In this document: positions 1 to 64,000 of the stretch, one piece after another
Layout: every line of letters begins with the position of its first letter
How positions within the stretch are numbered: position 1 is the first letter of the stretch
Assembly (NCBI RefSeq): GCF_004795835.1
Contig: NZ_CP039249.1
Span: forward strand, 1,546,501-1,610,500
From: Sphingomonas sp. PAMC26645
GTDB taxonomy: Bacteria; Pseudomonadota; Alphaproteobacteria; Sphingomonadales; Sphingomonadaceae
Reading direction: 5' to 3'
Length of the DNA stretch: 64,000 nt
The notes under the pieces: generated by a model
What the model was told of the DNA's origin: nothing
The model's database searches: none
What the model saw: the letters and a program-made list of their open reading frames with translations, nothing else
Translations under genes and position numbers: made by a program

Positions 1-251
1 GCGAGTACGACTACAACATCAAGCGCGCCGCCGCGTCCGGCGAAGCGGTGCCGTTCGACGGCTCCGGTCGCTTCATCATGCCGGCGTTCCCGCGCTTCTA
101 TGCGGGCATCAAGGGGCATGCGTTCTTCTACGGCGTGCTCGACTACATCGAGATCTGGGACCCCGCGACGCTGATCGCCACCGACGGCATGCCCCCCGTC
201 GTCAAGGAGATGGCGCGCTTCTACATGGCCGAGAAGGGGGTTCAGCTGTGA
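1..251 (+). CDS. mraZ: MraZ transcriptional regulator, C-terminal part (5' end outside window)
   Basis: The frame is open from base 3 and codes for the last 82 or so residues. MraZ is a DNA-binding regulator, related to AbrB/SpoVT, that sits first in most dcw clusters and controls them. The visible part contains one DxxxR signature (D-G-S-G-R, around bases 57-71), followed by the hydrophobic stretch [15 protein letters not shown] expected of the second half of the protein. Its TGA overlaps the GTG of rsmH (GTGA), as is usual for mraZ-rsmH. The identification rests on position and the DxxxR motif; the N-terminal half is not in the window. Confidence 0.82.
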
Positions 252-1198
252 GCAACCCCGACGCACCGCACATCCCGGTACTCCTCGACGAAGTCCTGGC
301 CGCGCTTTCCCCTGAGCCCGGCGAGACGATGGTCGACGGCACGTTCGGTGCGGGCGGCTACACGCTGGCGTTGCTCAAGTCGGGCGCGCGGATCGTCGCG
401 TTCGACCGCGATCCAGACGCGATTGCCAATGGTCGCGCGATGGAAGAAGCCGAAGAAGGCCTCACGCTGATCGCCGCGGACTTCTCGGCGATGGCGTCCG
501 AACTGGAATCGCGTGGCCTCGCCCCGGTGGACGGCGTGACGCTCGATATCGGCGTGTCGTCGATGCAACTCGACCAAGCCGAGCGCGGCTTTTCGTTCCA
601 GTCGGACGGCCCGCTCGACATGCGGATGGCGCAGGCCGGCATGTCGGCGGCGGACTTCGTCAACGAAGCGGATGAGAACGAGATCGCCGACGTGCTCTAT
701 CAATATGGCGACGAGCCCAAGTCGCGGCGTGTCGCGCGCGCGATCGTCGCGGCGCGCCCGCTGACGCGGACCGGCGAGCTGGCGCACATCGTCCGCCGCG
801 CGCTCGGCTATAAGGCGCACGACAAGAAGGACCCCGCGACGCGCGCGTTCCAGGCGATCCGGATCCACGTGAACCGCGAGCTTGGCGAACTCGCCGACGG
901 GCTGCTGGCGGCCGAACGCGTGCTGAAGCCCGGTGGTCGGCTCGCGATCGTGACGTTCCACAGCCTCGAGGACCGGATGGTGAAGCGCTTCCTGCGCACG
1001 CGCTCTGGTGGGTCGCCTTCAGGTTCGCGTCATCTTCCGCAGGTGAAAGCCGTTGCGGAACCTAGTTTTTCTCATGTCGGCCGCGGTGTTCGCGCCGGCG
1101 AGGCCGAGATCGCACGCAACCCGCGCGCGCGCTCGGCGACATTACGGACGGCGCGGCGGACCTCCGCGCAACCCTGGACGGAAGAGGTGACGACATGA
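248..1198 (+). CDS. rsmH: 16S rRNA (cytosine(1402)-N4)-methyltransferase
   Basis: S-adenosylmethionine-dependent enzyme that N4-methylates C1402 of 16S rRNA in the decoding centre. The 316-residue length is normal for RsmH/MraW. The SAM-binding glycine-rich loop GTFGAGGYT is at residues 31-39, and the conserved block with GVSSMQLD and RGFSF follows near residues 99-115. The start is GTG, overlapping the mraZ stop, and the stop overlaps the ATG of ftsL (ATGA). A basic, Arg-rich tail follows the catalytic core, as in other alphaproteobacterial copies. The identification is firm. Confidence 0.95.
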
Positions 1199-1893
1199 CG
1201 GCGGCGTATCGGATGAAGGGTGTGGGCTGGTTCGGGGGCTGCGTGGCCGTCGTGCTCGGTTTCTACCTCGTGTCGCTGCAGGTCGCCGCCGAGCGCAAGA
1301 AGCTGGAGGCGGTCAATGGTCAGATCCGCTCGGCGCAGCGCGACATCCGCGCGCTGGAAACCGAGTTCGACACGCGGGGCAATCTGGCCCAGCTCGAGCG
1401 CTGGAATGGCGATACGCTGGCACTGTCGGCACCGACGGCGGGCCAGTTCGTCGTGAGCGAGGCCGCGCTCGCGGCGCTCGACGTCAACAGCCTGCGCGCG
1501 GACGGGGTCCAGACCGCCGCGCTGCTGGTGCCGTCGGGGGCGGGGTCCGTCATCTCCACGTCGATCGTCCCGGTCACTGCCGCTCCGCCAGTCGTGAAAC
1601 TTGTCCCTGTTGCTCCAGTGCAGATGGCGCAGGTTAGCGCACCGCGTGCGATGAACGTCGCGATCCAGGCTGCGTCGAAGACCGCGCTCAAGCCGGTCGT
1701 GATCCGCGCCTCGGTATCGACGCCGCGCTCGGCCGAGGCCGCATTGGTCCGCGCCGCCAAGACCGAGCGCCTCGCCGCTGTCGCGAAGGTCCGCCCGCAG
1801 GCAGTCGCGATGCTCGACCGCAAGCTGCTGTCCGACACGACGCTGGGTGACATCATGAGCGGCGCGCGCTCCGAGAGCCGTAAGCGGCGGTGA
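1195..1893 (+). CDS. ftsL: FtsL-like cell division protein with a long C-terminal tail
   Basis: Bitopic inner-membrane divisome protein. FtsL pairs with FtsB and FtsQ and helps activate FtsWI. A single membrane segment lies at about residues 12-30, followed by a coiled-coil-like stretch to about residue 65. This is the FtsL architecture and the position between rsmH and ftsI is the standard one. At 232 residues it is about twice the length of classical FtsL (roughly 100-120). The extra 130 or so residues form a low-complexity Ala/Val/Pro tail with no recognised domain. Sequence identity between FtsL proteins is always weak, so the call rests on topology and locus. It overlaps both neighbours by 4 bases. 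Confidence 0.8.
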
Positions 1894-3608
1894 CCGCCTT
1901 GGTCGCCCGGCCCGTATCGCAGCAACGTAGCGCCAACCAGCGTCATGCACTGGTGGCGACGGCGCACACGCGCCTGATGATGCTGATGTTCCTGTTCGGA
2001 GCAGCGGTGCTGGTAGTGGTCGGACGGCTCGGGATGCTGGCGGTGCAGGCGTCGCTCGCCGATCCGCAGGCGCGCTCGGCGGCGATCGCGGCGCGTGGCG
2101 ACATCGTCGATCGTAACGGTGCGCCGCTCGCGCGGACGATCGATGCGTGGACGATCGCGGTGCACCCGAAGAAGCTGATCGGCGATCCGACCGAGATCGC
2201 CAGCAAGCTCGCCGCGTTGATGCCCGAGGCGGGCGACCAGGCGCATTATTATTCGCTGCTGACGTCGGGCAAGAGCTTCATCTATCTCCAGCGGCGCGCA
2301 TCGCCGGCGCTGGTCGAGCAGGTCAATGCGATCGGCGAGCCGGCGATCGTGTTCGACCGCGATACGCAGCGGCTGTACCCGCAGTCGACGATGGCGGCGC
2401 ATGCGCTCGGCTTCCTGTCGACCGCGGGCCACGGCATGAGCGGGATGGAGCGCGTGCTCGACGAGCGGCTGACCAACCCGGCGCTCAACGGTACGCCGGT
2501 CGCGCTGTCGCTCGACAACCGCGTCCAGGCAGCGATGGAGAGCGAACTCGGCCGCGCGATGACGACGTTTTCGGCACGCGGCGCTGGCGGTATCGTCCTC
2601 GACGTGGCGACCGGCGAGGTGATCGCGATGGTCTCGCTGCCGACCTTCAACCCCAACCGCGTCGGCATGTCGGGCAGCGAACAGCTTCGCAACATCACGA
2701 CGCAGAGCGTGTTCGAGCTTGGCTCGACGTTCAAGCCGATCACGATGGCGACCGCGATGGACACGGGTGTCGTCACATCGTTCGCGCGGCGTTTCGACGC
2801 GACGCATCCGCTTCAGGTCGGGCGCTTCACGATCCATGACGAGCGCGGCGATCCGAAGCGCTGGCTCAACATGGCCGAGACGCTGATCTATTCGTCCAAC
2901 ATCGCCACCGCCCGTGTGGCCGACGAGGTCGGGCCCGCGAAGATGCAGGCGATGTTCAAGAAATTGGGCTTTGATACGAAGCCCGATATCGAACTGCGCG
3001 AGAAGGGCCGTCCGTTGTGGCCGAAATACTGGGCGCGGACGACGACGATGACCACTGCCTATGGCCACGGCATCGCGGTGACCCCGCTGCATCTGGCGAG
3101 CGCGTATGCGGCGCTGGTCAATGGCGGGATCTGGCGGCCGGCGACGTTGCTGAAGGTCGCGCCGGGGCACGCGGTTGCGGGGCGTCGGGTGATTAGCGAG
3201 CAGACCAGCGCGCGGATGCGGCAGATGCTGCGGCTGATCGTGCAGCGCGGTACGGGTCGCAAGGGCGATGCGCCGGGCTACCGCGTCGGCGGCAAGACCG
3301 GGACGGCCGAGGCGGCGGTGTCCGGCGGCTACGATCATTCGCGCAACGTCGCGACCTTTGCCGCGGCATTCCCGATGGATGCGCCGCGCTATGTCGTGCT
3401 GGCGATGCTCGATTCACCGCTCGGCACGAAGGAAACCGCCGGGTGGAAGACCGCGGCGTGGAATACCGCGCCGGTGGTGGGCCGGACGATCTCGCGCGTC
3501 GGGGCGATCCTGGGCGTGGTGCCCGATGCGCACCGCGACATCGACGTGTCTGACATCCTGCCGACTTTGTGGCAGGACCCGTCGCGTACACAGCCGACCG
3601 GGCAATGA
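1890..3608 (+). CDS. ftsI: Septal peptidoglycan transpeptidase FtsI (PBP3)
   Basis: Division-specific class B penicillin-binding protein that crosslinks septal peptidoglycan in the periplasm in partnership with FtsW. An N-terminal membrane anchor is at about residues 30-50. The three transpeptidase motifs are all present: SxxK (STFK, 279-282, with the acylated serine), SxN (SSN, 335-337) and KTG (KTGT, 469-472). The 572-residue length is normal. The GTG start overlaps the ftsL stop by 4 bases. A gap of 10 bases separates it from murE. Firm. Confidence 0.96.
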   Translation: MTALVARPVSQQRSANQRHALVATAHTRLMMLMFLFGAAVLVVVGRLGMLAVQASLADPQARSAAIAARGDIVDRNGAPLARTIDAWTIAVHPKKLIGDPTEIASKLAALMPEAGDQAHYYSLLTSGKSFIYLQRRASPALVEQVNAIGEPAIVFDRDTQRLYPQSTMAAHALGFLSTAGHGMSGMERVLDERLTNPALNGTPVALSLDNRVQAAMESELGRAMTTFSARGAGGIVLDVATGEVIAMVSLPTFNPNRVGMSGSEQLRNITTQSVFELGSTFKPITMATAMDTGVVTSFARRFDATHPLQVGRFTIHDERGDPKRWLNMAETLIYSSNIATARVADEVGPAKMQAMFKKLGFDTKPDIELREKGRPLWPKYWARTTTMTTAYGHGIAVTPLHLASAYAALVNGGIWRPATLLKVAPGHAVAGRRVISEQTSARMRQMLRLIVQRGTGRKGDAPGYRVGGKTGTAEAAVSGGYDHSRNVATFAAAFPMDAPRYVVLAMLDSPLGTKETAGWKTAAWNTAPVVGRTISRVGAILGVVPDAHRDIDVSDILPTLWQDPSRTQPTGQ

Positions 3609-3618
3609 GGACTATTGC

Positions 3619-5034
3619 ATGAAACTCGCAGCGCTGACCGACGGGACGGAAGAGGCGCAGGTGACGGGGTTCGCGATCGATCACCGCAAGGTCGCGCCGG
3701 GCACGGTGTTCGGCGCATTCGAAGGCGCGCGCGTCAACGGCGAGGACTATATCGATGACGCGATTCGCTCGGGCGCAATCGCGGTGGTGGCTCGGCCGGG
3801 ACTGACGGTCGAGGGCGCCACCTACATTGCCGATGACAACCCCCGCGAGCGGTTCGCGCAACTCGCCGCGAAGTTCTTCGCGCCGTTTCCCGAAACGTCG
3901 GTGGCGATCACCGGGACGAACGGGAAGACGTCGTGCGTCGAGATGACGCGGCAGTTGTGGCGGATGGCCGGGTTTCATGCGGCATCGATCGGGACGCTGG
4001 GGGTTACGACGGCCGACGAGCGTGTGACGACCGGGCTGACCACGCCGGATGTGGTGACGTTCCTGTCGAATGTGGCGGGGCTCGCGCGTGAAGGCGTGAC
4101 TCACCTCGCGTTCGAAGCGTCGAGCCACGGGCTGACGCAGTATCGGACCGAGGGGCTGAAGGTGGCCGCCGCGGCGTTCACGAACCTCAGCCGCGATCAT
4201 CTCGATTACCACGGCGATATGGCGGCGTATTTCACTGCCAAGATCCGGCTGTTCTCGGAAGTACTTTCGACGGATGGTGCGGCGGTAGTCTGGGCCGACG
4301 ATCCTCAATCGGCACGCGTGATTGACCTGGCTCGCGAGCGCGGCAACCGGCTGATCACGGTTGGGACGCAAGGCGAGACTTTGCGGCTCGTGGGCCGCGA
4401 TCCGACTTTGCTCGGGCAGGGGCTGACGATCGAGGCTGACGGCCAGACGTACAAGGTCACCTTGCCACTGATCGGCGCCTACCAGGCGGCGAACGCGTTG
4501 GTGTCGGCCGGGTTGGTAATTGCCACAGGCGGCGATGTGGCCGCGACGATCGCCAATCTCGCGCGGTTGCAGCCGGTCCGCGGGCGGCTGGAACGCGCCG
4601 TGATCGCGAAGTCGGGTGCGCCGGTGTACGTGGATTACGCGCACACGCCCGACGCTCTCGAAGCAGCAATCGCTGCGCTCAAGCCGCATGCTGGCGGCAA
4701 GCTGATCGTCGTATTCGGTGCCGGCGGCGACCGGGACACTGGCAAGCGCGAGACGATGGGTCAGGTTGCGGTGCAACACGCCGACCGCGTGATCGTGACC
4801 GACGACAACCCCCGGACCGAGGACGCGCGGGCGATCCGCTGCGACGTCCTGAAGGGTGCGCGGGGGGCTGAGGAAATCGGTGACCGGCGGGCGGCGATCG
4901 GCTCCGCGGTGCGCGAGGCTGGGCCCGAGGATATCGTGTTGATCGCCGGCAAGGGGCATGAGCAGGGACAGATCGTCGGCGACATGGTCTTGCCGTTCGA
5001 CGACGTGACCGTAGCGCGGGAGTGCGCGGCGTGA
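3619..5034 (+). CDS. murE: UDP-MurNAc-L-Ala-D-Glu:meso-diaminopimelate ligase
   Basis: Cytoplasmic Mur ligase adding the third stem residue to UDP-MurNAc-dipeptide with ATP. The P-loop GTNGKTS is at residues 99-105. The DNPR signature at 396-399, followed by TED, is the specificity motif of meso-diaminopimelate-adding enzymes as opposed to lysine-adding ones. The ATG used here begins MKLAALTDG; a longer in-frame extension overlaps ftsI antiparallel to any known domain and is rejected. Length 471 residues, normal. Unlike the other dcw junctions, it is separated from murF by a palindromic repeat rather than overlapping it. Confidence 0.96.
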   Translation: MKLAALTDGTEEAQVTGFAIDHRKVAPGTVFGAFEGARVNGEDYIDDAIRSGAIAVVARPGLTVEGATYIADDNPRERFAQLAAKFFAPFPETSVAITGTNGKTSCVEMTRQLWRMAGFHAASIGTLGVTTADERVTTGLTTPDVVTFLSNVAGLAREGVTHLAFEASSHGLTQYRTEGLKVAAAAFTNLSRDHLDYHGDMAAYFTAKIRLFSEVLSTDGAAVVWADDPQSARVIDLARERGNRLITVGTQGETLRLVGRDPTLLGQGLTIEADGQTYKVTLPLIGAYQAANALVSAGLVIATGGDVAATIANLARLQPVRGRLERAVIAKSGAPVYVDYAHTPDALEAAIAALKPHAGGKLIVVFGAGGDRDTGKRETMGQVAVQHADRVIVTDDNPRTEDARAIRCDVLKGARGAEEIGDRRAAIGSAVREAGPEDIVLIAGKGHEQGQIVGDMVLPFDDVTVARECAA

Positions 5035-5053
5035 GGACGGCGATGTCTTCTTT

Positions 5054-5157
5054 CCCCTCCCGCCTGCGGGAGGGGCTAGGGGAGGGCGCGACGTACGTAC
5101 TGGCGTCCGCTCTGTTTGGTCAGCCCCTCCCCCGACCCCTCCCGCAAGCGGGAGGGG
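5054..5157. repeat. Paired-hairpin palindromic repeat, type B, in the murE-murF spacer
   Basis: Two inverted hairpin units flank a variable centre. The left unit (5054-5075) pairs CCCCTCCCGC with GCGGGAGGGG; the right unit (5136-5157) has the same stem. Inner arms rich in G and C (ctaggggagggc against gcccctcccccgac) also pair, so the whole 104 bp can fold as one long hairpin. Copies of the same layout occur in murB and in the RNase R gene. The right unit ends GGAGGGG four bases before the GTG of murF, so the repeat itself supplies the ribosome binding site. The layout resembles REP doublets; the family name is unknown to me. Confidence 0.9.
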
Positions 5158-5161
5158 AGCA

Positions 5162-6553
<1,392 letters not shown>

Positions 6554-7624
6554 ATGTTGTACTGGCTCGCCGAGCATCTGGGGTTTCCCGGCCTGCTGAA
6601 CCTCATCCGCTATCAGACGGTACGGACCGGTGGCGCGGTGGCGACCGCGCTGATCATCGGCCTGATCATCGGGCCGAAGTTCATCGGCTGGCTGCGCGTG
6701 CGGCAGGGCAAGGGCCAGCCGATCCGCGCCGACGGCCCGCAGTCGCATCTGTCGAAGCGCGGGACGCCGACGATGGGCGGGCTGATGATCCTGACCTCGA
6801 TGTGCCTCGCGATCTTCCTGTGGATGGACCTGAGCAACCCGTATGTCTGGGCGTGCCTGTTCGTGACGCTCGGCTTCGGCACGATCGGGTTCCTCGACGA
6901 CTATGATAAGGTGCGCAAGGCGAGCACCGCGGGGATCAGCGGGCGCACGCGGTTGCTGCTCGAATTCATCATCGCCGGCGTCGCCGCGACGATCATCATG
7001 TCGCAGAACGGGCCGCATCTGTATCTGCCGTTCACGTCGCGCATGTATCTGGATCTCGGCTGGTTCTTCCCGGTGTTCGCGGCGTTCACGATCGTGTCGT
7101 TCGGCAATGCGGTGAACCTGACCGACGGGCTCGACGGGCTGGCGACGATGCCGGTGATCATCGCCAGCGTCGCGTTCATGGTAATCGTGTACCTGGTCGG
7201 GAACGTCAAGTTCGCGGATTATCTCGGTATTCCGCATGTCCCTCGCGCGGGTGAACTGGCGATATTCTGCGGGGCGATCGTCGGCGCGGGGCTCGCGTTC
7301 CTGTGGTTCAATGCGCCACCGGCGGCGGTGTTCATGGGCGATACCGGGTCGCTGGCTTTGGGCGGCGCGCTGGGGACGATCGCGGTCGTCGCGCATCATG
7401 AGATCGTGCTGGGGATCATTGGCGGGCTGTTCGTGATCGAGGCGCTGTCGGTGATCATCCAGGTGTTCTTCTACAAGCGCACCGGCAAGCGCGTGTTCCG
7501 GATGGCGCCGATCCACCATCATTTCGAACAGCTCGGCTGGGCCGAAGCGACGGTGGTGATCCGCTTCTGGATCATTGCGCTGGTGCTGGCGCTGGTCGGT
7601 CTCTCGACGTTGAAGCTGCGGTGA
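6554..7624 (+). CDS. mraY: Phospho-MurNAc-pentapeptide translocase (lipid I synthase)
   Basis: Polytopic inner-membrane enzyme transferring phospho-MurNAc-pentapeptide to undecaprenyl phosphate to give lipid I. The 356-residue protein has about ten hydrophobic segments. Signature motifs are present: FLDDYDK around residues 115-121 (Asp pair), [10 protein letters not shown] around 184-193, and the histidine cluster PIHHHFE near 318-324. It abuts murF with no spacer and overlaps murD by 4 bases (GTGA). Firm. Confidence 0.97.
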
Positions 7625-8997
7625 TTGTTGCGCAGGCCTGGCGCGGGAAACGCTATGCGGTGCTGGGACTGGCGCGGTCGGGCGCTGCGACTGTGCGGGC
7701 GTTGGTGGCTGGCGGAGCGCAGGTCGTTGCGTGGGATTCCGACGAGTCGAAGCGTGCTGTCTTTGCTACCTCTCCCCTGCGGGGAGAGGGTTGGGGTGAG
7801 GGGCAGCCTAGCAATGCTGCGCCTGGAACAGCCCCTCACCCAACCCTCTCCCCGGAGGGGAGAGGGCTTTTAGAAGTCGCGCCGCTCGATGATCTCTCGG
7901 GCTTTGACGCTTTGGTCGTATCGCCGGGGGTGCCGTTGAACACGCATCCGCTAGCCGCAACCGCGCGCGCCGCGGGCGTCCCCGTGATCGGCGATATCGA
8001 GCTCTTTGCCCAAGCCCGTGCGGACCTCCCCCCGCACAAGGTCGTCGGCATTACCGGCACCAATGGCAAGTCCACCACCACCGCACTCGTCCACCACATC
8101 CTCAAGACCGCCGGCATCCCCACGCTGATGGGCGGCAACATCGGGTTGCCGATCCTCGAGCAGGATGCGCTCCCCGAGGGCGGCGTCTACGTGCTCGAAC
8201 TGTCGAGCTACCAGATCGACCTGACGCAGACGCTCGATTGCGACGTCGCGGTGTTGCTCAACATCACGCCGGATCATCTCGACCGGTATGACGGCTTCGA
8301 CGGCTATGCCGCGTCCAAGGCGAGGCTGTTCGCGATGCAGTCGGCCGAGCATGACGCGGTCATCGGCATTGGCGATACGCCGTCCGCCGAGATCGCGCGC
8401 GGGCTGTCGGCGAAGGGCGAGCACCTCACCAAGATCGCCCCGGGCGTGTGCATGGATCAGAGCAACTGGCCGACGCTCCAAGGCCCGCACAACGCCCAGA
8501 ACGCACTCGCCGCGATCGCCGTGGTCAAGGCGCTGGGTGTGAGTGAGGTCGATATCGACCGCGGCCTCACGAGTTTCACCGGCCTGCCGCACCGGATGGA
8601 GCAGATCGCCTCGTACGGCGGCGTTGCCTATGTCGACGACAGCAAGGCGACCAATCCCGAGAGCACTGCGCCGGCTTTGGCTGCGTTCGACCGGGTTCAC
8701 TGGATCGTCGGCGGCCGCGCGAAAGGGGACGACCTTGACGCCTGCAAGCCCGCCTTCGGTCACGTCGTCCACGCCTACACGATCGGTGAGGCTGGCCCGA
8801 AGTTCGCCGAAATACTGAAGGGCTCCATGCCCGTCGAGAACGTCGGCACGCTCGACGCAGCGGTCCGTACTGCCGCCGCAAACGCCAAGCCCGGCGACAC
8901 TGTTTTGTTATCCCCCGCCTGTGCTAGCTTCGACCAGTTTCGCGATTATGAAGCGCGCGGGGCCGCGTTCCGCGCTTCGGTGGAGTCGCTGGCATGA
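7621..8997 (+). CDS. murD: UDP-MurNAc-L-Ala:D-Glu ligase with in-frame repeat insertion
   Basis: Cytoplasmic Mur ligase adding D-glutamate to UDP-MurNAc-L-Ala. The P-loop GTNGKST is at about residues 146-152, and SSYQIDLT and NITPDHLDR follow as in MurD. Start is GTG, overlapping mraY. Residues about 50-82 (Gly/Pro/Glu-rich, beginning SPLRGEG and ending LSPEGRG) do not belong to MurD: they are the translation of a 98-bp palindromic repeat inserted in frame. It falls in the N-terminal UDP-binding domain, between the strand ending AWDSD and the segment FDALVVSPG. The rest of the enzyme is uninterrupted, so it is probably still functional. murD is essential, which argues that the insertion is tolerated. 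Confidence 0.95.
7769..7866. repeat. Paired-hairpin palindromic repeat, type A, inside murD
   Basis: The left hairpin (7769-7789) pairs CCTCTCCCC with GGGGAGAGG. The right hairpin (7844-7866) has a perfect 10-bp stem, CCCTCTCCCC with GGGGAGAGGG and loop GGA. Inner arms (ttggggtgaggggc and gcccctcacccaa) also pair around a 26-bp centre. A near-identical copy lies at the 3' end of murB (13791-13889), differing at only about ten positions including the centre. The element leaves no stop in the murD frame. Confidence 0.92.
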
Positions 8998-10250
8998 CCG
9001 ATATCCGCGCTGGAAGGATCGACGTTAGGGGCGATATGGGCACACCGAAGACCAGCATCGTCGCCAAGATGAAGCGGCGCGGCGGGCGGGGCGATCAGTC
9101 GCCGCTCGGCACGTGGTTCTGGGATATCGACCGGATGCTGCTGTTGCTGACGCTGTTCCTGATCGCGATCGGCCTGATCGCGGTTGCGGCGGCGTCGCCG
9201 GCCAGCGCGGTTCGCTATTCGGGCGAGCACCACAAGATCACGCCGCTCTACTATTTTTGGCGGCAGTTGATGTGGGTCGGTGTGTCGCTGCCGGTGCTGT
9301 TCGGCGTGTCGATGATGCCGGTGGCGATGGCTAGGCGGTTGGCGATCGGCGGGTGCGCGGTGTTCGTGCTGATGCTGATGGTGACGCCGTTCGTCGGGGT
9401 CGAGGCGAATGGCGCACGGCGCTGGCTCGGCGTCGGGTTCGCGCAGTTCCAGCCTTCCGAGTTCCTGAAACCCCTGTTCATCGTTACCGTCGCTTGGCTG
9501 TTGTCGCTGCGCGCGAAGGATGCCGAGCTGCCGACGGTGCTGATCACCGGCGCGATGACCGCGGGCGTCGCGGTGCTGCTGATGCTGCAACCCGATTTCG
9601 GCCAGACGATCATCTTCTGCTCGGTCTGGATGGCGCTGCTGATGATCGCGGGGACGCCGGCCAAGGTGATGCTCGGACTCGTCGCGATGGCGCCGGCGGG
9701 GCTGGTTGCCGCCTATGTCTTCTACGGCGTGGCGCGGTCGCGGATCGATGCGTTCCTGTTTCCGGGCGTCGAGGGCGAGGGTGCAGGCGACCATTTCCAG
9801 ACGAATGCGGCGCATAATACGCTGACCGCGGGTGGCTGGACCGGGACGGGGCCGGGCGCGGGTGCGGCGAAGTTCGGGCTGCCCGAGGCGCATACCGACT
9901 ATATCTTCTCGGTGATCGGCGAGGAATTCGGGCTGATCGCGTGTTCGGTGATCGCGGTGATTTTCCTTGCGATCGTGGTGCGTGTATTCGTCAAGCTGCT
10001 GGACGAGCAGGACGAATTCAAATTGCTCGCCTCCGCCGGCCTCGCAACGCAGTTCGGGGCGCAGGCGCTGGTCAGCATGGCGGTGAACACCGGCCTCGCG
10101 CCGTCTAAGGGTATGACGCTGCCGTTCATCAGCTATGGCGGGTCGTCGATGATCGCGTTGTCGGTCGGCATGGGGTTGCTGCTGGCGTTTACCCGGCGCA
10201 ATCCGTTTCTCACGCGGAGCCCCTATGTCGTCCGCTGGAGTGGTGAATGA
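8994..10250 (+). CDS. ftsW: Septal peptidoglycan glycosyltransferase FtsW
   Basis: SEDS-family membrane protein that polymerises lipid II at the septum with FtsI. The 418 residues contain about ten membrane segments. A cytoplasmic, basic N-terminus of about 35 residues precedes the first. The hallmark region GEEFGLIACSV lies near residues 308-318, and the SYGGSS motif with the preceding PFI lies near 378-386. The ATG overlaps the murD stop (ATGA), and its own stop overlaps the murG start. Firm as SEDS; FtsW rather than RodA because of the dcw context. Confidence 0.95.
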   Translation: MTDIRAGRIDVRGDMGTPKTSIVAKMKRRGGRGDQSPLGTWFWDIDRMLLLLTLFLIAIGLIAVAAASPASAVRYSGEHHKITPLYYFWRQLMWVGVSLPVLFGVSMMPVAMARRLAIGGCAVFVLMLMVTPFVGVEANGARRWLGVGFAQFQPSEFLKPLFIVTVAWLLSLRAKDAELPTVLITGAMTAGVAVLLMLQPDFGQTIIFCSVWMALLMIAGTPAKVMLGLVAMAPAGLVAAYVFYGVARSRIDAFLFPGVEGEGAGDHFQTNAAHNTLTAGGWTGTGPGAGAAKFGLPEAHTDYIFSVIGEEFGLIACSVIAVIFLAIVVRVFVKLLDEQDEFKLLASAGLATQFGAQALVSMAVNTGLAPSKGMTLPFISYGGSSMIALSVGMGLLLAFTRRNPFLTRSPYVVRWSGE

Positions 10251-11389
10251 GTAAGCATTATGTCCTGGCCGCCGGTGGCACGGGCGGACACATGGTTCCG
10301 GCGGCGGCGCTCGCGGCCGAACTGACCAAGCGTGGCCACCGCGTCGCGCTGGTCAGCGACGCGCGGGGCGTGCGCTTTCCGGGGCTGTTCGAGGATATTC
10401 AGACGCATGTCCTGCCGGCCGGACGCTTTACCGGCGGGCCGCTGGGTTGGGCGAGAGCGACGCGGGAGATGTGGCGCGGTCGGGCGATGGCGCGCGAGCT
10501 ATACCGGACGTTCAAGCCGGCTGCGGTGATCGGCTTTGGCGGATACCCTGCGTTGCCCGCGCTGCTGGCGGCGTTCGCGGACAAGATCCCGACCGCGGTG
10601 CATGAGCAGAATGCGGTGTTGGGGCGCGTGAACCGGTTCGTCGCGGGGCGCGTGGACGCGATCGCGACCTCGTCCGAGCCGACCGAGCGCCTCGCGCCGA
10701 AGCTGCTGGGGAAGGCGCATCTGGTCGGCAATCCGGTGCGGGAGGCGGTGCTGGCGCTGCGCTCGCGGCCGTATCCGCTGCTGGAGGAAGACGGCATCTT
10801 TCGCGTGCTCGTGACCGGCGGCAGCCAGGGGGCGAGCATCCTGTCTCAGGTCGTGCCCGACGGTCTGGCGATGCTCCCGGTGACGTTCCGGCGGCGGTTG
10901 CAGGTGACTCATCAGGCGCGGATCGAGGATATCGATGCGGTCCGCGCCAAATACGCCGAGCATCACATCCCTGCCGAGCTGGCGACATATCTCCCCGATA
11001 TGCCCGAGCAACTGGCGTGGGCACATCTGGTGATCGCACGCGCGGGGGCGTCGACGATTTCGGAGCTGACCGCGGCTGGGCGCCCTGCGATCCTGGTACC
11101 GCTGCCGGGTGCGACCGACGACCACCAGACCGCGAACGCGCGCGAGATCACGCGGGCGGGCGGCGCGCGGACGATCGCGCAGGGAGACTTTACCGCAGTG
11201 GAACTGGCCAAGCAGATGCAGAAACTAGGGCTCGATCCGGCGGCGTTGCAGAATGCGGCGGGCCGCGCGCGGAGTTGCGGAAGGCCGAATGCGGCGAGCG
11301 ATCTCGCCGATCTGGTCGAGAGCCTGGATGCGCCATTGTCGCGCATTCCGGTGGGCGCGCCCTCCAAGCCCAAGGCGCAGTTCGCATGA
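10247..11389 (+). CDS. murG: UDP-GlcNAc:lipid I GlcNAc transferase
   Basis: Peripheral membrane glycosyltransferase on the cytoplasmic face that converts lipid I to lipid II. The N-terminal GGTGGH loop is at residues 10-15. HEQNAVLG (about 119-126), the second glycine loop GGSQGA (about 190-195) and the UDP-binding block [10 protein letters not shown] (about 264-273) are all in order. Length 380, slightly above the usual 355-360 because of a short C-terminal extension. It overlaps ftsW and murC by 4 bases each. Firm. Confidence 0.96.
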
Positions 11390-12804
11390 AGGGCGTCGCA
11401 ACGGATATCGGCACGATCCACTTCGTCGGGATCGGCGGGATCGGCATGTCGGGCATCGCCGAGGTGATGAAGAACCTCGGCTACCGCGTGCAGGGGTCGG
11501 ACGTGGCCGAGGGCTATGTCGTGCAGGGGTTGCGCGACAAGGGCATTCCGGTGGCGATCGGCCACGCCGCGTCGAACATCGGCGATGCCGCGGTGGTGGT
11601 CGTGTCGACCGCGATCGTGCGCTCGAACCCCGAGGTCGAGGCGGCGTTGAATGCTCGCGTGCCGGTCGTGCGGCGCGCGGAAATGCTGGCCGAACTGATG
11701 CGGTTGAAGTCCACCGTTGCGGTTGCCGGTACGCACGGGAAGACCACGACGACGTCGATGGTGGCGGCGTTGCTCGATGCGGGCGGGGTCGATCCGACGG
11801 TCATCAATGGCGGGATCATCAACTCGTACGGCTCGAACGCGCGACTGGGTGCGAGCGACTGGATGGTCGTGGAAGCGGATGAGAGCGACGGCAGCTTCCT
11901 GCGGCTCGACGGCACGATCGCGGTGGTGACCAACATCGATCCCGAGCATCTCGATCATTACGGCTCGTTCGACGCGGTGAAGGATGCGTTCGTCGAGTTC
12001 GTCGAGAACGTGCCGTTCTATGGCGCCGCGCTGCTGTGTCTCGATCACCCGGAGGTGCAGGGGATCCTGCCGCGGGTGCGTGATCGGCGGGTCGTGACGT
12101 ACGGTTTCTCGGCGCAGGCGGATGTGCGCGGCGTCGAGGTCACGCCGATCCCGGGCGGCAATCGCTTCGATTGCGTGGTGCGCGAACGTGATGGCGCGAC
12201 GCGGACGATTGCGGGAATCGAGATGCCGATGCCGGGGCGGCACAACGTGCAGAACGCGCTGGCGGCGATCGGCGTGGCGCTGGAACTCGGGATCGCGGAT
12301 GCGACGATCCAGCAGGGGTTTGCCAAGTTCGGCGGCGTGAAGCGGCGGTTCACCAACGTCGGCGAAGTGGACGGTGTGACGATCATCGACGATTACGGGC
12401 ATCACCCGGTCGAGATCCGCGCCGTCTTGGCGGCGGCTCGCGAGGGCGTGAAGGGACGCGTGATCGCGGTCGTGCAGCCGCATCGTTACTCGCGGTTGGG
12501 CAATCTGATGGAGGATTTCCAGACTGCGTTCAACGATGCGGACCGGGTGTTGGTGACGCCGGTTTACGCCGCGGGTGAGGCGCCTGTGGAGGGTGTCGAC
12601 GCGGCGGCGCTGGTCGAGGGGTTGAAGCGGCGTGGGCACCGGTTTGCTGGTGTGGTTGCGGATGCGGATGCGCTGGCGGTGGAGCTTGCGGCGACTGTCG
12701 AGGCGGACGACATGGTCGTTTGCCTGGGGGCTGGCGACATTACGAAGTGGGCGGCTGGGTTGGCCGATGCGATTGCGGTCGAGCGCGCGAAGGTGCTGGC
12801 GTGA
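11386..12804 (+). CDS. murC: UDP-N-acetylmuramate:L-alanine ligase
   Basis: First Mur ligase; adds L-alanine to UDP-MurNAc. The chosen ATG overlaps the murG stop (ATGA) and begins MKGVATDIG, followed at once by the MurC N-terminal loop [13 protein letters not shown] longer in-frame extension into murG is rejected. The P-loop GTHGKTTTT is at about residues 118-126, and DDYGHHP, a MurC hallmark, is present in the C-terminal domain. Length 472, normal. Its TGA overlaps the GTG of murB, just ahead of the repeat found there. Confidence 0.96.
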
Positions 12805-13895
12805 GTGGTCGCGCTTCTGCTCCCCTTCCGCTTGCGGGAGGGGTCGGGGGAGGGGCTGTGGCCTCTTCTGACGGCACGGGCGCGGCTATGCCAGTCCCTC
12901 CCCTAACCCCTCCCGCAAGCGGGAGGGGAATCAAGGTCGAGACGGGGGCTTCGCTGGCGGCTTTCATATGGTTTCGGACTGGTGGGTCGGCGGAGACCCT
13001 GGTCCGCCCCGATACGGCGAACGATCTGGCTGCGTATTTGCGGGACCTCGACTCTTCCACGCCAGTGCTTCCAGTCGGGGTCGGCTCAAACCTGATCGTG
13101 CGCGATGGCGGCGTGCCGGGGGTCGTCGTGCGGCTTCCCAAGGCTATGGCGAAGGTTTCTGTTGAGGACGGGCGCGTTCGAGCAGGCGCAGGGGCGATGG
13201 GGATTACCGTTGCCAGTGCCGCGCGGGATGCTGGGATTGCCGGGCTTGAGTTTCTGCGTGGGATACCGGGTACTGTCGGCGGAGCGGTTCGGATGAACGC
13301 GGGGGCTTATGGTCGCGATGTCAGCGATATTCTGGTCGAGGCTACCGTTGTCACGCGCGACGGTTCGGTCGAGACTTGGTCCGCTGAAAACCTCGGGTTC
13401 ACCTACCGCCATTCTGACCTGCCGACTGGCGCCGTCGTGGTCGAAGCGGTATTCTCCGGCACGCCCGGCGAGCCTGCCGTGATTGGTGCGGAGATGGATC
13501 GCATTGCCGCCGAGCGCGAGGCTTCGCAGCCGCTCCGCTCGCGCACGGGTGGGTCGACGTTCAAGAATCCCGAGGGACACAAGGCGTGGGCGTTGATCGA
13601 CGCGGCCGGGTGTCGGGGGCTGACTCGCGGCGATTCGCAGGTCAGCGAGAAGCATTGCAATTTCCTGCTGAACCTCGGGTCCGCGTCGAGCGCGGAGATC
13701 GAGGCGCTGGGTGAAGAGGTACGGGACAGAGTGAAGGCGCATTCGGGGGTGACGTTGGAATGGGAAATCCAGCGGGTTGGCATCGCTGCTCCCTCTCCCC
13801 TTCGGGGAGAGGGTCGGGGTGAGGGGCAGCCAAGCAGTGCTGCGTCTGGAACTGCCCCTCACCCAACCCTCTCCCCGGAGGGGACAAGGCTATGA
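12801..13895 (+). CDS. murB: UDP-N-acetylenolpyruvoylglucosamine reductase with repeat-derived sequence at both ends
   Basis: FAD-dependent enzyme reducing enolpyruvyl-UDP-GlcNAc to UDP-MurNAc. The GTG start overlaps the murC stop (GTGA). The core runs from about residue 46 (ETGASLAAF) to about 330 (WEIQRVG). It carries the FAD-binding [10 protein letters not shown] block, the GIPGTVGG motif and the catalytic-serine region GGSTFKNP. Residues about 8-43 are translated from a type B palindromic repeat, and residues about 331-363 from a type A repeat, both in frame. Without them it would be close to the usual 300-residue MurB. An alternative start at the internal ATG 12889 would still include part of the repeat. 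No start codon lies between the repeat and the core. Confidence 0.94.
12822..12928. repeat. Paired-hairpin palindromic repeat, type B, at the 5' end of murB
   Basis: The left hairpin (12822-12843) and right hairpin (12907-12928) share the stem sequence of the copy between murE and murF; the right unit, CCCCTCCCGC against GCGGGAGGGG, is perfect. It lies seven codons into murB and is read through in frame as a Gly/Pro/Ala-rich leader. Confidence 0.92.
13791..13889. repeat. Paired-hairpin palindromic repeat, type A, at the 3' end of murB and ahead of ddl
   Basis: The left hairpin (13791-13813) is a perfect 10-bp stem, CCCTCTCCCC with GGGGAGAGGG. The right unit (13867-13889) is degenerate in its last bases (gacaagg in place of gagaggg). 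It is closely related to the murD copy. It codes for the last 33 or so residues of MurB. Its end, GGAGGGGACAAGG, places a Shine-Dalgarno-like GGAGGGG about 9 bases before the ddl ATG. Confidence 0.92.
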
Positions 13896-14845
13896 CATCG
13901 CCACTTCACATCGCGGTGCTCATGGGCGGCTGGTCGGCGGAGCGTGAGGTTTCGCTGATGTCGGGTAACGGCTGTGCGGATGCGCTGGAGTCGCTGGGGC
14001 ACCGGGTTACGCGGATTGATATGGGGCGGGATGTTGCCGCCAAGCTCGCCGAGGCTCAGCCCGATCTCGTGTTCAACGCGCTGCATGGGACGCCGGGCGA
14101 GGATGGGTCGGTGCAGGGGCTGCTTGACTTGATGGGATTGCGGTACACGCATTCGGGGCTCGCTACGTCGGTGATCGCGATCGACAAGGTGCTGACCAAG
14201 CTGCTGCTCGTCCCCGCCGGCGTACCGATGCCGGGCGGGCGGATCGTCAAGTCGGCGGAGCTGTTCGAGGGCGATCCGATGGCGCGGCCGTATGTGCTGA
14301 AGCCGGTCAACGAGGGTTCCTCGGTCGGCGTGGCGATCGTTACCGACAGCGGCAATTACGGCAATCCGATCGCGCGCGACAGCGTCGGACCGTGGGGCGA
14401 GTTCGAGGAACTGCTCGCCGAGCCCTATATCCGTGGGCGTGAACTGACGACCGCGGTGCTCGGCGGCAAGGCGCTTGGGGTGACCGAGTTGAAGCCCAAG
14501 AGCGGCTGGTACGATTACGACGCGAAATACACCGATGGGATGACGGTCCACGTCTGTCCGGCCGAAATCCCCGACGAGATCACCGACGCCTGCAAGAGCC
14601 TCGCGCTCGAAGCGCATCGGTTGCTCGGCTGCAAGGGTGCGTCGCGGTCGGACTTCCGTTGGGATGACGAGCGCGGTGTCGACGGGCTGTTCCTGCTCGA
14701 GGTGAACACGCAGCCGGGGATGACGCCGCTGAGCCTCGTTCCCGAACAGGCGCGGCATATCGGCATGAGCTATGCCGAGCTGGTGCAGGCGATCGTCGAC
14801 GAGGCGCTTCAGGACCATCCCCCTACTAAAAACGGGGTCCCATGA
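13892..14845 (+). CDS. ddl: D-alanine--D-alanine ligase
   Basis: ATP-grasp ligase making the D-Ala-D-Ala dipeptide used by MurF. The N-terminal VLMGGWSAEREVSLMSG block is diagnostic. HGTPGEDG (about 63-70), the ATP-binding KPVNEGSSVG (about 136-145) and the metal-binding LLEVNTQPGMTPLSL near the C-terminus all match the family. Length 317, normal for the DdlB type. The ATG overlaps the murB stop (ATGA), and its ribosome binding site comes from the right end of the upstream repeat. Firm. Confidence 0.97.
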   Translation: MTSPLHIAVLMGGWSAEREVSLMSGNGCADALESLGHRVTRIDMGRDVAAKLAEAQPDLVFNALHGTPGEDGSVQGLLDLMGLRYTHSGLATSVIAIDKVLTKLLLVPAGVPMPGGRIVKSAELFEGDPMARPYVLKPVNEGSSVGVAIVTDSGNYGNPIARDSVGPWGEFEELLAEPYIRGRELTTAVLGGKALGVTELKPKSGWYDYDAKYTDGMTVHVCPAEIPDEITDACKSLALEAHRLLGCKGASRSDFRWDDERGVDGLFLLEVNTQPGMTPLSLVPEQARHIGMSYAELVQAIVDEALQDHPPTKNGVP

Positions 14846-15816
14846 GCCGCACGATCAAGCGCGGTCCGCCGCCCAAGCGGCCCGCCCCGCGCCGGAAGGT
14901 CGCGGTCAAGAAGGTGTCGGTGATGGACCGGCTGGTCGGGATGCTCCCGGTCAGCGAGGACACGCTCCGGAAAATCGCGACGTGGTCGATCCTCGGCGCG
15001 GGCGGTGCGGTTGCCATCGCGGCGGCGACGTGGGTCGGCATTCCGGGCATGATCGGTGCGGCGGTGGCCGAGGGTGCCGGGCGCGCGGGCTTCAAGGTCG
15101 AGCAGATCGAGGTGACGGGCCTCAAGCGGATGGACCGGATGTCGGTCTATGCGGTCGCGCTGGAGGACAAGCAGAACCAGACGTCGATGTTGTCGGTCGA
15201 CCTGGAGGCGGTGCGCCAGAAACTGCTGCGCTATGGCTGGATCGCGGACGCGCACGTGTCGCGGCGGCTGCCCAACACGATGCTGGTCGATATCGTCGAG
15301 CGCACGCCCGCCGCGGTGTGGCAGGACAATGGGCAGTTGACGCTGATCGACTCGTCGGGCGTGCTGCTGGAGCCGGTGCAGCCCGATGCGATCCCGAATT
15401 TGCCGCTGGTGATCGGGCCGGGCGCGGATCGGCAGGAGGCGTCGTACCAGACGCTGCTCGCCGCCGCGCCGGCGCTGAAGCCGCGCGTGAAGGCGGCGAC
15501 CTGGGTCGGCAATCGACGCTGGGATCTTACCTTCGAGAGCGGCGAGACGCTGGCACTGCCGGAAGACGGTGCGCCGCGCGCGCTGGTGAAGTTCGCCGAA
15601 CTGGATGGCGCGAGGCCGCTGCTGGGGCGCGGCTGGATCCGGTTCGACATGCGCGATCCGACCAAGCTGGTCGCGCGCAAACCGGGCGCGAGCCTGGCGC
15701 ACAGCGTCGACGTGCCGGCACCTGCGAGCGCGGGGGCGAGCGTGCCGGCAACGGGCGATACTACGAATACTCCGTCGCAAACGGCGGGCGCGAACGTAAC
15801 GGGCGGGGAGGGATGA
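14842..15816 (+). CDS. ftsQ: Cell division protein FtsQ
   Basis: Bitopic divisome protein with a large periplasmic part; it links early and late division proteins through FtsL/FtsB. A basic cytoplasmic N-terminus of about 45 residues precedes one membrane segment at about 50-70. A POTRA-type domain follows (VEQIEVTGLKRM near 88-99), then the FtsQ domain. The last 50 residues are a Thr/Ala/Gly-rich low-complexity tail. Length 324. It overlaps ddl by 4 bases and is separated from ftsA by one base. Confidence 0.92.
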   Translation: MSRTIKRGPPPKRPAPRRKVAVKKVSVMDRLVGMLPVSEDTLRKIATWSILGAGGAVAIAAATWVGIPGMIGAAVAEGAGRAGFKVEQIEVTGLKRMDRMSVYAVALEDKQNQTSMLSVDLEAVRQKLLRYGWIADAHVSRRLPNTMLVDIVERTPAAVWQDNGQLTLIDSSGVLLEPVQPDAIPNLPLVIGPGADRQEASYQTLLAAAPALKPRVKAATWVGNRRWDLTFESGETLALPEDGAPRALVKFAELDGARPLLGRGWIRFDMRDPTKLVARKPGASLAHSVDVPAPASAGASVPATGDTTNTPSQTAGANVTGGEG

Positions 15817-15817
15817 C

Positions 15818-17080
15818 ATGGCGAAGGTGGCACCGGAAGGGCTGATCACGGCGCTCGATATCGGGTCGTCGAAGGTTTCGGCGATGATCGCGCAGAAGGG
15901 GGACGGGGGCGAGCTGATCGTGCTCGGCACCGGCCAGCGCGAGAGCCGGGGCGTCAAGCGCGGCTATATCGCCGATATGGCGACGACCGAAGCGGCGGTG
16001 CGCGAGGCGGTCGAGCAGGCCGAACGGATCGCGGGGATCAACATCGAGAATGTCTGGGTCGGGTTCTCGGCCGGCGGTCTCGTGTCCGATGTCGCCGAGG
16101 TCGAGTTCGAGCTTGGCGGCCACCGCGTCGAACAGCAGGATATCGATGCGTTGCTCGCCGCGGGGCGCAACTCGATCGATCCGCAGGGGCGCATGGTGCT
16201 GCACGCGCAGCCGGCGCTCTATACGCTCGACGGGCTGACGGGGGTGAAGACGCCGCTCGGTCTGCATGCCGATCGGCTCGGTGTGCATATCCATGTCGTG
16301 GCGGCGGACGGTTCGCCGGTGCGGAACCTCGATCTCTGCGTGCGGTCGGCGCATCTCGAAGTGAAGTCGATTATCGCCTCGCCGGTTGCGACGGGCTTGG
16401 CGTGCCTGAGCGACGAGGAGCGCGAGCTTGGCGTCGCGCTGGTCGAGATGGGGGCGGGGATCACCAACGTGTCGCTGTTCGCAGGGGGCATGCTGGTCGG
16501 GCTGACCTCGATCCCGATCGGTGCGCAGGACATTACCGACGACATCGCCAGCGCGTTCGGGACGCGGCGGCAGAATGCCGAGCGAATGAAGTGCTTCCAC
16601 GGGTCGGCCAACGCCAGCCCTCGCGACAATCACGACATGATCCCGGTCATGCCGATCTCTGCGGAGGACGGCGCGGGCGAGGGTGCGCAGATCACCAAGG
16701 CGCAGCTGATTGGCGTGATCCGCCAGCGGCTCGAGCATCAGATGGGTGAAGTGCGCAACGCGCTCACCAAGCTGAAGTTCGAGGGGCCGGTCGGGCGTCA
16801 GGTCGTGCTGACCGGCGGCGGTGCCGAACTGAAGGGCATCGCCGACTATGCGCAACAGGCGCTCGGGCGGTCGGTGCGGATCGGTCGACCGCGTGGTCTG
16901 ACCGCGCTGCCGGAAGCGCATGGCGGACCGGCGTTCGCGACGCTAGCGGGGTTGGCCTTCTATGCGGCGACCAACCCGATCGACCTGCGCGGGCTCGCGC
17001 CACAGCGGACGACGGTGCATCGGCCAAAGGGTATGGGCATGATGCGCAAGTTGATTCAGGCGGCACGCGCGAATTATTAA
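15818..17080 (+). CDS. ftsA: Cell division protein FtsA
   Basis: Actin-like ATPase tethering FtsZ to the membrane. The N-terminal phosphate loop ALDIGSSKVSAMI, the MVLHAQP region of the 1C domain, and the second phosphate motif VEMGAGITN are present, with the adenosine motif LTGGGAELKGI near residues 327-337. The C-terminus (GMGMMRKLIQAARANY) is the amphipathic membrane-targeting helix. Length 420, normal. Shine-Dalgarno GGGGAGGG lies a few bases before the ATG. A 113-bp gap separates it from ftsZ, long enough for a separate ftsZ promoter, which I could not locate with confidence. Confidence 0.96.
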   Translation: MAKVAPEGLITALDIGSSKVSAMIAQKGDGGELIVLGTGQRESRGVKRGYIADMATTEAAVREAVEQAERIAGINIENVWVGFSAGGLVSDVAEVEFELGGHRVEQQDIDALLAAGRNSIDPQGRMVLHAQPALYTLDGLTGVKTPLGLHADRLGVHIHVVAADGSPVRNLDLCVRSAHLEVKSIIASPVATGLACLSDEERELGVALVEMGAGITNVSLFAGGMLVGLTSIPIGAQDITDDIASAFGTRRQNAERMKCFHGSANASPRDNHDMIPVMPISAEDGAGEGAQITKAQLIGVIRQRLEHQMGEVRNALTKLKFEGPVGRQVVLTGGGAELKGIADYAQQALGRSVRIGRPRGLTALPEAHGGPAFATLAGLAFYAATNPIDLRGLAPQRTTVHRPKGMGMMRKLIQAARANY

Positions 17081-17193
17081 GAGTTTCGAGGGCGCTGGCG
17101 TTATTTCGGCTGGAACAGGCCGTGACGTTGGTGCACACAGATTAATCAGGGGCCCGGCCGTAGCGTATCTACCGGGTTGTGCGGAGAACGGCG

Positions 17194-18771
17194 ATGAGCA
17201 TCGAATTCCTTAGTCCCGAAGTGGACGATCTGGCCCCCCGCATCGCGGTGATCGGCGTCGGCGGCGCGGGCGGCAACGCGATCGCAAACATGATGCGGGC
17301 CGACGTCCAGGGCGTCGACTTCCTCGTGGCGAACACCGACGCGCAGGCGTTGAAGCAGTCGACCGCACCGCAGCGGATCCAGCTCGGCACCAAGATCACG
17401 CAAGGTCTCGGCGCCGGTAGCCGTCCCGAGATCGGTCGCGCGGCCGCCGAAGAGACGATCGACCAGCTCGCCAAGATGCTCGAGGGCGCGCACATGTGCT
17501 TCATCACCGCCGGCATGGGCGGCGGCACGGGGACGGGCGCAGCGCCGGTCATCGCCAAGGCGGCGCGCGACATGGGCATCCTGACCGTCGGTGTCGTGAC
17601 CAAGCCGTTCGCGTTCGAGGGCAATCGTCGCGCCAAGTCGGCCGAGGGCGGCATCGACGAGCTGCAGAAGTACGTCGACACGCTGATCGTCATCCCGAAC
17701 CAGAACCTGTTCCTCATCGCCAACGCGAACACGACCTTCAAGGAAGCGTTCACGATGGCGGACGAGGTGCTCCAGCAGGGCGTCCGCAGCATCACCGACC
17801 TGATGGTGATGCCGGGCCTCATCAACCTCGATTTCGCCGACGTCCGCTCGGTGATGCAGGAGATGGGTAAGGCGATGATGGGCACCGGTGAGGCAAGCGG
17901 CGACAACCGCGCGCTTGAGGCCGCGCAGAAGGCGATCTCGAACCCGTTGCTCGAAGGCGTCAGCATGCGCGGCGCGAAGGGCGTCATCATCTCGATCACC
18001 GGCGGCGACGACATGCGCCTGCTCGAAGTCGACGAAGCCGCGAATCACATCCGCGACCTGGTCGATCCCGATGCGAACATCATCTGGGGCTCGGCGTTCA
18101 ACCAGGAGCTCGAGGGCAAGATCCGCGTCTCGGTCGTCGCGACCGGGATCGACGCCGATGCGCGTCCTCCGGAAGTTGCACCCGAGCCGACCCGCTCGTT
18201 CAGCTTCGGATCGCGCAAGACCGACGAGAACACCTCGTTCCGTCCGAGCGAGCCTGCCGCTTCGTCGGCCGCGCCTGCTGCTTCGTCCGCCGACGAAGAG
18301 CCGCTCGACCTGAACGCGTCGTCGGAAGTCGAGCCATCGGCGTCGAAGTCGGATGACGAGCTGGTGCTCGGTACCGAGACGATCGTGCCGCAGGCCGCGC
18401 CTGCTCCGGTAGCTCCTGCTCCGCAGCCAGCGCCCGCGCCGCGCACCTATGGCGAAGAGCCTTACGGCCGTGGTCCGATCGCGCGTCCGGCTTCGGCATC
18501 GTCGGTGCAGCCCGCTCGCGCGCCAATCGCGCCGGCTGTTCCGGTGCCGACGCCGGCTGCTGACGAAGGTGGTGCACGTCGTCGCTGGCTCGCTCCGGGT
18601 GCAGAAGCTGCCCCCGAGGCGGTTCCGGCCGCACCGCGCGTGAAGCTCGGCGGTACGCTGTTCGAGCGCATGTCGAACGCGGCACGGGGTGCTGCGAAGG
18701 AAGACGGCGAGGCGGCTCCGCAGGACCCGCTCGACATCCCCCGCTTCCTGCATCGCCAGAACAACCAGTAA
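17194..18771 (+). CDS. ftsZ: Cell division GTPase FtsZ
   Basis: Tubulin-like GTPase forming the division ring. The tubulin signature [10 protein letters not shown] is at about residues 109-118, and the N-terminal [13 protein letters not shown] loop at about 19-31. The ATG at 17194 is chosen over an in-frame GTG 15 bases upstream because GGAGA is well placed before it and the protein then begins [10 protein letters not shown] as in relatives. Length 525: after the GTPase core (to about 320) comes a long Ala/Pro-rich linker. The protein ends with the conserved C-terminal peptide DIPRFLHRQ, which binds FtsA and other partners. Firm. Confidence 0.97.
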
Positions 18772-18844
18772 GCCGGGAATAGCCGAAGCTCCTCAATACT
18801 TTGCTGGAAGTTCGTCCTCACGGCCACACGGTCGCGGCTCAAAT

Positions 18845-18865
18845 CCCTCTCCCACCGGGAGAGGG
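18845..18865. repeat. Single palindromic hairpin related to the type A repeat
   Basis: CCCTCTCCC and GGGAGAGGG form a perfect 9-bp stem with loop ACC. It is followed by gaagggtgagggc, similar to the inner arm of type A elements, but no inverted partner is present. It looks like a half element. It lies in the 247-bp gap between ftsZ and the next gene and could help end ftsZ transcripts, although no T run follows. Confidence 0.7.
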
Positions 18866-19018
18866 AGAGACGCCAAAGGCGGCGAAGGGTGAGGGCACGC
18901 CAAGCAGGGCTACCGCGCTTGCGTACGCAAAACCCTGCATTCGTCGCCGCCCCAGCCCAGTTCGCCGCGCACATGCGTGCGAGACATTGCCGGTTCGGTC
19001 GGGCTGGCGTCTAGACAG

Positions 19019-21208
19019 ATGATCCTCATGACCCGGTCCTCCCATCATCTCCTGACCGTCGCGCTGGCCCTCGTGCTCGCGGCCGTGCCAGCCGCCGCGT
19101 CCGCGCAAGCCGTCGTCCAGGCGATCCCCGGCACGACCGATGCGGACAAGCTCGGCGACGTGATGCGCCAGCTCGCGAGCAACCCCCGCAACATCGACGC
19201 GCTGATCAAGGCCGGCGACTTGTCGATGGGCCTCGGCGATCTTAGCGGTGCCGCCGCCCTGTTCGCGCGCGCCGAAAAGGTGAACCCGCGCGATGGTCGC
19301 GCCAAGGCGGGCATGGCATCGATCCTCGTCCGGTCCGAGCGACCTGGCGAAGCGCTCCGCTATTACGCGCAGGCGGAAGGTCTCGGCCTCGATCCGCGCA
19401 ACTTCGCCGCCGATCGCGGCCTCGCCTACGACCTGATCGGCCAGCAGGACCGGGCGCAGCGCGACTACCGCGTGGCACTCCGCGATGCGCCCGACGACGA
19501 GACGACGCGGCGCTATGCGCTGTCGCTCGGTATCTCGGGCAAGCCCGAGCTCGCGGTCCAGCAGCTCAATCCGCTCCTGCTCAAGAGCGATCGTGGTGCA
19601 TGGCGGTCGCGCGCGTTCATCCTCGCCATGAACGGCGACGTCGCCGGTGCCGAGAAGATCGCCACCACGATGATGCCCGCAGGCACCGCGCAAGGCCTGC
19701 AACCCTTCTTTCAGCGCCTGCCCAACCTTCCGGCAAGCGACCGTGCCTTCGCAGTCCATTTCGGCGAAGTCCATGCAACGCCGGCACGCCTCGCGGATGC
19801 ACGGATGGCACCACCCTTGGGCATGCTAGCCGCAGATCCGACCGCGCCGGTAATGATGGCAGCCGTAACGCCGCAACCCACAGTGGCTGCGACAACCGGC
19901 AAGAAGGACAAGCGCGATCGCCGCTCGAACCGCGACTCGAGCCGAGACCGTGTCCAGATGGCCGCGGTGACGCGACCGTCGTCAACACCAGTATCCGTGA
20001 CGACGTCGGCACCGGTCCCGCCGACGACCACCGCGCCACGTACGCTCGCCGCGGTTCCGGCTCGGAGCCCGTACGCCGCCCCCGTCCAGCTCGCGGCAGC
20101 GCCGATGCAGACGGTGCAGCCACTTCCGGCGCGTACTGTTCAGCCTTCGCAACCAAGCTATTCAGCACCGAACGTTGCGGCTCAGAGCACTCGTACCAAC
20201 CCGGCTGCGGAAACGAACTCGGTAGTCTCGGCCACTATCCAGCCTAGCCCATTGTCTGTCGCCCGTACCGTCCCGGCGCCATCGACAACGGGAACGCTTC
20301 CGCAGAGTGTAGCCACGCAGATGGCGGCGATCCCGCTGGGACAAGCAAAACCCGATCCGACCCGCGCGGCAAATGCGCTCGCAGCGTCGGCGACGGCGGC
20401 GCCGTCGGTTTCGCCGCTACCGACTCCGATACAGCAGGCGCCCGTTCAGCAGGTCGCCCCGACGCAGAGCGCCAGCGCTGAGACGCCGACGCCCGGCTTC
20501 ACCAGTTCGTCCACGCCCGCACCGGTAGCCGCCACATCGTCGCCACGCACCCACGCGGTGGCAGCGAGCGAAGACTCGATCCTCGCGCGGATCGTCGCGG
20601 GCCTGTCGATCCCCGCGTCCGAACTCGACGTCGCGCCGATGCATCCCGTACCGGTCGTGACCCCCGCCGCCATCCCCGTCCCGGATGATTCCGAGCGCGT
20701 GCTCGCCGAAGCGAAGGCCAAGACCGAGCGCGACGCAGCGGCTAAGGCGATCGCCGCCAAGACGCTGGCCGCGGACAAGCTCGCCGCCGACAAGAAGGCG
20801 GCGCTCGACAAGAAGGCCGCGGCGAAAAAGGCGATTGCCGACAAGAAGGCGCTGGCCGAGAAGAAGGCTGCCGCCGCCGAGAAGCTTGCCGCCGACAAGG
20901 CCGCGGCCGAGGAAAAGCGGATCGCCCGCGCCAATCCTGCGCGGACCTGGGTGCAGGTGTCGACCGGCGCGACCGAAGGCGACCTGCCTAAGGCGTGGAA
21001 GAAGGCGAAGGCCAAGGCACCGACCGTGTTCGGCGCTCGCGGCGGCTGGACCGCACCGTGGAAGGCGACCAACCGCGTGCTCGCCGGCCCGTTCAAGACC
21101 GATGCCGAGGCGCGCACGTTCGTCAATCAGCTCGCCAAGGAAGGCGTCCCGACGTTCACCTTCACCAGCGATCCGGGCGAAATCATCACGAAGCTGCCGG
21201 CCAAGTGA
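19019..21208 (+). CDS. Secreted TPR and SPOR domain protein
   Basis: A signal peptide (start to AAASAQA) shows export. Residues about 35-220 carry tetratricopeptide-like helices (alternating [22 protein letters not shown] units). A long Ser/Thr/Pro/Ala-rich linker follows, then a Lys/Ala-rich charged stretch (about residues 560-640) that should form a long single helix. A C-terminal SPOR domain (from about 643, [10 protein letters not shown]) is expected to bind denuded septal peptidoglycan. The start is uncertain between ATG 19019 and 19028; neither has a clear ribosome binding site. Placement after ftsZ and the SPOR domain suggest a cell-envelope or division role (inference). The stop overlaps the dgt GTG. 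Confidence 0.85.
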
Positions 21209-22371
21209 GCTACCGCGCGCCCTGGGCATCGGACCCGGCGCGCAGCCAAGGACGACTTCACGGGGAACAGAACGGGTCCGTTCGTGGGCCCCGCGATGCC
21301 TTCCAGCGCGATCGCGACCGGATCATCCACTCGATCAGCTTCCGTCGCCTGCGCCACAAGACGCAGGTGTTCATGGCGCCCGACGGCGATCATTTCCGTG
21401 TCCGCCTGACGCACAGCCTGGAGGTCGCGCAGATCGGCCGAACGATCGCGCGGACGCTGGCGCTGAACGAGGACCTGACCGAGGCGCTGTGTCTCGCGCA
21501 CGATATCGGCCATCCGCCGTTCGGACATGCCGGCGAGGATGCGCTGAAGGCGGCGCTTACTGGCCAAGGTGGCTTCGATCACAACGGCCACACGCTGCGC
21601 ACGTTGATGACGATCGAGCGGCCTTACCCGTTGTGGAATGGGCTGAACCTGACCTGGGAAACGCTCGAAGGGCTGGCCAAGCATAATGGACCGGTGCGGC
21701 ATCCGGGCTGGGCGCTGGCGACGGCGGATGCCGAGTTCGGTCTCGCGCTCACTAGCTTCTCGTCGCTTGAGGCGCAGGTCGCGGCGATCGCCGACGATAT
21801 CGCCTACGACAATCACGATATCGACGATGGCCTGCGCGCCGGGCTGCTGACGCTCGACCAGATGCTGGCCGTACCTCTGGTCGCTCGCGGCTGGGACGAC
21901 GTGCGGCGGCGCTTTCCCGACATCGACCCGAAGCGCCTGGTCGGCGAACTCGTCCGCACGCAGATCGGGACGATGGTCAACGACCTGATCGCCGAGACGC
22001 GCCAGCGGATCGCGGCGAGCGGCGTCACCAGCGTCGACGACGTCCGCGATGCGGGCCAGTGCCTGGTCGGCTTCTCGCCCGAGATGCGCGACGCCGAGCG
22101 CGACCTGAAGCGCTTCATGTACGCCAACCTCTATCATCACCCGCGCCAGCTCGCGGCGGCGGATGCGGCGCACGGGATCGTCTCCGGTCTGTTCGCGGTC
22201 TACCATGACGATCCGCTGACGATCCCCGAGGAATGGCGTGAGCGGCTGCCGACCGAGGATCCCGACCGCAGCCGGCATATCGCGGATTTCATCGCGGGGA
22301 TGACGGATCGGTATGCGGTATCGCGCTACCGCGACTTGGTCGGCCCGATCGACCTGCCCGAAGGGTTTTGA
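21205..22371 (+). CDS. dgt: Deoxyguanosinetriphosphate triphosphohydrolase-like protein
   Basis: HD-superfamily hydrolase releasing tripolyphosphate from dNTPs. The metal-binding set is visible: histidine in [13 protein letters not shown], then the HD pair in [15 protein letters not shown], and a later aspartate in [13 protein letters not shown]. The N-terminal [14 protein letters not shown] and [10 protein letters not shown] blocks are typical of the bacterial Dgt-like family. GTG start, overlapping the upstream stop (GTGA); length 388, normal. Whether its substrate is dGTP specifically cannot be told from sequence. Confidence 0.92.
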
Positions 22372-22394
22372 AGCAGGCACATTGTTGCGCTCGT

Positions 22395-22478
22395 CCGTCA
22401 TCCTGACGAAAGTCAGGATCCAGAGTTACTAGGGACATCGCTCGTTACCCTGGATCCTGACTTTCGTCAGGATGACGG
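22395..22478. repeat. Perfect 28-bp inverted repeat, each arm itself a hairpin
   Basis: The arms at 22395-22422 and 22451-22478 are exact reverse complements over 28 bases, separated by 28 bases. Within each arm ATCCTGAC and GTCAGGAT form an 8-bp stem with a 4-base loop. The element can fold either as two small hairpins or one large one. It lies between dgt and the convergent small gene at 22546 and could serve as a two-way terminator. Confidence 0.92.
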
Positions 22479-22545
22479 GGGTGTTTGAAACCAAACGCAA
22501 AACGGCGGCCGGACCGAAATCCGACCGCCGCTGCAATTTACTAGC

Positions 22546-22839
22546 TCAACGCGTAACCGAAGCGATGCCGCCAGCCGCGCCATTGGCCTCGTTGGTCTTG
22601 AACGCGACCGGGACGCCGGCCGAGACACCCGATACGCGGTCGCCGCGAACGATCAGGTGGAACTTCTGGCCCGACGGATAGCGACGGCCGTCGATGACTT
22701 GGCGGCCATGGTCCTGCGTCGAGGTATAGACGTACGTGCTGCCCTCATGGACGAAGCTCTGCTTTGCGTCGGCGGCCATGCCGATCGTCGAGGTGAGGGC
22801 GGCCGCTGCTGCTGCGATGATCTTGATGGTCGTGCGCAT
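22546..22839 (-). CDS. Small secreted protein of unknown function
   Basis: 97 residues. An N-terminal signal peptide (MRTTIKIIAAAAAALTS to about MAADA) is followed by about 75 residues with no cysteine and no family I recognise; motifs include STYVYTST, GRRYPSGQKFHL and VRGDRVSG. The ATG is preceded by a clear GGGAGA at 7-8 bases, which fixes the start; a much longer frame upstream on this strand is a shadow of the DUF1800 gene. It is convergent with dgt and divergent from the DUF1800 gene. Probably a periplasmic protein. Confidence 0.75.
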   Translation of the reverse strand: MRTTIKIIAAAAAALTSTIGMAADAKQSFVHEGSTYVYTSTQDHGRQVIDGRRYPSGQKFHLIVRGDRVSGVSAGVPVAFKTNEANGAAGGIASVTR

Positions 22840-23055
22840 GATCGTATCTCCCGAAGTGCGTCGAGCCGGATCAGGTCTCCACCCAACTCTCGAGTCAGTG
22901 AAATATTGCGGTGCAGCATGAGTTGCAATTGCAAACCCATCCGTCGCGATTGCATCAACCGCAACGACGAACGGCCCCCTGCATGCGACCAGCGCGGCGG
23001 GTGACATACTTCCACGACATTTGCCGCGTACATTCGAACGCGAAGGAGAAATGTC

Positions 23056-24597
23056 GTGTCTGCTTCCAGTATCGCGCTCAATCGGTTCGGCCTCGGCGCA
23101 AGGCCGGGTGATACTATCGTCGGCGATCCGGCGAAGTGGGTGATGGCGCAGTGCGAACGGTTCGAGCCGCGGCCGCCGGTCATCGCGAGCGCGCCGGCCA
23201 CGGCGGGCATTTCGACAGGTCTCGTCGCCTATTACGCACAGGAGAAGGCGATCAGGGCGCAATTCGGTCCGCGCACGGCGAAAGCCGCGCTCGGCATGAA
23301 CGGGAAACCCGCGGTTGCCGTGCCAACGATGTCCGGCGCGATGAGCCCCGCACCCGTGTCGCCGGGCGTTGCACCCTCCGGCATGGCTCAGGCCCCCATG
23401 GCGCCGGGGGCGATCGATCCAGGCGCAACCGCACGACAGGAAGCGCGACAAGTCATCGGCAAGCAGAGTCGCAACGATTACGGCGCGGCGGTCGCGGCGC
23501 GAACGACGGCGGCGTTCACCGGCGACGCGCCGTTCGTCGAGCGGCTCGTGCATTTCTGGGCGAACCATTTCGCGGTTTCGACCGAGAAGTTCGAGGTGAT
23601 GGCGCTTGCCGGGCCGATGGAGTTCGAGGCGATCCGCCCGCATGTGCTCGGCACGTTCGCCGACATGCTGAACGCGGTCGAGCGGCATCCGGCGATGCTG
23701 CTGTATCTCGATCAGGCGGTGTCGATCGGTCCGGACAGTCCGTTCGCCGTTCGGAAGACCAAGCGGCGCACCGGGCTGAACGAGAACCTCGCGCGCGAGA
23801 TCATGGAGTTGCACACGCTCGGCGTCCGTAGTGGCTACAGCCAGGCCGACGTCACCGAATTCGCGCGTGCGATGACCGGCTGGACGGTCGCGGGCATCGG
23901 TCGTGGCCCCGGCGCGCGCGTGCAGGACGATTCGCGCGCGGGCAGCTTCCTGTTTCTCGACGACGTTCACCAGCCTGGCGATCGGACCGTGATGGGCAAG
24001 CTCTATCCCGCGGCGGGGGAGGCGCAGGCACAGGCGGTTCTCTCCGACCTTGCCGTCCACCCTGCGACCGCGACGCACATCGCAACCAAGCTCGCGCGGC
24101 ACTTTGCCGGCGATACGCCACCGCCGGCGATGGTGGCGCGGCTGAAGACGGCCTTCCTGAAATCGGGCGGCGACCTGCCGACGCTCTATCGCGCGCTGGT
24201 TGCGTCGCCCGAGGCGTGGGTGACCCGGCCGGTGAAGTTCAAGTCGCCATGGGAATGGTATGTCTCTACCCAGCGCGCACTCGGCACGACGACGGTCCAG
24301 CCCGGGGTGACGGTGGGGATGATGAACCAGCTTGGCCAGCCGATCTGGCAGCCGGGGCAGCCGATCGGGTATGACGACGTCGCCGCGGCCTGGGCCGGAC
24401 CCGACGCGATCATGCGACGTGTCGAGGCGGCGGAGCGGTTCGCTGCACGCGCTGGGCCAGTCGATGCGCGGGCGTTGGCGCCGACCCTGTTCCCCGCATC
24501 GCTTAGCCCCACCACCGCGCAGGGGCTGTCACGCGCGGAGAGCCCGGCACAGGCGCTCGCGCTGCTGCTCGTCGCCCCCGAATCGCTGCGGAGATAG
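23056..24597 (+). CDS. DUF1800 family protein
   Basis: 513 residues. The DUF1800 hallmarks are the N-terminal ALNRFGLGARPGD, the central HFWANHFAVS and NENLAREIMELHTLGV, and FARAMTGW. The function of the family is not established; members are usually encoded beside a DUF1501 protein, as here. GTG start with AAGGAGA 8 bases upstream; no obvious signal peptide. The family insertion around residues 90-125 is Pro/Gly/Ala-rich. The downstream DUF1501 gene begins 2 bases after the stop, so the two are one operon. Confidence 0.88.
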   Translation: MSASSIALNRFGLGARPGDTIVGDPAKWVMAQCERFEPRPPVIASAPATAGISTGLVAYYAQEKAIRAQFGPRTAKAALGMNGKPAVAVPTMSGAMSPAPVSPGVAPSGMAQAPMAPGAIDPGATARQEARQVIGKQSRNDYGAAVAARTTAAFTGDAPFVERLVHFWANHFAVSTEKFEVMALAGPMEFEAIRPHVLGTFADMLNAVERHPAMLLYLDQAVSIGPDSPFAVRKTKRRTGLNENLAREIMELHTLGVRSGYSQADVTEFARAMTGWTVAGIGRGPGARVQDDSRAGSFLFLDDVHQPGDRTVMGKLYPAAGEAQAQAVLSDLAVHPATATHIATKLARHFAGDTPPPAMVARLKTAFLKSGGDLPTLYRALVASPEAWVTRPVKFKSPWEWYVSTQRALGTTTVQPGVTVGMMNQLGQPIWQPGQPIGYDDVAAAWAGPDAIMRRVEAAERFAARAGPVDARALAPTLFPASLSPTTAQGLSRAESPAQALALLLVAPESLRR

Positions 24598-24599
24598 TC

Positions 24600-25754
24600 A
24601 TGCTCGACCGTCGTTCCTTTATCTCGACCGGTACGCTCGGCGTGCTGGCATCCGCCTTCGCGCCGCGCATCGCCTTCGCGCGGGCGGCGACCGACAAGCG
24701 CTTCGTGTTCATCATCCAGCGTGGGGCGGCCGATGGTCTCGGCACGATCGGCGCGGTCGGCGATCCGGCGTTTGCGAGCGCACGGGGCGATCTCGCGGCC
24801 GACTTCGCAACGGGTGCGAAGCTCGACGGCATGTTCACGCTGCACCCGGCGATGACCGCGAGTGCCGGGCTCTATAAACAGGGACAGGCGTTGTTCGCGC
24901 ACGCGATCGCCTCGCCCTACCGCGATCGCTCGCATTTCGACGGCCAGAACGTGCTCGAGACGGGGGGCGCGAGTGCGTACCAGGTCCGCGACGGCTGGCT
25001 GAACCGGCTGCTCGGCGTGCTGCCGGCGGACGAGGCGCGCGCTATCGCGGTCGCGGCGACCGTGCCGATGGCGCTGCGGGGGCGGCGCGAGGTGGCGTCC
25101 TATGCGCCGTCGAGCCTGCCCGACGCGTCCGACGACCTGCTGCAACGCGTCGCAATGCTCTACGACGGCGACCAGCAACTCCACAGCCTTTGGAGCGAGG
25201 CGATGGCGACGCGGCAACTCACCAGCGATCTCGCGCAGGACGGCGGGCGCAATGCGGCTGCGACCGGCGCGCTCGCCGCGCGGCTGCTCAAGCCCGACAC
25301 CGGCGCACGGATCGCGATGATCGAGACCGGCGGCTGGGATACGCACACCGGCCAACGCGGCCGACTGACCGCGCAGTTGAAGGGCCTCGATGCGATGGTC
25401 GCGGCGCTACAGGCGGGGCTGGGGCCGTTATGGGCGGACACGATGGTGCTGGTCGCGACCGAGTTCGGACGGACGGTAGCGGTGAACGGCACCGGCGGCA
25501 CCGATCACGGCACCGGCACCTCTGCGATGCTTTTCGGCGGCGCCGTGAAGGGGGGCAGGGTGGTGTCCGACTGGCCCGGCCTCGCCCCCGCCGCTCTGTA
25601 CGAGGCGCGCGATCTGAAGCCGACGATGCAGCTCGACGCGTTCATCGGCGGCGCGGTCTCATCGCATTTCGGCGTCGAGCCTGCCCGCGCGATGGCCGCG
25701 CTGTTTCCGGCGAGCGCGAAGACGGCGGCGATCGAGGGACTGGTTCGGGTTTGA
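24600..25754 (+). CDS. DUF1501 family protein, probable Tat substrate
   Basis: 384 residues. The N-terminus LDRRSFISTGTLGVLASAFAP has the twin arginine, hydrophobic core and AFA-R cleavage-like region of a Tat signal, so export in folded form is likely. The DUF1501 body shows GGWDTHTGQRGRL and ATEFGRTVAVNGTGGTDHG. The family is related to alkaline phosphatase/sulfatase folds, but no activity is established. It is paired with the DUF1800 protein upstream; together they may form an exported complex (inference from the recurrent pairing). Confidence 0.88.
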   Translation: MLDRRSFISTGTLGVLASAFAPRIAFARAATDKRFVFIIQRGAADGLGTIGAVGDPAFASARGDLAADFATGAKLDGMFTLHPAMTASAGLYKQGQALFAHAIASPYRDRSHFDGQNVLETGGASAYQVRDGWLNRLLGVLPADEARAIAVAATVPMALRGRREVASYAPSSLPDASDDLLQRVAMLYDGDQQLHSLWSEAMATRQLTSDLAQDGGRNAAATGALAARLLKPDTGARIAMIETGGWDTHTGQRGRLTAQLKGLDAMVAALQAGLGPLWADTMVLVATEFGRTVAVNGTGGTDHGTGTSAMLFGGAVKGGRVVSDWPGLAPAALYEARDLKPTMQLDAFIGGAVSSHFGVEPARAMAALFPASAKTAAIEGLVRV

Positions 25755-25797
25755 GGTTCGCCTCCGTTTCCCAAGATTCTCGTCTCAATACACTGCT

Positions 25798-25875
25798 GTT
25801 CCCTCGCGAACGCGGGGGCCCAGGATCTTGGGCGATAAATTTGGTTTAGCTGGGCCCCCGCGCCCGCGGGGGAAC
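25798..25875. repeat. Imperfect 26-bp inverted repeat
   Basis: The arms 25798-25823 and 25850-25875 pair with three mismatches around a 26-bp AT-richer centre. Each arm contains an internal small hairpin (cccTCGCGaaCGCGggg type). It lies between the DUF1501 gene and argS. A partial copy of a similar arm seems present at about 54606-54636. No T run follows, so it is a repeat rather than a clear terminator. Confidence 0.8.
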
Positions 25876-26004
25876 GGGGTTGGCTTTCCGATGTGGCGGA
25901 TCTAGCCAGGCGGTGCTGGCGGCCGCCCCCTCCGACGGGATTAAAATTGAGCGCCGCGCCGCGATGGTCTAGAGCGCGCGTTTCCTTGACGTACCGGGAC
26001 TGCC

Positions 26005-27729
26005 ATGACGCTCTACACCCGTTTCGCCGCGCATATCGATGCGGCGCTCGACACGCTGACCGCGGCGGGGATGCTGCCGGCCGGTCTCGATCGCAAGAAC
26101 GTCACGGTCGAGCCACCGCGCGACACCAGCCACGGCGATCTGGCGACCAACGCGGCGATGGTCCTCGCCAAGCCCGCCAAGACCAATCCGCGCGTCCTTG
26201 CCGATGCGCTGGTCGTCGAACTGTCAAAACTCGAGGACGTCGCCTCGGCAAACGTCGCGGGCCCCGGCTTCATCAACATGAAGCTGACCGACGACGCATG
26301 GCGCGCCGAGCTCGCCGCGATTCCTGAGGCCGGCGCGGACTATGGCCGCTCGAAGCAGGGCGACGGGATCACGGTCAACATCGAGTATGTCTCGGCCAAC
26401 CCGACCGGCCCGATGCACATGGGCCATTGCCGCGGCGCGGTGGTCGGCGATGCGCTCGCCAGCCTGCTCGAATTCGCCGGCCACAAGGTGATCCGCGAAT
26501 ATTACGTCAACGATGCCGGCGGGCAGGTCGACGTGCTCGCGCGCTCGGTCCACCTCCGCTACCGCGAGGCGCTCGGCGAGACCGTCGAGATCCCCGAGGG
26601 GCTGTATCCCGGCGACTACCTCGTCCCCGTCGGCCAGTCGCTCGCGAAGGAGTTCGGCGACCGCTACGTAGGCGCGCCCGAGAGCGAATGGCTGGTCGTC
26701 TTCCGCACGCAGGCGGTCGCCGCGATGATGGTGATGATCCGCGCCGATCTCGCGCTGCTCGGGATCGAGCACGAGGTGTTCGCGTCCGAAGCCGAACTTC
26801 AGGCCGCCAGGAAGCCCGAAGCGGCCGAGGCGGAACTGCGCGCGCGCGATCTCGTCTATGACGGCGTGCTCGAAGCGCCGAAGGGCGAGACGCCTGACGA
26901 TTGGGAGCCGGTCGAGCTACCGCTGTTCCGCTCGTCGCAGTTCGGCGACGACCAGGATCGCCCGATCAAGAAGTCGAACGGGTCCTGGACCTATTTCGGT
27001 GCCGATCTCGCCTATCATTTCCAAAAGAGCCAGAGTGCCGATCAGCTGATCGACATCTGGGGCGCGGATCATGGCGGCACGGTCAAGCGGATCATAGCAG
27101 CGGTTGCGGCGCTGACCGGCGGCAAGACGCGGTTCGACGTCAAGCTCGTCCAGATGGTCCGGCTCTTGCGCAACGGCGAGCCGGTCAAGATGTCGAAGCG
27201 GTCGGGCAATTTCGTCACGCTGGCCGATGTCGTGCGCGAGGTCGGCAAGGACGTCGTCCGCTTCACGATGTTGACGCGACGGTCCGATGCACAGATGGAT
27301 TTCGACTTCGCCAAGGTGGTCGAGGCGTCGAAGGACAACCCGGTTTTCTACGTCCAGTACGCGCATGCTCGTATCGCATCGCTGCATCGGCGCGCGGCCG
27401 AGGCGGGAATTACGCCTATTTCCGCGGATTTGTCCCGGCTTGATACGGACGAACTGGCGCTCGTGCAGCTTGCCGCGCAGTTCCCGCGGCTCGTCGAGAT
27501 CGCCTCGACGGCGCGCGAACCGCATAGAATTGCGTTCTATCTCTATGACTTGGCGGCTGCGTTTCATGCGCTGTGGAATGTCGGGAACGACCGTCCCGAT
27601 CGTCGTTTCCTCGTGATCGAGGATCCACAGGCGACCGCGGCGCGGCTATTCCTGGCGTCCGCTATAGGGCAGATTATTCATAACGGCCTCGCCATCATGG
27701 GTGTCGAAGCGGTTTCGGAGATGAAGTGA
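26005..27729 (+). CDS. argS: Arginine--tRNA ligase
   Basis: Class I aminoacyl-tRNA synthetase. The HIGH-type motif HMGH is at about residues 138-141 (in GPMHMGHCRG), and the KMSKS-type motif KMSKR at about 395-399. The N-terminal ArgRS additional domain and the C-terminal DALR anticodon-binding domain (from about 450, YVQYAHARI) are present. Length 574, normal. The stop TGA overlaps the ATG of the next gene by one base, suggesting coupling. Confidence 0.97.
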   Translation: MTLYTRFAAHIDAALDTLTAAGMLPAGLDRKNVTVEPPRDTSHGDLATNAAMVLAKPAKTNPRVLADALVVELSKLEDVASANVAGPGFINMKLTDDAWRAELAAIPEAGADYGRSKQGDGITVNIEYVSANPTGPMHMGHCRGAVVGDALASLLEFAGHKVIREYYVNDAGGQVDVLARSVHLRYREALGETVEIPEGLYPGDYLVPVGQSLAKEFGDRYVGAPESEWLVVFRTQAVAAMMVMIRADLALLGIEHEVFASEAELQAARKPEAAEAELRARDLVYDGVLEAPKGETPDDWEPVELPLFRSSQFGDDQDRPIKKSNGSWTYFGADLAYHFQKSQSADQLIDIWGADHGGTVKRIIAAVAALTGGKTRFDVKLVQMVRLLRNGEPVKMSKRSGNFVTLADVVREVGKDVVRFTMLTRRSDAQMDFDFAKVVEASKDNPVFYVQYAHARIASLHRRAAEAGITPISADLSRLDTDELALVQLAAQFPRLVEIASTAREPHRIAFYLYDLAAAFHALWNVGNDRPDRRFLVIEDPQATAARLFLASAIGQIIHNGLAIMGVEAVSEMK

Positions 27730-28448
27730 TGGCCGAAGATATGGATCTGCGCGAGGAAGACCGGCTCCCCTGGCTCGAAACCGTCGAGCCGGACGAGCAG
27801 GAAACCGTCGGCATCGGCCGCGTCATCGCGCTCGTCGTGCTCGGCCTGGCCGTGCTCGCCGCGATCATCTTCGGCATCTACAAGCTGCAACAGCGCGCCC
27901 CGACGGGCGACGGCCAGATGATCGCCGCACAGGAAGGCGACTACAAGGTCAAGCCCGACGACGCCGGCGGCCTGAAGGTCAAGGGCGAGGGCGACTCGGC
28001 GATCGCGACCAGCGCGGGCAAATCGGGCAACGGCGCGATCGACCTGCGCGGCGTGCCGGAAGCACCGGTCGCGGGTAAGCGTGCGGTTGCGGCCAAGCCC
28101 GATGACGCCGCGGGGCGCAATGCGGTCGCGCAGGTTCCGGCCTCGGGTGGTCGACTGGTCGCTGCGGCACCCTTGGCACCATCGAAGCCCAATGGTGCCG
28201 GCACGGCTACCGGCGGGTCGCTGGTCCAGCTTGGTGCCTATCCCAGCGAGGCCGTCGCCAACGCCGCCTGGGCGAACTTCTCGAAGCGATTCGCGTATGT
28301 CGGCGCGCTAGGCAAGTCGGTCCAGCCAGTCGCAGCCGGTGGCCGTACCCTGTATCGCCTACGCGTGAACGCGGGCAGCGCAAACCAGGCGGCGGATATC
28401 TGTGGCCGGTTGCGCGTCGCCGGCGAGACATGCTTCGTCGCAAGCTGA
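27729..28448 (+). CDS. Membrane-anchored SPOR domain protein
   Basis: 239 residues. An acidic cytoplasmic N-terminus (EDMDLREEDRLPWLE) precedes one membrane segment at about 33-53. A periplasmic linker follows, then a C-terminal SPOR domain (about 165-239, beginning GSLVQLGAYPSEAVA) expected to bind septal glycan strands. This topology is that of FtsN-like or DedD-like division proteins. The ATG shares a base with the argS stop; the argS-SPOR gene order is common in alphaproteobacteria. A role in division is inference from the domain. Confidence 0.88.
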   Translation: MAEDMDLREEDRLPWLETVEPDEQETVGIGRVIALVVLGLAVLAAIIFGIYKLQQRAPTGDGQMIAAQEGDYKVKPDDAGGLKVKGEGDSAIATSAGKSGNGAIDLRGVPEAPVAGKRAVAAKPDDAAGRNAVAQVPASGGRLVAAAPLAPSKPNGAGTATGGSLVQLGAYPSEAVANAAWANFSKRFAYVGALGKSVQPVAAGGRTLYRLRVNAGSANQAADICGRLRVAGETCFVAS

Positions 28449-29116
28449 TCGGGCGATGCGGTGAGCGAAGGCGAGGCTCGCAGCAATCGCGCCCGCGGTT
28501 GCCCGCCTGCTTTGCGCCTCGTTGATACTTCGTTTGTTAGCGCACCGGTTGGCGGCCTACGCGCCTCGCGACCTTGAATGGCGCGGGGCGATTAACTCCG
28601 ACGAACAGCGCCCTCAAGAGAGGGAGCGCTGCCGAGAGTAAGACCACGATTTTGATGTGAGACAGAGGCAAGTTCGTGGAGCCTGTCACGTCGACAATTA
28701 GCTGTTGCAGACTTACCGGGACGTTGGTGGCCGACACCGGGATATAGAGCGATGATGGTGGTCGCAACAACTGCGTGTCGCAACTATGCACGTGACGGTA
28801 GTAATAGCGCCGGCAATCAGAACTTTTGGTAAAGTGACGTCACGACCCCGTACAACAAACACGGCGTCGAACCGTTCTTCGGCAACCGGTCTCATCGTAC
28901 GGCCTGTGATACTATATTCGAGGACAGCAGACTATCGCGTCCCGAAAAATCGCATGTCGCTCTTCACGAGTAGTCAACGCCGCAGGTTGCAGTCCAGCCC
29001 GTAATGCCCGGCATCGCGAAACTCACGTCTCAACCACATTCGTTAGGCACCCACTTCATCAAACGCAAACCGCGCAAAAAGACCATTCTTCGCCGTCTCG
29101 CGCGCAACGCATGGAC
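28449..29116. other. Gene-poor, AT-richer stretch with no supported gene
   Basis: 668 bases with clearly lower GC than the flanks and more frequent stops. Frames of 60-84 codons exist on both strands, but none has a convincing ribosome binding site or family resemblance. The best is a minus-strand frame with a hydrophobic stretch near 28560-28650, which I could not support. It may be a decayed gene or a foreign remnant. Confidence 0.5.
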
Positions 29117-29386
29117 TCAGATCGAACGGCGGTGCTTTCCGCCGTACTTGCGGCCAATATAATCGCCAATCTGCGCGACTTCGGTAGCGGCTGCTCGTGC
29201 GCCGTTCATCTGGCAGGGAAGCGGATCGCTCGCATGGTCGCTCGCGCGGCGCTTCACCGTGTCGCAAAGCTCCTCGATGTCCGCTCGCGACAGGATGTTC
29301 TTCTCGCGCAACAGGCAGATCAGGCTTTGCAGGATCACCAGGTTCTTGTCTTCAGGATCGGTTTGGAGGTCCGGGTATGTGGCCAT
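29117..29386 (-). CDS. Small hypothetical protein
   Basis: 89 residues, soluble, no signal peptide. The N-terminal half is predicted helical and amphipathic (NLVILQSLICLLREKN, then SRADIEELCDTVKRR); the C-terminal half is basic. The start is chosen because GAGGAAA lies 7 bases upstream of the ATG. No family recognised. It lies just downstream of the glpD 3' end on the same strand with a 65-bp gap. Confidence 0.6.
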   Translation of the reverse strand: MATYPDLQTDPEDKNLVILQSLICLLREKNILSRADIEELCDTVKRRASDHASDPLPCQMNGARAAATEVAQIGDYIGRKYGGKHRRSI

Positions 29387-29451
29387 TGGAGGTTTCCTCG
29401 ATGGATATGCCGCGAGGATATGCTCAATCCTAAAACATGCAAGCCCCATGC

Positions 29452-30927
29452 TTACGAGGGGAATGCCGTGGTCCACCATGTCCAGAATGCGTCCGTCTCC
29501 GCGCGGTTCAAGGTCAGTCCGATCTTGCTGCGACGCATCAATGCATCTTCGGGTATCCTCGCCCATTCGCGATCGTGCATCCAGCGTGCTTCGATCTCGG
29601 TCAGGCCGCCGCCAAGTTCCAGGCCCAGCCCTGCTGCGTCGGTGACGCTCGCGAGCATGTCATCGAGCAGCACCCCGTAAGCGTGCGCCATCCGTTCGCT
29701 TCGGGCATCCCCGAGAAACGGCCATCGCGCGCGGACCTGCGCGAGATAGGTCGCGAAAGGTGGGATGGCGCCGCCCGGGAAAGCACGGTCGCGAGTCATA
29801 TGGCGGACGGTCGTACCCAGCGCGGGGGCGACCTTTTCTAGCGCTTCCTCGGCGAGATGGCGGGCCGTCGTGATCTTCCCCCCGAACACAGACAGTAGAG
29901 GCGCCGCGCCCGTATCGCCGAGCGTGTCGAGTTCGAGGACATAGTCGCGCGTCACCGCCTTGGCCTCGCTGGCGCCGTCGTCGTAGAGCGGGCGCACACC
30001 GGACCAGGTCGAGGTAACGTCGGCTGGCGCGATCTGACGCGTGAAATGCTGGTTCGCGGCATCGCAGAGATACGCGATCTCGCCCGCGTCGATCACCGCG
30101 TCTTCGGGCCGGTCGACGGGAATGTCGGTTGTGCCGATCTCGGTCTGGCCCTGATACGGAATCGCGAAGACGATGCGGCGGTCGGCAAGCTGCAGGATAT
30201 ACGCGTGGGCGCCCTCGTACAGTCGGGGCACGACGATGTGACTGCCCTTGACCAGCCGGACGCCGGCGCTGGCATTGATGCCAAGCCGGCCCAGCAATTC
30301 GGCGACCCACGGGCCGGCGGCGTTGACGAGCGCGCGCGCGGTGACGTCACGGCCATCCGACAGCGTCCCGCGCCATAGTGCGCCGTCACGGCGAGCGGTG
30401 ACGAGTTCGGTGCGGACTGCGATCTCCGCGCCGTTGGCGTACGCGTCCATCGCATTCAGCACGGTAAGGCGGGAGTCATCGACGAACGCGTCGGAATAGA
30501 CGAAGCCGCGCGCGCCGTTCTTCAGTGGCGCGGTGTACGCGTTGTCGCTCCTGCGCAGGCCGCGCGATCGTTTCAGCGTCATGCGGCCGCCAAGCCAGTC
30601 GTACAGGTACAGCCCGAGCCGGACCATCCACCAGGGCCGCACCGCATTCTCTTGCGGCAGGACGAACCGCATCGGGCGGATGATGTGCGGCGCGGCCTTC
30701 ACCAAGCGTTCGCGTTCGCGCAGTGCTTCGGCGACCAGCTTGAAGTCGTAATATTCGAGATAGCGCAGTCCGCCATGGATCAGCTTGGTCGAGGCCGACG
30801 AGGTCGCGCCGGCGAGGTCGCCCTTCTCGACGAGCAGGACCGACAAGCCGTTCAGTGCCGCCTCGCGGGCGATCGCGGCGCCGTTGATGCCGCCGCCGAC
30901 GATGAGGATGTCGTAACTTTGCGTCAT
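29452..30927 (-). CDS. glpD: Aerobic glycerol-3-phosphate dehydrogenase
   Basis: Membrane-associated FAD enzyme oxidising glycerol-3-phosphate to dihydroxyacetone phosphate and feeding electrons to quinone. The FAD Rossmann motif GGGINGAAIAREA is at residues 11-23, followed by the family block TSSASTKLIHGGLRYLE (about 41-57). Length 491, close to GlpD of other proteobacteria. No glpF, glpK or glpR is adjacent. It is divergent from rnr with only 52 bp between the starts. Confidence 0.94.
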   Translation of the reverse strand: MTQSYDILIVGGGINGAAIAREAALNGLSVLLVEKGDLAGATSSASTKLIHGGLRYLEYYDFKLVAEALRERERLVKAAPHIIRPMRFVLPQENAVRPWWMVRLGLYLYDWLGGRMTLKRSRGLRRSDNAYTAPLKNGARGFVYSDAFVDDSRLTVLNAMDAYANGAEIAVRTELVTARRDGALWRGTLSDGRDVTARALVNAAGPWVAELLGRLGINASAGVRLVKGSHIVVPRLYEGAHAYILQLADRRIVFAIPYQGQTEIGTTDIPVDRPEDAVIDAGEIAYLCDAANQHFTRQIAPADVTSTWSGVRPLYDDGASEAKAVTRDYVLELDTLGDTGAAPLLSVFGGKITTARHLAEEALEKVAPALGTTVRHMTRDRAFPGGAIPPFATYLAQVRARWPFLGDARSERMAHAYGVLLDDMLASVTDAAGLGLELGGGLTEIEARWMHDREWARIPEDALMRRSKIGLTLNRAETDAFWTWWTTAFPS

Positions 30928-30979
30928 GCCCGTAGCTTAGCCGTTTGGTAATGGCGGGCCTACCGACTATCTCTGTCCC

Positions 30980-33292
30980 ATGTACAAACCAAAAGCCGGT
31001 CTTCCCACGCGCGAGCAGATCCTCGACTTCATCGCCACTTCCGACGTGCCTGCGGGCAAACGCGAGATCGCCAAGGGGTTCGGGCTCAGCGCGCAAGACA
31101 AGATCGGGCTGAAAGCCCTGTTGAAGGACATGGCCGACGAGGGGCTGATCGACAGCGCGCCGGGTCGCGCGTTCCACAAGATGGGCGGCATTCCGAAGGT
31201 GACGGTGCTGCGGATCGCGGACGTCGACGACGGCGGCAACGTCTGGGCGGTGCCCGAGCGCTGGGAGGCGGACGGTGTGCCACCGCCGCGGTTGCGCGTG
31301 CGCGAGCGGAAGCGCGGTGCACTCGGCGTCGGCGAGCGAATCCTCGCGCGAACCGAGGAGGCTGGGAACGGCTGGATCGCGCATCCGATGAAGGTGCTTG
31401 CGCCGGCATCCGAGCAGGTGCTCGGCGTGTTGCGCGAAGAGGCCGGGCGACTTTGGCTGACGGGTGTCGACAAGCGCGAGCGGCGTGAGTTCGCCGTGGC
31501 GGATGCGGGCGGCGCGGCGCCGGGCGATCTCGTGCTGGCGGAATTGGCGGGCAAGCCGCCCAAGATCGCCGCCCGTGTCGTGCAGAAGCTCGGCGATCCG
31601 TTCGCAGCACGGAGTTTCTCACTGATCGCAATCCACAAGCTCGGCATTCCCGACGTTTTCTCGCAAGAGGCGCTCGACGAAGCGGAGCGGGTCTCGAAGC
31701 TGCCGTTGGGCGAGGGACGTGAAGATCTGCGCGACCTGCCGATCGTCGCAATCGACCCAGAAGATGCGCGCGATCACGACGACGCGGTCTGGGCGGAGGC
31801 GGATGACGATCCCTCGAACGCCGGCGGGTGGAAGGCGATCGTCGCAATCGCGGACGTCAGCTTCTACGTGCGACCGAAATCCGAGGTCGATCGCGAGGCT
31901 CGGCGGCGCGGGAACTCGGTGTATTTTCCCGACCGCGTCGTGCCGATGCTGCCCGAGATCCTGTCGGCGGAAGTGTGTTCGCTGAAGGAAGGCGCGGATC
32001 GCGCGGCACTTGCGTGCCATCTGCGGATCGGCAAGGACGGCTCGCTCAAGTCGTGGCGCTTCACGCGCGCGGTGGTGCGGATCGCCGCGAACCTTGCGTA
32101 TGAGGAGGCGCAGGCGATCATCGACGCCTCCTCCCCTCCCGCCTTGCGGGAGGGGTCGGGGGAGGGCGGTGCCGCGCTCGACCCGGTTGTGAGTCAGCCA
32201 GCCCCTCCCCCAACCCCTCCCGAAGACGGAAGAGGAGACATGCTAAGCGTGCTACAGCCGCTTTGGGCCTGCTGGCACGCGCTTGCGAAGGCGCGCGACG
32301 CACGCGCACCGCTCGATCTGGACCTCCCCGAACGGCGTGTGGTGCTTGACGAGCAGGGGCGGATCATGTCCGTTTCCCCGCGTGAGCGCCTCGACGCGCA
32401 CCGGCTGATCGAGGATTACATGATCGCCGCCAACGTCGCCGCCGCCAAGGCACTGGAGGCGAAAAAGGCGCCGGTCATGTACCGCATCCACGAGCCGCCG
32501 AGCCGCGAGAAACTGGCGGCGCTCAAGGAATATCTCGAGACGTTCGAAGTGCCGTTCGCGCTCGGGCAGGTCGTGCGGCCGGCCACGTTCAACCATATCA
32601 TCGAGCGGATCGGCGATGCGGATTTCCGTCCGCAGGTGATGGAGCAGATCCTTCGCACCCAGACCCAGGCCTATTATGCGCCCGGCAATCACGGGCATTT
32701 CGGGCTCAGTCTCGGCAGCTACGCGCATTTCACCTCGCCGATCCGGCGTTATGCCGACCTGCTCGTCCACCGTTCGCTGGTCTCGGCGTACGGCCTTGGC
32801 GAAGGCGGGCTGCCGGCCGACGACGCAGCCAACATGGAGTCGGTCGGCGAGATCATCAGCCGGCTCGAACGTCGCGCGATGGAGGCCGAGCGTGACACCA
32901 CCGACCGCTACGTCGCGGCATTCCTGTCGGAACGCGTGGGCCAAGTGATGGACGTGCGGATCACCGGCGTGACCAATTTCGGCTTCTTCGCGACGGTCGA
33001 GGGGATCGGTGGCGACGGGCTGATGCCGGTGCGCGATCTGGGCGGCGAGTATTTCCGCTTCGACGAAGGCGCGCGGACGCTGACCGGCGAGCATAGTGGC
33101 GACGTTTTCGCGCAAGGGCAGACGCTGGAACTGCGGCTGGCAGAGGCGAACCCGGTGTCGGGTGCACTGAGGTTCGAGATGCCCGAGGGGAAGGGTGCGG
33201 CCCAGCCTCCGCGTGGCGGACGCAAGCCGGTGCGCGAGATCAAGCGGCGTGGTCGCCCAACGAACATCCGCCATCAGGGCAAGCGGCGTTAG
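30980..33292 (+). CDS. rnr: Ribonuclease R with in-frame repeat insertion in the catalytic domain
   Basis: Processive 3'-5' exoribonuclease. Order: N-terminal winged-helix/cold-shock region, RNB catalytic domain with the aspartate cluster in DPEDARDHDDAVW (about 259-271), and a C-terminal S1 domain (about 655-735, GVTNFGFFATVEG). Residues about 385-420 (beginning SPPALREG, ending PPEDGRG) are a translated type B palindromic repeat. It separates the RNB segment YEEAQAIID from LQPLWACWHALAKAR, which are close together in ordinary RNase R. The rest is intact and 770 residues long. No clear ribosome binding site precedes the ATG. Confidence 0.94.
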   Translation: MYKPKAGLPTREQILDFIATSDVPAGKREIAKGFGLSAQDKIGLKALLKDMADEGLIDSAPGRAFHKMGGIPKVTVLRIADVDDGGNVWAVPERWEADGVPPPRLRVRERKRGALGVGERILARTEEAGNGWIAHPMKVLAPASEQVLGVLREEAGRLWLTGVDKRERREFAVADAGGAAPGDLVLAELAGKPPKIAARVVQKLGDPFAARSFSLIAIHKLGIPDVFSQEALDEAERVSKLPLGEGREDLRDLPIVAIDPEDARDHDDAVWAEADDDPSNAGGWKAIVAIADVSFYVRPKSEVDREARRRGNSVYFPDRVVPMLPEILSAEVCSLKEGADRAALACHLRIGKDGSLKSWRFTRAVVRIAANLAYEEAQAIIDASSPPALREGSGEGGAALDPVVSQPAPPPTPPEDGRGDMLSVLQPLWACWHALAKARDARAPLDLDLPERRVVLDEQGRIMSVSPRERLDAHRLIEDYMIAANVAAAKALEAKKAPVMYRIHEPPSREKLAALKEYLETFEVPFALGQVVRPATFNHIIERIGDADFRPQVMEQILRTQTQAYYAPGNHGHFGLSLGSYAHFTSPIRRYADLLVHRSLVSAYGLGEGGLPADDAANMESVGEIISRLERRAMEAERDTTDRYVAAFLSERVGQVMDVRITGVTNFGFFATVEGIGGDGLMPVRDLGGEYFRFDEGARTLTGEHSGDVFAQGQTLELRLAEANPVSGALRFEMPEGKGAAQPPRGGRKPVREIKRRGRPTNIRHQGKRR
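32133..32236. repeat. Paired-hairpin palindromic repeat, type B, inside the RNase R gene
   Basis: The left hairpin (32133-32155) pairs CCCCTCCCGC with GCGGGAGGGG. Inner arms gtcgggggagggc and gcccctcccccaac pair. The right hairpin has decayed (gaagacggaagagg instead of the perfect stem). It keeps the rnr frame open; the left unit is read in a different frame from the murB copy. Confidence 0.9.
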
Positions 33293-33304
33293 GAATTGCG
33301 CAAA

Positions 33305-33336
33305 CCCCCCGCGCTATGCGAGATCGGCGCGGGGGG
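33305..33336 (+). promoter_or_regulatory. 10-bp GC hairpin covering the ribosome binding site of the next gene
   Basis: CCCCCCGCGC (33305-33314) and GCGCGGGGGG (33327-33336) are perfectly complementary with a 12-base loop. The right arm ends in the G run that would be the Shine-Dalgarno sequence of the gene starting at 33343. It may end rnr transcripts or block translation of the small gene; no T run follows, which favours the second. Confidence 0.6.
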
Positions 33337-33342
33337 AAGAGT

Positions 33343-33639
33343 ATGCGGGGACTTATTCTAGGCCGATCGCGTCGACGGATCGTCAAGGATTTCGTCGCGG
33401 CACGGGCCACGTCGGCTGATCGGGCAATCGCCTATGTAGCGAAGGACGCGCGGATATTCCGCCAACTTCGCGTCTATGGCGCGATCGTCGACGACGGGGC
33501 CGGGCGCTATCATCTCGATGCGCGAAAGCTCGGCGCATTTCGCGCTTCGGTGCGACTTCGAGCCGCAGCGATCGTCGGGGTATCGGGCGTCGCTGCAAGC
33601 GTGGCGGCTGCGGCGACGGTCTTCACGCTTGCCGAATAA
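33343..33639 (+). CDS. Small membrane protein, paralogue of the next gene
   Basis: 98 residues. A basic N-terminus (GRSRRRIVKDF) is followed by a helical region (DRAIAYVAKDARIFRQLRVYGAI is the core, read in two pieces), the motif GRYHLD, and one membrane segment at the C-terminus (about 73-95). The next gene repeats this plan with matching motifs, so the two are tandem duplicates. Start ATG with a G-rich ribosome binding site 6 bases upstream. No known family recognised; probably co-transcribed with rnr. Confidence 0.65.
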   Translation: MRGLILGRSRRRIVKDFVAARATSADRAIAYVAKDARIFRQLRVYGAIVDDGAGRYHLDARKLGAFRASVRLRAAAIVGVSGVAASVAAAATVFTLAE

Positions 33640-33670
33640 GCTCTCGCCGGAAAGGCCAAGCCCAGCCGGC

Positions 33671-33970
33671 ATGCCGATGGCGTTGCGGCCGCATCGGATC
33701 CGCGGGGTCATCCCGGTGCTGTTCCTGGCGCGACACGCGATCGCACCCGACGATGCGATCGCCTTCCTACCTCGCGACGCTCGGGAGCAGGCGACGTTCG
33801 ATCGGCTACGCGCCAACGGCATCGTCCGCGAAACCGCACTAGGTCGCTTCTATTTCGATCTCGACGCGCATTATGCTGCCGTCGAGCGACGCCGACGTCT
33901 CGCCGTGCCGATCGCCATCATCGTGTCGGTGCTGATTGCCTGGATCGCCACGCGGTTCTTTCGCGGTTGA
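33671..33970 (+). CDS. Small membrane protein, paralogue of the previous gene
   Basis: 99 residues. It shares with its upstream neighbour the order ARHAIAPDDAIAFLPRDAR, then FDRLRANGIVRET, then GRFYFDLDAHYA, then a basic patch and a C-terminal membrane segment (about 77-95). The neighbour has AIAYVAKDAR, YGAIVDD and GRYHLDARK at the same positions. The start could be ATG 33671 or 33677. Function unknown. Its stop is immediately followed, on the other strand, by the stop of the oxidoreductase gene. Confidence 0.65.
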   Translation: MPMALRPHRIRGVIPVLFLARHAIAPDDAIAFLPRDAREQATFDRLRANGIVRETALGRFYFDLDAHYAAVERRRRLAVPIAIIVSVLIAWIATRFFRG

Positions 33971-35128
33971 TCACCCGACCCTGAAGGTCAGCCCCGCCTT
34001 CGCTACCAGCCGTTCGCGCAACTTCACCCCCATCAGCGCACCCGGCGTCCAGATCCCGCCATCGCCTTCCACGTCCTGGACGAGGCACAACGCCGCCTCG
34101 GCGATCATCTTGCTGGTCGATCCATAGCCGGGATCGCGGTCGCCGGTTACGACCGTGTCGATGCGCTCGCCATCGGGCATGATGCCTGCGAACAGCAGGT
34201 CGTAATGGCCGGCATCGCGCTCCTCCTTCGACGGGCCTTCGCCGGGTTTTGGCCCCTTGTCGCCCGAGAACGGATTGAACTTGGCGATCGCCTCGGCCGC
34301 GACCTTGCCGAGATCGCCCAGTCCCGCGACCATCATCTCGTCATAGACGAAGTCCGCCCCATACGCTTCACCGAGGAGGAAATTGGTGCGGTGGACGTTC
34401 TTGGTGTTGATTGGCGCCATCACGAACGGCGCGACCCAGGCCGATATGGTCGTGTCGTATTCGGGGATCAGCCCGGTCGGCTGGTGCGGTCCCTGGAAGC
34501 CGGGGGTGAGCGCGAACGGGCTGGTCAGCAACTTGACGATGCCGGGATCGCGCGCCGCGGCTGCGAGCGTCGCCTTTAGGCTCGCCGCGGTGCCGCCGGA
34601 GAACGTCCCCTGCATTTTCCGCACGCGTCCCTTCACGCGAGGTGCTGGGATGCCGTATTTCGCCTTCGCCGCATCCTGCAATGTCAGCACGCCGAGATCG
34701 AACGGGATCGAGTCGAACCCACACGAGAAGACGATCCGCGCGCCCGTCCGCGTCGCCTCGCCCTCATGCGCGTCGATCATGTGGCGCATCCATGCCGGCT
34801 CGCCGCACAGGTCGACATAGCCGGTGCCGGTTGCGGCGCAGGCGGCGACGAGTGCGGTGCCGTAGAGCTGATACGGTCCGACGGTCGAGATGACGACGGT
34901 GGCGCGTTCGGCCATCGCGCGGAGGCTGGCGGGATCGTCCGAGTCGGCAGTGATCAGCGGCGTATCGGCAGGCGCGCCTATCAGGTCGCGGACCTCTTGC
35001 AACTTCGACAGCGAACGCCCGGCCATTGCCCACCGAACGCCAGTCGGATAGGTCTGGACGAGATACTCTGCCACGAGCCGTCCGGTGAACCCGGTCGCGC
35101 CGTAGATGACGATGTCGAAGTCGCGCAT
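33971..35128 (-). CDS. Saccharopine dehydrogenase-like NAD(P)-binding oxidoreductase
   Basis: 385 residues. The N-terminal Rossmann motif YGATGFTGRLVAEYL (about residues 8-22) and the block VGPYQLYGTALVAACAATGTGYVDL match the saccharopine-dehydrogenase-like/trans-acting enoyl reductase family. In that family substrates range from lysine-pathway intermediates to lipids, so the substrate here is open. The start at 35128 is favoured because GAGGAG sits 7 bases upstream; an ATG two codons earlier is possible. Convergent with the paralogous small genes; divergent from the TfoX-like gene. Confidence 0.85.
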   Translation of the reverse strand: MRDFDIVIYGATGFTGRLVAEYLVQTYPTGVRWAMAGRSLSKLQEVRDLIGAPADTPLITADSDDPASLRAMAERATVVISTVGPYQLYGTALVAACAATGTGYVDLCGEPAWMRHMIDAHEGEATRTGARIVFSCGFDSIPFDLGVLTLQDAAKAKYGIPAPRVKGRVRKMQGTFSGGTAASLKATLAAAARDPGIVKLLTSPFALTPGFQGPHQPTGLIPEYDTTISAWVAPFVMAPINTKNVHRTNFLLGEAYGADFVYDEMMVAGLGDLGKVAAEAIAKFNPFSGDKGPKPGEGPSKEERDAGHYDLLFAGIMPDGERIDTVVTGDRDPGYGSTSKMIAEAALCLVQDVEGDGGIWTPGALMGVKLRERLVAKAGLTFRVG

Positions 35129-35232
35129 ATCCATCTCCTCTTTCGAAGACTTTGCGCGCGCGACCGTACCATCGCAAGCGAAACGCCGTTGCGCGGCTCG
35201 CCATGCGCGCATCGATCTGCGAGTATCGCCCG

Positions 35233-35571
35233 ATGGCATCCGATCCAGAAACCGTCGCGTTCATCGTCGACCAGCTCGCCGCGGCGGGGGATGTCTCGGC
35301 AAAGCCGATGTTCGGCGAATACGGCGTCTATTGCGACGGCAGGATGGTCGCGCTGATCTGTGACGAGCAGCTCTTCGTCAAACCGACACCGGGCGGCCGC
35401 GCGTTCGTCGGGGCGATCGACGAAGCGCCGCCCTATCCCGGCGCGAAACCGTGCCTACTGGTCGATGCCGATCGCCGGGACGATGCCGAGTGGCTGGCGG
35501 AACTCGTCCGTATCTCGACCGCGGAACTGCCGATGCCAAAACCGAAGAAGCCCAAGCCCAAGAAGGTCTAA
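35233..35571 (+). CDS. TfoX/Sxy N-terminal domain protein
   Basis: 112 residues. FIVDQLAAAGDVSAKPMFGEYGVYCDGRMVA (in pieces: the PMFGEYGVY block and the following beta strands) is the N-terminal TfoX fold, here alone without the C-terminal helical domain found in the competence regulator. It ends in a Lys/Pro tail (KPKKPKPKK). The role of single-domain members is not established. The stop overlaps the stop of the convergent ABC transporter gene by 3 bases. Confidence 0.85.
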   Translation: MASDPETVAFIVDQLAAAGDVSAKPMFGEYGVYCDGRMVALICDEQLFVKPTPGGRAFVGAIDEAPPYPGAKPCLLVDADRRDDAEWLAELVRISTAELPMPKPKKPKPKKV

Positions 35572-37343
35572 GCGGCCCCGTTGAACTGCAGGCTCGCCAG
35601 CCGCGCGTAGAGACCGCTGTTGGTCATCAGCGACCCGTGCGATCCTTCCTCTACGATCTGTCCGTCGTTCATCACGATGATCCGCTCGGCCGCGCGCACG
35701 GTGGCGAGGCGGTGTGCGATGACGAGCGTGGTGCGGTTCGCCATCAGGCGCTCAAGCGCTTCTTGCACCAGCCGCTCGCTTTCCGCATCGAGAGCACTGG
35801 TCGCCTCGTCGAGCAAAAGGATCGGCGCATCGCGGAGGAGCGCGCGGGCGATCGTAACGCGTTGACGCTGACCGCCCGAAAGCCGCGCGCCGCCTTCGCC
35901 GAGGAACGTGTCGAGACCGTCGGGCAGCTTGCGCAGGAACTCTGCGGCATTGGCGGCTTCGGCGGCGGCCCAGAGCTGATCGTCGGTCGCGGACCAGTCG
36001 CCGTAGCGAAGGTTGTCGCGGGCCGAGGCGCCGAAGATGATCGTTTCCTGCGGCACCATCGCGATGCGGGCGCGGACTTCGGCCGGGTCAGCATCGCGCA
36101 GGTCGATGCCGTCGAGCGTCACGCGGCCGGCGTCGGGATCGTAGAAGCGTTGTACCAGCTGGAATAAGGTAGTCTTGCCCGCGCCCGAGGGACCGACCAC
36201 GGCGACCGTCTCCCCCGGCTTCACGTCGAGCGAAAAGCCGTTGAGTGCGGCGACGTCGCGTCGCGTCGGGTAGTGGAATTGCACGCTCTCGAACGCGAGC
36301 GCACCGCGTGGCGGCTGGGGCAGGGCGACCGGGTTGGCGGGCGCGGCGATTTCGGGCTTTTCTCGCAGCAGTTCGGACAGGCGTCCGGCCGCACCGGCGC
36401 CGCGCAACAGGTCGCCATAGACTTCGGTGAGCGCGCCGAACGCGCCCGCGACGATCCCTCCGGTCAGGACGAACGCGGCGATCGCGCCACCGCTGATCCG
36501 CCCCGCCGCGACGTCGATCGCGCCTTCCCACAGGACCAACGTAATCGACCCGAACACGAGCCCTATGACGATCGCGGTCATCACCGCCCGCAACATAATC
36601 CGCGCGCGAGCCGCCGCAAACGTCGCGCCGACCGCGTCCGCGAACCGGGCGGCCTCGCGGTCTTCCTGCCCGAACGCCTGCACGACCTTCATCGCGCCCA
36701 GCGTCTCGGTGGCAATCGAGCCGACGTCGGCGACGCGGTCCTGCGACGTGCGCGAGTAGTTGCGCACGCGCTTGCCGAGCAGCGCGATCGGCAGGATGAT
36801 CAGCGGGATGCCGATCATCAGCATGCCGGCAAGCTTGGGCGAGATCGCGAACAGGTAGATCAGCCCACCGATGCCGGTGAAGGTGTTGCGCAGCGCGATC
36901 GACACGGTGCTGCCGACGACCTGTTCGATCAGCGCTGTATCCGACGTGAGGCGCGAGGCGATTTCCGACGGGCGGTTCTCCTCGAAGAAGCGCGGCGTCA
37001 GGCGGAGTAGGTGGCGTTGCACGTTGGTGCGGATATCCGCGACGACGCGCTCGCCGAGCCACGACACGTAATAGAAGCGCACCGCGGTCGCGAGCGCGAG
37101 TACGACGACAATCATCAGCAGGTAGTGGAAGGAGTTGGCGACCGACCCGCCTGCACCGGGGCCGAAGCCGCGGTCGATCACTCGCTTGAATCCGTATGGG
37201 ATGCCGATAGTCGCGGCCGAGGTCATCATCAGCGCGAGCCCCGCGAACGCGATCTGGCGGGGGTATTGGGAGGCGTGACGCCACACCATCGCGAGATCGC
37301 CGATCCGGCGGGACGTCTTCTCTTCGGGTATCGGCTTGGCCAT
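35568..37343 (-). CDS. ABC exporter, fused membrane and ATPase domains
   Basis: 591 residues, a half-transporter that would act as a homodimer. The N-terminal six-helix type 1 exporter domain spans about 28-310. The ATPase domain has Walker A GPSGAGKTT (384-392), Q-loop glutamine near 432, signature LSGGQ (488-492), Walker B with catalytic glutamate LLLDEATSALD (509-519) and an H-loop histidine in VIAHR. It resembles MsbA- and multidrug-type exporters; the substrate cannot be called. No partner gene beside it. Confidence 0.93.
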   Translation of the reverse strand: MAKPIPEEKTSRRIGDLAMVWRHASQYPRQIAFAGLALMMTSAATIGIPYGFKRVIDRGFGPGAGGSVANSFHYLLMIVVVLALATAVRFYYVSWLGERVVADIRTNVQRHLLRLTPRFFEENRPSEIASRLTSDTALIEQVVGSTVSIALRNTFTGIGGLIYLFAISPKLAGMLMIGIPLIILPIALLGKRVRNYSRTSQDRVADVGSIATETLGAMKVVQAFGQEDREAARFADAVGATFAAARARIMLRAVMTAIVIGLVFGSITLVLWEGAIDVAAGRISGGAIAAFVLTGGIVAGAFGALTEVYGDLLRGAGAAGRLSELLREKPEIAAPANPVALPQPPRGALAFESVQFHYPTRRDVAALNGFSLDVKPGETVAVVGPSGAGKTTLFQLVQRFYDPDAGRVTLDGIDLRDADPAEVRARIAMVPQETIIFGASARDNLRYGDWSATDDQLWAAAEAANAAEFLRKLPDGLDTFLGEGGARLSGGQRQRVTIARALLRDAPILLLDEATSALDAESERLVQEALERLMANRTTLVIAHRLATVRAAERIIVMNDGQIVEEGSHGSLMTNSGLYARLASLQFNGAA

Positions 37344-37505
37344 GCGCGGTGCCTAGCAGTGGCGGGGGTGGCGCTCAACGAGAACCGGGCGTCGCAGAGC
37401 GCGGTGATCCGGTCGCGCGGGACGGAGCGGCGGTCGATCGCGCGTTGCACTGCGGCAAAATTGCGTTACCACCGTGCAAAGCCCGATGAGGCGAGAGGAT
37501 ACCGC

Positions 37506-38738
37506 ATGCTCTACGATGCCTATGAATTCCAGCGTTCGATGATGGCCGGCGCCAGCAAGATGGCGAGCTTCGGCGCGGATATGCTCAACAATCCGGCAAA
37601 CCCGTTCGCCTATTTGGGCGGCGGCACGGTGGTTGCCTCGGCGCTCGAAGTGTTCGCACACGCGAATGCGACTCGCGGCAAACCGGCGTTCGGGCTCGAC
37701 ACGACGACGATCGACGGCCGCGAGGTCGCGGTCCGCGAGGAGATCGTGCTGCGGAAGGACTTCGGGCAGCTGAAGCGCTTCGTGCGCGAGGGTGTGGAGG
37801 GCGGTCCGAAGCTGCTGATCGTCGCGCCGATGTCGGGGCATTACGCGACCTTGCTGCGCGGAACGGTCGAGCGGATGCTGCCGTTCGCCGACGTCTACAT
37901 CACCGACTGGCGAGACGCGCGCAGCGTGCCGCTGTCGGCTGGGCGGTTCGATCTCGACGATTACATCGATTATCTGATCGAATATTTGGAGACGATCGGC
38001 GCGAATGAGGGGCAGGGGGGCACGCACATGCTCGCGGTCTGCCAACCATCGGTGCCGTGTTACGCCGCGGTTGCGCTGATGAGCGCAGACAAGAACCCGT
38101 GCCGTCCGAAGACGCTGACGATGATGGGTGGTCCCGTCGATACGCGCGAGGCACCGACCGCGGTGAACACGCTGGCGACCGAGCGGCCGCATGCGTGGTT
38201 CGAGCAGAACGTCATCGCGACCGTGCCGGGCAATTATCCGGGTGCGGGGCGGAAGGTGTATCCCGGCTTCCTGCAGCTTGCCGGATTCATGTCGATGAAT
38301 CTGGGCAACCACATGGTCTCGCATTGGGAGATGTATAAACATCTCGTCCAGGGTGATGGCGAGAGCGCGTCACAGAGCCAGGATTTCTACGAGGAATATC
38401 GCTCGGTCTGCGACATGACCGCGGAATTCTATCTCCAGACGATCGATGTGGTATTCCAGAACCATGCGCTGCCGCGGGGGATCATGACGCATCGCGGCCG
38501 GCTGGTCGATCCGGCGGCGATCACCGATATCGGTCTGCTCGCGGTCGAGGGCGAACGTGACGATATCTCGGGCTTGGGGCAGACCAAGGCTGCGTTGACG
38601 CTGGCAACCGCGCTACCCGACGAGAAGAAGCGCTATCTGATGGCGGAAGGGGCCGGTCATTACGGCATCTTCAACGGCTCGCGCTGGCGGGACAAAATCG
38701 CGCCCGTGGTGGAAGAGTTCATCACCGCGAACGGGTAA
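37506..38738 (+). CDS. phaZ: Intracellular polyhydroxyalkanoate depolymerase
   Basis: Alpha/beta-hydrolase degrading stored poly(3-hydroxybutyrate). The 410 residues begin MLYDAYEFQRSMM, the usual start of intracellular PhaZ. In this family the nucleophile is a cysteine rather than serine; Cys179 in VCQPSVPCY is the likely one. The partner residues would be an Asp in the GERDD region and His in GAGHYGIF. The ATG is preceded by GAGAGG. A long upstream in-frame extension overlaps the divergent ABC gene and is rejected. Confidence 0.9.
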   Translation: MLYDAYEFQRSMMAGASKMASFGADMLNNPANPFAYLGGGTVVASALEVFAHANATRGKPAFGLDTTTIDGREVAVREEIVLRKDFGQLKRFVREGVEGGPKLLIVAPMSGHYATLLRGTVERMLPFADVYITDWRDARSVPLSAGRFDLDDYIDYLIEYLETIGANEGQGGTHMLAVCQPSVPCYAAVALMSADKNPCRPKTLTMMGGPVDTREAPTAVNTLATERPHAWFEQNVIATVPGNYPGAGRKVYPGFLQLAGFMSMNLGNHMVSHWEMYKHLVQGDGESASQSQDFYEEYRSVCDMTAEFYLQTIDVVFQNHALPRGIMTHRGRLVDPAAITDIGLLAVEGERDDISGLGQTKAALTLATALPDEKKRYLMAEGAGHYGIFNGSRWRDKIAPVVEEFITANG

Positions 38739-38744
38739 GAAAAA

Positions 38745-38769
38745 TGGGCAGCCCAGTACGGGCTGCCCA
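38745..38769 (-). terminator. Rho-independent terminator of the minus-strand stress protein gene
   Basis: TGGGCAGCCC and GGGCTGCCCA form a perfect 10-bp stem with a 5-base loop. On the minus strand it is followed by TTTTTCTT; on the plus strand the following bases are AAATC, so it works best for the gene at 38778. It sits 6 bp after the phaZ stop and may serve both. Confidence 0.85.
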
Positions 38770-38777
38770 AAATCGGC

Positions 38778-39260
38778 TCAGGCGATCGAGTTGACCACCG
38801 CGTGGCTGCTCGACTCGTCCGAATGGATCGTGCCGCCGAACAGCATCTTGAGGCGGCCGCCGATCGAGATGTCGGTTTCCCACAGCTCGGCGCTGTCGAT
38901 GTCGAAGCGCAGCAGCGTCAGGTTCGGGTCTTCCTTGCCGCCCGGAAACCATGCCTCGACCTGGTTGTTCCAGAGCTTGTCGATCTGCGTGCGGTCGTTC
39001 GACGTCGAGACGTCGCCGGCCATGCACGCGAAGAAATCATGGCCCTTGCCGACGAACTGCGCCATCGCCGCGCCGCCCTTGGCGATACGGTTGTCGCGAC
39101 CGGCGAAGAAGAACAGCGTGTTGGGCTGATCGTCGTCGATCTGCGCAGTCATCGGCTCCGAATGCTCACCATCGTTAAGGCCGATCATCACGAACGGGCT
39201 CGACTTCAGCTTCTCGATGAACTTCGCTGCGACTTCCTGCGGGGTATCCTTGTCGGCCAT
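38778..39260 (-). CDS. Pyridoxamine 5'-phosphate oxidase-like general stress protein
   Basis: 160 residues of the split-barrel flavin-binding fold. Recognisable blocks are FVMIGLNDGEHSEPMTAQ, TLFFFAGRDNRIA, and VEAWFPGGKEDPNLTLLRFD (in pieces), which match the bacterial general stress protein 26-like group. These bind FMN/FAD; a catalytic role is not established. The start is the second of two nearby ATGs because AGGAG is 7 bases before it and touches the first. Ends in its own terminator. Confidence 0.85.
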   Translation of the reverse strand: MADKDTPQEVAAKFIEKLKSSPFVMIGLNDGEHSEPMTAQIDDDQPNTLFFFAGRDNRIAKGGAAMAQFVGKGHDFFACMAGDVSTSNDRTQIDKLWNNQVEAWFPGGKEDPNLTLLRFDIDSAELWETDISIGGRLKMLFGGTIHSDESSSHAVVNSIA

Positions 39261-39490
39261 CGTCATTCTCCTATTGGCTTGGATTGCCACTGAGAACGGG
39301 TGGGGCGGGGGTTGGTTGCGCAGGATCTGCGGTCGGCACACGCGCTGTTGCTGGATAAAACCGTGGCCAACGCGCCATGTCGACGATTGCTGCGGTTCTG
39401 CAGCACCACGAAAAATACGGTGAATGCGTTTTGCCGATCCATGCCTCAAACAGGATTTGGTGAGGCGCATCTTACTGCTATTGCAGGACT

Positions 39491-40531
39491 ATGGAGAGCA
39501 TTCATCCCGCCGCAACGGACGTTCGCGTCGAAGAGCGCGCCGTCGTCGACGCTCAGACCTTCGCTGCCGAAGTGGCGGGGCGCGCTACTCCGGTGGTGTT
39601 GCGCGGGCAGGTTGCCCACTGGGCTAGCGTGCGGGCGGCGGAAGGTGGCGTTGACGCGACCGCAACGTATCTGGCCGGCCTCGGTGATGGCGGCAAGCCG
39701 ATGGACGTGCTGATCGGCGGTCCCGAATTCGGTGGCCGCTTCTTCTATCGCGGCGATAATCTGGAAGGCTTCAACTTTCACCGCGAGAAGGCCCCCTTGG
39801 CGGTCTTGCTGAGCGAATTGTTGCGACTGTCCAGCGTGCCCGAGGAGAAGCGGCATTTCCTGTATGCCAACGCGGCAACCGCGCCTGAGCATTTACCGGG
39901 ATGGTTGGCAGCCAATCCGATCAACCTGCCGCTGGGCGGAGCGACGCCAAGGCTGTGGATCGGCAACGGATCGCAGACCGCGACACATTATGACGGCTCG
40001 ACGAACCTTGCCTGCGTAGTCGCCGGCCGGCGCCGCTTCACGCTGTTCCCGCCGGACGAGGTCGGCAATCTGTATATCGGGCCACTCGACCGGACGCTGG
40101 CCGGCCCGCCGTCCAGCATGGTCGATCCGTTGGCGCCGGACCTGAACCAGTTTCCGCGATATGCCGAGGCGCTGCGTCACGCACTGGTCGCCGATTTAGG
40201 GCCGGGTGATGCGTTGTTCATTCCGGCGATCTGGTGGCATCACGTCCAGGCGTTCGGGACGCTCAATGTGTTGTGCAATTACTGGTGGGCGTTCGACCCG
40301 ACGGTTTCGGCGTTTCACGCGATGGTCCATGCGATGATGGCGGTGCGCGATCGTCCACCGGCGGAGAAGGCGGGGTGGCGGGCTTGGTTCGAGCATTATG
40401 TGTTCGGCGACGATGCGGCCGCGGCTGGCGATCATTTGCCCACGGCAGCGCGTGGCGTGCTCGGGCCAGCCTCGCCAGATCGTACCGAGCGGATCCGCGG
40501 CTATCTGTTGAAAGCGCTACAGCGACGCTGA
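39491..40531 (+). CDS. JmjC-like cupin (Fe(II)/2-oxoglutarate oxygenase fold) protein
   Basis: 346 residues. The metal triad of the cupin_8/JmjC fold is visible: HxD in ATHYDGSTNL (about 166-175) and the distal histidine in PAIWWHHVQAFG (about 244-255). The RRRFTLFPP block between them is also typical. Such proteins recur beside tryptophan-halogenase-like genes and TonB receptors in Caulobacterales, Sphingomonadales and xanthomonads; a hydroxylase role there is inferred only. AGGA lies shortly before the ATG. It converges on the halogenase operon. Confidence 0.88.
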   Translation: MESIHPAATDVRVEERAVVDAQTFAAEVAGRATPVVLRGQVAHWASVRAAEGGVDATATYLAGLGDGGKPMDVLIGGPEFGGRFFYRGDNLEGFNFHREKAPLAVLLSELLRLSSVPEEKRHFLYANAATAPEHLPGWLAANPINLPLGGATPRLWIGNGSQTATHYDGSTNLACVVAGRRRFTLFPPDEVGNLYIGPLDRTLAGPPSSMVDPLAPDLNQFPRYAEALRHALVADLGPGDALFIPAIWWHHVQAFGTLNVLCNYWWAFDPTVSAFHAMVHAMMAVRDRPPAEKAGWRAWFEHYVFGDDAAAAGDHLPTAARGVLGPASPDRTERIRGYLLKALQRR

Positions 40532-40724
40532 CCGAGTGCCGTCGATGAAGCCGGCTCAGCAGGCGGCGGGTTCCATTTGGTCGCCTTGCCGCCGTCATCG
40601 ACGATGCTCGGGACGACCGGACGTCTTGCGGACCCGTTCGGGACCATCGAAACGCAAGCCGCGTGGGTCGAGTTTAGTCGCGGCCGCAACGATGGCGAGC
40701 GGCACGGCATTAGCCGATACTGGT

Positions 40725-42212
40725 TCACGCCAACCTGGCGAGCGCATGGGCATGGGATGGCATATGCGTTAGTGAAGTAGCGACTACGCGTTCGACCTGA
40801 GCCAACCGATTGGCGGCGGTCTCGATCGGTATGCCGTCGCAGATCGGATCGTAGCCTGAGACGGGGGCGTTCTGTCCGGTCAACACAGCAAGCCAGCTAG
40901 TTTCATTGAACAGTTCGTCGGCCTCTCGAAAGATGCGGCCGCCGGCGCGAAACAATGCGAGCTTTTCGGCCAGGCCTTCAGGGATCGCTGCAGCAGCGCG
41001 GTCGCGCCAAAACGGTTCTGCGCGCGCATTCAAATGGTAATGTGCGACGAGGAAGTCTCGGATGCGAGTATATTCCGCGGTCATGATGCGGTTGTAGCGC
41101 TCGACCACTGCCGGGGCGGGAGGGGCGCCCGTCGGCAACATCCTGAGCAGATGCTGCAATCCGCTTTGCACCAGATGAATGCTGGTGGATTCAAGCGGCT
41201 CCATGAACCCCGCCGCCAGACCAAGAGCGATGCAATTACCGACCCAGAAGCAGTTGCGGTGGCCCGTTGCGAAGCGGATCACGCGAGGTTCGGCAAGGGT
41301 CTCTCCTTCCACCCCGGCCAGCAACGTTGCGGTCGCCTCGTCCTCGCTCATGTTGCGGCTGGAAAAGACATGGCCGTTGCCGGTGCGGTGCTGCAGCGGG
41401 ATACGCCAGCGCCAGCCGGCGCGTTCGGCGATCGCCCGAGTGAGCGGCAGCGGTGCGGCGTCGGCAACCGAAGCCACTGCGACGGCACGGTCGCAGGGCA
41501 GCCATTCGGACCAGTCGGTCCATCCTGCCTCCATTGCGCCTTCGATCAAAAGTGCGCGAAAGCCGGAGCAGTCGAGGAACAGGTCGCCGGCGATGCGGCT
41601 GCCATCGGCGAGATGTACAGCCGCGATACCCGCTGGGCCGCGCTCGACGCGTTTGACCAGCCCTTCATGGCGGACGACGCCGTATGCCTCGGCCTGCACG
41701 CGCAAGAACGCGGCGTAGCGCCCGGCGTCGAAATGATAGGCATAGCCGATCCGCGACAGGGGTGAGTTTCCATTCGCGATCGGCCGCGAGAAACGGCCGG
41801 CCTCCGCTGCGCATGCCTCAAGCGAATAGGCGCCCAGTGGTTCTGCCGCGCCTGCCTGGCGCACACGCAGCCATTGCGCGGCGAACGGCACGCCGGCGAT
41901 GTCGGTACCGATCTGGCCAAACGGATGGACATAGGACTCGCCTGGACGCGTCCAGCCTTCGAAGCGGATGCCGAGCTTGTAGCTGCCGCCGGTCGCGCGC
42001 AGGAAGGCGTCCTCGTCGATCCCGAGCATCGCGTGGAAGGTACGGATCGGGGGAATCGTCGCTTCGCCGACGCCGACCGTGGGGATATCGTCCGACTCGA
42101 TCAGCGTCACGCGCGTGCCGGCGGGGCCGAGCAGCCGCCCGAACGCGACCGCCGCCATCCAGCCCGCGGTACCGCCACCGACAATCGTTACAGATCGTAG
42201 AGCGTCGGTCAT
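40725..42212 (-). CDS. Flavin-dependent tryptophan halogenase family protein 1 (last in operon)
   Basis: 495 residues. The FADH2-binding GGGTAGWMAA is at about residues 11-20. The lysine that handles hypohalous acid in characterised members is in SYKLGIRF (about residue 78). The halogenase motif WxWxIP is present as WRWRIP with LQHRTGNGHV following. The conserved glutamate lies in EPLESTSIH. It therefore keeps the full catalytic set. The substrate is unknown; free tryptophan is only one possibility. Its ATG overlaps the stop of the preceding halogenase (ATGA). No flavin reductase gene lies nearby. Confidence 0.92.
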   Translation of the reverse strand: MTDALRSVTIVGGGTAGWMAAVAFGRLLGPAGTRVTLIESDDIPTVGVGEATIPPIRTFHAMLGIDEDAFLRATGGSYKLGIRFEGWTRPGESYVHPFGQIGTDIAGVPFAAQWLRVRQAGAAEPLGAYSLEACAAEAGRFSRPIANGNSPLSRIGYAYHFDAGRYAAFLRVQAEAYGVVRHEGLVKRVERGPAGIAAVHLADGSRIAGDLFLDCSGFRALLIEGAMEAGWTDWSEWLPCDRAVAVASVADAAPLPLTRAIAERAGWRWRIPLQHRTGNGHVFSSRNMSEDEATATLLAGVEGETLAEPRVIRFATGHRNCFWVGNCIALGLAAGFMEPLESTSIHLVQSGLQHLLRMLPTGAPPAPAVVERYNRIMTAEYTRIRDFLVAHYHLNARAEPFWRDRAAAAIPEGLAEKLALFRAGGRIFREADELFNETSWLAVLTGQNAPVSGYDPICDGIPIETAANRLAQVERVVATSLTHMPSHAHALARLA

Positions 42213-43726
42213 GCGCGCACGCGCGTCGGGCTGGTACGGGCGAGATAGTCTTCGTGACGCGGCATCCGGGCTGCGGCGTCGGCGAACATCGCGCGCAAAC
42301 GATCAAACCGGGCGTCCACGTCCCGGGCGTCGACCGCATCGGCGAGGCGGTCCCAGCCCTCGGGGACGATGCCCTGACCCAGCAACACTGCGACCCAACT
42401 TGCTTCGGCGAACAGATCGTCCTCCCATCGGAACAGCCGTCCACGACGTCGCCACAGGGCAATCTTCTCGGCGATACTATCGGGGATCGCCCGCGCGCCG
42501 GCCTCGCGCCAGAACGGAGAGTCGGTCCGGCGGGTCGCATGATAGTGAAGCACGAGGAAGTCGCGAACCTGGTCAAACTGCGTTTCGGCAAGACGATTAT
42601 AGGTATCGATCTCGACCGGCGAGAAACCTTGGTCGGGGAACAACGCCAGCAGCTTCGAGATGCCGGTCTGCACCATGTGGATACTGGTCGATTCGAGCGG
42701 CTCGGTGAAGCCGGAGGCTAGGCCGAGTGCGACGACGTTGCCTATCCATTGTTTTCGCCGCCGCCCGGCTGTGAAGCGAAGAACGCGAGGGTCGGCAAGC
42801 GGTGGCCCATCTACACCGTCGAGCAAGGTCGCGGCGGCCTCGTCGTCCGAGCAATGAGCGCTGCTGTAGACATAGCCGTTGCCGGTGCGGTGTTGCAGCG
42901 GAATGCGCCATTGCCAGCCGCTCGCTTGCGCGGTCGAGCGGGTGTACGGCGCGATCGCGGTGCCGATATTCGCGGTCGGCATCGCAACGGCCCGATCGCA
43001 GGGCAACCAGCGCGTCCAGTCCTCGTAACCGGCACCGAGTGCCTGCTCGATCAACAACCCGCGGAAGCCGGAGCAGTCGAGGAACAGGTCGCCTTCGATC
43101 CGGCGGTCGCCGGCGAGCGTGACATAACGGACGTGCCCGGTATCGCCGTCGAGCGCGACATCGCCGATCTCGCCCCCGATCCTGGTGACGCCGTCGCGTT
43201 CCGCACGACCTCGCAGGAATCGGGCATAAAGGCCGGCGTCGAAATGATAGGCATGCGCCATCTGTGACAATATGGATGCCGGGTCGGGCGAGGGGGGGGC
43301 GAACCGCCCGGCCCGCGCGGCGACCGCGCAGAGCGAGTAGGCGTCGATGTCCTCGACCACGCCTGCTGCTCGCCGACGTCGCCAATGTTGGTGGAAGCGG
43401 ACGCCCTCGATATCGAATCCGAACCCGCCAAACGGGTGGAGATAGCGTTCGCCGATCGCACCCCAGTCGACGAACTCGATGCCGAGCTTGAAGCTGCCCG
43501 CCGTTGCCGCCAGAAACGCCGCTTCGTCGATGCCGAGCATCGCGTTGAAGGCTCGGATCGGCGGGATCGTTGCTTCGCCGACACCGACGGTGCCGATCGT
43601 ATCGGACTCGATCAGGGTCACGCTGGCCCCCGTCGGGATCAGTCGCGCCAGCGCGGCGGCCGCCATCCAGCCCGCGGTGCCGCCGCCGACGATGACGATG
43701 CGACGGACAGGTGAACCCAGCGTCAT
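42209..43726 (-). CDS. Flavin-dependent tryptophan halogenase family protein 2
   Basis: 505 residues. The set is complete: GGGTAGWMAAAAL near the N-terminus, lysine in SFKLGIEF (about residue 82), WQWRIP with LQHRTGNGYV, and EPLESTSIHMV. It is clearly paralogous to members 1 and 4, as the blocks DCSGFRGLLIE and YHFDAGLYARFL also match. Overlaps its neighbours by 4 bases on each side, so the operon is tightly coupled. Confidence 0.92.
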   Translation of the reverse strand: MTLGSPVRRIVIVGGGTAGWMAAAALARLIPTGASVTLIESDTIGTVGVGEATIPPIRAFNAMLGIDEAAFLAATAGSFKLGIEFVDWGAIGERYLHPFGGFGFDIEGVRFHQHWRRRRAAGVVEDIDAYSLCAVAARAGRFAPPSPDPASILSQMAHAYHFDAGLYARFLRGRAERDGVTRIGGEIGDVALDGDTGHVRYVTLAGDRRIEGDLFLDCSGFRGLLIEQALGAGYEDWTRWLPCDRAVAMPTANIGTAIAPYTRSTAQASGWQWRIPLQHRTGNGYVYSSAHCSDDEAAATLLDGVDGPPLADPRVLRFTAGRRRKQWIGNVVALGLASGFTEPLESTSIHMVQTGISKLLALFPDQGFSPVEIDTYNRLAETQFDQVRDFLVLHYHATRRTDSPFWREAGARAIPDSIAEKIALWRRRGRLFRWEDDLFAEASWVAVLLGQGIVPEGWDRLADAVDARDVDARFDRLRAMFADAAARMPRHEDYLARTSPTRVRA

Positions 43727-45123
43727 GCAGCAGCCAGTTCGGCCATGGCGTGCGCGTAGGGCGGAAGCGCTCGGACCTGCGCGATGATCCGCGCGCGATG
43801 ATCGGCGAAATGCTGCTGGATCGTTGCCAGGGGTAGCGCATCGGCGCGCGCGTCGTACCGCCGTGGCACGAGACCCATCGCGTCGAACATTGCGGCCCAG
43901 TCCTCCTCTTCGAACGGTTCGTCATCGAACATCGGCAGACGTCCGCGTGCGGCAAACAGGGTGCGTTTCGCCTCGACGGCATCGGGAAGCATCGTGCCGC
44001 CGGGCTCGTCTCTGGATGCACCCACGCCACGGCCTGCGGCCTTTTGCGCGATGACGAAGTTGCGGGCGCCCGTCATGGCGTTTGCCGTAAATCGATTGAA
44101 CGCCTTGGCTTCGACCGGCGCTCGGCGTTCCGCGGGCCAAAGCTGTATGAGCTGCGCGAGCGACCGCAACAGCACCGTCAGCGCGGTCGGGTGCAATGGC
44201 TCGATAAGCCCCGCAGCGGCGCCCAGGGCAATGCAGTTGCCGCGCCAAGCCTCAATGCGGCGACCGGCGCGGAACGGCGTGCCCTCGCCACCCGCGGTGC
44301 AGGTCAAACGCACGTCGGCGCCACCGAGCGGCCAGGTTGCGGTCCAGCCCGAACCCTGCGCATCGACTTGCGTATAGGGTGGCGGTGCGCCCGTTGCCGA
44401 CAGCGTTTGCGTATGCATTCGGTCACACGGCAGCCAAGCAGACCAGTCCTCGAATGCCGGCGCCGTCCAGCTCGCGATGCGCGCGCTGCTGCCGGAACAG
44501 TCCAGCACGAGCAGCGGTGCGATAGAGGTACTGTCCGTCAATTTCAGTATCTCGACGATGCCGTTCGCATCGATCCGTGCGTCGGCAAACGATGCGTTCG
44601 CGCAAGACGCACCGAAGTTCATCGCGGCCGCGCGTAGCACCGCAGTGTAGCTTTCGACCGGCAGATGCAACGCATGCGCGATCGGGGCTTCGAGAGCGAA
44701 CCGGCCGGACTGTGCGGCAACGGCAGACAGGGCATAGTCGGCCAGACGGACATGGATCCCGTCCTTGCGCAGCCGGCCGGCAAGCTGGTGGAACGCAATA
44801 CCCTGAAGCGGCGCGCCCGTTTCGCCGTACGACAGGAACGCTGCGGCACCGTCCTTGCGCCAGCCACCGAACGCGACCCCGAGCGCATGGCCTCCGCCGG
44901 TTGCGCGGACAAGCGCCGTCGGCTCGATACCGAGATCGGCATGAAACCCGCCGAGCGCCGGCGGCACCGTGATTACCGGTGCAAAATCCCCCAGTCCGTC
45001 GCCAGTCGTGCCATGGTCGATCACGACGACATGATAGGCGTCACGAGGCAGGCGACGCGCGAGCGCGGCCGCGGCCATCCAGCCGCACAGGTTCGCGCCG
45101 AGAATTGCGACGACCCGGCTCAT
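43723..45123 (-). CDS. Degenerate tryptophan-halogenase family paralogue 3, probably not a halogenase
   Basis: 466 residues. Overall alignment with the neighbours is clear (CGWMAAAALARR at the N-terminus, a Cys-Ser-Gly block VLDCSGSSARIASW, EDWSAWLPCDRM, GLIEPLHPTALTVLL). Yet the key residues are gone. GGGTAG reads GANLCG, the lysine position KLGIEF reads ALGVAF, WxWxIP reads WTATWP, and the glutamate in EPLEST reads EPLHPT. The frame is intact and overlaps both neighbours by 4 bases, so it is retained rather than decayed. A binding or scaffolding role, or an FAD-dependent activity other than halogenation, is possible. Start MSRVVAILG at the ATGA overlap. Confidence 0.85.
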   Translation of the reverse strand: MSRVVAILGANLCGWMAAAALARRLPRDAYHVVVIDHGTTGDGLGDFAPVITVPPALGGFHADLGIEPTALVRATGGGHALGVAFGGWRKDGAAAFLSYGETGAPLQGIAFHQLAGRLRKDGIHVRLADYALSAVAAQSGRFALEAPIAHALHLPVESYTAVLRAAAMNFGASCANASFADARIDANGIVEILKLTDSTSIAPLLVLDCSGSSARIASWTAPAFEDWSAWLPCDRMHTQTLSATGAPPPYTQVDAQGSGWTATWPLGGADVRLTCTAGGEGTPFRAGRRIEAWRGNCIALGAAAGLIEPLHPTALTVLLRSLAQLIQLWPAERRAPVEAKAFNRFTANAMTGARNFVIAQKAAGRGVGASRDEPGGTMLPDAVEAKRTLFAARGRLPMFDDEPFEEEDWAAMFDAMGLVPRRYDARADALPLATIQQHFADHRARIIAQVRALPPYAHAMAELAAA

Positions 45124-46622
45124 GCCGCGGCCTTGATCCGCGCGATATAGTCTTCGTGCAAGGGCATTGTCTTGGCTGCACTCGCACAGGCGGCGGCGAC
45201 CCTGGTGACGTGAGCTCGCGAAGTCGCTGACGGAATATCCGCAATCAGCGGATTCACGCGGTCCGGCATGATGCGTTGGCCGTAATAGACGGCAAGCCAA
45301 CTCGCCGGCAGGAACATGCCCTCTCGATAGGATGCGACGATGCCCCGCTCGCGGAATTCGGCGATCTTCTCGGTCAGCGACGAGGGCAGGGTCATGGTTC
45401 GCATGTAGCGCCAGAACGGCGTGTCGTCGCGTTCCGTGGCACAGTAGTGCAGCACCAGGAAGTCACGGACCCGGTCATATTCGAGCGCCATCGCGCGGTT
45501 GAACTCCGCCGCATCGGCTGGGTCGAACACGCCACCGGATGGAAACAGTTCGATGAGCTTGCCGATCGCGAGCTGGATCAGGTGGATGCTGGTCGATTCA
45601 AGTGGTTCGAGAAACCCCGCGGACAAGCCGATCGCGACGCAGTTCCCAACCCATTGCCGATCTCGCCGGCCCGTACGAAAGCGCAGCATGCGCGGTTCGG
45701 CAAGCGCCTCGCCCTCCAGGTTATTCATCAACACCGCACGTGCGGTTTCCGGGTCGGTGAACCGTGTCGAGAAGACATGGCCATTCCCCGTTCGATGCTG
45801 CAGCGGGATGCGCCATTGCCATCCGGCTTCACGCGCGGTTGCCCGGGTGTACGGCGTCAATGCGCCGGCATTGGCGGTGGGAACGGCCCATGCGGCATCG
45901 CACGGCAACCAGTGTGACCAATCCTCAGATTTAATCTTGAGTGCGCCATCGATCAGGAGTGCGCGAAAGCCGGAGCAGTCGATGAACAGGTCACCCGCGA
46001 TCCTCCGACCATCGGCAAGGCGAACGGCGTCTATACCGCCTGCGCTTTGCTCGACCGCATCGACGCGTCCTTCGATCCGGACGACGCCGCGCGCTTCGGC
46101 ATAGTCGCGCAGATAGGCCGCGTAGAGCGTCGCATCGAACTGATAGGCGTAGGAATAGGTCGACCCGATCGAGCGCGGGTCCTCGAGCGGCGGCGTAAAA
46201 CGATTTTCGCGCGCGGCGACGATCGGCAGCGAGCAGTCTTCCAAAGCCGGTAGGCCGTCAGTGCCACCGCGCGTTGCGTGTGCCCAATGCTGGTGGAAAG
46301 GCAGGCCATCGACGTCGTGCCCAAAATCGCCAAAGGGATGGATGTAGCTGTCGCCGACACGGCCCCAATCGCGAAATTCGATGCCAAGCTTGAACGTCGC
46401 ATTTGTACGACGAATAAAGTCGGCTTCGTCGATACCCAATCTTTGATTAAAGAATCGGATGTGAGGAACCGTCGCTTCGCCGACGCCGACTGTGCCGATC
46501 TCCTCAGACTCGATCAGGGTTACGTCGGCAAGCCGGCCGGCGAAACTCATGGCCAATGTTGCCGCGGTCATCCAACCAGCGGTACCGCCACCAACGACTA
46601 CCACTTGCATCCCGGCACCCAT
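45120..46622 (-). CDS. Flavin-dependent tryptophan halogenase family protein 4 (first in operon)
   Basis: 500 residues, complete catalytic set: GGGTAGWMTAATL, lysine in TFKLGIEF, WQWRIP with LQHRTGNGHVFS, EPLESTSIHLI. The ATG at 46622 is chosen because AGG of GATGAGG is placed 8 bases upstream; a TTG two codons earlier is less likely. Being nearest the divergent promoter region shared with the TonB receptor, it heads the four-gene operon. Confidence 0.92.
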   Translation of the reverse strand: MGAGMQVVVVGGGTAGWMTAATLAMSFAGRLADVTLIESEEIGTVGVGEATVPHIRFFNQRLGIDEADFIRRTNATFKLGIEFRDWGRVGDSYIHPFGDFGHDVDGLPFHQHWAHATRGGTDGLPALEDCSLPIVAARENRFTPPLEDPRSIGSTYSYAYQFDATLYAAYLRDYAEARGVVRIEGRVDAVEQSAGGIDAVRLADGRRIAGDLFIDCSGFRALLIDGALKIKSEDWSHWLPCDAAWAVPTANAGALTPYTRATAREAGWQWRIPLQHRTGNGHVFSTRFTDPETARAVLMNNLEGEALAEPRMLRFRTGRRDRQWVGNCVAIGLSAGFLEPLESTSIHLIQLAIGKLIELFPSGGVFDPADAAEFNRAMALEYDRVRDFLVLHYCATERDDTPFWRYMRTMTLPSSLTEKIAEFRERGIVASYREGMFLPASWLAVYYGQRIMPDRVNPLIADIPSATSRAHVTRVAAACASAAKTMPLHEDYIARIKAAA

Positions 46623-46787
46623 CGCCAAACCTCATCCCCTCTGTGTTGTATCAAAGACACGACTTGCTCATTTCCGAGCGTTCTTAACCTTTTATGTAGC
46701 TGTTACATTCGGATGACGCTACCTCGCCCGGCAGATAAAGCGCGCCAAAGAATGATAGCGCTATCTATAAAGGGGATGCAGAACGTC
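46623..46787. promoter_or_regulatory. Divergent promoter region with a 12-bp LacI-operator-like palindrome
   Basis: 165 bp, AT-richer than its flanks, separates the halogenase operon from the TonB receptor gene. GATAGCGCTATC at 46754-46765 is a perfect 12-bp palindrome with central CG, the form typical of LacI-family operators. It lies 22 bp before the receptor ATG. Promoter boxes cannot be fixed by eye. Confidence 0.55.
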
Positions 46788-49700
46788 ATGGCCACTGCGA
46801 ATATCTTAGTTGCGTCGACTCGTATTGGTGCGCTGAAAGGCGGGGCATCGTTGATCGCGCTGTGCCTGGCCGCGTTGCCGCAGGTGCTGCATGCCCAGCA
46901 AGCAGACACACTTCCTTCGCAGAGCACGCCGACCCCGGCGGCGCTCGGCCGTACCGCACCTTCAGATCGGGCTGCAGCGGCGAGCGTCGACGCCTCCTCG
47001 TTCGGGCTGGCACAGCCCTCCGCAAACGCGCAGGTTCCGTCGGGTGGCGCCGTGCCGACGAAGGCCGAGCAGTCGACTGCGACCCCGCAGGACGAGGCCG
47101 CCAACCAGGACATCGTGGTCACCGGCATTCGTCGTAGCCTGCAGAGCGCGCAGGCGATCAAGAAGAATTCAGAAGTCGTCGTAGACTCGATTTCGGCCGA
47201 GGATATCGGTGCACTGCCGGACCGTTCGGTCACCGAAGCATTGCAGCGCGTTCCCGGCGTGTCGATCAGCCACTTCTCGGCCGGCGTCGACCCGGACCAT
47301 TTCTCGACCGAAGGGTCGGGCGTGGTCGTGCGCGGCCTGACCTACACACGGTCCGAGATCAACGGACGCGATTCGTTCAGTGCGAATAACGGTCGTGGCC
47401 TGTCGTTCGCCGACGTGCCGTCCGAACTGCTCGGCGGCGTCGATGTGTTCAAGAGCCCGTCGGCGGACATGATCGAGGGCGGCATCGCCGGCACGGTCAA
47501 TCTGCGGACCCGCCTGCCGTTCGATTCGACGGGCTTGACGCTCGGCGGCACGCTCGAGAACAACTACGGCGATTTCGTCAAGAAGTCGGCGCCGACCGTC
47601 TCCGTCCTTGCCAGTGATCGCTGGCACACTGGTATCGGCCAGTTCGGCCTGCTCGGCAGCTTCGTGCGGTCTCAGGTTCGCTCGCGCGCGGACAGCGTGC
47701 AGATCTCGAACTGGGGTCAGCGCGTCCTGACGGCGTCGGGTGACCTGTTGCAGCCGCTTGGCGCGAACAACGTCCCGAATGTGGGGACGACCGTTTACGT
47801 GCCCCGCGGCGCGGCGATCCGCAGCCAGGAATTCAACCGGACGCGGTACGGCTATTCGGCCGCCGGCCAGTGGCGGAGCAACGACGAGAAGATGACGGCG
47901 ACTGCGCAGTTCCTGCGGTCGGACTCGCGTGAGGCGTGGACCGAGAATTCGATCGAAGTCGCGACCGACAACGTGCTGGCAGCGGGCGATTCGCAACCAT
48001 TCCCCGGGACCAGCTTCGCTTATGACGACGACAATGCGTTCACCAGTGGCCTCATCACCGGTCCGAACGGCTATCGCGCCGATCAGGGTGGCGACATGCG
48101 TACGCCGACCAATGGCTTGCAGAGCAACAACATCGCGCGCGGCAACACGGCACGTTACATCACCAACGACGCCAGCTTCAACTTCAAGTGGCAGCCGACT
48201 ATGCGTCTGGGCGTAACCGTCGATTACCAGCACGTCTGGTCGAAGGTTAACGTTACGGATCTCACCGTCTGGGGGACGACCTACCAGAATGCCGACATTC
48301 GCTTGAACGGCAGCGACCCGGCCTATGTGAACTTTATTCCCGTCACCAACGGCGCCAACAACTACCAGAACGCGGCACATCCGAGCTACGCAGACCCGTA
48401 TAACAACTTCTACCGGTCTGCGATGGACCATATCGAGGACAGCAAGGGTAACGAAGACGCCGCGCGCATCGATCTGGACTATTCGTTCCCGGAAGAGAGC
48501 TGGCTGACGTCGATCCGCGCCGGCTATCGCTTCTCCGATCGCCAGAACGAAGCGCGGTCGACGGCGTATAACTGGGGCGTGTTAAGCGAGATCTGGGGCG
48601 GCGGCGATGGCAGCACGACCGCACCGGGATCGACCGGCGGACCGGTGTGGTTCGACCGCCCGATCGATGGCAATCCGACGACCCGCGACGCGGGTGCGCC
48701 GGGACCGCAACAGGCCTTCACCTACGACAATTTCTTCCGTGGGCAGGCCAACGACGCGTCCAACGGTGGCCGGGTATTCTATCCTGGCAGCCAGCTTCAG
48801 GATTACGGGACCGCGGTCCAGCAGATCAGCCAGATCGGACGCGAATGGCGCAACTTCACGTCGACCAATTCGGGCGCCGATGGTTGGGTGCCACTTGCCC
48901 AGCGTACGGGTGCGATCGCCGGGACGCCTTTCCTGCCGGGCGAGGTCAATCCGGTCAGCGAGCGCAACAACGCCGCCTATGCCGAAGTCCGCTTTGGCAA
49001 CGACCTGTCGAACGGGTGGAACCTCAGCGGCAACGTCGGCGTGCGATATACCAAGACGCGGCGCGTCTCGTCGGGTTTCTTCTCGTTCCCGAACCAGTCG
49101 TTCAATTGCGTTGCGCCCACGGACGGCACCGCGATCTCGCGGTTCTGCGCCTTGCCTGACGCAACACGGGCGGCGGCCGCAGCGTTCCAGAACGGCAATC
49201 TCGTGCCCAACAACGCCAAGCTGACCTATGACTACTTCCTGCCCAGCTTCAACGTGAAGCTGGCGGTTGGTGGAGGGCTCCAGTTCCGTGCCGCGTTCAA
49301 CAAGAGCGTAGCACCGCCCGATTTCGGCCAGACCCGGTCGTTCTACAATGTCGGCCTGACGACCAGCGATCAGACGATCCTGTTCAACGGCGGTCCGGTG
49401 GCGATCTTCGACGTCGGCAACCCGAACCTCAAGCCGGTCCGTGCCGACAATTACGATCTGACTGCGGAATGGTATTTTTCGAGCGTGGGTCAGCTGACCT
49501 TCTCAGCGTTCGCGAAGAACCTGTACGGCGTACAGTCCGTCGGTACACAGCGCCTGTCGTTCACCAACAATGGCTCGACGTTCGATGCGATCGTCACCAC
49601 GCCGCTGAACTCGGCGGATACGGGTAAGGTGCGCGGGTTCGAGGTAGGGTATCAGCAGACGTACGGTTTCCTGCCGTCGGTGCTCGGCGGCCTCGGGCTT

Positions 49701-50156
49701 TCGGCCAACTTCACCTATGTGCACTCTACGGGTGTGTCGCAGCAACAGCTGGACCCGAACGATGCGAACATCGCGGCGGGCTTCATTTCCTCGGTCGATA
49801 CCGGGAAACTGCCGTTGCAGGGGTTGTCGAAGTACCAGTTCAACATCGGGCCGTTCTATCAGCGCAATGGCCTGGAACTGCGCGCCGCGTATAACTGGCG
49901 GTCGCGGAACCTGTTGACGATCCGCGATGCGATCACGCCGTTCGCGCCGGTCTATGCGGAGTCATACGGGCAGCTCGATGCGTCGGTCTTCTACGCGATT
50001 ACGCCGGCGGTGCGGATGGGCTTCCAGGGCGTGAACCTGACGAACTCGGTGACGCGGACGTCGTACGTGATCAACGACGATCTGCTGACCCGACCGCGCA
50101 ACTGGTTCATCAACGATCGCCGCTTCACCTTCTCGATCCGCGTCGCGATCAAGTAA
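46788..50156 (+). CDS. TonB-dependent outer-membrane receptor
   Basis: 1122 residues. A signal peptide ending LHAQQ is followed by a Pro/Ser/Ala-rich spacer. A TonB-box-like QDIVVTGIRRSLQ comes next, then the plug domain (SAEDIGALPDRSVTEALQRVPGVSI in pieces) and a 22-strand barrel. It ends NDRRFTFSIRVAIK with a terminal aromatic/basic pattern of outer-membrane proteins. It belongs to the large-receptor group common in Caulobacter, Xanthomonas and sphingomonads. The ligand is unknown. The start is uncertain (ATG 46776 also possible; AGGGGA lies 11 bases before 46788). Position divergent from the halogenases suggests one system. Confidence 0.92.
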   Translation: MATANILVASTRIGALKGGASLIALCLAALPQVLHAQQADTLPSQSTPTPAALGRTAPSDRAAAASVDASSFGLAQPSANAQVPSGGAVPTKAEQSTATPQDEAANQDIVVTGIRRSLQSAQAIKKNSEVVVDSISAEDIGALPDRSVTEALQRVPGVSISHFSAGVDPDHFSTEGSGVVVRGLTYTRSEINGRDSFSANNGRGLSFADVPSELLGGVDVFKSPSADMIEGGIAGTVNLRTRLPFDSTGLTLGGTLENNYGDFVKKSAPTVSVLASDRWHTGIGQFGLLGSFVRSQVRSRADSVQISNWGQRVLTASGDLLQPLGANNVPNVGTTVYVPRGAAIRSQEFNRTRYGYSAAGQWRSNDEKMTATAQFLRSDSREAWTENSIEVATDNVLAAGDSQPFPGTSFAYDDDNAFTSGLITGPNGYRADQGGDMRTPTNGLQSNNIARGNTARYITNDASFNFKWQPTMRLGVTVDYQHVWSKVNVTDLTVWGTTYQNADIRLNGSDPAYVNFIPVTNGANNYQNAAHPSYADPYNNFYRSAMDHIEDSKGNEDAARIDLDYSFPEESWLTSIRAGYRFSDRQNEARSTAYNWGVLSEIWGGGDGSTTAPGSTGGPVWFDRPIDGNPTTRDAGAPGPQQAFTYDNFFRGQANDASNGGRVFYPGSQLQDYGTAVQQISQIGREWRNFTSTNSGADGWVPLAQRTGAIAGTPFLPGEVNPVSERNNAAYAEVRFGNDLSNGWNLSGNVGVRYTKTRRVSSGFFSFPNQSFNCVAPTDGTAISRFCALPDATRAAAAAFQNGNLVPNNAKLTYDYFLPSFNVKLAVGGGLQFRAAFNKSVAPPDFGQTRSFYNVGLTTSDQTILFNGGPVAIFDVGNPNLKPVRADNYDLTAEWYFSSVGQLTFSAFAKNLYGVQSVGTQRLSFTNNGSTFDAIVTTPLNSADTGKVRGFEVGYQQTYGFLPSVLGGLGLSANFTYVHSTGVSQQQLDPNDANIAAGFISSVDTGKLPLQGLSKYQFNIGPFYQRNGLELRAAYNWRSRNLLTIRDAITPFAPVYAESYGQLDASVFYAITPAVRMGFQGVNLTNSVTRTSYVINDDLLTRPRNWFINDRRFTFSIRVAIK

Positions 50157-50382
50157 GGCGAAAAACCGGCCGGCTGGTTTGGTCGGCTTGATATCCTCCC
50201 TTGGGGCGTCCCGGTCGTGCGGGGCGCCTCTTGTGGCGTCAGCGGCGCAACGCTCGTGGTGGCGGCACCGCGGCGCCCATCGGGGCAGGTGCAAACCAGC
50301 TCGCCAAATGTACTCCGCACTTGCGTCATATTCCGCAACGGCTCACGGCGCCGACAAGGAATAACCCACGCGGAGAATCCTA

Positions 50383-51276
50383 ATGACCGAGACCGCCGAT
50401 TACACGCCGCCGAAGATCTGGACTTGGAACAAGGAGAGCGGGGGCAGGTTCGCCAGCATCAACCGCCCGATCGCCGGCGCTACGCATGACAAGGATCTGC
50501 CGGCGGGCAAGCATCCGCTGCAGCTCTATTCGCTGGCGACGCCCAACGGGGTGAAGGTGACGGTGATGCTCGAGGAGCTACTCGCGGCTGGTCACACGGG
50601 TGCCGAGTATGACGCCTGGCTCATCAAGATCATGGACGGTGACCAGTTCGGCAGCGGCTTTGTCGAGGCCAACCCGAACTCAAAAATTCCCGCACTGGTG
50701 GATCGCAGTGGCGAAAGCCCGATCCGGGTCTTCGAGTCTGGCTCGATCCTGGTCTATCTCGCCGAGAAGTTCGGTGCGTTCCTGCCCACCGATGTCGCCA
50801 AGCGCGCCGAGGTGCTCTCGTGGCTGTTCTGGCAGATGGGGGCGGGGCCGATGCTTGGCGGCGGGTTCGGGCATTTCTACGCGTATGCGCCGGTTAAGAT
50901 CGAATATGCGATCGACCGCTTCGCGATGGAGGTGAAGCGGCAGCTCGACGTTCTCGACCGGCGCCTGGGCGAGAGCGAGTATCTTGGCGGCGACGAGTAT
51001 TCGATCGCCGACATGGCGGTGTGGCCTTGGTACGGTGCTCTGGTGAAGGGGCTGGTCTACGACGCCGCGGAGTTCCTTCAGGTAAACGACTACAAGAACG
51101 TCCTGCGCTGGACCGACCTGATCGCTGCACGGCCCGCAGTGGCGCGTGGGCGGATGGTCAACCGCGTGATGGGTGATCCTTCCAGTCAGCTCCCCGAGCG
51201 CCACGACGCTGGGGATTTCGATACGCGGACGCAGGACAGGCTCGACGCCGCAGCGGCTGACAACGCGACAGGGTGA
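50383..51276 (+). CDS. yghU: Glutathione S-transferase, YghU-type disulfide-bond oxidoreductase
   Basis: 297 residues. The N-terminal thioredoxin fold begins about residue 45 (PLQLYSLATPNGVKV) and contains NPNSKIPALVD with the cis-proline and ESGSILVYLAEKFG. The C-terminal helical domain carries YLGGDEYSIADMAVWPWYG. The N-terminal arm DYTPPKIWTWNKE is the hallmark of the YghU/YfcG-like nu-class group, which reduces disulfides with two bound glutathiones. CGGAGA precedes the ATG. Confidence 0.9.
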   Translation: MTETADYTPPKIWTWNKESGGRFASINRPIAGATHDKDLPAGKHPLQLYSLATPNGVKVTVMLEELLAAGHTGAEYDAWLIKIMDGDQFGSGFVEANPNSKIPALVDRSGESPIRVFESGSILVYLAEKFGAFLPTDVAKRAEVLSWLFWQMGAGPMLGGGFGHFYAYAPVKIEYAIDRFAMEVKRQLDVLDRRLGESEYLGGDEYSIADMAVWPWYGALVKGLVYDAAEFLQVNDYKNVLRWTDLIAARPAVARGRMVNRVMGDPSSQLPERHDAGDFDTRTQDRLDAAAADNATG

Positions 51277-51658
51277 CGCTTCGCTCAAGGCACTGAGCGG
51301 TCGTTACCCGGTCACCGCCTTCGCGACGCAATCAGAGCGACCCAGATCGATGCCTGCTGCGGCATCGATCTGGGTCGGCTTTGCTTAGCCGTCTGCCATG
51401 CCCTGAATGACGCGCCGCTCGAATCCGACTTCGCTCTCGATCACCGCGGCGGAGAGGCGTTCGATGACAGCACGCAGGCGGCCGGTCGAAACTGTTGGAG
51501 CGGTGAGACGCGGGCCATCGATCGATCGACGTCCCTACTTCACACCAACTCGCTGCGTTTCGTCACCTACGCCGACGACGATCAACGGTAAGGGCAAAAC
51601 CTTGCTTTAAACGGGGACAGTGAGGCTCGCTGCACGTTCCCGCCACAAAAGCGGTAGC
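51277..51658. other. 382-bp gap between yghU and tRNA-Glu
   Basis: Apart from the hairpin at 51338-51377 I see no gene. Short frames on the plus strand have no ribosome binding site and no recognisable product. Confidence 0.5.
51338..51377 (+). terminator. Perfect 17-bp hairpin, probable yghU terminator
   Basis: CGACCCAGATCGATGCC and GGCATCGATCTGGGTCG are exact complements around a 6-base loop. The tail GCTTTGCTT is only moderately T-rich. It lies 61 bases after the yghU stop. The unusually long perfect stem means a repeat or an operator cannot be excluded. Confidence 0.6.
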
Positions 51659-51733
51659 TGGTGACCCCTACGAGAATCGAACTCGTGCTTACGCCGTGAG
51701 AGGGCGTCGTCCTAACCGCTAGACGAAGGGGCC
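51659..51733 (-). tRNA. tRNA-Glu (anticodon CUC), CCA encoded
   Basis: Read on the minus strand the acceptor stem GGCCCCT pairs with AGGGGTC, with one G-U. The D arm contains GUCUAGCGGUUAGGAC, the anticodon loop is CUCUCAC (anticodon CUC), and the T loop is UUCGAUU. Discriminator A and encoded CCA complete the 3' end. It lies downstream of, and co-directional with, the DAHP synthase gene. Confidence 0.95.
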
Positions 51734-51743
51734 GTTAGCAGAA

Positions 51744-51817
51744 GCGGGCGTCTACGGAATGGGGTGGCAGGCGTCAAGACGCTTGCCGATAATTCCGTAG
51801 ATGCCCGCCCGTTTTTT
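51744..51817 (+). terminator. Long hairpin with T run between tRNA-Glu and the DAHP synthase gene
   Basis: The outer stem pairs 51744-51760 with 51792-51808 over 17 bases with one G-U. An inner stem GGCAGGCGTC against GACGCTTGCC has one mismatch. Six T residues follow 3 bases after the stem on the plus strand. On the minus strand, the direction of aroG and the tRNA, no T run follows. Confidence 0.7.
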
Positions 51818-51832
51818 CCGGCGCCCATTTTG

Positions 51833-53206
51833 TTACGCGGCGGCCTTCTTGCGCTCGGCCATTTCCTCGTTGAGCATCTCGGCCAGCAGGAAGGCGAGTT
51901 CGAGGCTCTGGCTGGCGTTGAGGCGCGGATCGCAGTGGGTGTGGTAGCGATCCGCAAGCGACTGCTCGGTCACGTCGACCGCGCCGCCGGTGCACTCCGT
52001 CACGTTCTGGCCGGTCATCTCGGCATGGATGCCGCCGGCGTGCGTGCCTTCCGCGCGGTGGACCGCGAAGAAGCCGCGGACTTCGGCGAGGATACGGTCG
52101 AACGGGCGCGTCTTGTAGCCGTTGGCGGCCTTGACGACGTTGCCGTGCATCGGGTCGCAGCTCCACACCACCGGATGGCCCTCGCGCGTGACGGCGCGGA
52201 CTAGGCGGGGCAGGTTCGCCTCGATCTTGTCGTAGCCATAGCGCGTGATCAGCGTCATCCGGCCGGGTACGCGGCCTGGGTTGAGCGTGTCGAGCATCCG
52301 CAGCAGCGCGTCGGGCTCCAGGCTCGGGCCGCACTTTATGCCGATCGGGTTGCCGATGCCGCGGAGGTATTCGACATGGCTCGATCCCTCGAACCGGGTG
52401 CGATCGCCGATCCACAGGAAATGCGCGCTGGTGTCGTACCAGTCGCCGGTCAGCGAATCCTGCCGAGTCAGCGCCTGCTCGTACTGGAGCAGCAGTGCCT
52501 CGTGGCTGGTGTAGAAATGCGTCTGCGCAAGCTGCGGCACGGTCTCGGGATCGATCCCGCACGCGGCCATGAACTCGAGCGCCTCGCCGATCCGGTCCGC
52601 GGTCTCGGCGTATTTCTTCGACCAGGGGCTGCGGCCCATGAAGTCGTGCGTCCAGCGGTGGACCTGATGCAGGTTCGCGTAGCCGCCTTGTGCAAACGCA
52701 CGCAGCAGGTTGAGCGTCGCCGCCGACTGCGAATAGGCGCGGATCATCCGCTGAGGGTCGGGCGCGCGCGATTCCGCGGTGAAGGCGATATCGTTGACGT
52801 TATCGCCGCGGTACGACGGCAGCTCGACGCCGCCGATCGTCTCGGTATCGGTCGAGCGCGGCTTGGCGAATTGACCCGCCATGCGGCCAAGCTTCACGAC
52901 GGGGAGCTTCGATGCGAAGGTCAGGACGACCGCCATCTGAAGGATGACGCGGAACGTGTCGCGGATGTTGTTGGCGCTGTGCTCCGCGAAGGACTCGGCG
53001 CAGTCGCCACCCTGGAGCAGGAACGCCTTGCCGGCTGCGACTTCGGCGAGCGACGCGGTCAGGTTGCGAGCTTCACCAGCGAAGACGAGCGGCGGGAAGG
53101 TCGCAAGCTGGTCGGTCGCGGCGGTCAGCGCTGCTGCGTCGGGATAAGTGGGGAGCTGCCGCGCTTCGTGACGTGTCCAGCTGTCGGGGGCCCAGTTCGC
53201 GGCCAT
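51833..53206 (-). CDS. Class II 3-deoxy-7-phosphoheptulonate (DAHP) synthase
   Basis: 457 residues. First enzyme of the shikimate pathway, condensing phosphoenolpyruvate and erythrose-4-phosphate. It is the plant-like type II family, as shown by [12 protein letters not shown] (about 63-74), [12 protein letters not shown] (about 107-118), RAPDPQRM and the metal-binding region WSCDPMHGN. The length fits. Many proteobacteria use only type I enzymes; the type II form is common in alphaproteobacteria. No clear ribosome binding site seen. Followed by tRNA-Glu on the same strand. Confidence 0.95.
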
Positions 53207-53398
53207 ATCATGTCGTCCGATTGGTGAATTGTGACGATGGCAATGCGCGAAAACGCCTTTTTGCGCAACGAAGTAAAGCTTGGCCGGCAGCGGCGAAATG
53301 CTGCACAGGTCGGTTCAACCGGATGTAGTGGTTAAATCCATTCATCCCGGATTAAAAAATATATGGCGTCTTCGCTGTCCAATCGGCATGGTCCACAC

Positions 53399-53575
53399 AT
53401 GGACATGCCAATGCGTATCATCATCGCGCTTTCGATCATCGGCGGGGGCATCTTGGTCGGCGTACCGATCCTGATCATGTACTCGCGTCGTCGTCGCGCC
53501 GACAAACTTCGTCGCCGCGGAATCAAGAGCTATAATCGCAGCCCCCGCCCGGCCACGACCCAGACCGGTCAGTAA
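53399..53575 (+). CDS. Small single-pass membrane protein
   Basis: 58 residues from the chosen ATG. One membrane segment (IIIALSIIGGGILVGVPILI, about residues 7-26) is followed by a strongly basic tail (SRRRRADKLRRRG). Earlier (53363) and later (53411) in-frame ATGs are possible. The AT-rich stretch just before 53363 looks like a promoter, which favours a later start. It overlaps the stop of the convergent dehydrogenase gene by 7 bases. Family not recognised. Confidence 0.55.
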   Translation: MDMPMRIIIALSIIGGGILVGVPILIMYSRRRRADKLRRRGIKSYNRSPRPATTQTGQ

Positions 53576-54507
53576 CCCGCGTCGAGATCGGCGACGTTCT
53601 TCATCGGGCGACCGGCGAGGAACGCCGCGAGGTTGTCGAGGAACAGCGTCGCCCCGCGAGCGAACATCGTCGTCTGGCTGCGGCCCGACAGGTGCATCGT
53701 GACGATCGCGTTAGGCGTCGACCAAAGCGGATGATCCGCGGGCAGGGGCTCCGGGCTGGTCGGATCGAGTACGGCGCCGGCAATCGTCCCGTCGGTCAAT
53801 GCCGCGATCAGCGCATCGTCGTCGATCATGTCGCCGCGCGCAATGTTGATCAGCCAGGCGGACGGCTTCATCCGGTGTAACTCTTCGCGGCCGATCATCG
53901 CGTGCGTCGCGTCGGTCGAGGGCGCGGCGAGGATGACCCAGTCGAACGCATCGAGCCGATCCCGCCAAGCGTCGGGGGTGATCGTGCCATCGCGGCCGGT
54001 GCGCGTGACGCCGGTGACCTCGACCCCGAACGCGGTCAAGCGATCGCCGATCATCTTGCCGATCGTGCCATAGCCAATGACAAGTGCCTTGGTTCCGGCG
54101 AGTTCGATCTTGCCGGGCGCGTCCTTCAACCACTCATGACGGTCCTGCGCGCGGACGACGGTATCGAAGCGCTTGGCGGCGACGAGCACCGCCATCACCG
54201 CATATTCGGCGACCGCGACGGCGTTGATGCCGGCGCCGTTGGTCAAAGTGACGCCGTTCTCACGCAGTGTGTCGAGCGGGAACGCGTCGAGCCCGGCATA
54301 GATCGTCGAGACCCATTTGAGGTTTGGCCCGGCATGGCGGATCGCGTCGGCGACGAGTTCGGTCGGCTGCATGTCCACCCAGGCGATATCCGCGTCTGCG
54401 ATCATCGCGTTGGCCTCGTCCGGCTTGGCGAACCAGGCGACGTCTAGGTCCGCAGGCAGATGCGGTTCGAGGAGCGGGCGGGCGGCGGCTGGGAGGACGG
54501 CTTTCAT
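53569..54507 (-). CDS. D-2-hydroxyacid dehydrogenase family protein
   Basis: 312 residues, NAD(P)-dependent. Nucleotide-binding VIGYGTIGKMIG lies at about 142-153. Catalytic arginine in NIARGDMIDDDAL (about 236-248), glutamate in SPEPLPADHPLW (about 263-274) and histidine in TMHLSGRS are in the family order. It is of the short GhrA-like/phosphoglycerate dehydrogenase-like type; the substrate (glyoxylate, hydroxypyruvate or another 2-oxoacid) is not clear. No operon partner. Confidence 0.88.
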   Translation of the reverse strand: MKAVLPAAARPLLEPHLPADLDVAWFAKPDEANAMIADADIAWVDMQPTELVADAIRHAGPNLKWVSTIYAGLDAFPLDTLRENGVTLTNGAGINAVAVAEYAVMAVLVAAKRFDTVVRAQDRHEWLKDAPGKIELAGTKALVIGYGTIGKMIGDRLTAFGVEVTGVTRTGRDGTITPDAWRDRLDAFDWVILAAPSTDATHAMIGREELHRMKPSAWLINIARGDMIDDDALIAALTDGTIAGAVLDPTSPEPLPADHPLWSTPNAIVTMHLSGRSQTTMFARGATLFLDNLAAFLAGRPMKNVADLDAGY

Positions 54508-54681
54508 CCGGAGAACATCGGCGTGCGGCGGGGCATGTCAAGTTGTGCAGCGCTCTGCGACGGATCGGTCCCGCGTTCCCCTGCAGTAACACTTTACCAC
54601 AATGGTCTCGTTGTCCGCGCGAAGGCGGGAATGACGATAGACTTTCCCTGTGGCCCTAGTTCTTGGACCTACCCGGCGGGC

Positions 54682-56115
54682 TCACACCACCGCGATCTTC
54701 CAGTCCCAACCTAGCGAATCGCCATCCATCACCTCGACACCTGCGGCGGCGAGTTCGTTGCGGATCGCGTCCGATCGCCCGAAGTCCTTCGCAGCGCGCG
54801 CATCGCGGCGATCCGCCAGTCGTGCGGCGATCGCATCCTCGTCGATCGTCGCCGTGACCGGCCGGATCCGCAGGTCCTCGCGGCTGATCGTCGCCAGGTC
54901 CAGCCCCAGTACCGCGTCGAAATCGTCCAGCGCAGCGACACGGTCCGCAGGCGCGACCCGCTTGTCCGCGAGCAGTTCGTCGAGGATCGGCAGCGCGCGC
55001 GGCGTGGCGAGATCGTCCGAGACCGCCTCCTCCAGCCGGTCGGCATAGGCATGCGCGCTACCCGACGGACCGCCGGGCTCGCGAGCGCGCAATGTCTCGA
55101 CCGCTTGCACCATGCGCTTCAGGCGGATCGCCGCCGCGGCCAGATTCTCCCAAGAGAATTCCAGCTCGCTCCGATAATGCGCCTGGAGGCACATCAGCCG
55201 GTAGGCGAGGGGGTGGAAGCCGCGGTCGACGATCGTCTGCATCGTCGTGAACTGCCCGGTCGACTTCGACATCTTGCCCGCGCGCTCGACCAGGAAGTTG
55301 TTGTGCATCCAGACGCTCGCGCCGGTATCCGCGCAGTCGCAATGCGCCTGGTTTTGCGCGATCTCGTTGGGATGGTGGATCTCGCGGTGGTCGATCCCGC
55401 CGGTGTGGATGTCGAAATGCGCGCCTAGGTAATGTTTGCTCATCACCGAGCATTCGAGATGCCAGCCGGGCGCCCCGCGACCCCAGGGCGAATCCCATTC
55501 CATCTGGCGGTTCTCGCCGGGCGCGGAGGTACGCCAGATCGCGAAGTCCTGCGGGTTGCGCTTGCCCTCGACCGGCTCGATCCGGCTCTCGATATCATCG
55601 TTGCCGGCCCGCGCGAGGCGGCCATAGTCCGGCACCGTCGCCACGTCGAAATACAGCCCGCTGTCGAGCGTGTAGCAATGCTTCGGTGCGATCTGCTCGG
55701 CGAACGCGATCATCTCGGCGATGTGATCCGTCGCGACCGCCCAGCGGGCCGGCGGCACGATGTTGAGGCGCGCGACGTCGCGTTTGAACACGTCGGTATA
55801 ATAGGCTGCGATCTCCCAGATCGAGCGCCCTTGCGCGGCGGCTGCCTTCTCCATCTTGTCGTCACCGACATCGGCGTCGGAGGTCAGGTGGCCGACATCG
55901 GTGATGTTGATGATGTGGGTCGTCGGCCACCCCTTCCACCGGAGCACGCGACCCAGCGTATCCGCGAACAGGAACGCGCGCATGTTGCCGATATGCTGGT
56001 AATTATAGACGGTCGGCCCGCAGGTGTAGAGCCCGACGTCGGTCGGATCGATCGGCTGGAAGGTCTCGAGCTGGCGCGAGAGGCTGTTATACAGTGTCAG
56101 GGGTATACGGGTCAT
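54682..56115 (-). CDS. cysS: Cysteine--tRNA ligase
   Basis: Class I synthetase, 477 residues. The HIGH motif is HIGN at 41-44, and KMSKS is at 281-285. Zinc ligands Cys32, Cys222, His247 and Glu251 are at the expected places and permit discrimination of cysteine without editing. The C-terminal DALR-type region is present. Divergent from rpsU. Confidence 0.97.
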   Translation of the reverse strand: MTRIPLTLYNSLSRQLETFQPIDPTDVGLYTCGPTVYNYQHIGNMRAFLFADTLGRVLRWKGWPTTHIINITDVGHLTSDADVGDDKMEKAAAAQGRSIWEIAAYYTDVFKRDVARLNIVPPARWAVATDHIAEMIAFAEQIAPKHCYTLDSGLYFDVATVPDYGRLARAGNDDIESRIEPVEGKRNPQDFAIWRTSAPGENRQMEWDSPWGRGAPGWHLECSVMSKHYLGAHFDIHTGGIDHREIHHPNEIAQNQAHCDCADTGASVWMHNNFLVERAGKMSKSTGQFTTMQTIVDRGFHPLAYRLMCLQAHYRSELEFSWENLAAAAIRLKRMVQAVETLRAREPGGPSGSAHAYADRLEEAVSDDLATPRALPILDELLADKRVAPADRVAALDDFDAVLGLDLATISREDLRIRPVTATIDEDAIAARLADRRDARAAKDFGRSDAIRNELAAAGVEVMDGDSLGWDWKIAVV

Positions 56116-56292
56116 GGCCTGCTCTTAGCGCTGCACGGGCCCTCCCGCAAAGGCGCTCACATGTCAGGCAGACCCGCCGGAACAAGTGGTTTGGCTTGAA
56201 AAGACGGCGCTCCGCTGATAGGGGCCCCAGTTCATGCGGCGCGGACCTGTTCGCGACGGCAAAAATCTATTCGTCCGGAGCTTATCGGGTTT

Positions 56293-56499
56293 ATGCAGAT
56301 CATCGTACGCGACAACAACGTCGACCAGGCCCTTCGCGCGCTTAAGAAGAAGCTGCAGCGCGAGGGCGTGTATCGCGAGATGAAGCTGCGCCGGCATTAC
56401 GAAAAGCCGTCCGAGAAGCGCGCACGTGAGCGTGCAGCAGCGATCCGTCGCTCGCGCAAGCTCGACCGCAAGCGCGCAGAGCGCGACGGCGCACGCTAA
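56293..56499 (+). CDS. rpsU: 30S ribosomal protein S21
   Basis: 68 residues, highly basic, with the bS21 pattern: [18 protein letters not shown] at the start, then [19 protein letters not shown], then an Arg/Lys/Ala-rich helix. bS21 sits near the 3' end of 16S rRNA and helps initiation. The upstream 177 bp separates it from divergent cysS; TTGAAA near 56198 with an AT-containing box 15-17 bases later is a possible promoter, not certain. Confidence 0.96.
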
Positions 56500-56625
56500 G
56501 ATTTTGTCGGCCGTACCCGGCAAGCGGGTGGGTCGATAGTTCGGGGTGTCGTGATCGGCACCCCAATTGCTTTCCAACGGCACGCGCGGCGCTCCGGCGT
56601 GACCAGATGACCGGGGCCTGATCCG

Positions 56626-57222
56626 ATGTCGACCGTCACCGCAGTGCCGCTGCAGCCAACCAAGCGCAGCTACCTCGTCTATCTCTGGGTCGGTATCGCG
56701 CTCGCGCTGATCGCCGCAGTCGCGCTGGCGCGTCAGGGTGATGATCCCCTGGCCCGCAATGCGCGCGCGCGGGGCGTGGTCGTTACCGCATCCGGCCTGC
56801 AGTACAAGGTGATCGCGCCCGGCAAGCCCGGGGCGGCCAAGCCGACCGACGCCGATGTCGCGCTGGTGAATTACGAGGGCAAGCTGCTCAACGGCACGAC
56901 CTTCGACAAGTCGCAGCAGCCGACGCCGATGCCCGTCACCGGCGTGGTCCCCGGTTTCTCCGAGGCGCTGAAGCTGATGCCGAAGGGGTCGAAGTACCGC
57001 TTCTGGATGAAGCCGGCGCTTGGCTATGGCGACAAGGCTAACGGTCCGATCCCGGCGAATTCGACGCTGGTGTTCGACGTCGAGTTGCTCGACTTCCTGC
57101 CACAGAGCGTGGTCCAGCAGATGCAGGCGCAGGCGCAGATGGGTCGCGGCGCTCCTGGTGGCATGCCAGGCGGTGCGCCGGGCGGCATGCCCGGTGGCAC
57201 GCAGACGCCGCCGTCTCAGTAA
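56626..57222 (+). CDS. FKBP-type peptidyl-prolyl isomerase, membrane-anchored
   Basis: 198 residues. One N-terminal membrane segment (about 17-36) should hold it on the periplasmic side. The FKBP domain runs from about 55 to 160: GLQYKVIAPG, VNYEGKLLNGTTFDKS, GVVPGFSEALKLMPKGSK, PALGYG and LVFDVELLDF are all typical. The C-terminal 35 residues are Gln/Met-rich with repeated PGGMPGG units. A folding role in the periplasm is likely. Confidence 0.9.
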   Translation: MSTVTAVPLQPTKRSYLVYLWVGIALALIAAVALARQGDDPLARNARARGVVVTASGLQYKVIAPGKPGAAKPTDADVALVNYEGKLLNGTTFDKSQQPTPMPVTGVVPGFSEALKLMPKGSKYRFWMKPALGYGDKANGPIPANSTLVFDVELLDFLPQSVVQQMQAQAQMGRGAPGGMPGGAPGGMPGGTQTPPSQ

Positions 57223-57828
57223 GTGATGGTGGGGGTATGGGTCTGAACTCGTACCGCGCCATGATATTGGCTTTGCAACGCGTCTCGCTTCATTGCGAGG
57301 CGCGTTTTGCGTTGAGGCGATGCGTCGCGCTAATTATGCGTGAACTTGCTCGGTCGGCCAGCGGCGCAAGCCGTCTGCCGATAAGAAGGCTGGCCTGATT
57401 CCGTAGAGGATCGGCCGCCCTAGGGGTGCGAGGCTTCCGCAGGGGAGGGTGGCGCAGAGGGACTCGGGCTAACCTGCCCGGCAATCGCGTGCTGCAAGGT
57501 CGGTGAGTTCAGCCGTCCTTCGGATGACTAGCGCGGCGATACCCTATTGCAGGTATTGTTTCGGCGCCCGGCGCTAAAGCCGATGCCATCTCATGCTCAG
57601 CCATTCTGAGAAAGCGCGGATTTAAGTCCACTTTGCACGGAATGGCGCAGCCGCAGCCTACCGGACGTCTTTGGCCATCGACGGTATCGAGCTGACCGGA
57701 AGCTGAGTTGTGCACGTGACACGGCAGCACATTGTGCTTCGGCACGCGCTGGCCCGCCTGTCCTCAGAACGGCAGGCAAAAAAATAGCGGCCCGAAGACC
57801 GCTATTTCTCGAACTAAAGTCGTAAGAC
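57223..57828. other. 606-bp gap without a supported gene
   Basis: Short minus-strand frames of 60-140 codons here lack ribosome binding sites and family resemblance. The only structure seen is the terminator at 57782-57807. Confidence 0.5.
57782..57807 (-). terminator. Rho-independent terminator of the small membrane protein gene
   Basis: AAATAGCGG and CCGCTATTT form a 9-bp stem with an 8-base loop; on the minus strand the stem runs into seven T residues (57775-57784 region). It follows the gene at 57829 by about 20 bases. Confidence 0.85.
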
Positions 57829-58062
57829 TTAGTTGCTGTCCGAATCGTCGTCGTTGTCTGCAACGATAACGATACCGGCGATAACTGCAGCTGCTGCGAG
57901 AACCGCAACGATGATGCCGCCGCCAGCGAGCTCGTTCTTGTCAGCCGAAACCGAACCCGAACGGACCGAATGTGCAACCGACAGATTTGCCGGTGCTGCC
58001 ATGGCCGGAGCAACTGCCATCGTGGCTGCTGCTGCGGTCAGGAGATACTTCCCAAGACGCAT
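57829..58062 (-). CDS. Small exported or membrane protein with acidic tail
   Basis: 77 residues. A signal peptide (MRLGKYLLTAAAATM to APAMA-A) is followed by about 25 polar residues, one membrane segment (GGGIIVAVLAAAAVIAGIVIV, given here in outline, about 47-67) and an acidic end DNDDDSDSN. The ribosome binding site AAGGGAG is 6 bases before the ATG, and a strong terminator follows, so this is a monocistronic, well-expressed-looking gene. Family not recognised. Confidence 0.75.
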   Translation of the reverse strand: MRLGKYLLTAAAATMAVAPAMAAPANLSVAHSVRSGSVSADKNELAGGGIIVAVLAAAAVIAGIVIVADNDDDSDSN

Positions 58063-58261
58063 GATGAACTCCCTTTGTGCTCGTCGCGGCAGGCAATGGC
58101 ATATAACCTTACCCAACGCAACTAAGGCCCTTTGTAACAACGCGAAGAGGATCGCACTGTTGCGGCAGTGCAACACACACTTCCGCTGTTTCTCTATAGC
58201 GGAGGCGCGCCACGAAGAAAGCGTTCGCGTGCAAACCGCATGATATTCGCGGTGAGACGCG

Positions 58262-59056
58262 TCAGTTCGTCTTTGGCCCTATGGTGGTGCCGGTCTGGAG
58301 CGTCCAGGTTTCCGCGCCTTCCATCCCCAGTGCAGTGAGGCGACCCGAAGCGTAGGCGCCCGTGTCGATGCCGATTCGGTGCCCGCGTCGTTCGATTTCG
58401 TCGGTCATGGTGTGGCCATGGACGATCGTCTTTTCCAACGTCGAGCGATGATCGAGGAAGGGATCGCGAATCCACCGCAGGTCGGAGGTGCGCTGTAGAC
58501 CGAGCGGCGTGTCAGGGCGTACGCCGGCGTGGACGAACGCGTAGTCGCCGATCACGATCATGTCCTCGAACTTGCGCAAGAATTCGCGGTGTTCGTCTGG
58601 AACGAGCGTTTCGAGGCGTTGCACCAGCTCTTCATAGTCGAGCCGCTCATATTCCGCGGCTTCCATGCCGTAGCTCAGCACGGTCTCGCGCCCGCCGATG
58701 CGGCAGAACAACCGGAGTGCCTTGGGTTCGCCGTCGAGCGCACCGAGGAAGATCTCTTCGTGATTACCGAGCAGGAAGCGGATGTCGGGGTGGTCGGGGC
58801 GGGCATGGGCAAGCCCGCGCAACCGATCGATCACTGCCGCGGAGGCGGGGCCCCGGTCGACGATATCGCCGAGGAATATCAAGGTCGTTTCCGCTGCACC
58901 GCGGTCGCGTTCGTCCGCCTCGATCAACCCAATCAGTTCGTCGAGCAGGTCGGCGCGACCGTGAATGTCGCCGACGGCATAAACGCGGCGACCGGGAGGA
59001 ACCTGCGGTTGAGTCAGCTTGGCAACGCTACGGGACTTGAAAAGCTTTGAAATCAT
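58262..59056 (-). CDS. Calcineurin-like metallophosphoesterase
   Basis: 264 residues. The metal-binding motifs are complete: GDIHGRADLL (about 28-37), GDIVDRGPAS (about 63-72) and GNHEEIF (about 97-103), then VHAG and HGHT. This is the PP1-like/ApaH-like bacterial serine/threonine phosphatase group. The substrate (phosphoprotein or dinucleoside polyphosphate) cannot be told. No kinase gene nearby. Confidence 0.9.
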   Translation of the reverse strand: MISKLFKSRSVAKLTQPQVPPGRRVYAVGDIHGRADLLDELIGLIEADERDRGAAETTLIFLGDIVDRGPASAAVIDRLRGLAHARPDHPDIRFLLGNHEEIFLGALDGEPKALRLFCRIGGRETVLSYGMEAAEYERLDYEELVQRLETLVPDEHREFLRKFEDMIVIGDYAFVHAGVRPDTPLGLQRTSDLRWIRDPFLDHRSTLEKTIVHGHTMTDEIERRGHRIGIDTGAYASGRLTALGMEGAETWTLQTGTTIGPKTN

Positions 59057-59261
59057 GCTGCAATCGATGTGGGGAGGAAGATGTACGGGACCTGATTGAA
59101 CGCGTCACTCGATCGCGCGGGCGCATGCGATCGCATAGGATGTTCGGACAGGCGTCGCAACGCATCGCCGTGTCCGGGCGCAACGCATCGCCGCGATAGG
59201 GCGCGCGGGGCTTGCGGTCGTGCAGCATGACGCGGGGGCGCACGACAGCTATGGGGACGCC

Positions 59262-60281
59262 ATGTCGATGATCTCCCGCTTCGCGCCGTTCCTGATGCTC
59301 ACGGCCGCTACGCCCACGGCTTTGCCTGCCGCACCGATGCCCGTAGCGGATGCGCCGCCGACGGCTGCGTTCTTCGACACGTTGCGCGCTGCCGATCTCC
59401 GGCTGGCGACGATCGCCTACCGGCTGACTACTGGCAATGCGGCGTTGTGTGACCGCCTCCAGCCACAGATCGGCATGCCGATCCATGCGCTGACGCAATA
59501 TGGCCCCGGCGCGCGCAAGGCCGCAGCGGCCACCTTCGGGTTCCAATCGACGATCGGTGTCGAGGCGGTCGTCGCTGGCGGTCCAGCTGACCGCGCGGGA
59601 GTTCGTCCCAACGATTCGATCGTCGCGATCGACGATCGATCACAACCGGGCTTGCCGTCTGCCGATGCGCCCGAAAGCGCGGCAGTGCGCGATGCTGCGG
59701 AAGCGATCATCACCGATGCGCCGGTCGGAAAGCCGTTGCGACTGACGGTGCTGCGCGACGGCAAGCGCGTGCCGATCACGATCACGCCGGTCGCCGGATG
59801 CCGGTCGCGGTTCGAGATCCTGCTCGGCACTGGCCTGGATGCGAGCGCGGACGGTTCGATCGTGCAGCTCGGCGAGCGGTTCTTCGAGGGCTATACCGAC
59901 GAGGAGATCGCGGTCGTCGTCGCGCATGAACTCTCGCACAACATCCTACGTCACCGCGCCCGGCTCGATGCGGCGAAGATCAATCGCGGCCTGCTGGCGG
60001 AACTCGGTCGCAACGGCCGCCTGATTCGCCAGACCGAGGATCAGGCGGACCTGCTCGGCATCTACCTGCTCGCCAACGCCGGTTACGATCCGATGTCGGC
60101 CCCTAAATTCTGGCGGAGCAAGGGCGGCGCGATCGACGGCGGGCTGTTCCGTAGTCGCACGCACGCATCGTCCAAGGCGCGTGCCGAAGCGCTGGAAGCC
60201 GCCGCGCGGGACATCGCGGCGACCGCGACGCGGCCGATCATCCCGCCAGTCGTTGCGACTCGTAACGTGCCGTTGCGCTGA
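59262..60281 (+). CDS. M48-type zinc protease with N-terminal PDZ domain
   Basis: 339 residues. A signal-peptide-like N-terminus leads to a helical region, then a PDZ domain (about 85-180: VEAVVAGGPADRAGVRPNDSIVAIDD in pieces). The protease part has HExxH as HELSH at 222-226 and the third ligand glutamate in EDQADLLG about 40 residues later. Well-known M48 proteins such as BepA carry TPR repeats after the protease domain; here a PDZ precedes it. Likely a periplasmic quality-control protease (inference). GGGGAC precedes the ATG. The 3' end overlaps wecC on the other strand by 44 bp. Confidence 0.85.
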   Translation: MSMISRFAPFLMLTAATPTALPAAPMPVADAPPTAAFFDTLRAADLRLATIAYRLTTGNAALCDRLQPQIGMPIHALTQYGPGARKAAAATFGFQSTIGVEAVVAGGPADRAGVRPNDSIVAIDDRSQPGLPSADAPESAAVRDAAEAIITDAPVGKPLRLTVLRDGKRVPITITPVAGCRSRFEILLGTGLDASADGSIVQLGERFFEGYTDEEIAVVVAHELSHNILRHRARLDAAKINRGLLAELGRNGRLIRQTEDQADLLGIYLLANAGYDPMSAPKFWRSKGGAIDGGLFRSRTHASSKARAEALEAAARDIAATATRPIIPPVVATRNVPLR

Positions 60282-61557
60282 CCGCAGGCGGCGACGCCCG
60301 CGGCTGATCCGGCCAGATGCCGCGCGTGTCGAGCACCGCCTTATCGATGCGCTCCTCGAGCGGGATTGACTTGAATACGTCGTGGTCGACCAGCACGATC
60401 ATGATCGAACACGTCTCGATCGCGGTGTCTACGTCGATCAGCGTCGCGCCGGTGTCCGCCATCACGGCGGGCAGCGTCTGCGCATAGGGCTCGACGATCC
60501 GCACCCGGTCGCCGAACTGGCGCGCCACGGCTTCCGCGACCTTGAGGGCAGGGCTCTCGCGGAAGTCGTCGATGTTCGCCTTGAACGCGAGGCCCAGGCA
60601 CGCGACCGTAGCCTCGGGTGACGCCTCGACCAGGGCCGCGACCTGCGCGATGACGTGGTCGGTCTTGCCGTCGTTGACCTCGCGCGCGGTCCGGATCAGC
60701 GGCGTCTGGTCGGGGGCGGCGTGGACGAGGAACCACGGATCGACCGCGATGCAATGCCCGCCGACACCGGGGCCGGGTTGCAGGATGTTGACGCGCGGAT
60801 GGCGGTTGGCGAGGCGGATCACCTCCCACACGTCGACGCCCATCGTGTCGGCGATGAGCGACAGTTCGTTAGCGAACGCGATGTTGACGTCGCGAAACGC
60901 ATTCTCGGTAAGCTTGGTCATCTCTGCAGCGCGCGCGGTCGTGGTCACGCAGGCACCGCGCACGAAGCGGCGATAGAAGGTCAGCGCCTTACGCGCACAC
61001 CGCGGCGTGATGCCGCCGATGACGCGGTCGTTGTCGATCAACTCGACTAGGATGCGGCCCGGCAGCACGCGCTCCGGGCAATAGGCGATCGCGACATCCG
61101 CCTGGTCGCCTGTCTTCCCCGGTACGCGCAGGTCGGGGCGCAGGCTTGCCAGCAGGTCGCGAACCTTCTCGGTGGTGCCGACCGGCGAGGTCGATTCGAG
61201 GATGATCGTATCGCCCGTCTTCAGCACGCTCGCGATCGTGGTCGCGGCGTCGAGGACGTAGCGGATGTTGGGTGCGTGATCGGCGTCGAATGGAGTCGGT
61301 ACCGCGATCACGAACACGTCGGCAGGCTCGATCGCGGTCGAGGCGCGCAACGTGCCGCGCGCAACGACACCCGAGACGAGGCCGTCGAGATCGACCTCCT
61401 CGATGTGCACGCGGCCGGAATTGACCGTCTCCACGACCGATTCGGTCACGTCGACACCGAGCACCTGCGCCCCCGTCCGCGCGATGATCGCCGCGGTGGG
61501 AAGGCCGATATAGCCGAGCCCGAGGACGACGACGGTGAGGTTAGAGTCCGACAGCAT
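60238..61557 (-). CDS. wecC: UDP-N-acetyl-D-mannosamine dehydrogenase
   Basis: 439 residues. NAD-dependent two-step oxidation of UDP-ManNAc to UDP-ManNAcA. The Rossmann loop GLGYIGLP is at 13-20 and the catalytic Cys269 in GVGGHCIAVDP. The block ELSLIADTMGVDVWEVI is typical of the UDP-sugar dehydrogenase family. The start MLSDSN overlaps the wecB 3' end by 17 bases, so the two are coupled. With WecB it makes an acidic sugar for a surface polysaccharide. Confidence 0.92.
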   Translation of the reverse strand: MLSDSNLTVVVLGLGYIGLPTAAIIARTGAQVLGVDVTESVVETVNSGRVHIEEVDLDGLVSGVVARGTLRASTAIEPADVFVIAVPTPFDADHAPNIRYVLDAATTIASVLKTGDTIILESTSPVGTTEKVRDLLASLRPDLRVPGKTGDQADVAIAYCPERVLPGRILVELIDNDRVIGGITPRCARKALTFYRRFVRGACVTTTARAAEMTKLTENAFRDVNIAFANELSLIADTMGVDVWEVIRLANRHPRVNILQPGPGVGGHCIAVDPWFLVHAAPDQTPLIRTAREVNDGKTDHVIAQVAALVEASPEATVACLGLAFKANIDDFRESPALKVAEAVARQFGDRVRIVEPYAQTLPAVMADTGATLIDVDTAIETCSIMIVLVDHDVFKSIPLEERIDKAVLDTRGIWPDQPRASPPAVSATARYESQRLAG

Positions 61558-62665
61558 GCGCGACGACCTTTGCGATTTTGGCGGCGGCATGGCCATCCCC
61601 GAACGGGTTATGGGCGCGGGCCATCGCGGAGTAGCGCGACGTGTCGTCGAGCAGGGTGAAGATTTCGGAAACGATGCGGTCCTCGTCGGTGCCGATCAGC
61701 CTCGCGGTGCCAGCCGCGACGCCCTCCGGCCGCTCGGTGGTCTCGCGCATCACGAGGACCGGCTTGCCGAGCGCAGGTGCCTCCTCCTGCACGCCGCCCG
61801 AATCGGTCAGGACGATGTCCGCCATGCCGAGCGCGCGGACGAAGTGCGGGTAATCGAGCGGCTCGATCCGCGCGACGTTGGCGCGGGTACCGAGGATCGC
61901 GTCCATCACCGATACGACGTTCGGGTTCGGGTGGACCGGGAACAGCACCGCGACGTCATCGCGCTCCGCAATACGCCCGATCGCGCGCGCGATCGCGGCC
62001 ATGCCGTCGCCGAAATTCTCGCGCCGATGCGTCGTGACCAGGATGATCCGCTTGCCCGCGAAGCGCGCGGCGATCGCGTCGAGCCCGGCCGCCAGCGACG
62101 GGTCCGCCGCGACGCGGTCCGCGGTCCAGTGCAGGGCATCGATCACGGTGTTGCCGGTGACGTGGATCGTGTCCTCGGCGATCGTCTCACGTCGCAGTGC
62201 CTCAGCGGCGGTGTCGGTGGGTGCGAAATGCAGCGTGGCGATCGGCGCGACGATGCGCCGGTTCACCTCCTCCGGCCAGGGATGGTAGATGTCGCCAGAC
62301 CGCAGCCCCGCCTCGACATGCGCGACCGGGACCTTGCGGTAATAGGCGGCAAGCGCTCCCGTCATCGCGGTCGCGGTGTCGCCCTGCACGATGACGAGGT
62401 CGGGCCGCTCGGCATCCATGACGTCGCCGAGACCGACCAGCAGCCGCGCGGTAAGGCGATCGAGCGTCTGTCCCGGCTCCATCAGGTCGAGATCGATGTC
62501 GGGCACGAGATCAGCGATCGCGAGCACCTGATCGAGCAGCCCGCGGTGCTGCGCGGTGACGCAGGTGCGGACGGTCAGGCCGCGGATCGCAGCCAGCGCC
62601 CGGATCACCGGGAAGAGTTTGATCGCTTCGGGTCGCGTGCCGAAGATGACGAGAACTTTGGGCAT
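61541..62665 (-). CDS. wecB: UDP-N-acetylglucosamine 2-epimerase (non-hydrolysing)
   Basis: 374 residues. Interconverts UDP-GlcNAc and UDP-ManNAc. Motifs FGTRPEAIKLFPV (about 7-19), VQGDTATAM, HVEAGLRSGD and the UDP-binding DSGGVQEEAP with ERPEGV are all present. First of the wecB-wecC pair and divergent from galU with 109 bp between starts. Confidence 0.95.
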   Translation of the reverse strand: MPKVLVIFGTRPEAIKLFPVIRALAAIRGLTVRTCVTAQHRGLLDQVLAIADLVPDIDLDLMEPGQTLDRLTARLLVGLGDVMDAERPDLVIVQGDTATAMTGALAAYYRKVPVAHVEAGLRSGDIYHPWPEEVNRRIVAPIATLHFAPTDTAAEALRRETIAEDTIHVTGNTVIDALHWTADRVAADPSLAAGLDAIAARFAGKRIILVTTHRRENFGDGMAAIARAIGRIAERDDVAVLFPVHPNPNVVSVMDAILGTRANVARIEPLDYPHFVRALGMADIVLTDSGGVQEEAPALGKPVLVMRETTERPEGVAAGTARLIGTDEDRIVSEIFTLLDDTSRYSAMARAHNPFGDGHAAAKIAKVVAHAVGL

Positions 62666-62774
62666 GATGCAGTCCCTAGATCAACGTCTTTAACGACGCG
62701 CTAATTCAATGCGACAATTTGCGCGCAGGCGTAACGATCGGTAGACGGTCCCGCGAGATCAAAGGGAGCATCGA
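62666..62774. promoter_or_regulatory. Divergent intergenic region between wecB and galU
   Basis: 109 bp that must contain the promoters of both polysaccharide-precursor units. AT-richer sequence lies at about 62680-62720. AAAGGGAG 6 bases before the galU ATG is a clear ribosome binding site. Promoter boxes not resolved by eye. Confidence 0.45.
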
Positions 62775-63647
62775 ATGACCATAAAGCCGCTGCGCAAGGC
62801 CGTGTTTCCGGTGGCAGGACTGGGTACGCGCTTCCTTCCGGCCACCAAGGCCATGCCGAAGGAAATGCTCACCGTCGTCGACAAACCGCTGATTCAATAT
62901 GCGGTCGAGGAAGCACTCGAGGCTGGGATCGAGCAGATCATCTTCGTGACAGGGCGCGGCAAAAGCGCGCTCGAGGATCATTTCGACATCTCGTACGAGC
63001 TAGAGGATACCATGCGGTCGCGCGGCAAGTCGCTGGACGCGATCAGCAATATCCGGATGAAGCCCGGTTCGCCGGTCTATGTCCGGCAGCAGGAGCCGCT
63101 CGGCCTGGGCCATGCGGTCTGGTGCGCGCGAGAGATCGTCGGTGACGAACCGTTCGCGGTCCTGCTCCCCGACGAGTTGATGGTCGGCAAGCCCGGCTTC
63201 ATGAAGCAGATGGTCGAGGCCTATAACCAAGTCGGCGGCAACGTGATCGGTGCGCTCGAAGTGCCCGATTCGGAAACCGACAAATACGGCATCATCTCGC
63301 CGGGCGCGATCGATGGGCGACTCACGGAAGTGACCGCACTCGTCGAAAAACCCAAGCGCGGCACCGCACCGTCGAATTTGATGATCCCGGGGCGTTACAT
63401 CCTGCAGCCCGAGGTGATGCGGATCCTGGAGACGCAGGAAAAGGGCGCGGGCGACGAGATCCAGCTGACCGACGCGATGGCGCAGTTGATCGGCAACCAG
63501 TCGTTCCACGGCTTCACCTTCGATGGCCAGCGCTATGACTGCGGCGACAAGGCCGGCTACATCCAGGCCAATTTGGCGATCGCACTGGCCCGCGACGACA
63601 TCGGGCCCGGCATCCGCGACTTCGCAACGAAGCTGCTGGCGAGCTGA
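62775..63647 (+). CDS. galU: UTP--glucose-1-phosphate uridylyltransferase
   Basis: 290 residues. Makes UDP-glucose for exopolysaccharide, LPS and trehalose synthesis. The nucleotide-binding loop PVAGLGTRFLPATKAMPKEM starts at residue 12. GLGHAVWCAR, LLPDELM, EKPKRG and GRYILQPEV follow as in GalU. Length normal. The 12-bp tandem repeat lies directly downstream. Confidence 0.96.
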   Translation: MTIKPLRKAVFPVAGLGTRFLPATKAMPKEMLTVVDKPLIQYAVEEALEAGIEQIIFVTGRGKSALEDHFDISYELEDTMRSRGKSLDAISNIRMKPGSPVYVRQQEPLGLGHAVWCAREIVGDEPFAVLLPDELMVGKPGFMKQMVEAYNQVGGNVIGALEVPDSETDKYGIISPGAIDGRLTEVTALVEKPKRGTAPSNLMIPGRYILQPEVMRILETQEKGAGDEIQLTDAMAQLIGNQSFHGFTFDGQRYDCGDKAGYIQANLAIALARDDIGPGIRDFATKLLAS

Positions 63648-63655
63648 GCTAGCAG

Positions 63656-63703
63656 CCCGCTCGCCGGCCCGCTCGCCGGCCCGCTCGCCGGCCCGCTCAC
63701 CGG
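63656..63703. repeat. Four tandem copies of a 12-bp unit
   Basis: The unit CCCGCTCGCCGG occurs four times head to tail, the last with one change (CTCACCGG). The array fills the gap between galU and the convergent sugar transferase gene, ending 4 bases from the latter's stop. Copy number may vary between strains. Confidence 0.95.
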
Positions 63704-63707
63704 AACG

Positions 63708-64000
63708 TCAGAAGGCGTTCCGGTGTAGCAGGACGCGGAAGGTCAGGAGGATGATCTTGATGTCGCGCCAGATCGACCAATGCTCGAGATACTCGAGATC
63801 CGCCTGGAGCCGGTTGCGCAGATCGTCCTCGTACAACGTCGCACCGCGATAGCCGCGCACCTGCGCTAGGCCCGTCAAACCAGGCTTGGCGGCATGACGA
63901 TGCCAGTATCGCTGGTCGACTTCCCAGAATAATTTGTCCGCCGCGCGCGACCCGAGTGCGTGCGGGCGCGGGCCGACGATGCTCATGTCGCCCTTCAGGA
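63708..64000 (-). CDS. Undecaprenyl-phosphate sugar transferase, C-terminal part (5' end outside window)
   Basis: About 97 residues are visible and the frame remains open to the window edge. LKGDMSIVGPRPH, KPGLTGLAQVRGYRG and DLEYLEHWSIWRDIKIIL are the hallmarks of the bacterial sugar transferase domain. That domain primes polysaccharide repeat units by attaching a sugar-1-phosphate to the lipid carrier. Together with wecB, wecC and galU it indicates that a surface polysaccharide cluster begins here. Confidence 0.9.
   Translation of the reverse strand, partial: LKGDMSIVGPRPHALGSRAADKLFWEVDQRYWHRHAAKPGLTGLAQVRGYRGATLYEDDLRNRLQADLEYLEHWSIWRDIKIILLTFRVLLHRNAF

Follow-up and report, generated by a model that had tools for sequence, protein, structure and literature searches.

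Why would an operon of flavin-dependent halogenases keep, between intact copies, a paralogue in which every catalytic motif has changed? The question is raised by a gene at 43723..45123, on the reverse strand of the window (the whole 64,000-nucleotide stretch of Sphingomonas sp. PAMC26645 DNA analysed here), whose translation, motif alignment and match to PF04820 identify its product of 466 aa as a degenerate halogenase, or pseudo-halogenase, hereafter DEG. Our preferred answer, which we consider reasonably probable, is that DEG is a conserved non-catalytic halogenase homologue that acts as partner subunit to the active halogenases around it.

The operon and the altered motifs

The operon consists of four halogenase paralogues on the reverse strand, read from 46628 down to 40725. 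An intact flavin-dependent halogenase, W1 (45120..46628), lies directly upstream of DEG and belongs to the clade whose members DEG follows; W3 (42209..43726), directly downstream, and the fourth gene, W4 (40725..42212), are intact flavin-dependent halogenases as well. A 4-nt overlap with the sequence ATGA joins the stop of W1 to the start of DEG (45120..45123, reverse strand), and another joins the stop of DEG to the start of W3 (43723..43726, reverse strand). The preliminary description had spoken of a complete third gene, translationally coupled on both sides, inside a halogenase operon. The frame is indeed complete, with 466 aa and a stop, and three intact sister halogenases in the same operon bear out the setting; DEG is third by coordinate but second in the order of transcription, and the overlaps are present at both junctions, coupled synthesis being what they suggest.

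A TonB-dependent receptor gene (TIGR01782; 46701..50156, forward strand, start approximate) diverges from the operon, and a Cupin_8 (PF13621) gene (39491..40531, forward strand) converges with it. Receptors resembling that of the window adjoin the module at most of the related loci compared, and similar Cupin_8 genes are present at many. Further out, Pfam places a PHB depolymerase C-terminus at 37509-38738, a pyridoxamine oxidase-like protein at 38778-39470, a glutathione S-transferase at 50383-51276 and a class-II DAHP synthase at 51833-53206, none of which obviously belongs to the halogenase system. The genome holds 11 halogenase-family genes (12 rows, one gene being split in two), and a second operon with the same layout is found at 844-848 kb (L049).

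Aligned with its sisters, DEG displays GANLCG for GGGTAG, APVITV for GVGEAT, HALGVAF for FKLGIEF, GWTATWP for GWQWRIP and IEPLHPTA for LEPLESTS, whereas the sisters retain all five motifs with small variants (YKLGIRF, GWRWRIP, MEPLESTS and TEPLESTS). The catalytic lysine (K79 of PrnA, K83 of BrvH) is replaced by alanine, and none of the marks of a catalytic halogenase is found in DEG, be it this lysine, the Glu-Ser pair (E346 of PrnA), WxWxIP, or GxGxxG with GVGEAT. The match to PF04820 (Trp_halogenase) reaches 232.2 bits, over a gathering cut-off of 21, against 579, 648 and 626 bits for the sisters; ten divergent DEGs score 50-276 bits and four from another class 46-154 bits. No NCBIfam model matches DEG. 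The loss of motifs is not a matter of chance, because the lysine is absent from all 30 closest database relatives (P0002-P0031), and PLHP is present in all 28 of these that cover the segment.

What, then, is left of the flavoenzyme? DEG retains the first and last glycines of GxGxxG, the acidic residue at the ribose position (D36), the D208/G211 pair and G301, so that dinucleotide binding may persist. The earlier statement that every catalytic signature is gone is thus fair for halogenation, with all five motifs changed, and too broad for the FAD fold. In the window's group of DEGs (n=76), D208 is present in 76/76, G211 in 73/76 and G301 in 76/76; G9 is kept, G14 mostly so, and position 36 is acidic (D in 32, E in 14). 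Such retention speaks for DEG being a flavoenzyme with a new chemistry (e.g. an oxidase, hydroxylase or dehalogenase) that has abandoned halide use yet still binds FAD, its substrate being what the neighbouring halogenases produce. So do 20 positions that this group conserves and intact halogenases do not, and so do the GDAA-like segments after the GN motif in many other DEGs, which seem to resemble the FAD motif of group A monooxygenases. The group's own conserved residues include R126, D400, D414, R421, R422 and H438, all but R126 being listed in the pyramid; the partly kept dinucleotide-binding motifs count against a partner role, as do R126, D400, D414 and H438, which could serve another chemistry.

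The wider family points away from a new flavoenzyme. Among 56 DEGs, a class defined by the absence of both the lysine and Glu-Ser (which within it is thus partly definitional), GVGEAT and WxWxIP are kept in none, and GxGxxG in 26; independent of the definition are the loss of GVGEAT and WxWxIP in 56/56 and the fact that the gene following W1 falls in this class. The ribose-contact glutamate is kept in only 14% of the 44 full-length DEGs, and no new polar signature of the pocket was seen to be shared by all members of the family. One shortened subfamily of 337-410 aa (337-407 aa in the middle genes of L105-L111) is devoid of most of the WxWxIP stretch; it is itself conserved (relatives P0122-P0134) and still models as a halogenase fold. 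As far as sequences can tell, the family at large favours a pseudoenzyme, with the window's group keeping part of the FAD-fold motifs, and we regard a new chemistry as a serious but unlikely explanation.

The losses are unevenly distributed over the protein. There are 105 positions at which 180 intact sequences never vary; of those in the pyramid DEGs retain 66%, against 39% of those in the WxWxIP stretch and 25% of those in the flavin loop, 12 of the 56 DEGs having been dropped as not full length (L123, for one, is cut by a contig end). The pyramid is the best-kept part by this measure, but its mean identity relative to W1 (0.62) does not exceed that of the N-terminal FAD strand (0.65), which counts against a role as partner. 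The predicted structure of DEG displays an intact fold with both box and pyramid.

Maintenance and spread of the degenerate family

Could DEG be merely a decaying paralogue, kept in the operon by chance? Its mean dN/dS is 0.178 (range 0.119-0.253; 21 pairs from seven close genomes), above the 0.100, 0.078 and 0.113 of W1, W3 and W4 in close genomes; its rate of evolution is roughly double that of the sisters, yet DEG is clearly constrained. The higher rate would suit decay and also counts against a partner subunit, but the value is far below 1. No premature stops were found in DEG among eight genomes, and a TGA flagged in G1187 lies outside the DEG frame, which is intact there at 468 aa. Throughout the genus, a match at E<=1e-60 was obtained in 37 of 295 genomes, and one of these copies is visibly broken. 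That copy, G1223, also flagged for a TGA, is by its coordinates assembly L016 (Sphingomonas sp. H160509, 1844-9895), in which the frames of the TonB-dependent receptor, DEG and W3 are broken and those of W4 and the cupin gene intact.

The L016 frames could be taken as a sign of decay, as could the S. aerolata protein P0047, which covers 44% of the query, looks frame-shifted and may be a broken copy. Because the damage extends to the receptor and W3, the L016 frames are probably assembly errors; elsewhere the frames are unbroken, and distant families repeat this gene order. DEG is under purifying selection. Decay of the group as a whole is rejected by dN/dS, stops and gene order, and survival of this paralogue by chance strikes us as very improbable indeed.

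On a tree of 129 halogenase-type proteins, comprising 60 without the lysine and Glu-Ser, 63 intact and six mixed ones counted apart, the degenerate proteins group together. The label needs three changes and the branches are long, and a single clean origin of all DEGs is not shown by this tree. The preliminary description had called the gene maintained and proposed a phylogeny of the degenerate form. Both points are upheld: the random stops and frameshifts or near-neutral dN/dS that would speak against maintenance do not appear (no premature stops in the eight genomes, 0.12-0.25 per pair), and the degenerate form is a conserved group. The halogenase paralogue that it described in one operon is real, but it is no one-off: it represents here a family that is widespread and tied to the W1 clade.

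The pair of W1 and DEG

The constancy of the upstream neighbour is seen in simple counts. In the window and other genomes, 60 of 62 DEG matches have an intact halogenase immediately upstream on the same strand, a figure that takes in near-copies of the operon in the window; the remaining two are fragments in L016. An exact 4-nt overlap with the upstream stop is present in 47 of these 60 pairs (34 ATGA, 12 GTGA, 1 TTGA), and an intact halogenase also stands directly behind DEG in 43. A tree of 180 intact halogenases, which leaves out those below 600 bits, the near-copies L010-L013 and also L016, separates 55 rows by a branch with SH-aLRT 99, and DEG comes next in 55/55; L116 provides one further DEG-upstream gene, outside this side of the tree.

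Since DEG itself had served to find some of the loci, a fairer count comes from 40 loci fetched by W1 similarity (nearly in its rank order, with loci already in the set omitted; in G278 a different one of that genome's hits was used). Here DEG is the next gene after 32/32 W1-clade genes, against 1/67 other intact halogenases. When 20 loci from two families outside the class are added, the resulting 232-row tree keeps 75/75 upstream rows on one side of a branch, with an SH-aLRT of only 54. What is inherited is a pair of neighbours, a W1-clade halogenase and DEG, whose genes usually overlap by 4 nt.

In some genera, this pair forms a unit of two genes apart from the other halogenases, directed either away from them or towards them (L061, L113, L124), which makes W1-DEG the constant core of the system. 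At L061, L065, L113, L124, L128 and L137, the two-gene unit faces two intact halogenases and a Cupin_8 gene. Distance correlations over 30 loci (0.55 for W1-DEG given W3, 0.30 for DEG-W3 given W1) favour W1-DEG modestly but carry little weight, because the pairs are not independent. A literature search, with most subscription papers outside its scope, found nothing on the W1-DEG gene pair.

The pair extends beyond the window's family to another order of the same class (L139, L140) and to two families of another class (L145, L149, L151, L153). At 19 of 20 loci picked in the latter two families the order is intact-degenerate-intact, which is not a rate, because most of the 20 were picked for hits about 1.5 kb apart or for a long frame; some loci of an earlier 20-locus set were likewise picked for two hits about 1.5 kb apart or a long frame. 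The middle genes there have GVGEAT in 0/19 and Glu-Ser in 0/19, and the lysine in 8/19, so that Glu-Ser and the flavin loop are lost more consistently than the lysine, which some of these genes keep; its retention at these eight loci counts against the partner reading. A first look at four genomes of family f195, of another class (G1473, G1484, G1490 and G1496), gave 28-31 halogenase-like candidate places per genome.

Six positions (56, 96, 163, 434, 437 and 448 in W1 numbering) are conserved in the W1 clade and rare in other intact halogenases, and three of them, Y434, G437 and Y448, fall in the same part as the pyramid. Some of these residues seem to coincide with substrate motifs already known, a hint of a single common substrate. 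By eye, conserved pyramid residues of both the DEG group and the W1 clade lie near the substrate motifs given in PMC8269204.

Does DEG need a halogenase at all? It is retained together with the TonB-dependent receptor, and conserved residues peculiar to it are found on the substrate side of its fold, as might be expected of a free-standing binder (a chaperone, a carrier of substrate or flavin, or a sensor of the TonB system) that forms no stable complex with a halogenase. Such a binder would be hard to reconcile with the association of DEG with one halogenase clade rather than with halogenases generally, nor would it account for the fusion of DEG to active halogenases in other organisms, and we find it rather improbable.

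The fusions were seen with a joined W1 and DEG query, which matched 718 proteins, the following figures being taken from the 120 listed. Among these listed matches, 19 proteins are at least 700 aa long, and 12 of them combine an N-terminal DEG with a C-terminal intact halogenase; the rest are four with two intact halves, one with Cupin_8 and an intact halogenase, and two unclear ones. The 12 listed DEG fusions occupy three separate places on the tree, none in the W1 clade, with mutual identity down to 33%. They indicate that DEG can function in one polypeptide with an active halogenase, whose type is that of the downstream gene and not of W1. As four listed fusions join two intact halogenases (P0135, P0136, P0139 and P0140, 998-1052 aa), fusion alone is no mark of DEG. 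P0200, of 868 aa, with precomputed Pfam matches to PF13621 Cupin_8 and PF04820 and an intact halogenase as its C-terminal half, is a natural fusion of two gene types that adjoin in the window. Because all 12 listed DEG fusions involve a non-W1 halogenase, DEG may bind either neighbour, and the functional complex may be W1-DEG, DEG-W3 or all three.

A proposed partner subunit and its precedents

What could a dead halogenase contribute to its neighbours? The 4-nt overlap would couple the synthesis of W1 and DEG, and DEG would then dock on W1, on the downstream halogenase or on both through its pyramid subdomain. In known halogenase dimers the pyramids pack against each other, and in AbeH this contact buries about 1610 A2 (PMC11840605). 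In the complex, DEG might shape or stabilise the active partner or hold the substrate, which for this operon is probably imported through TonB or related to the cell surface. A heteromer in which the active halogenase supplies the chemistry and DEG the surface would be the simplest account, and we infer that DEG forms a complex with a halogenase. The fuller proposal is that of a widespread heteromeric halogenase system, linked to TonB-dependent uptake, in which the inactive paralogue sits between two active halogenases (W1-DEG-W3) and gives structure or presents the substrate; we hold it to be evenly balanced between right and wrong.

The nearest precedent that we found is the pair Ams8/Ams9 of the armeniaspirol cluster. 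Ams8 has no catalytic lysine (N90) and lies beside the intact paralogue Ams9; complex prediction and deletion led to its proposal as an auxiliary heterodimer partner, and deletion of ams8 abolishes production (PMC13311259). The arrangement of a dead homologue beside an intact one, without the lysine, is the same in DEG and W1. That source discusses Ams8 in relation to PltA, whose substrate is a pyrrole bound to a carrier, and concerns one case in one cluster (PMC13311259), whereas DEG belongs to PF04820, is of BrvH type, spans orders and classes, and comes with the 4-nt overlap, fusions and a shortened subfamily. What would be new here, judging from genes and genomes, is thus the other halogenase family and the breadth of the genomic evidence. 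KS-CLF, the ketosynthase and chain length factor of type II polyketide synthases, is likewise a dead homologue tied to an active one as an adjacent gene pair (PMC13311259), and the labour would be divided between DEG and its partner as it is there and as is proposed for Ams8 and Ams9; KS-CLF differs in fold and chemistry, and its complex has been solved, whereas the W1-DEG complex is putative.

By sequence and fold, the closest solved relatives of DEG are BrvH (6frl) and Xcc4156 (6y1w), which unlike DEG are intact halogenases. The alanine of the window's DEG is the very residue of the BrvH mutant K83A, which failed to halogenate indole (PMC5945002).

Databases of the halogenase family take in many proteins that cannot be halogenases. 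If the partner role of DEG is true, the pair would correspond, among halogenases, to KS-CLF, and some proteins of these bacteria annotated as 'tryptophan halogenase' would be unable to halogenate alone. Flavin-dependent halogenases are studied singly; if BrvH-type enzymes in TonB-linked operons act as heteromers that include a dead paralogue, assays of one enzyme at a time would overlook the substrates on which they really act.
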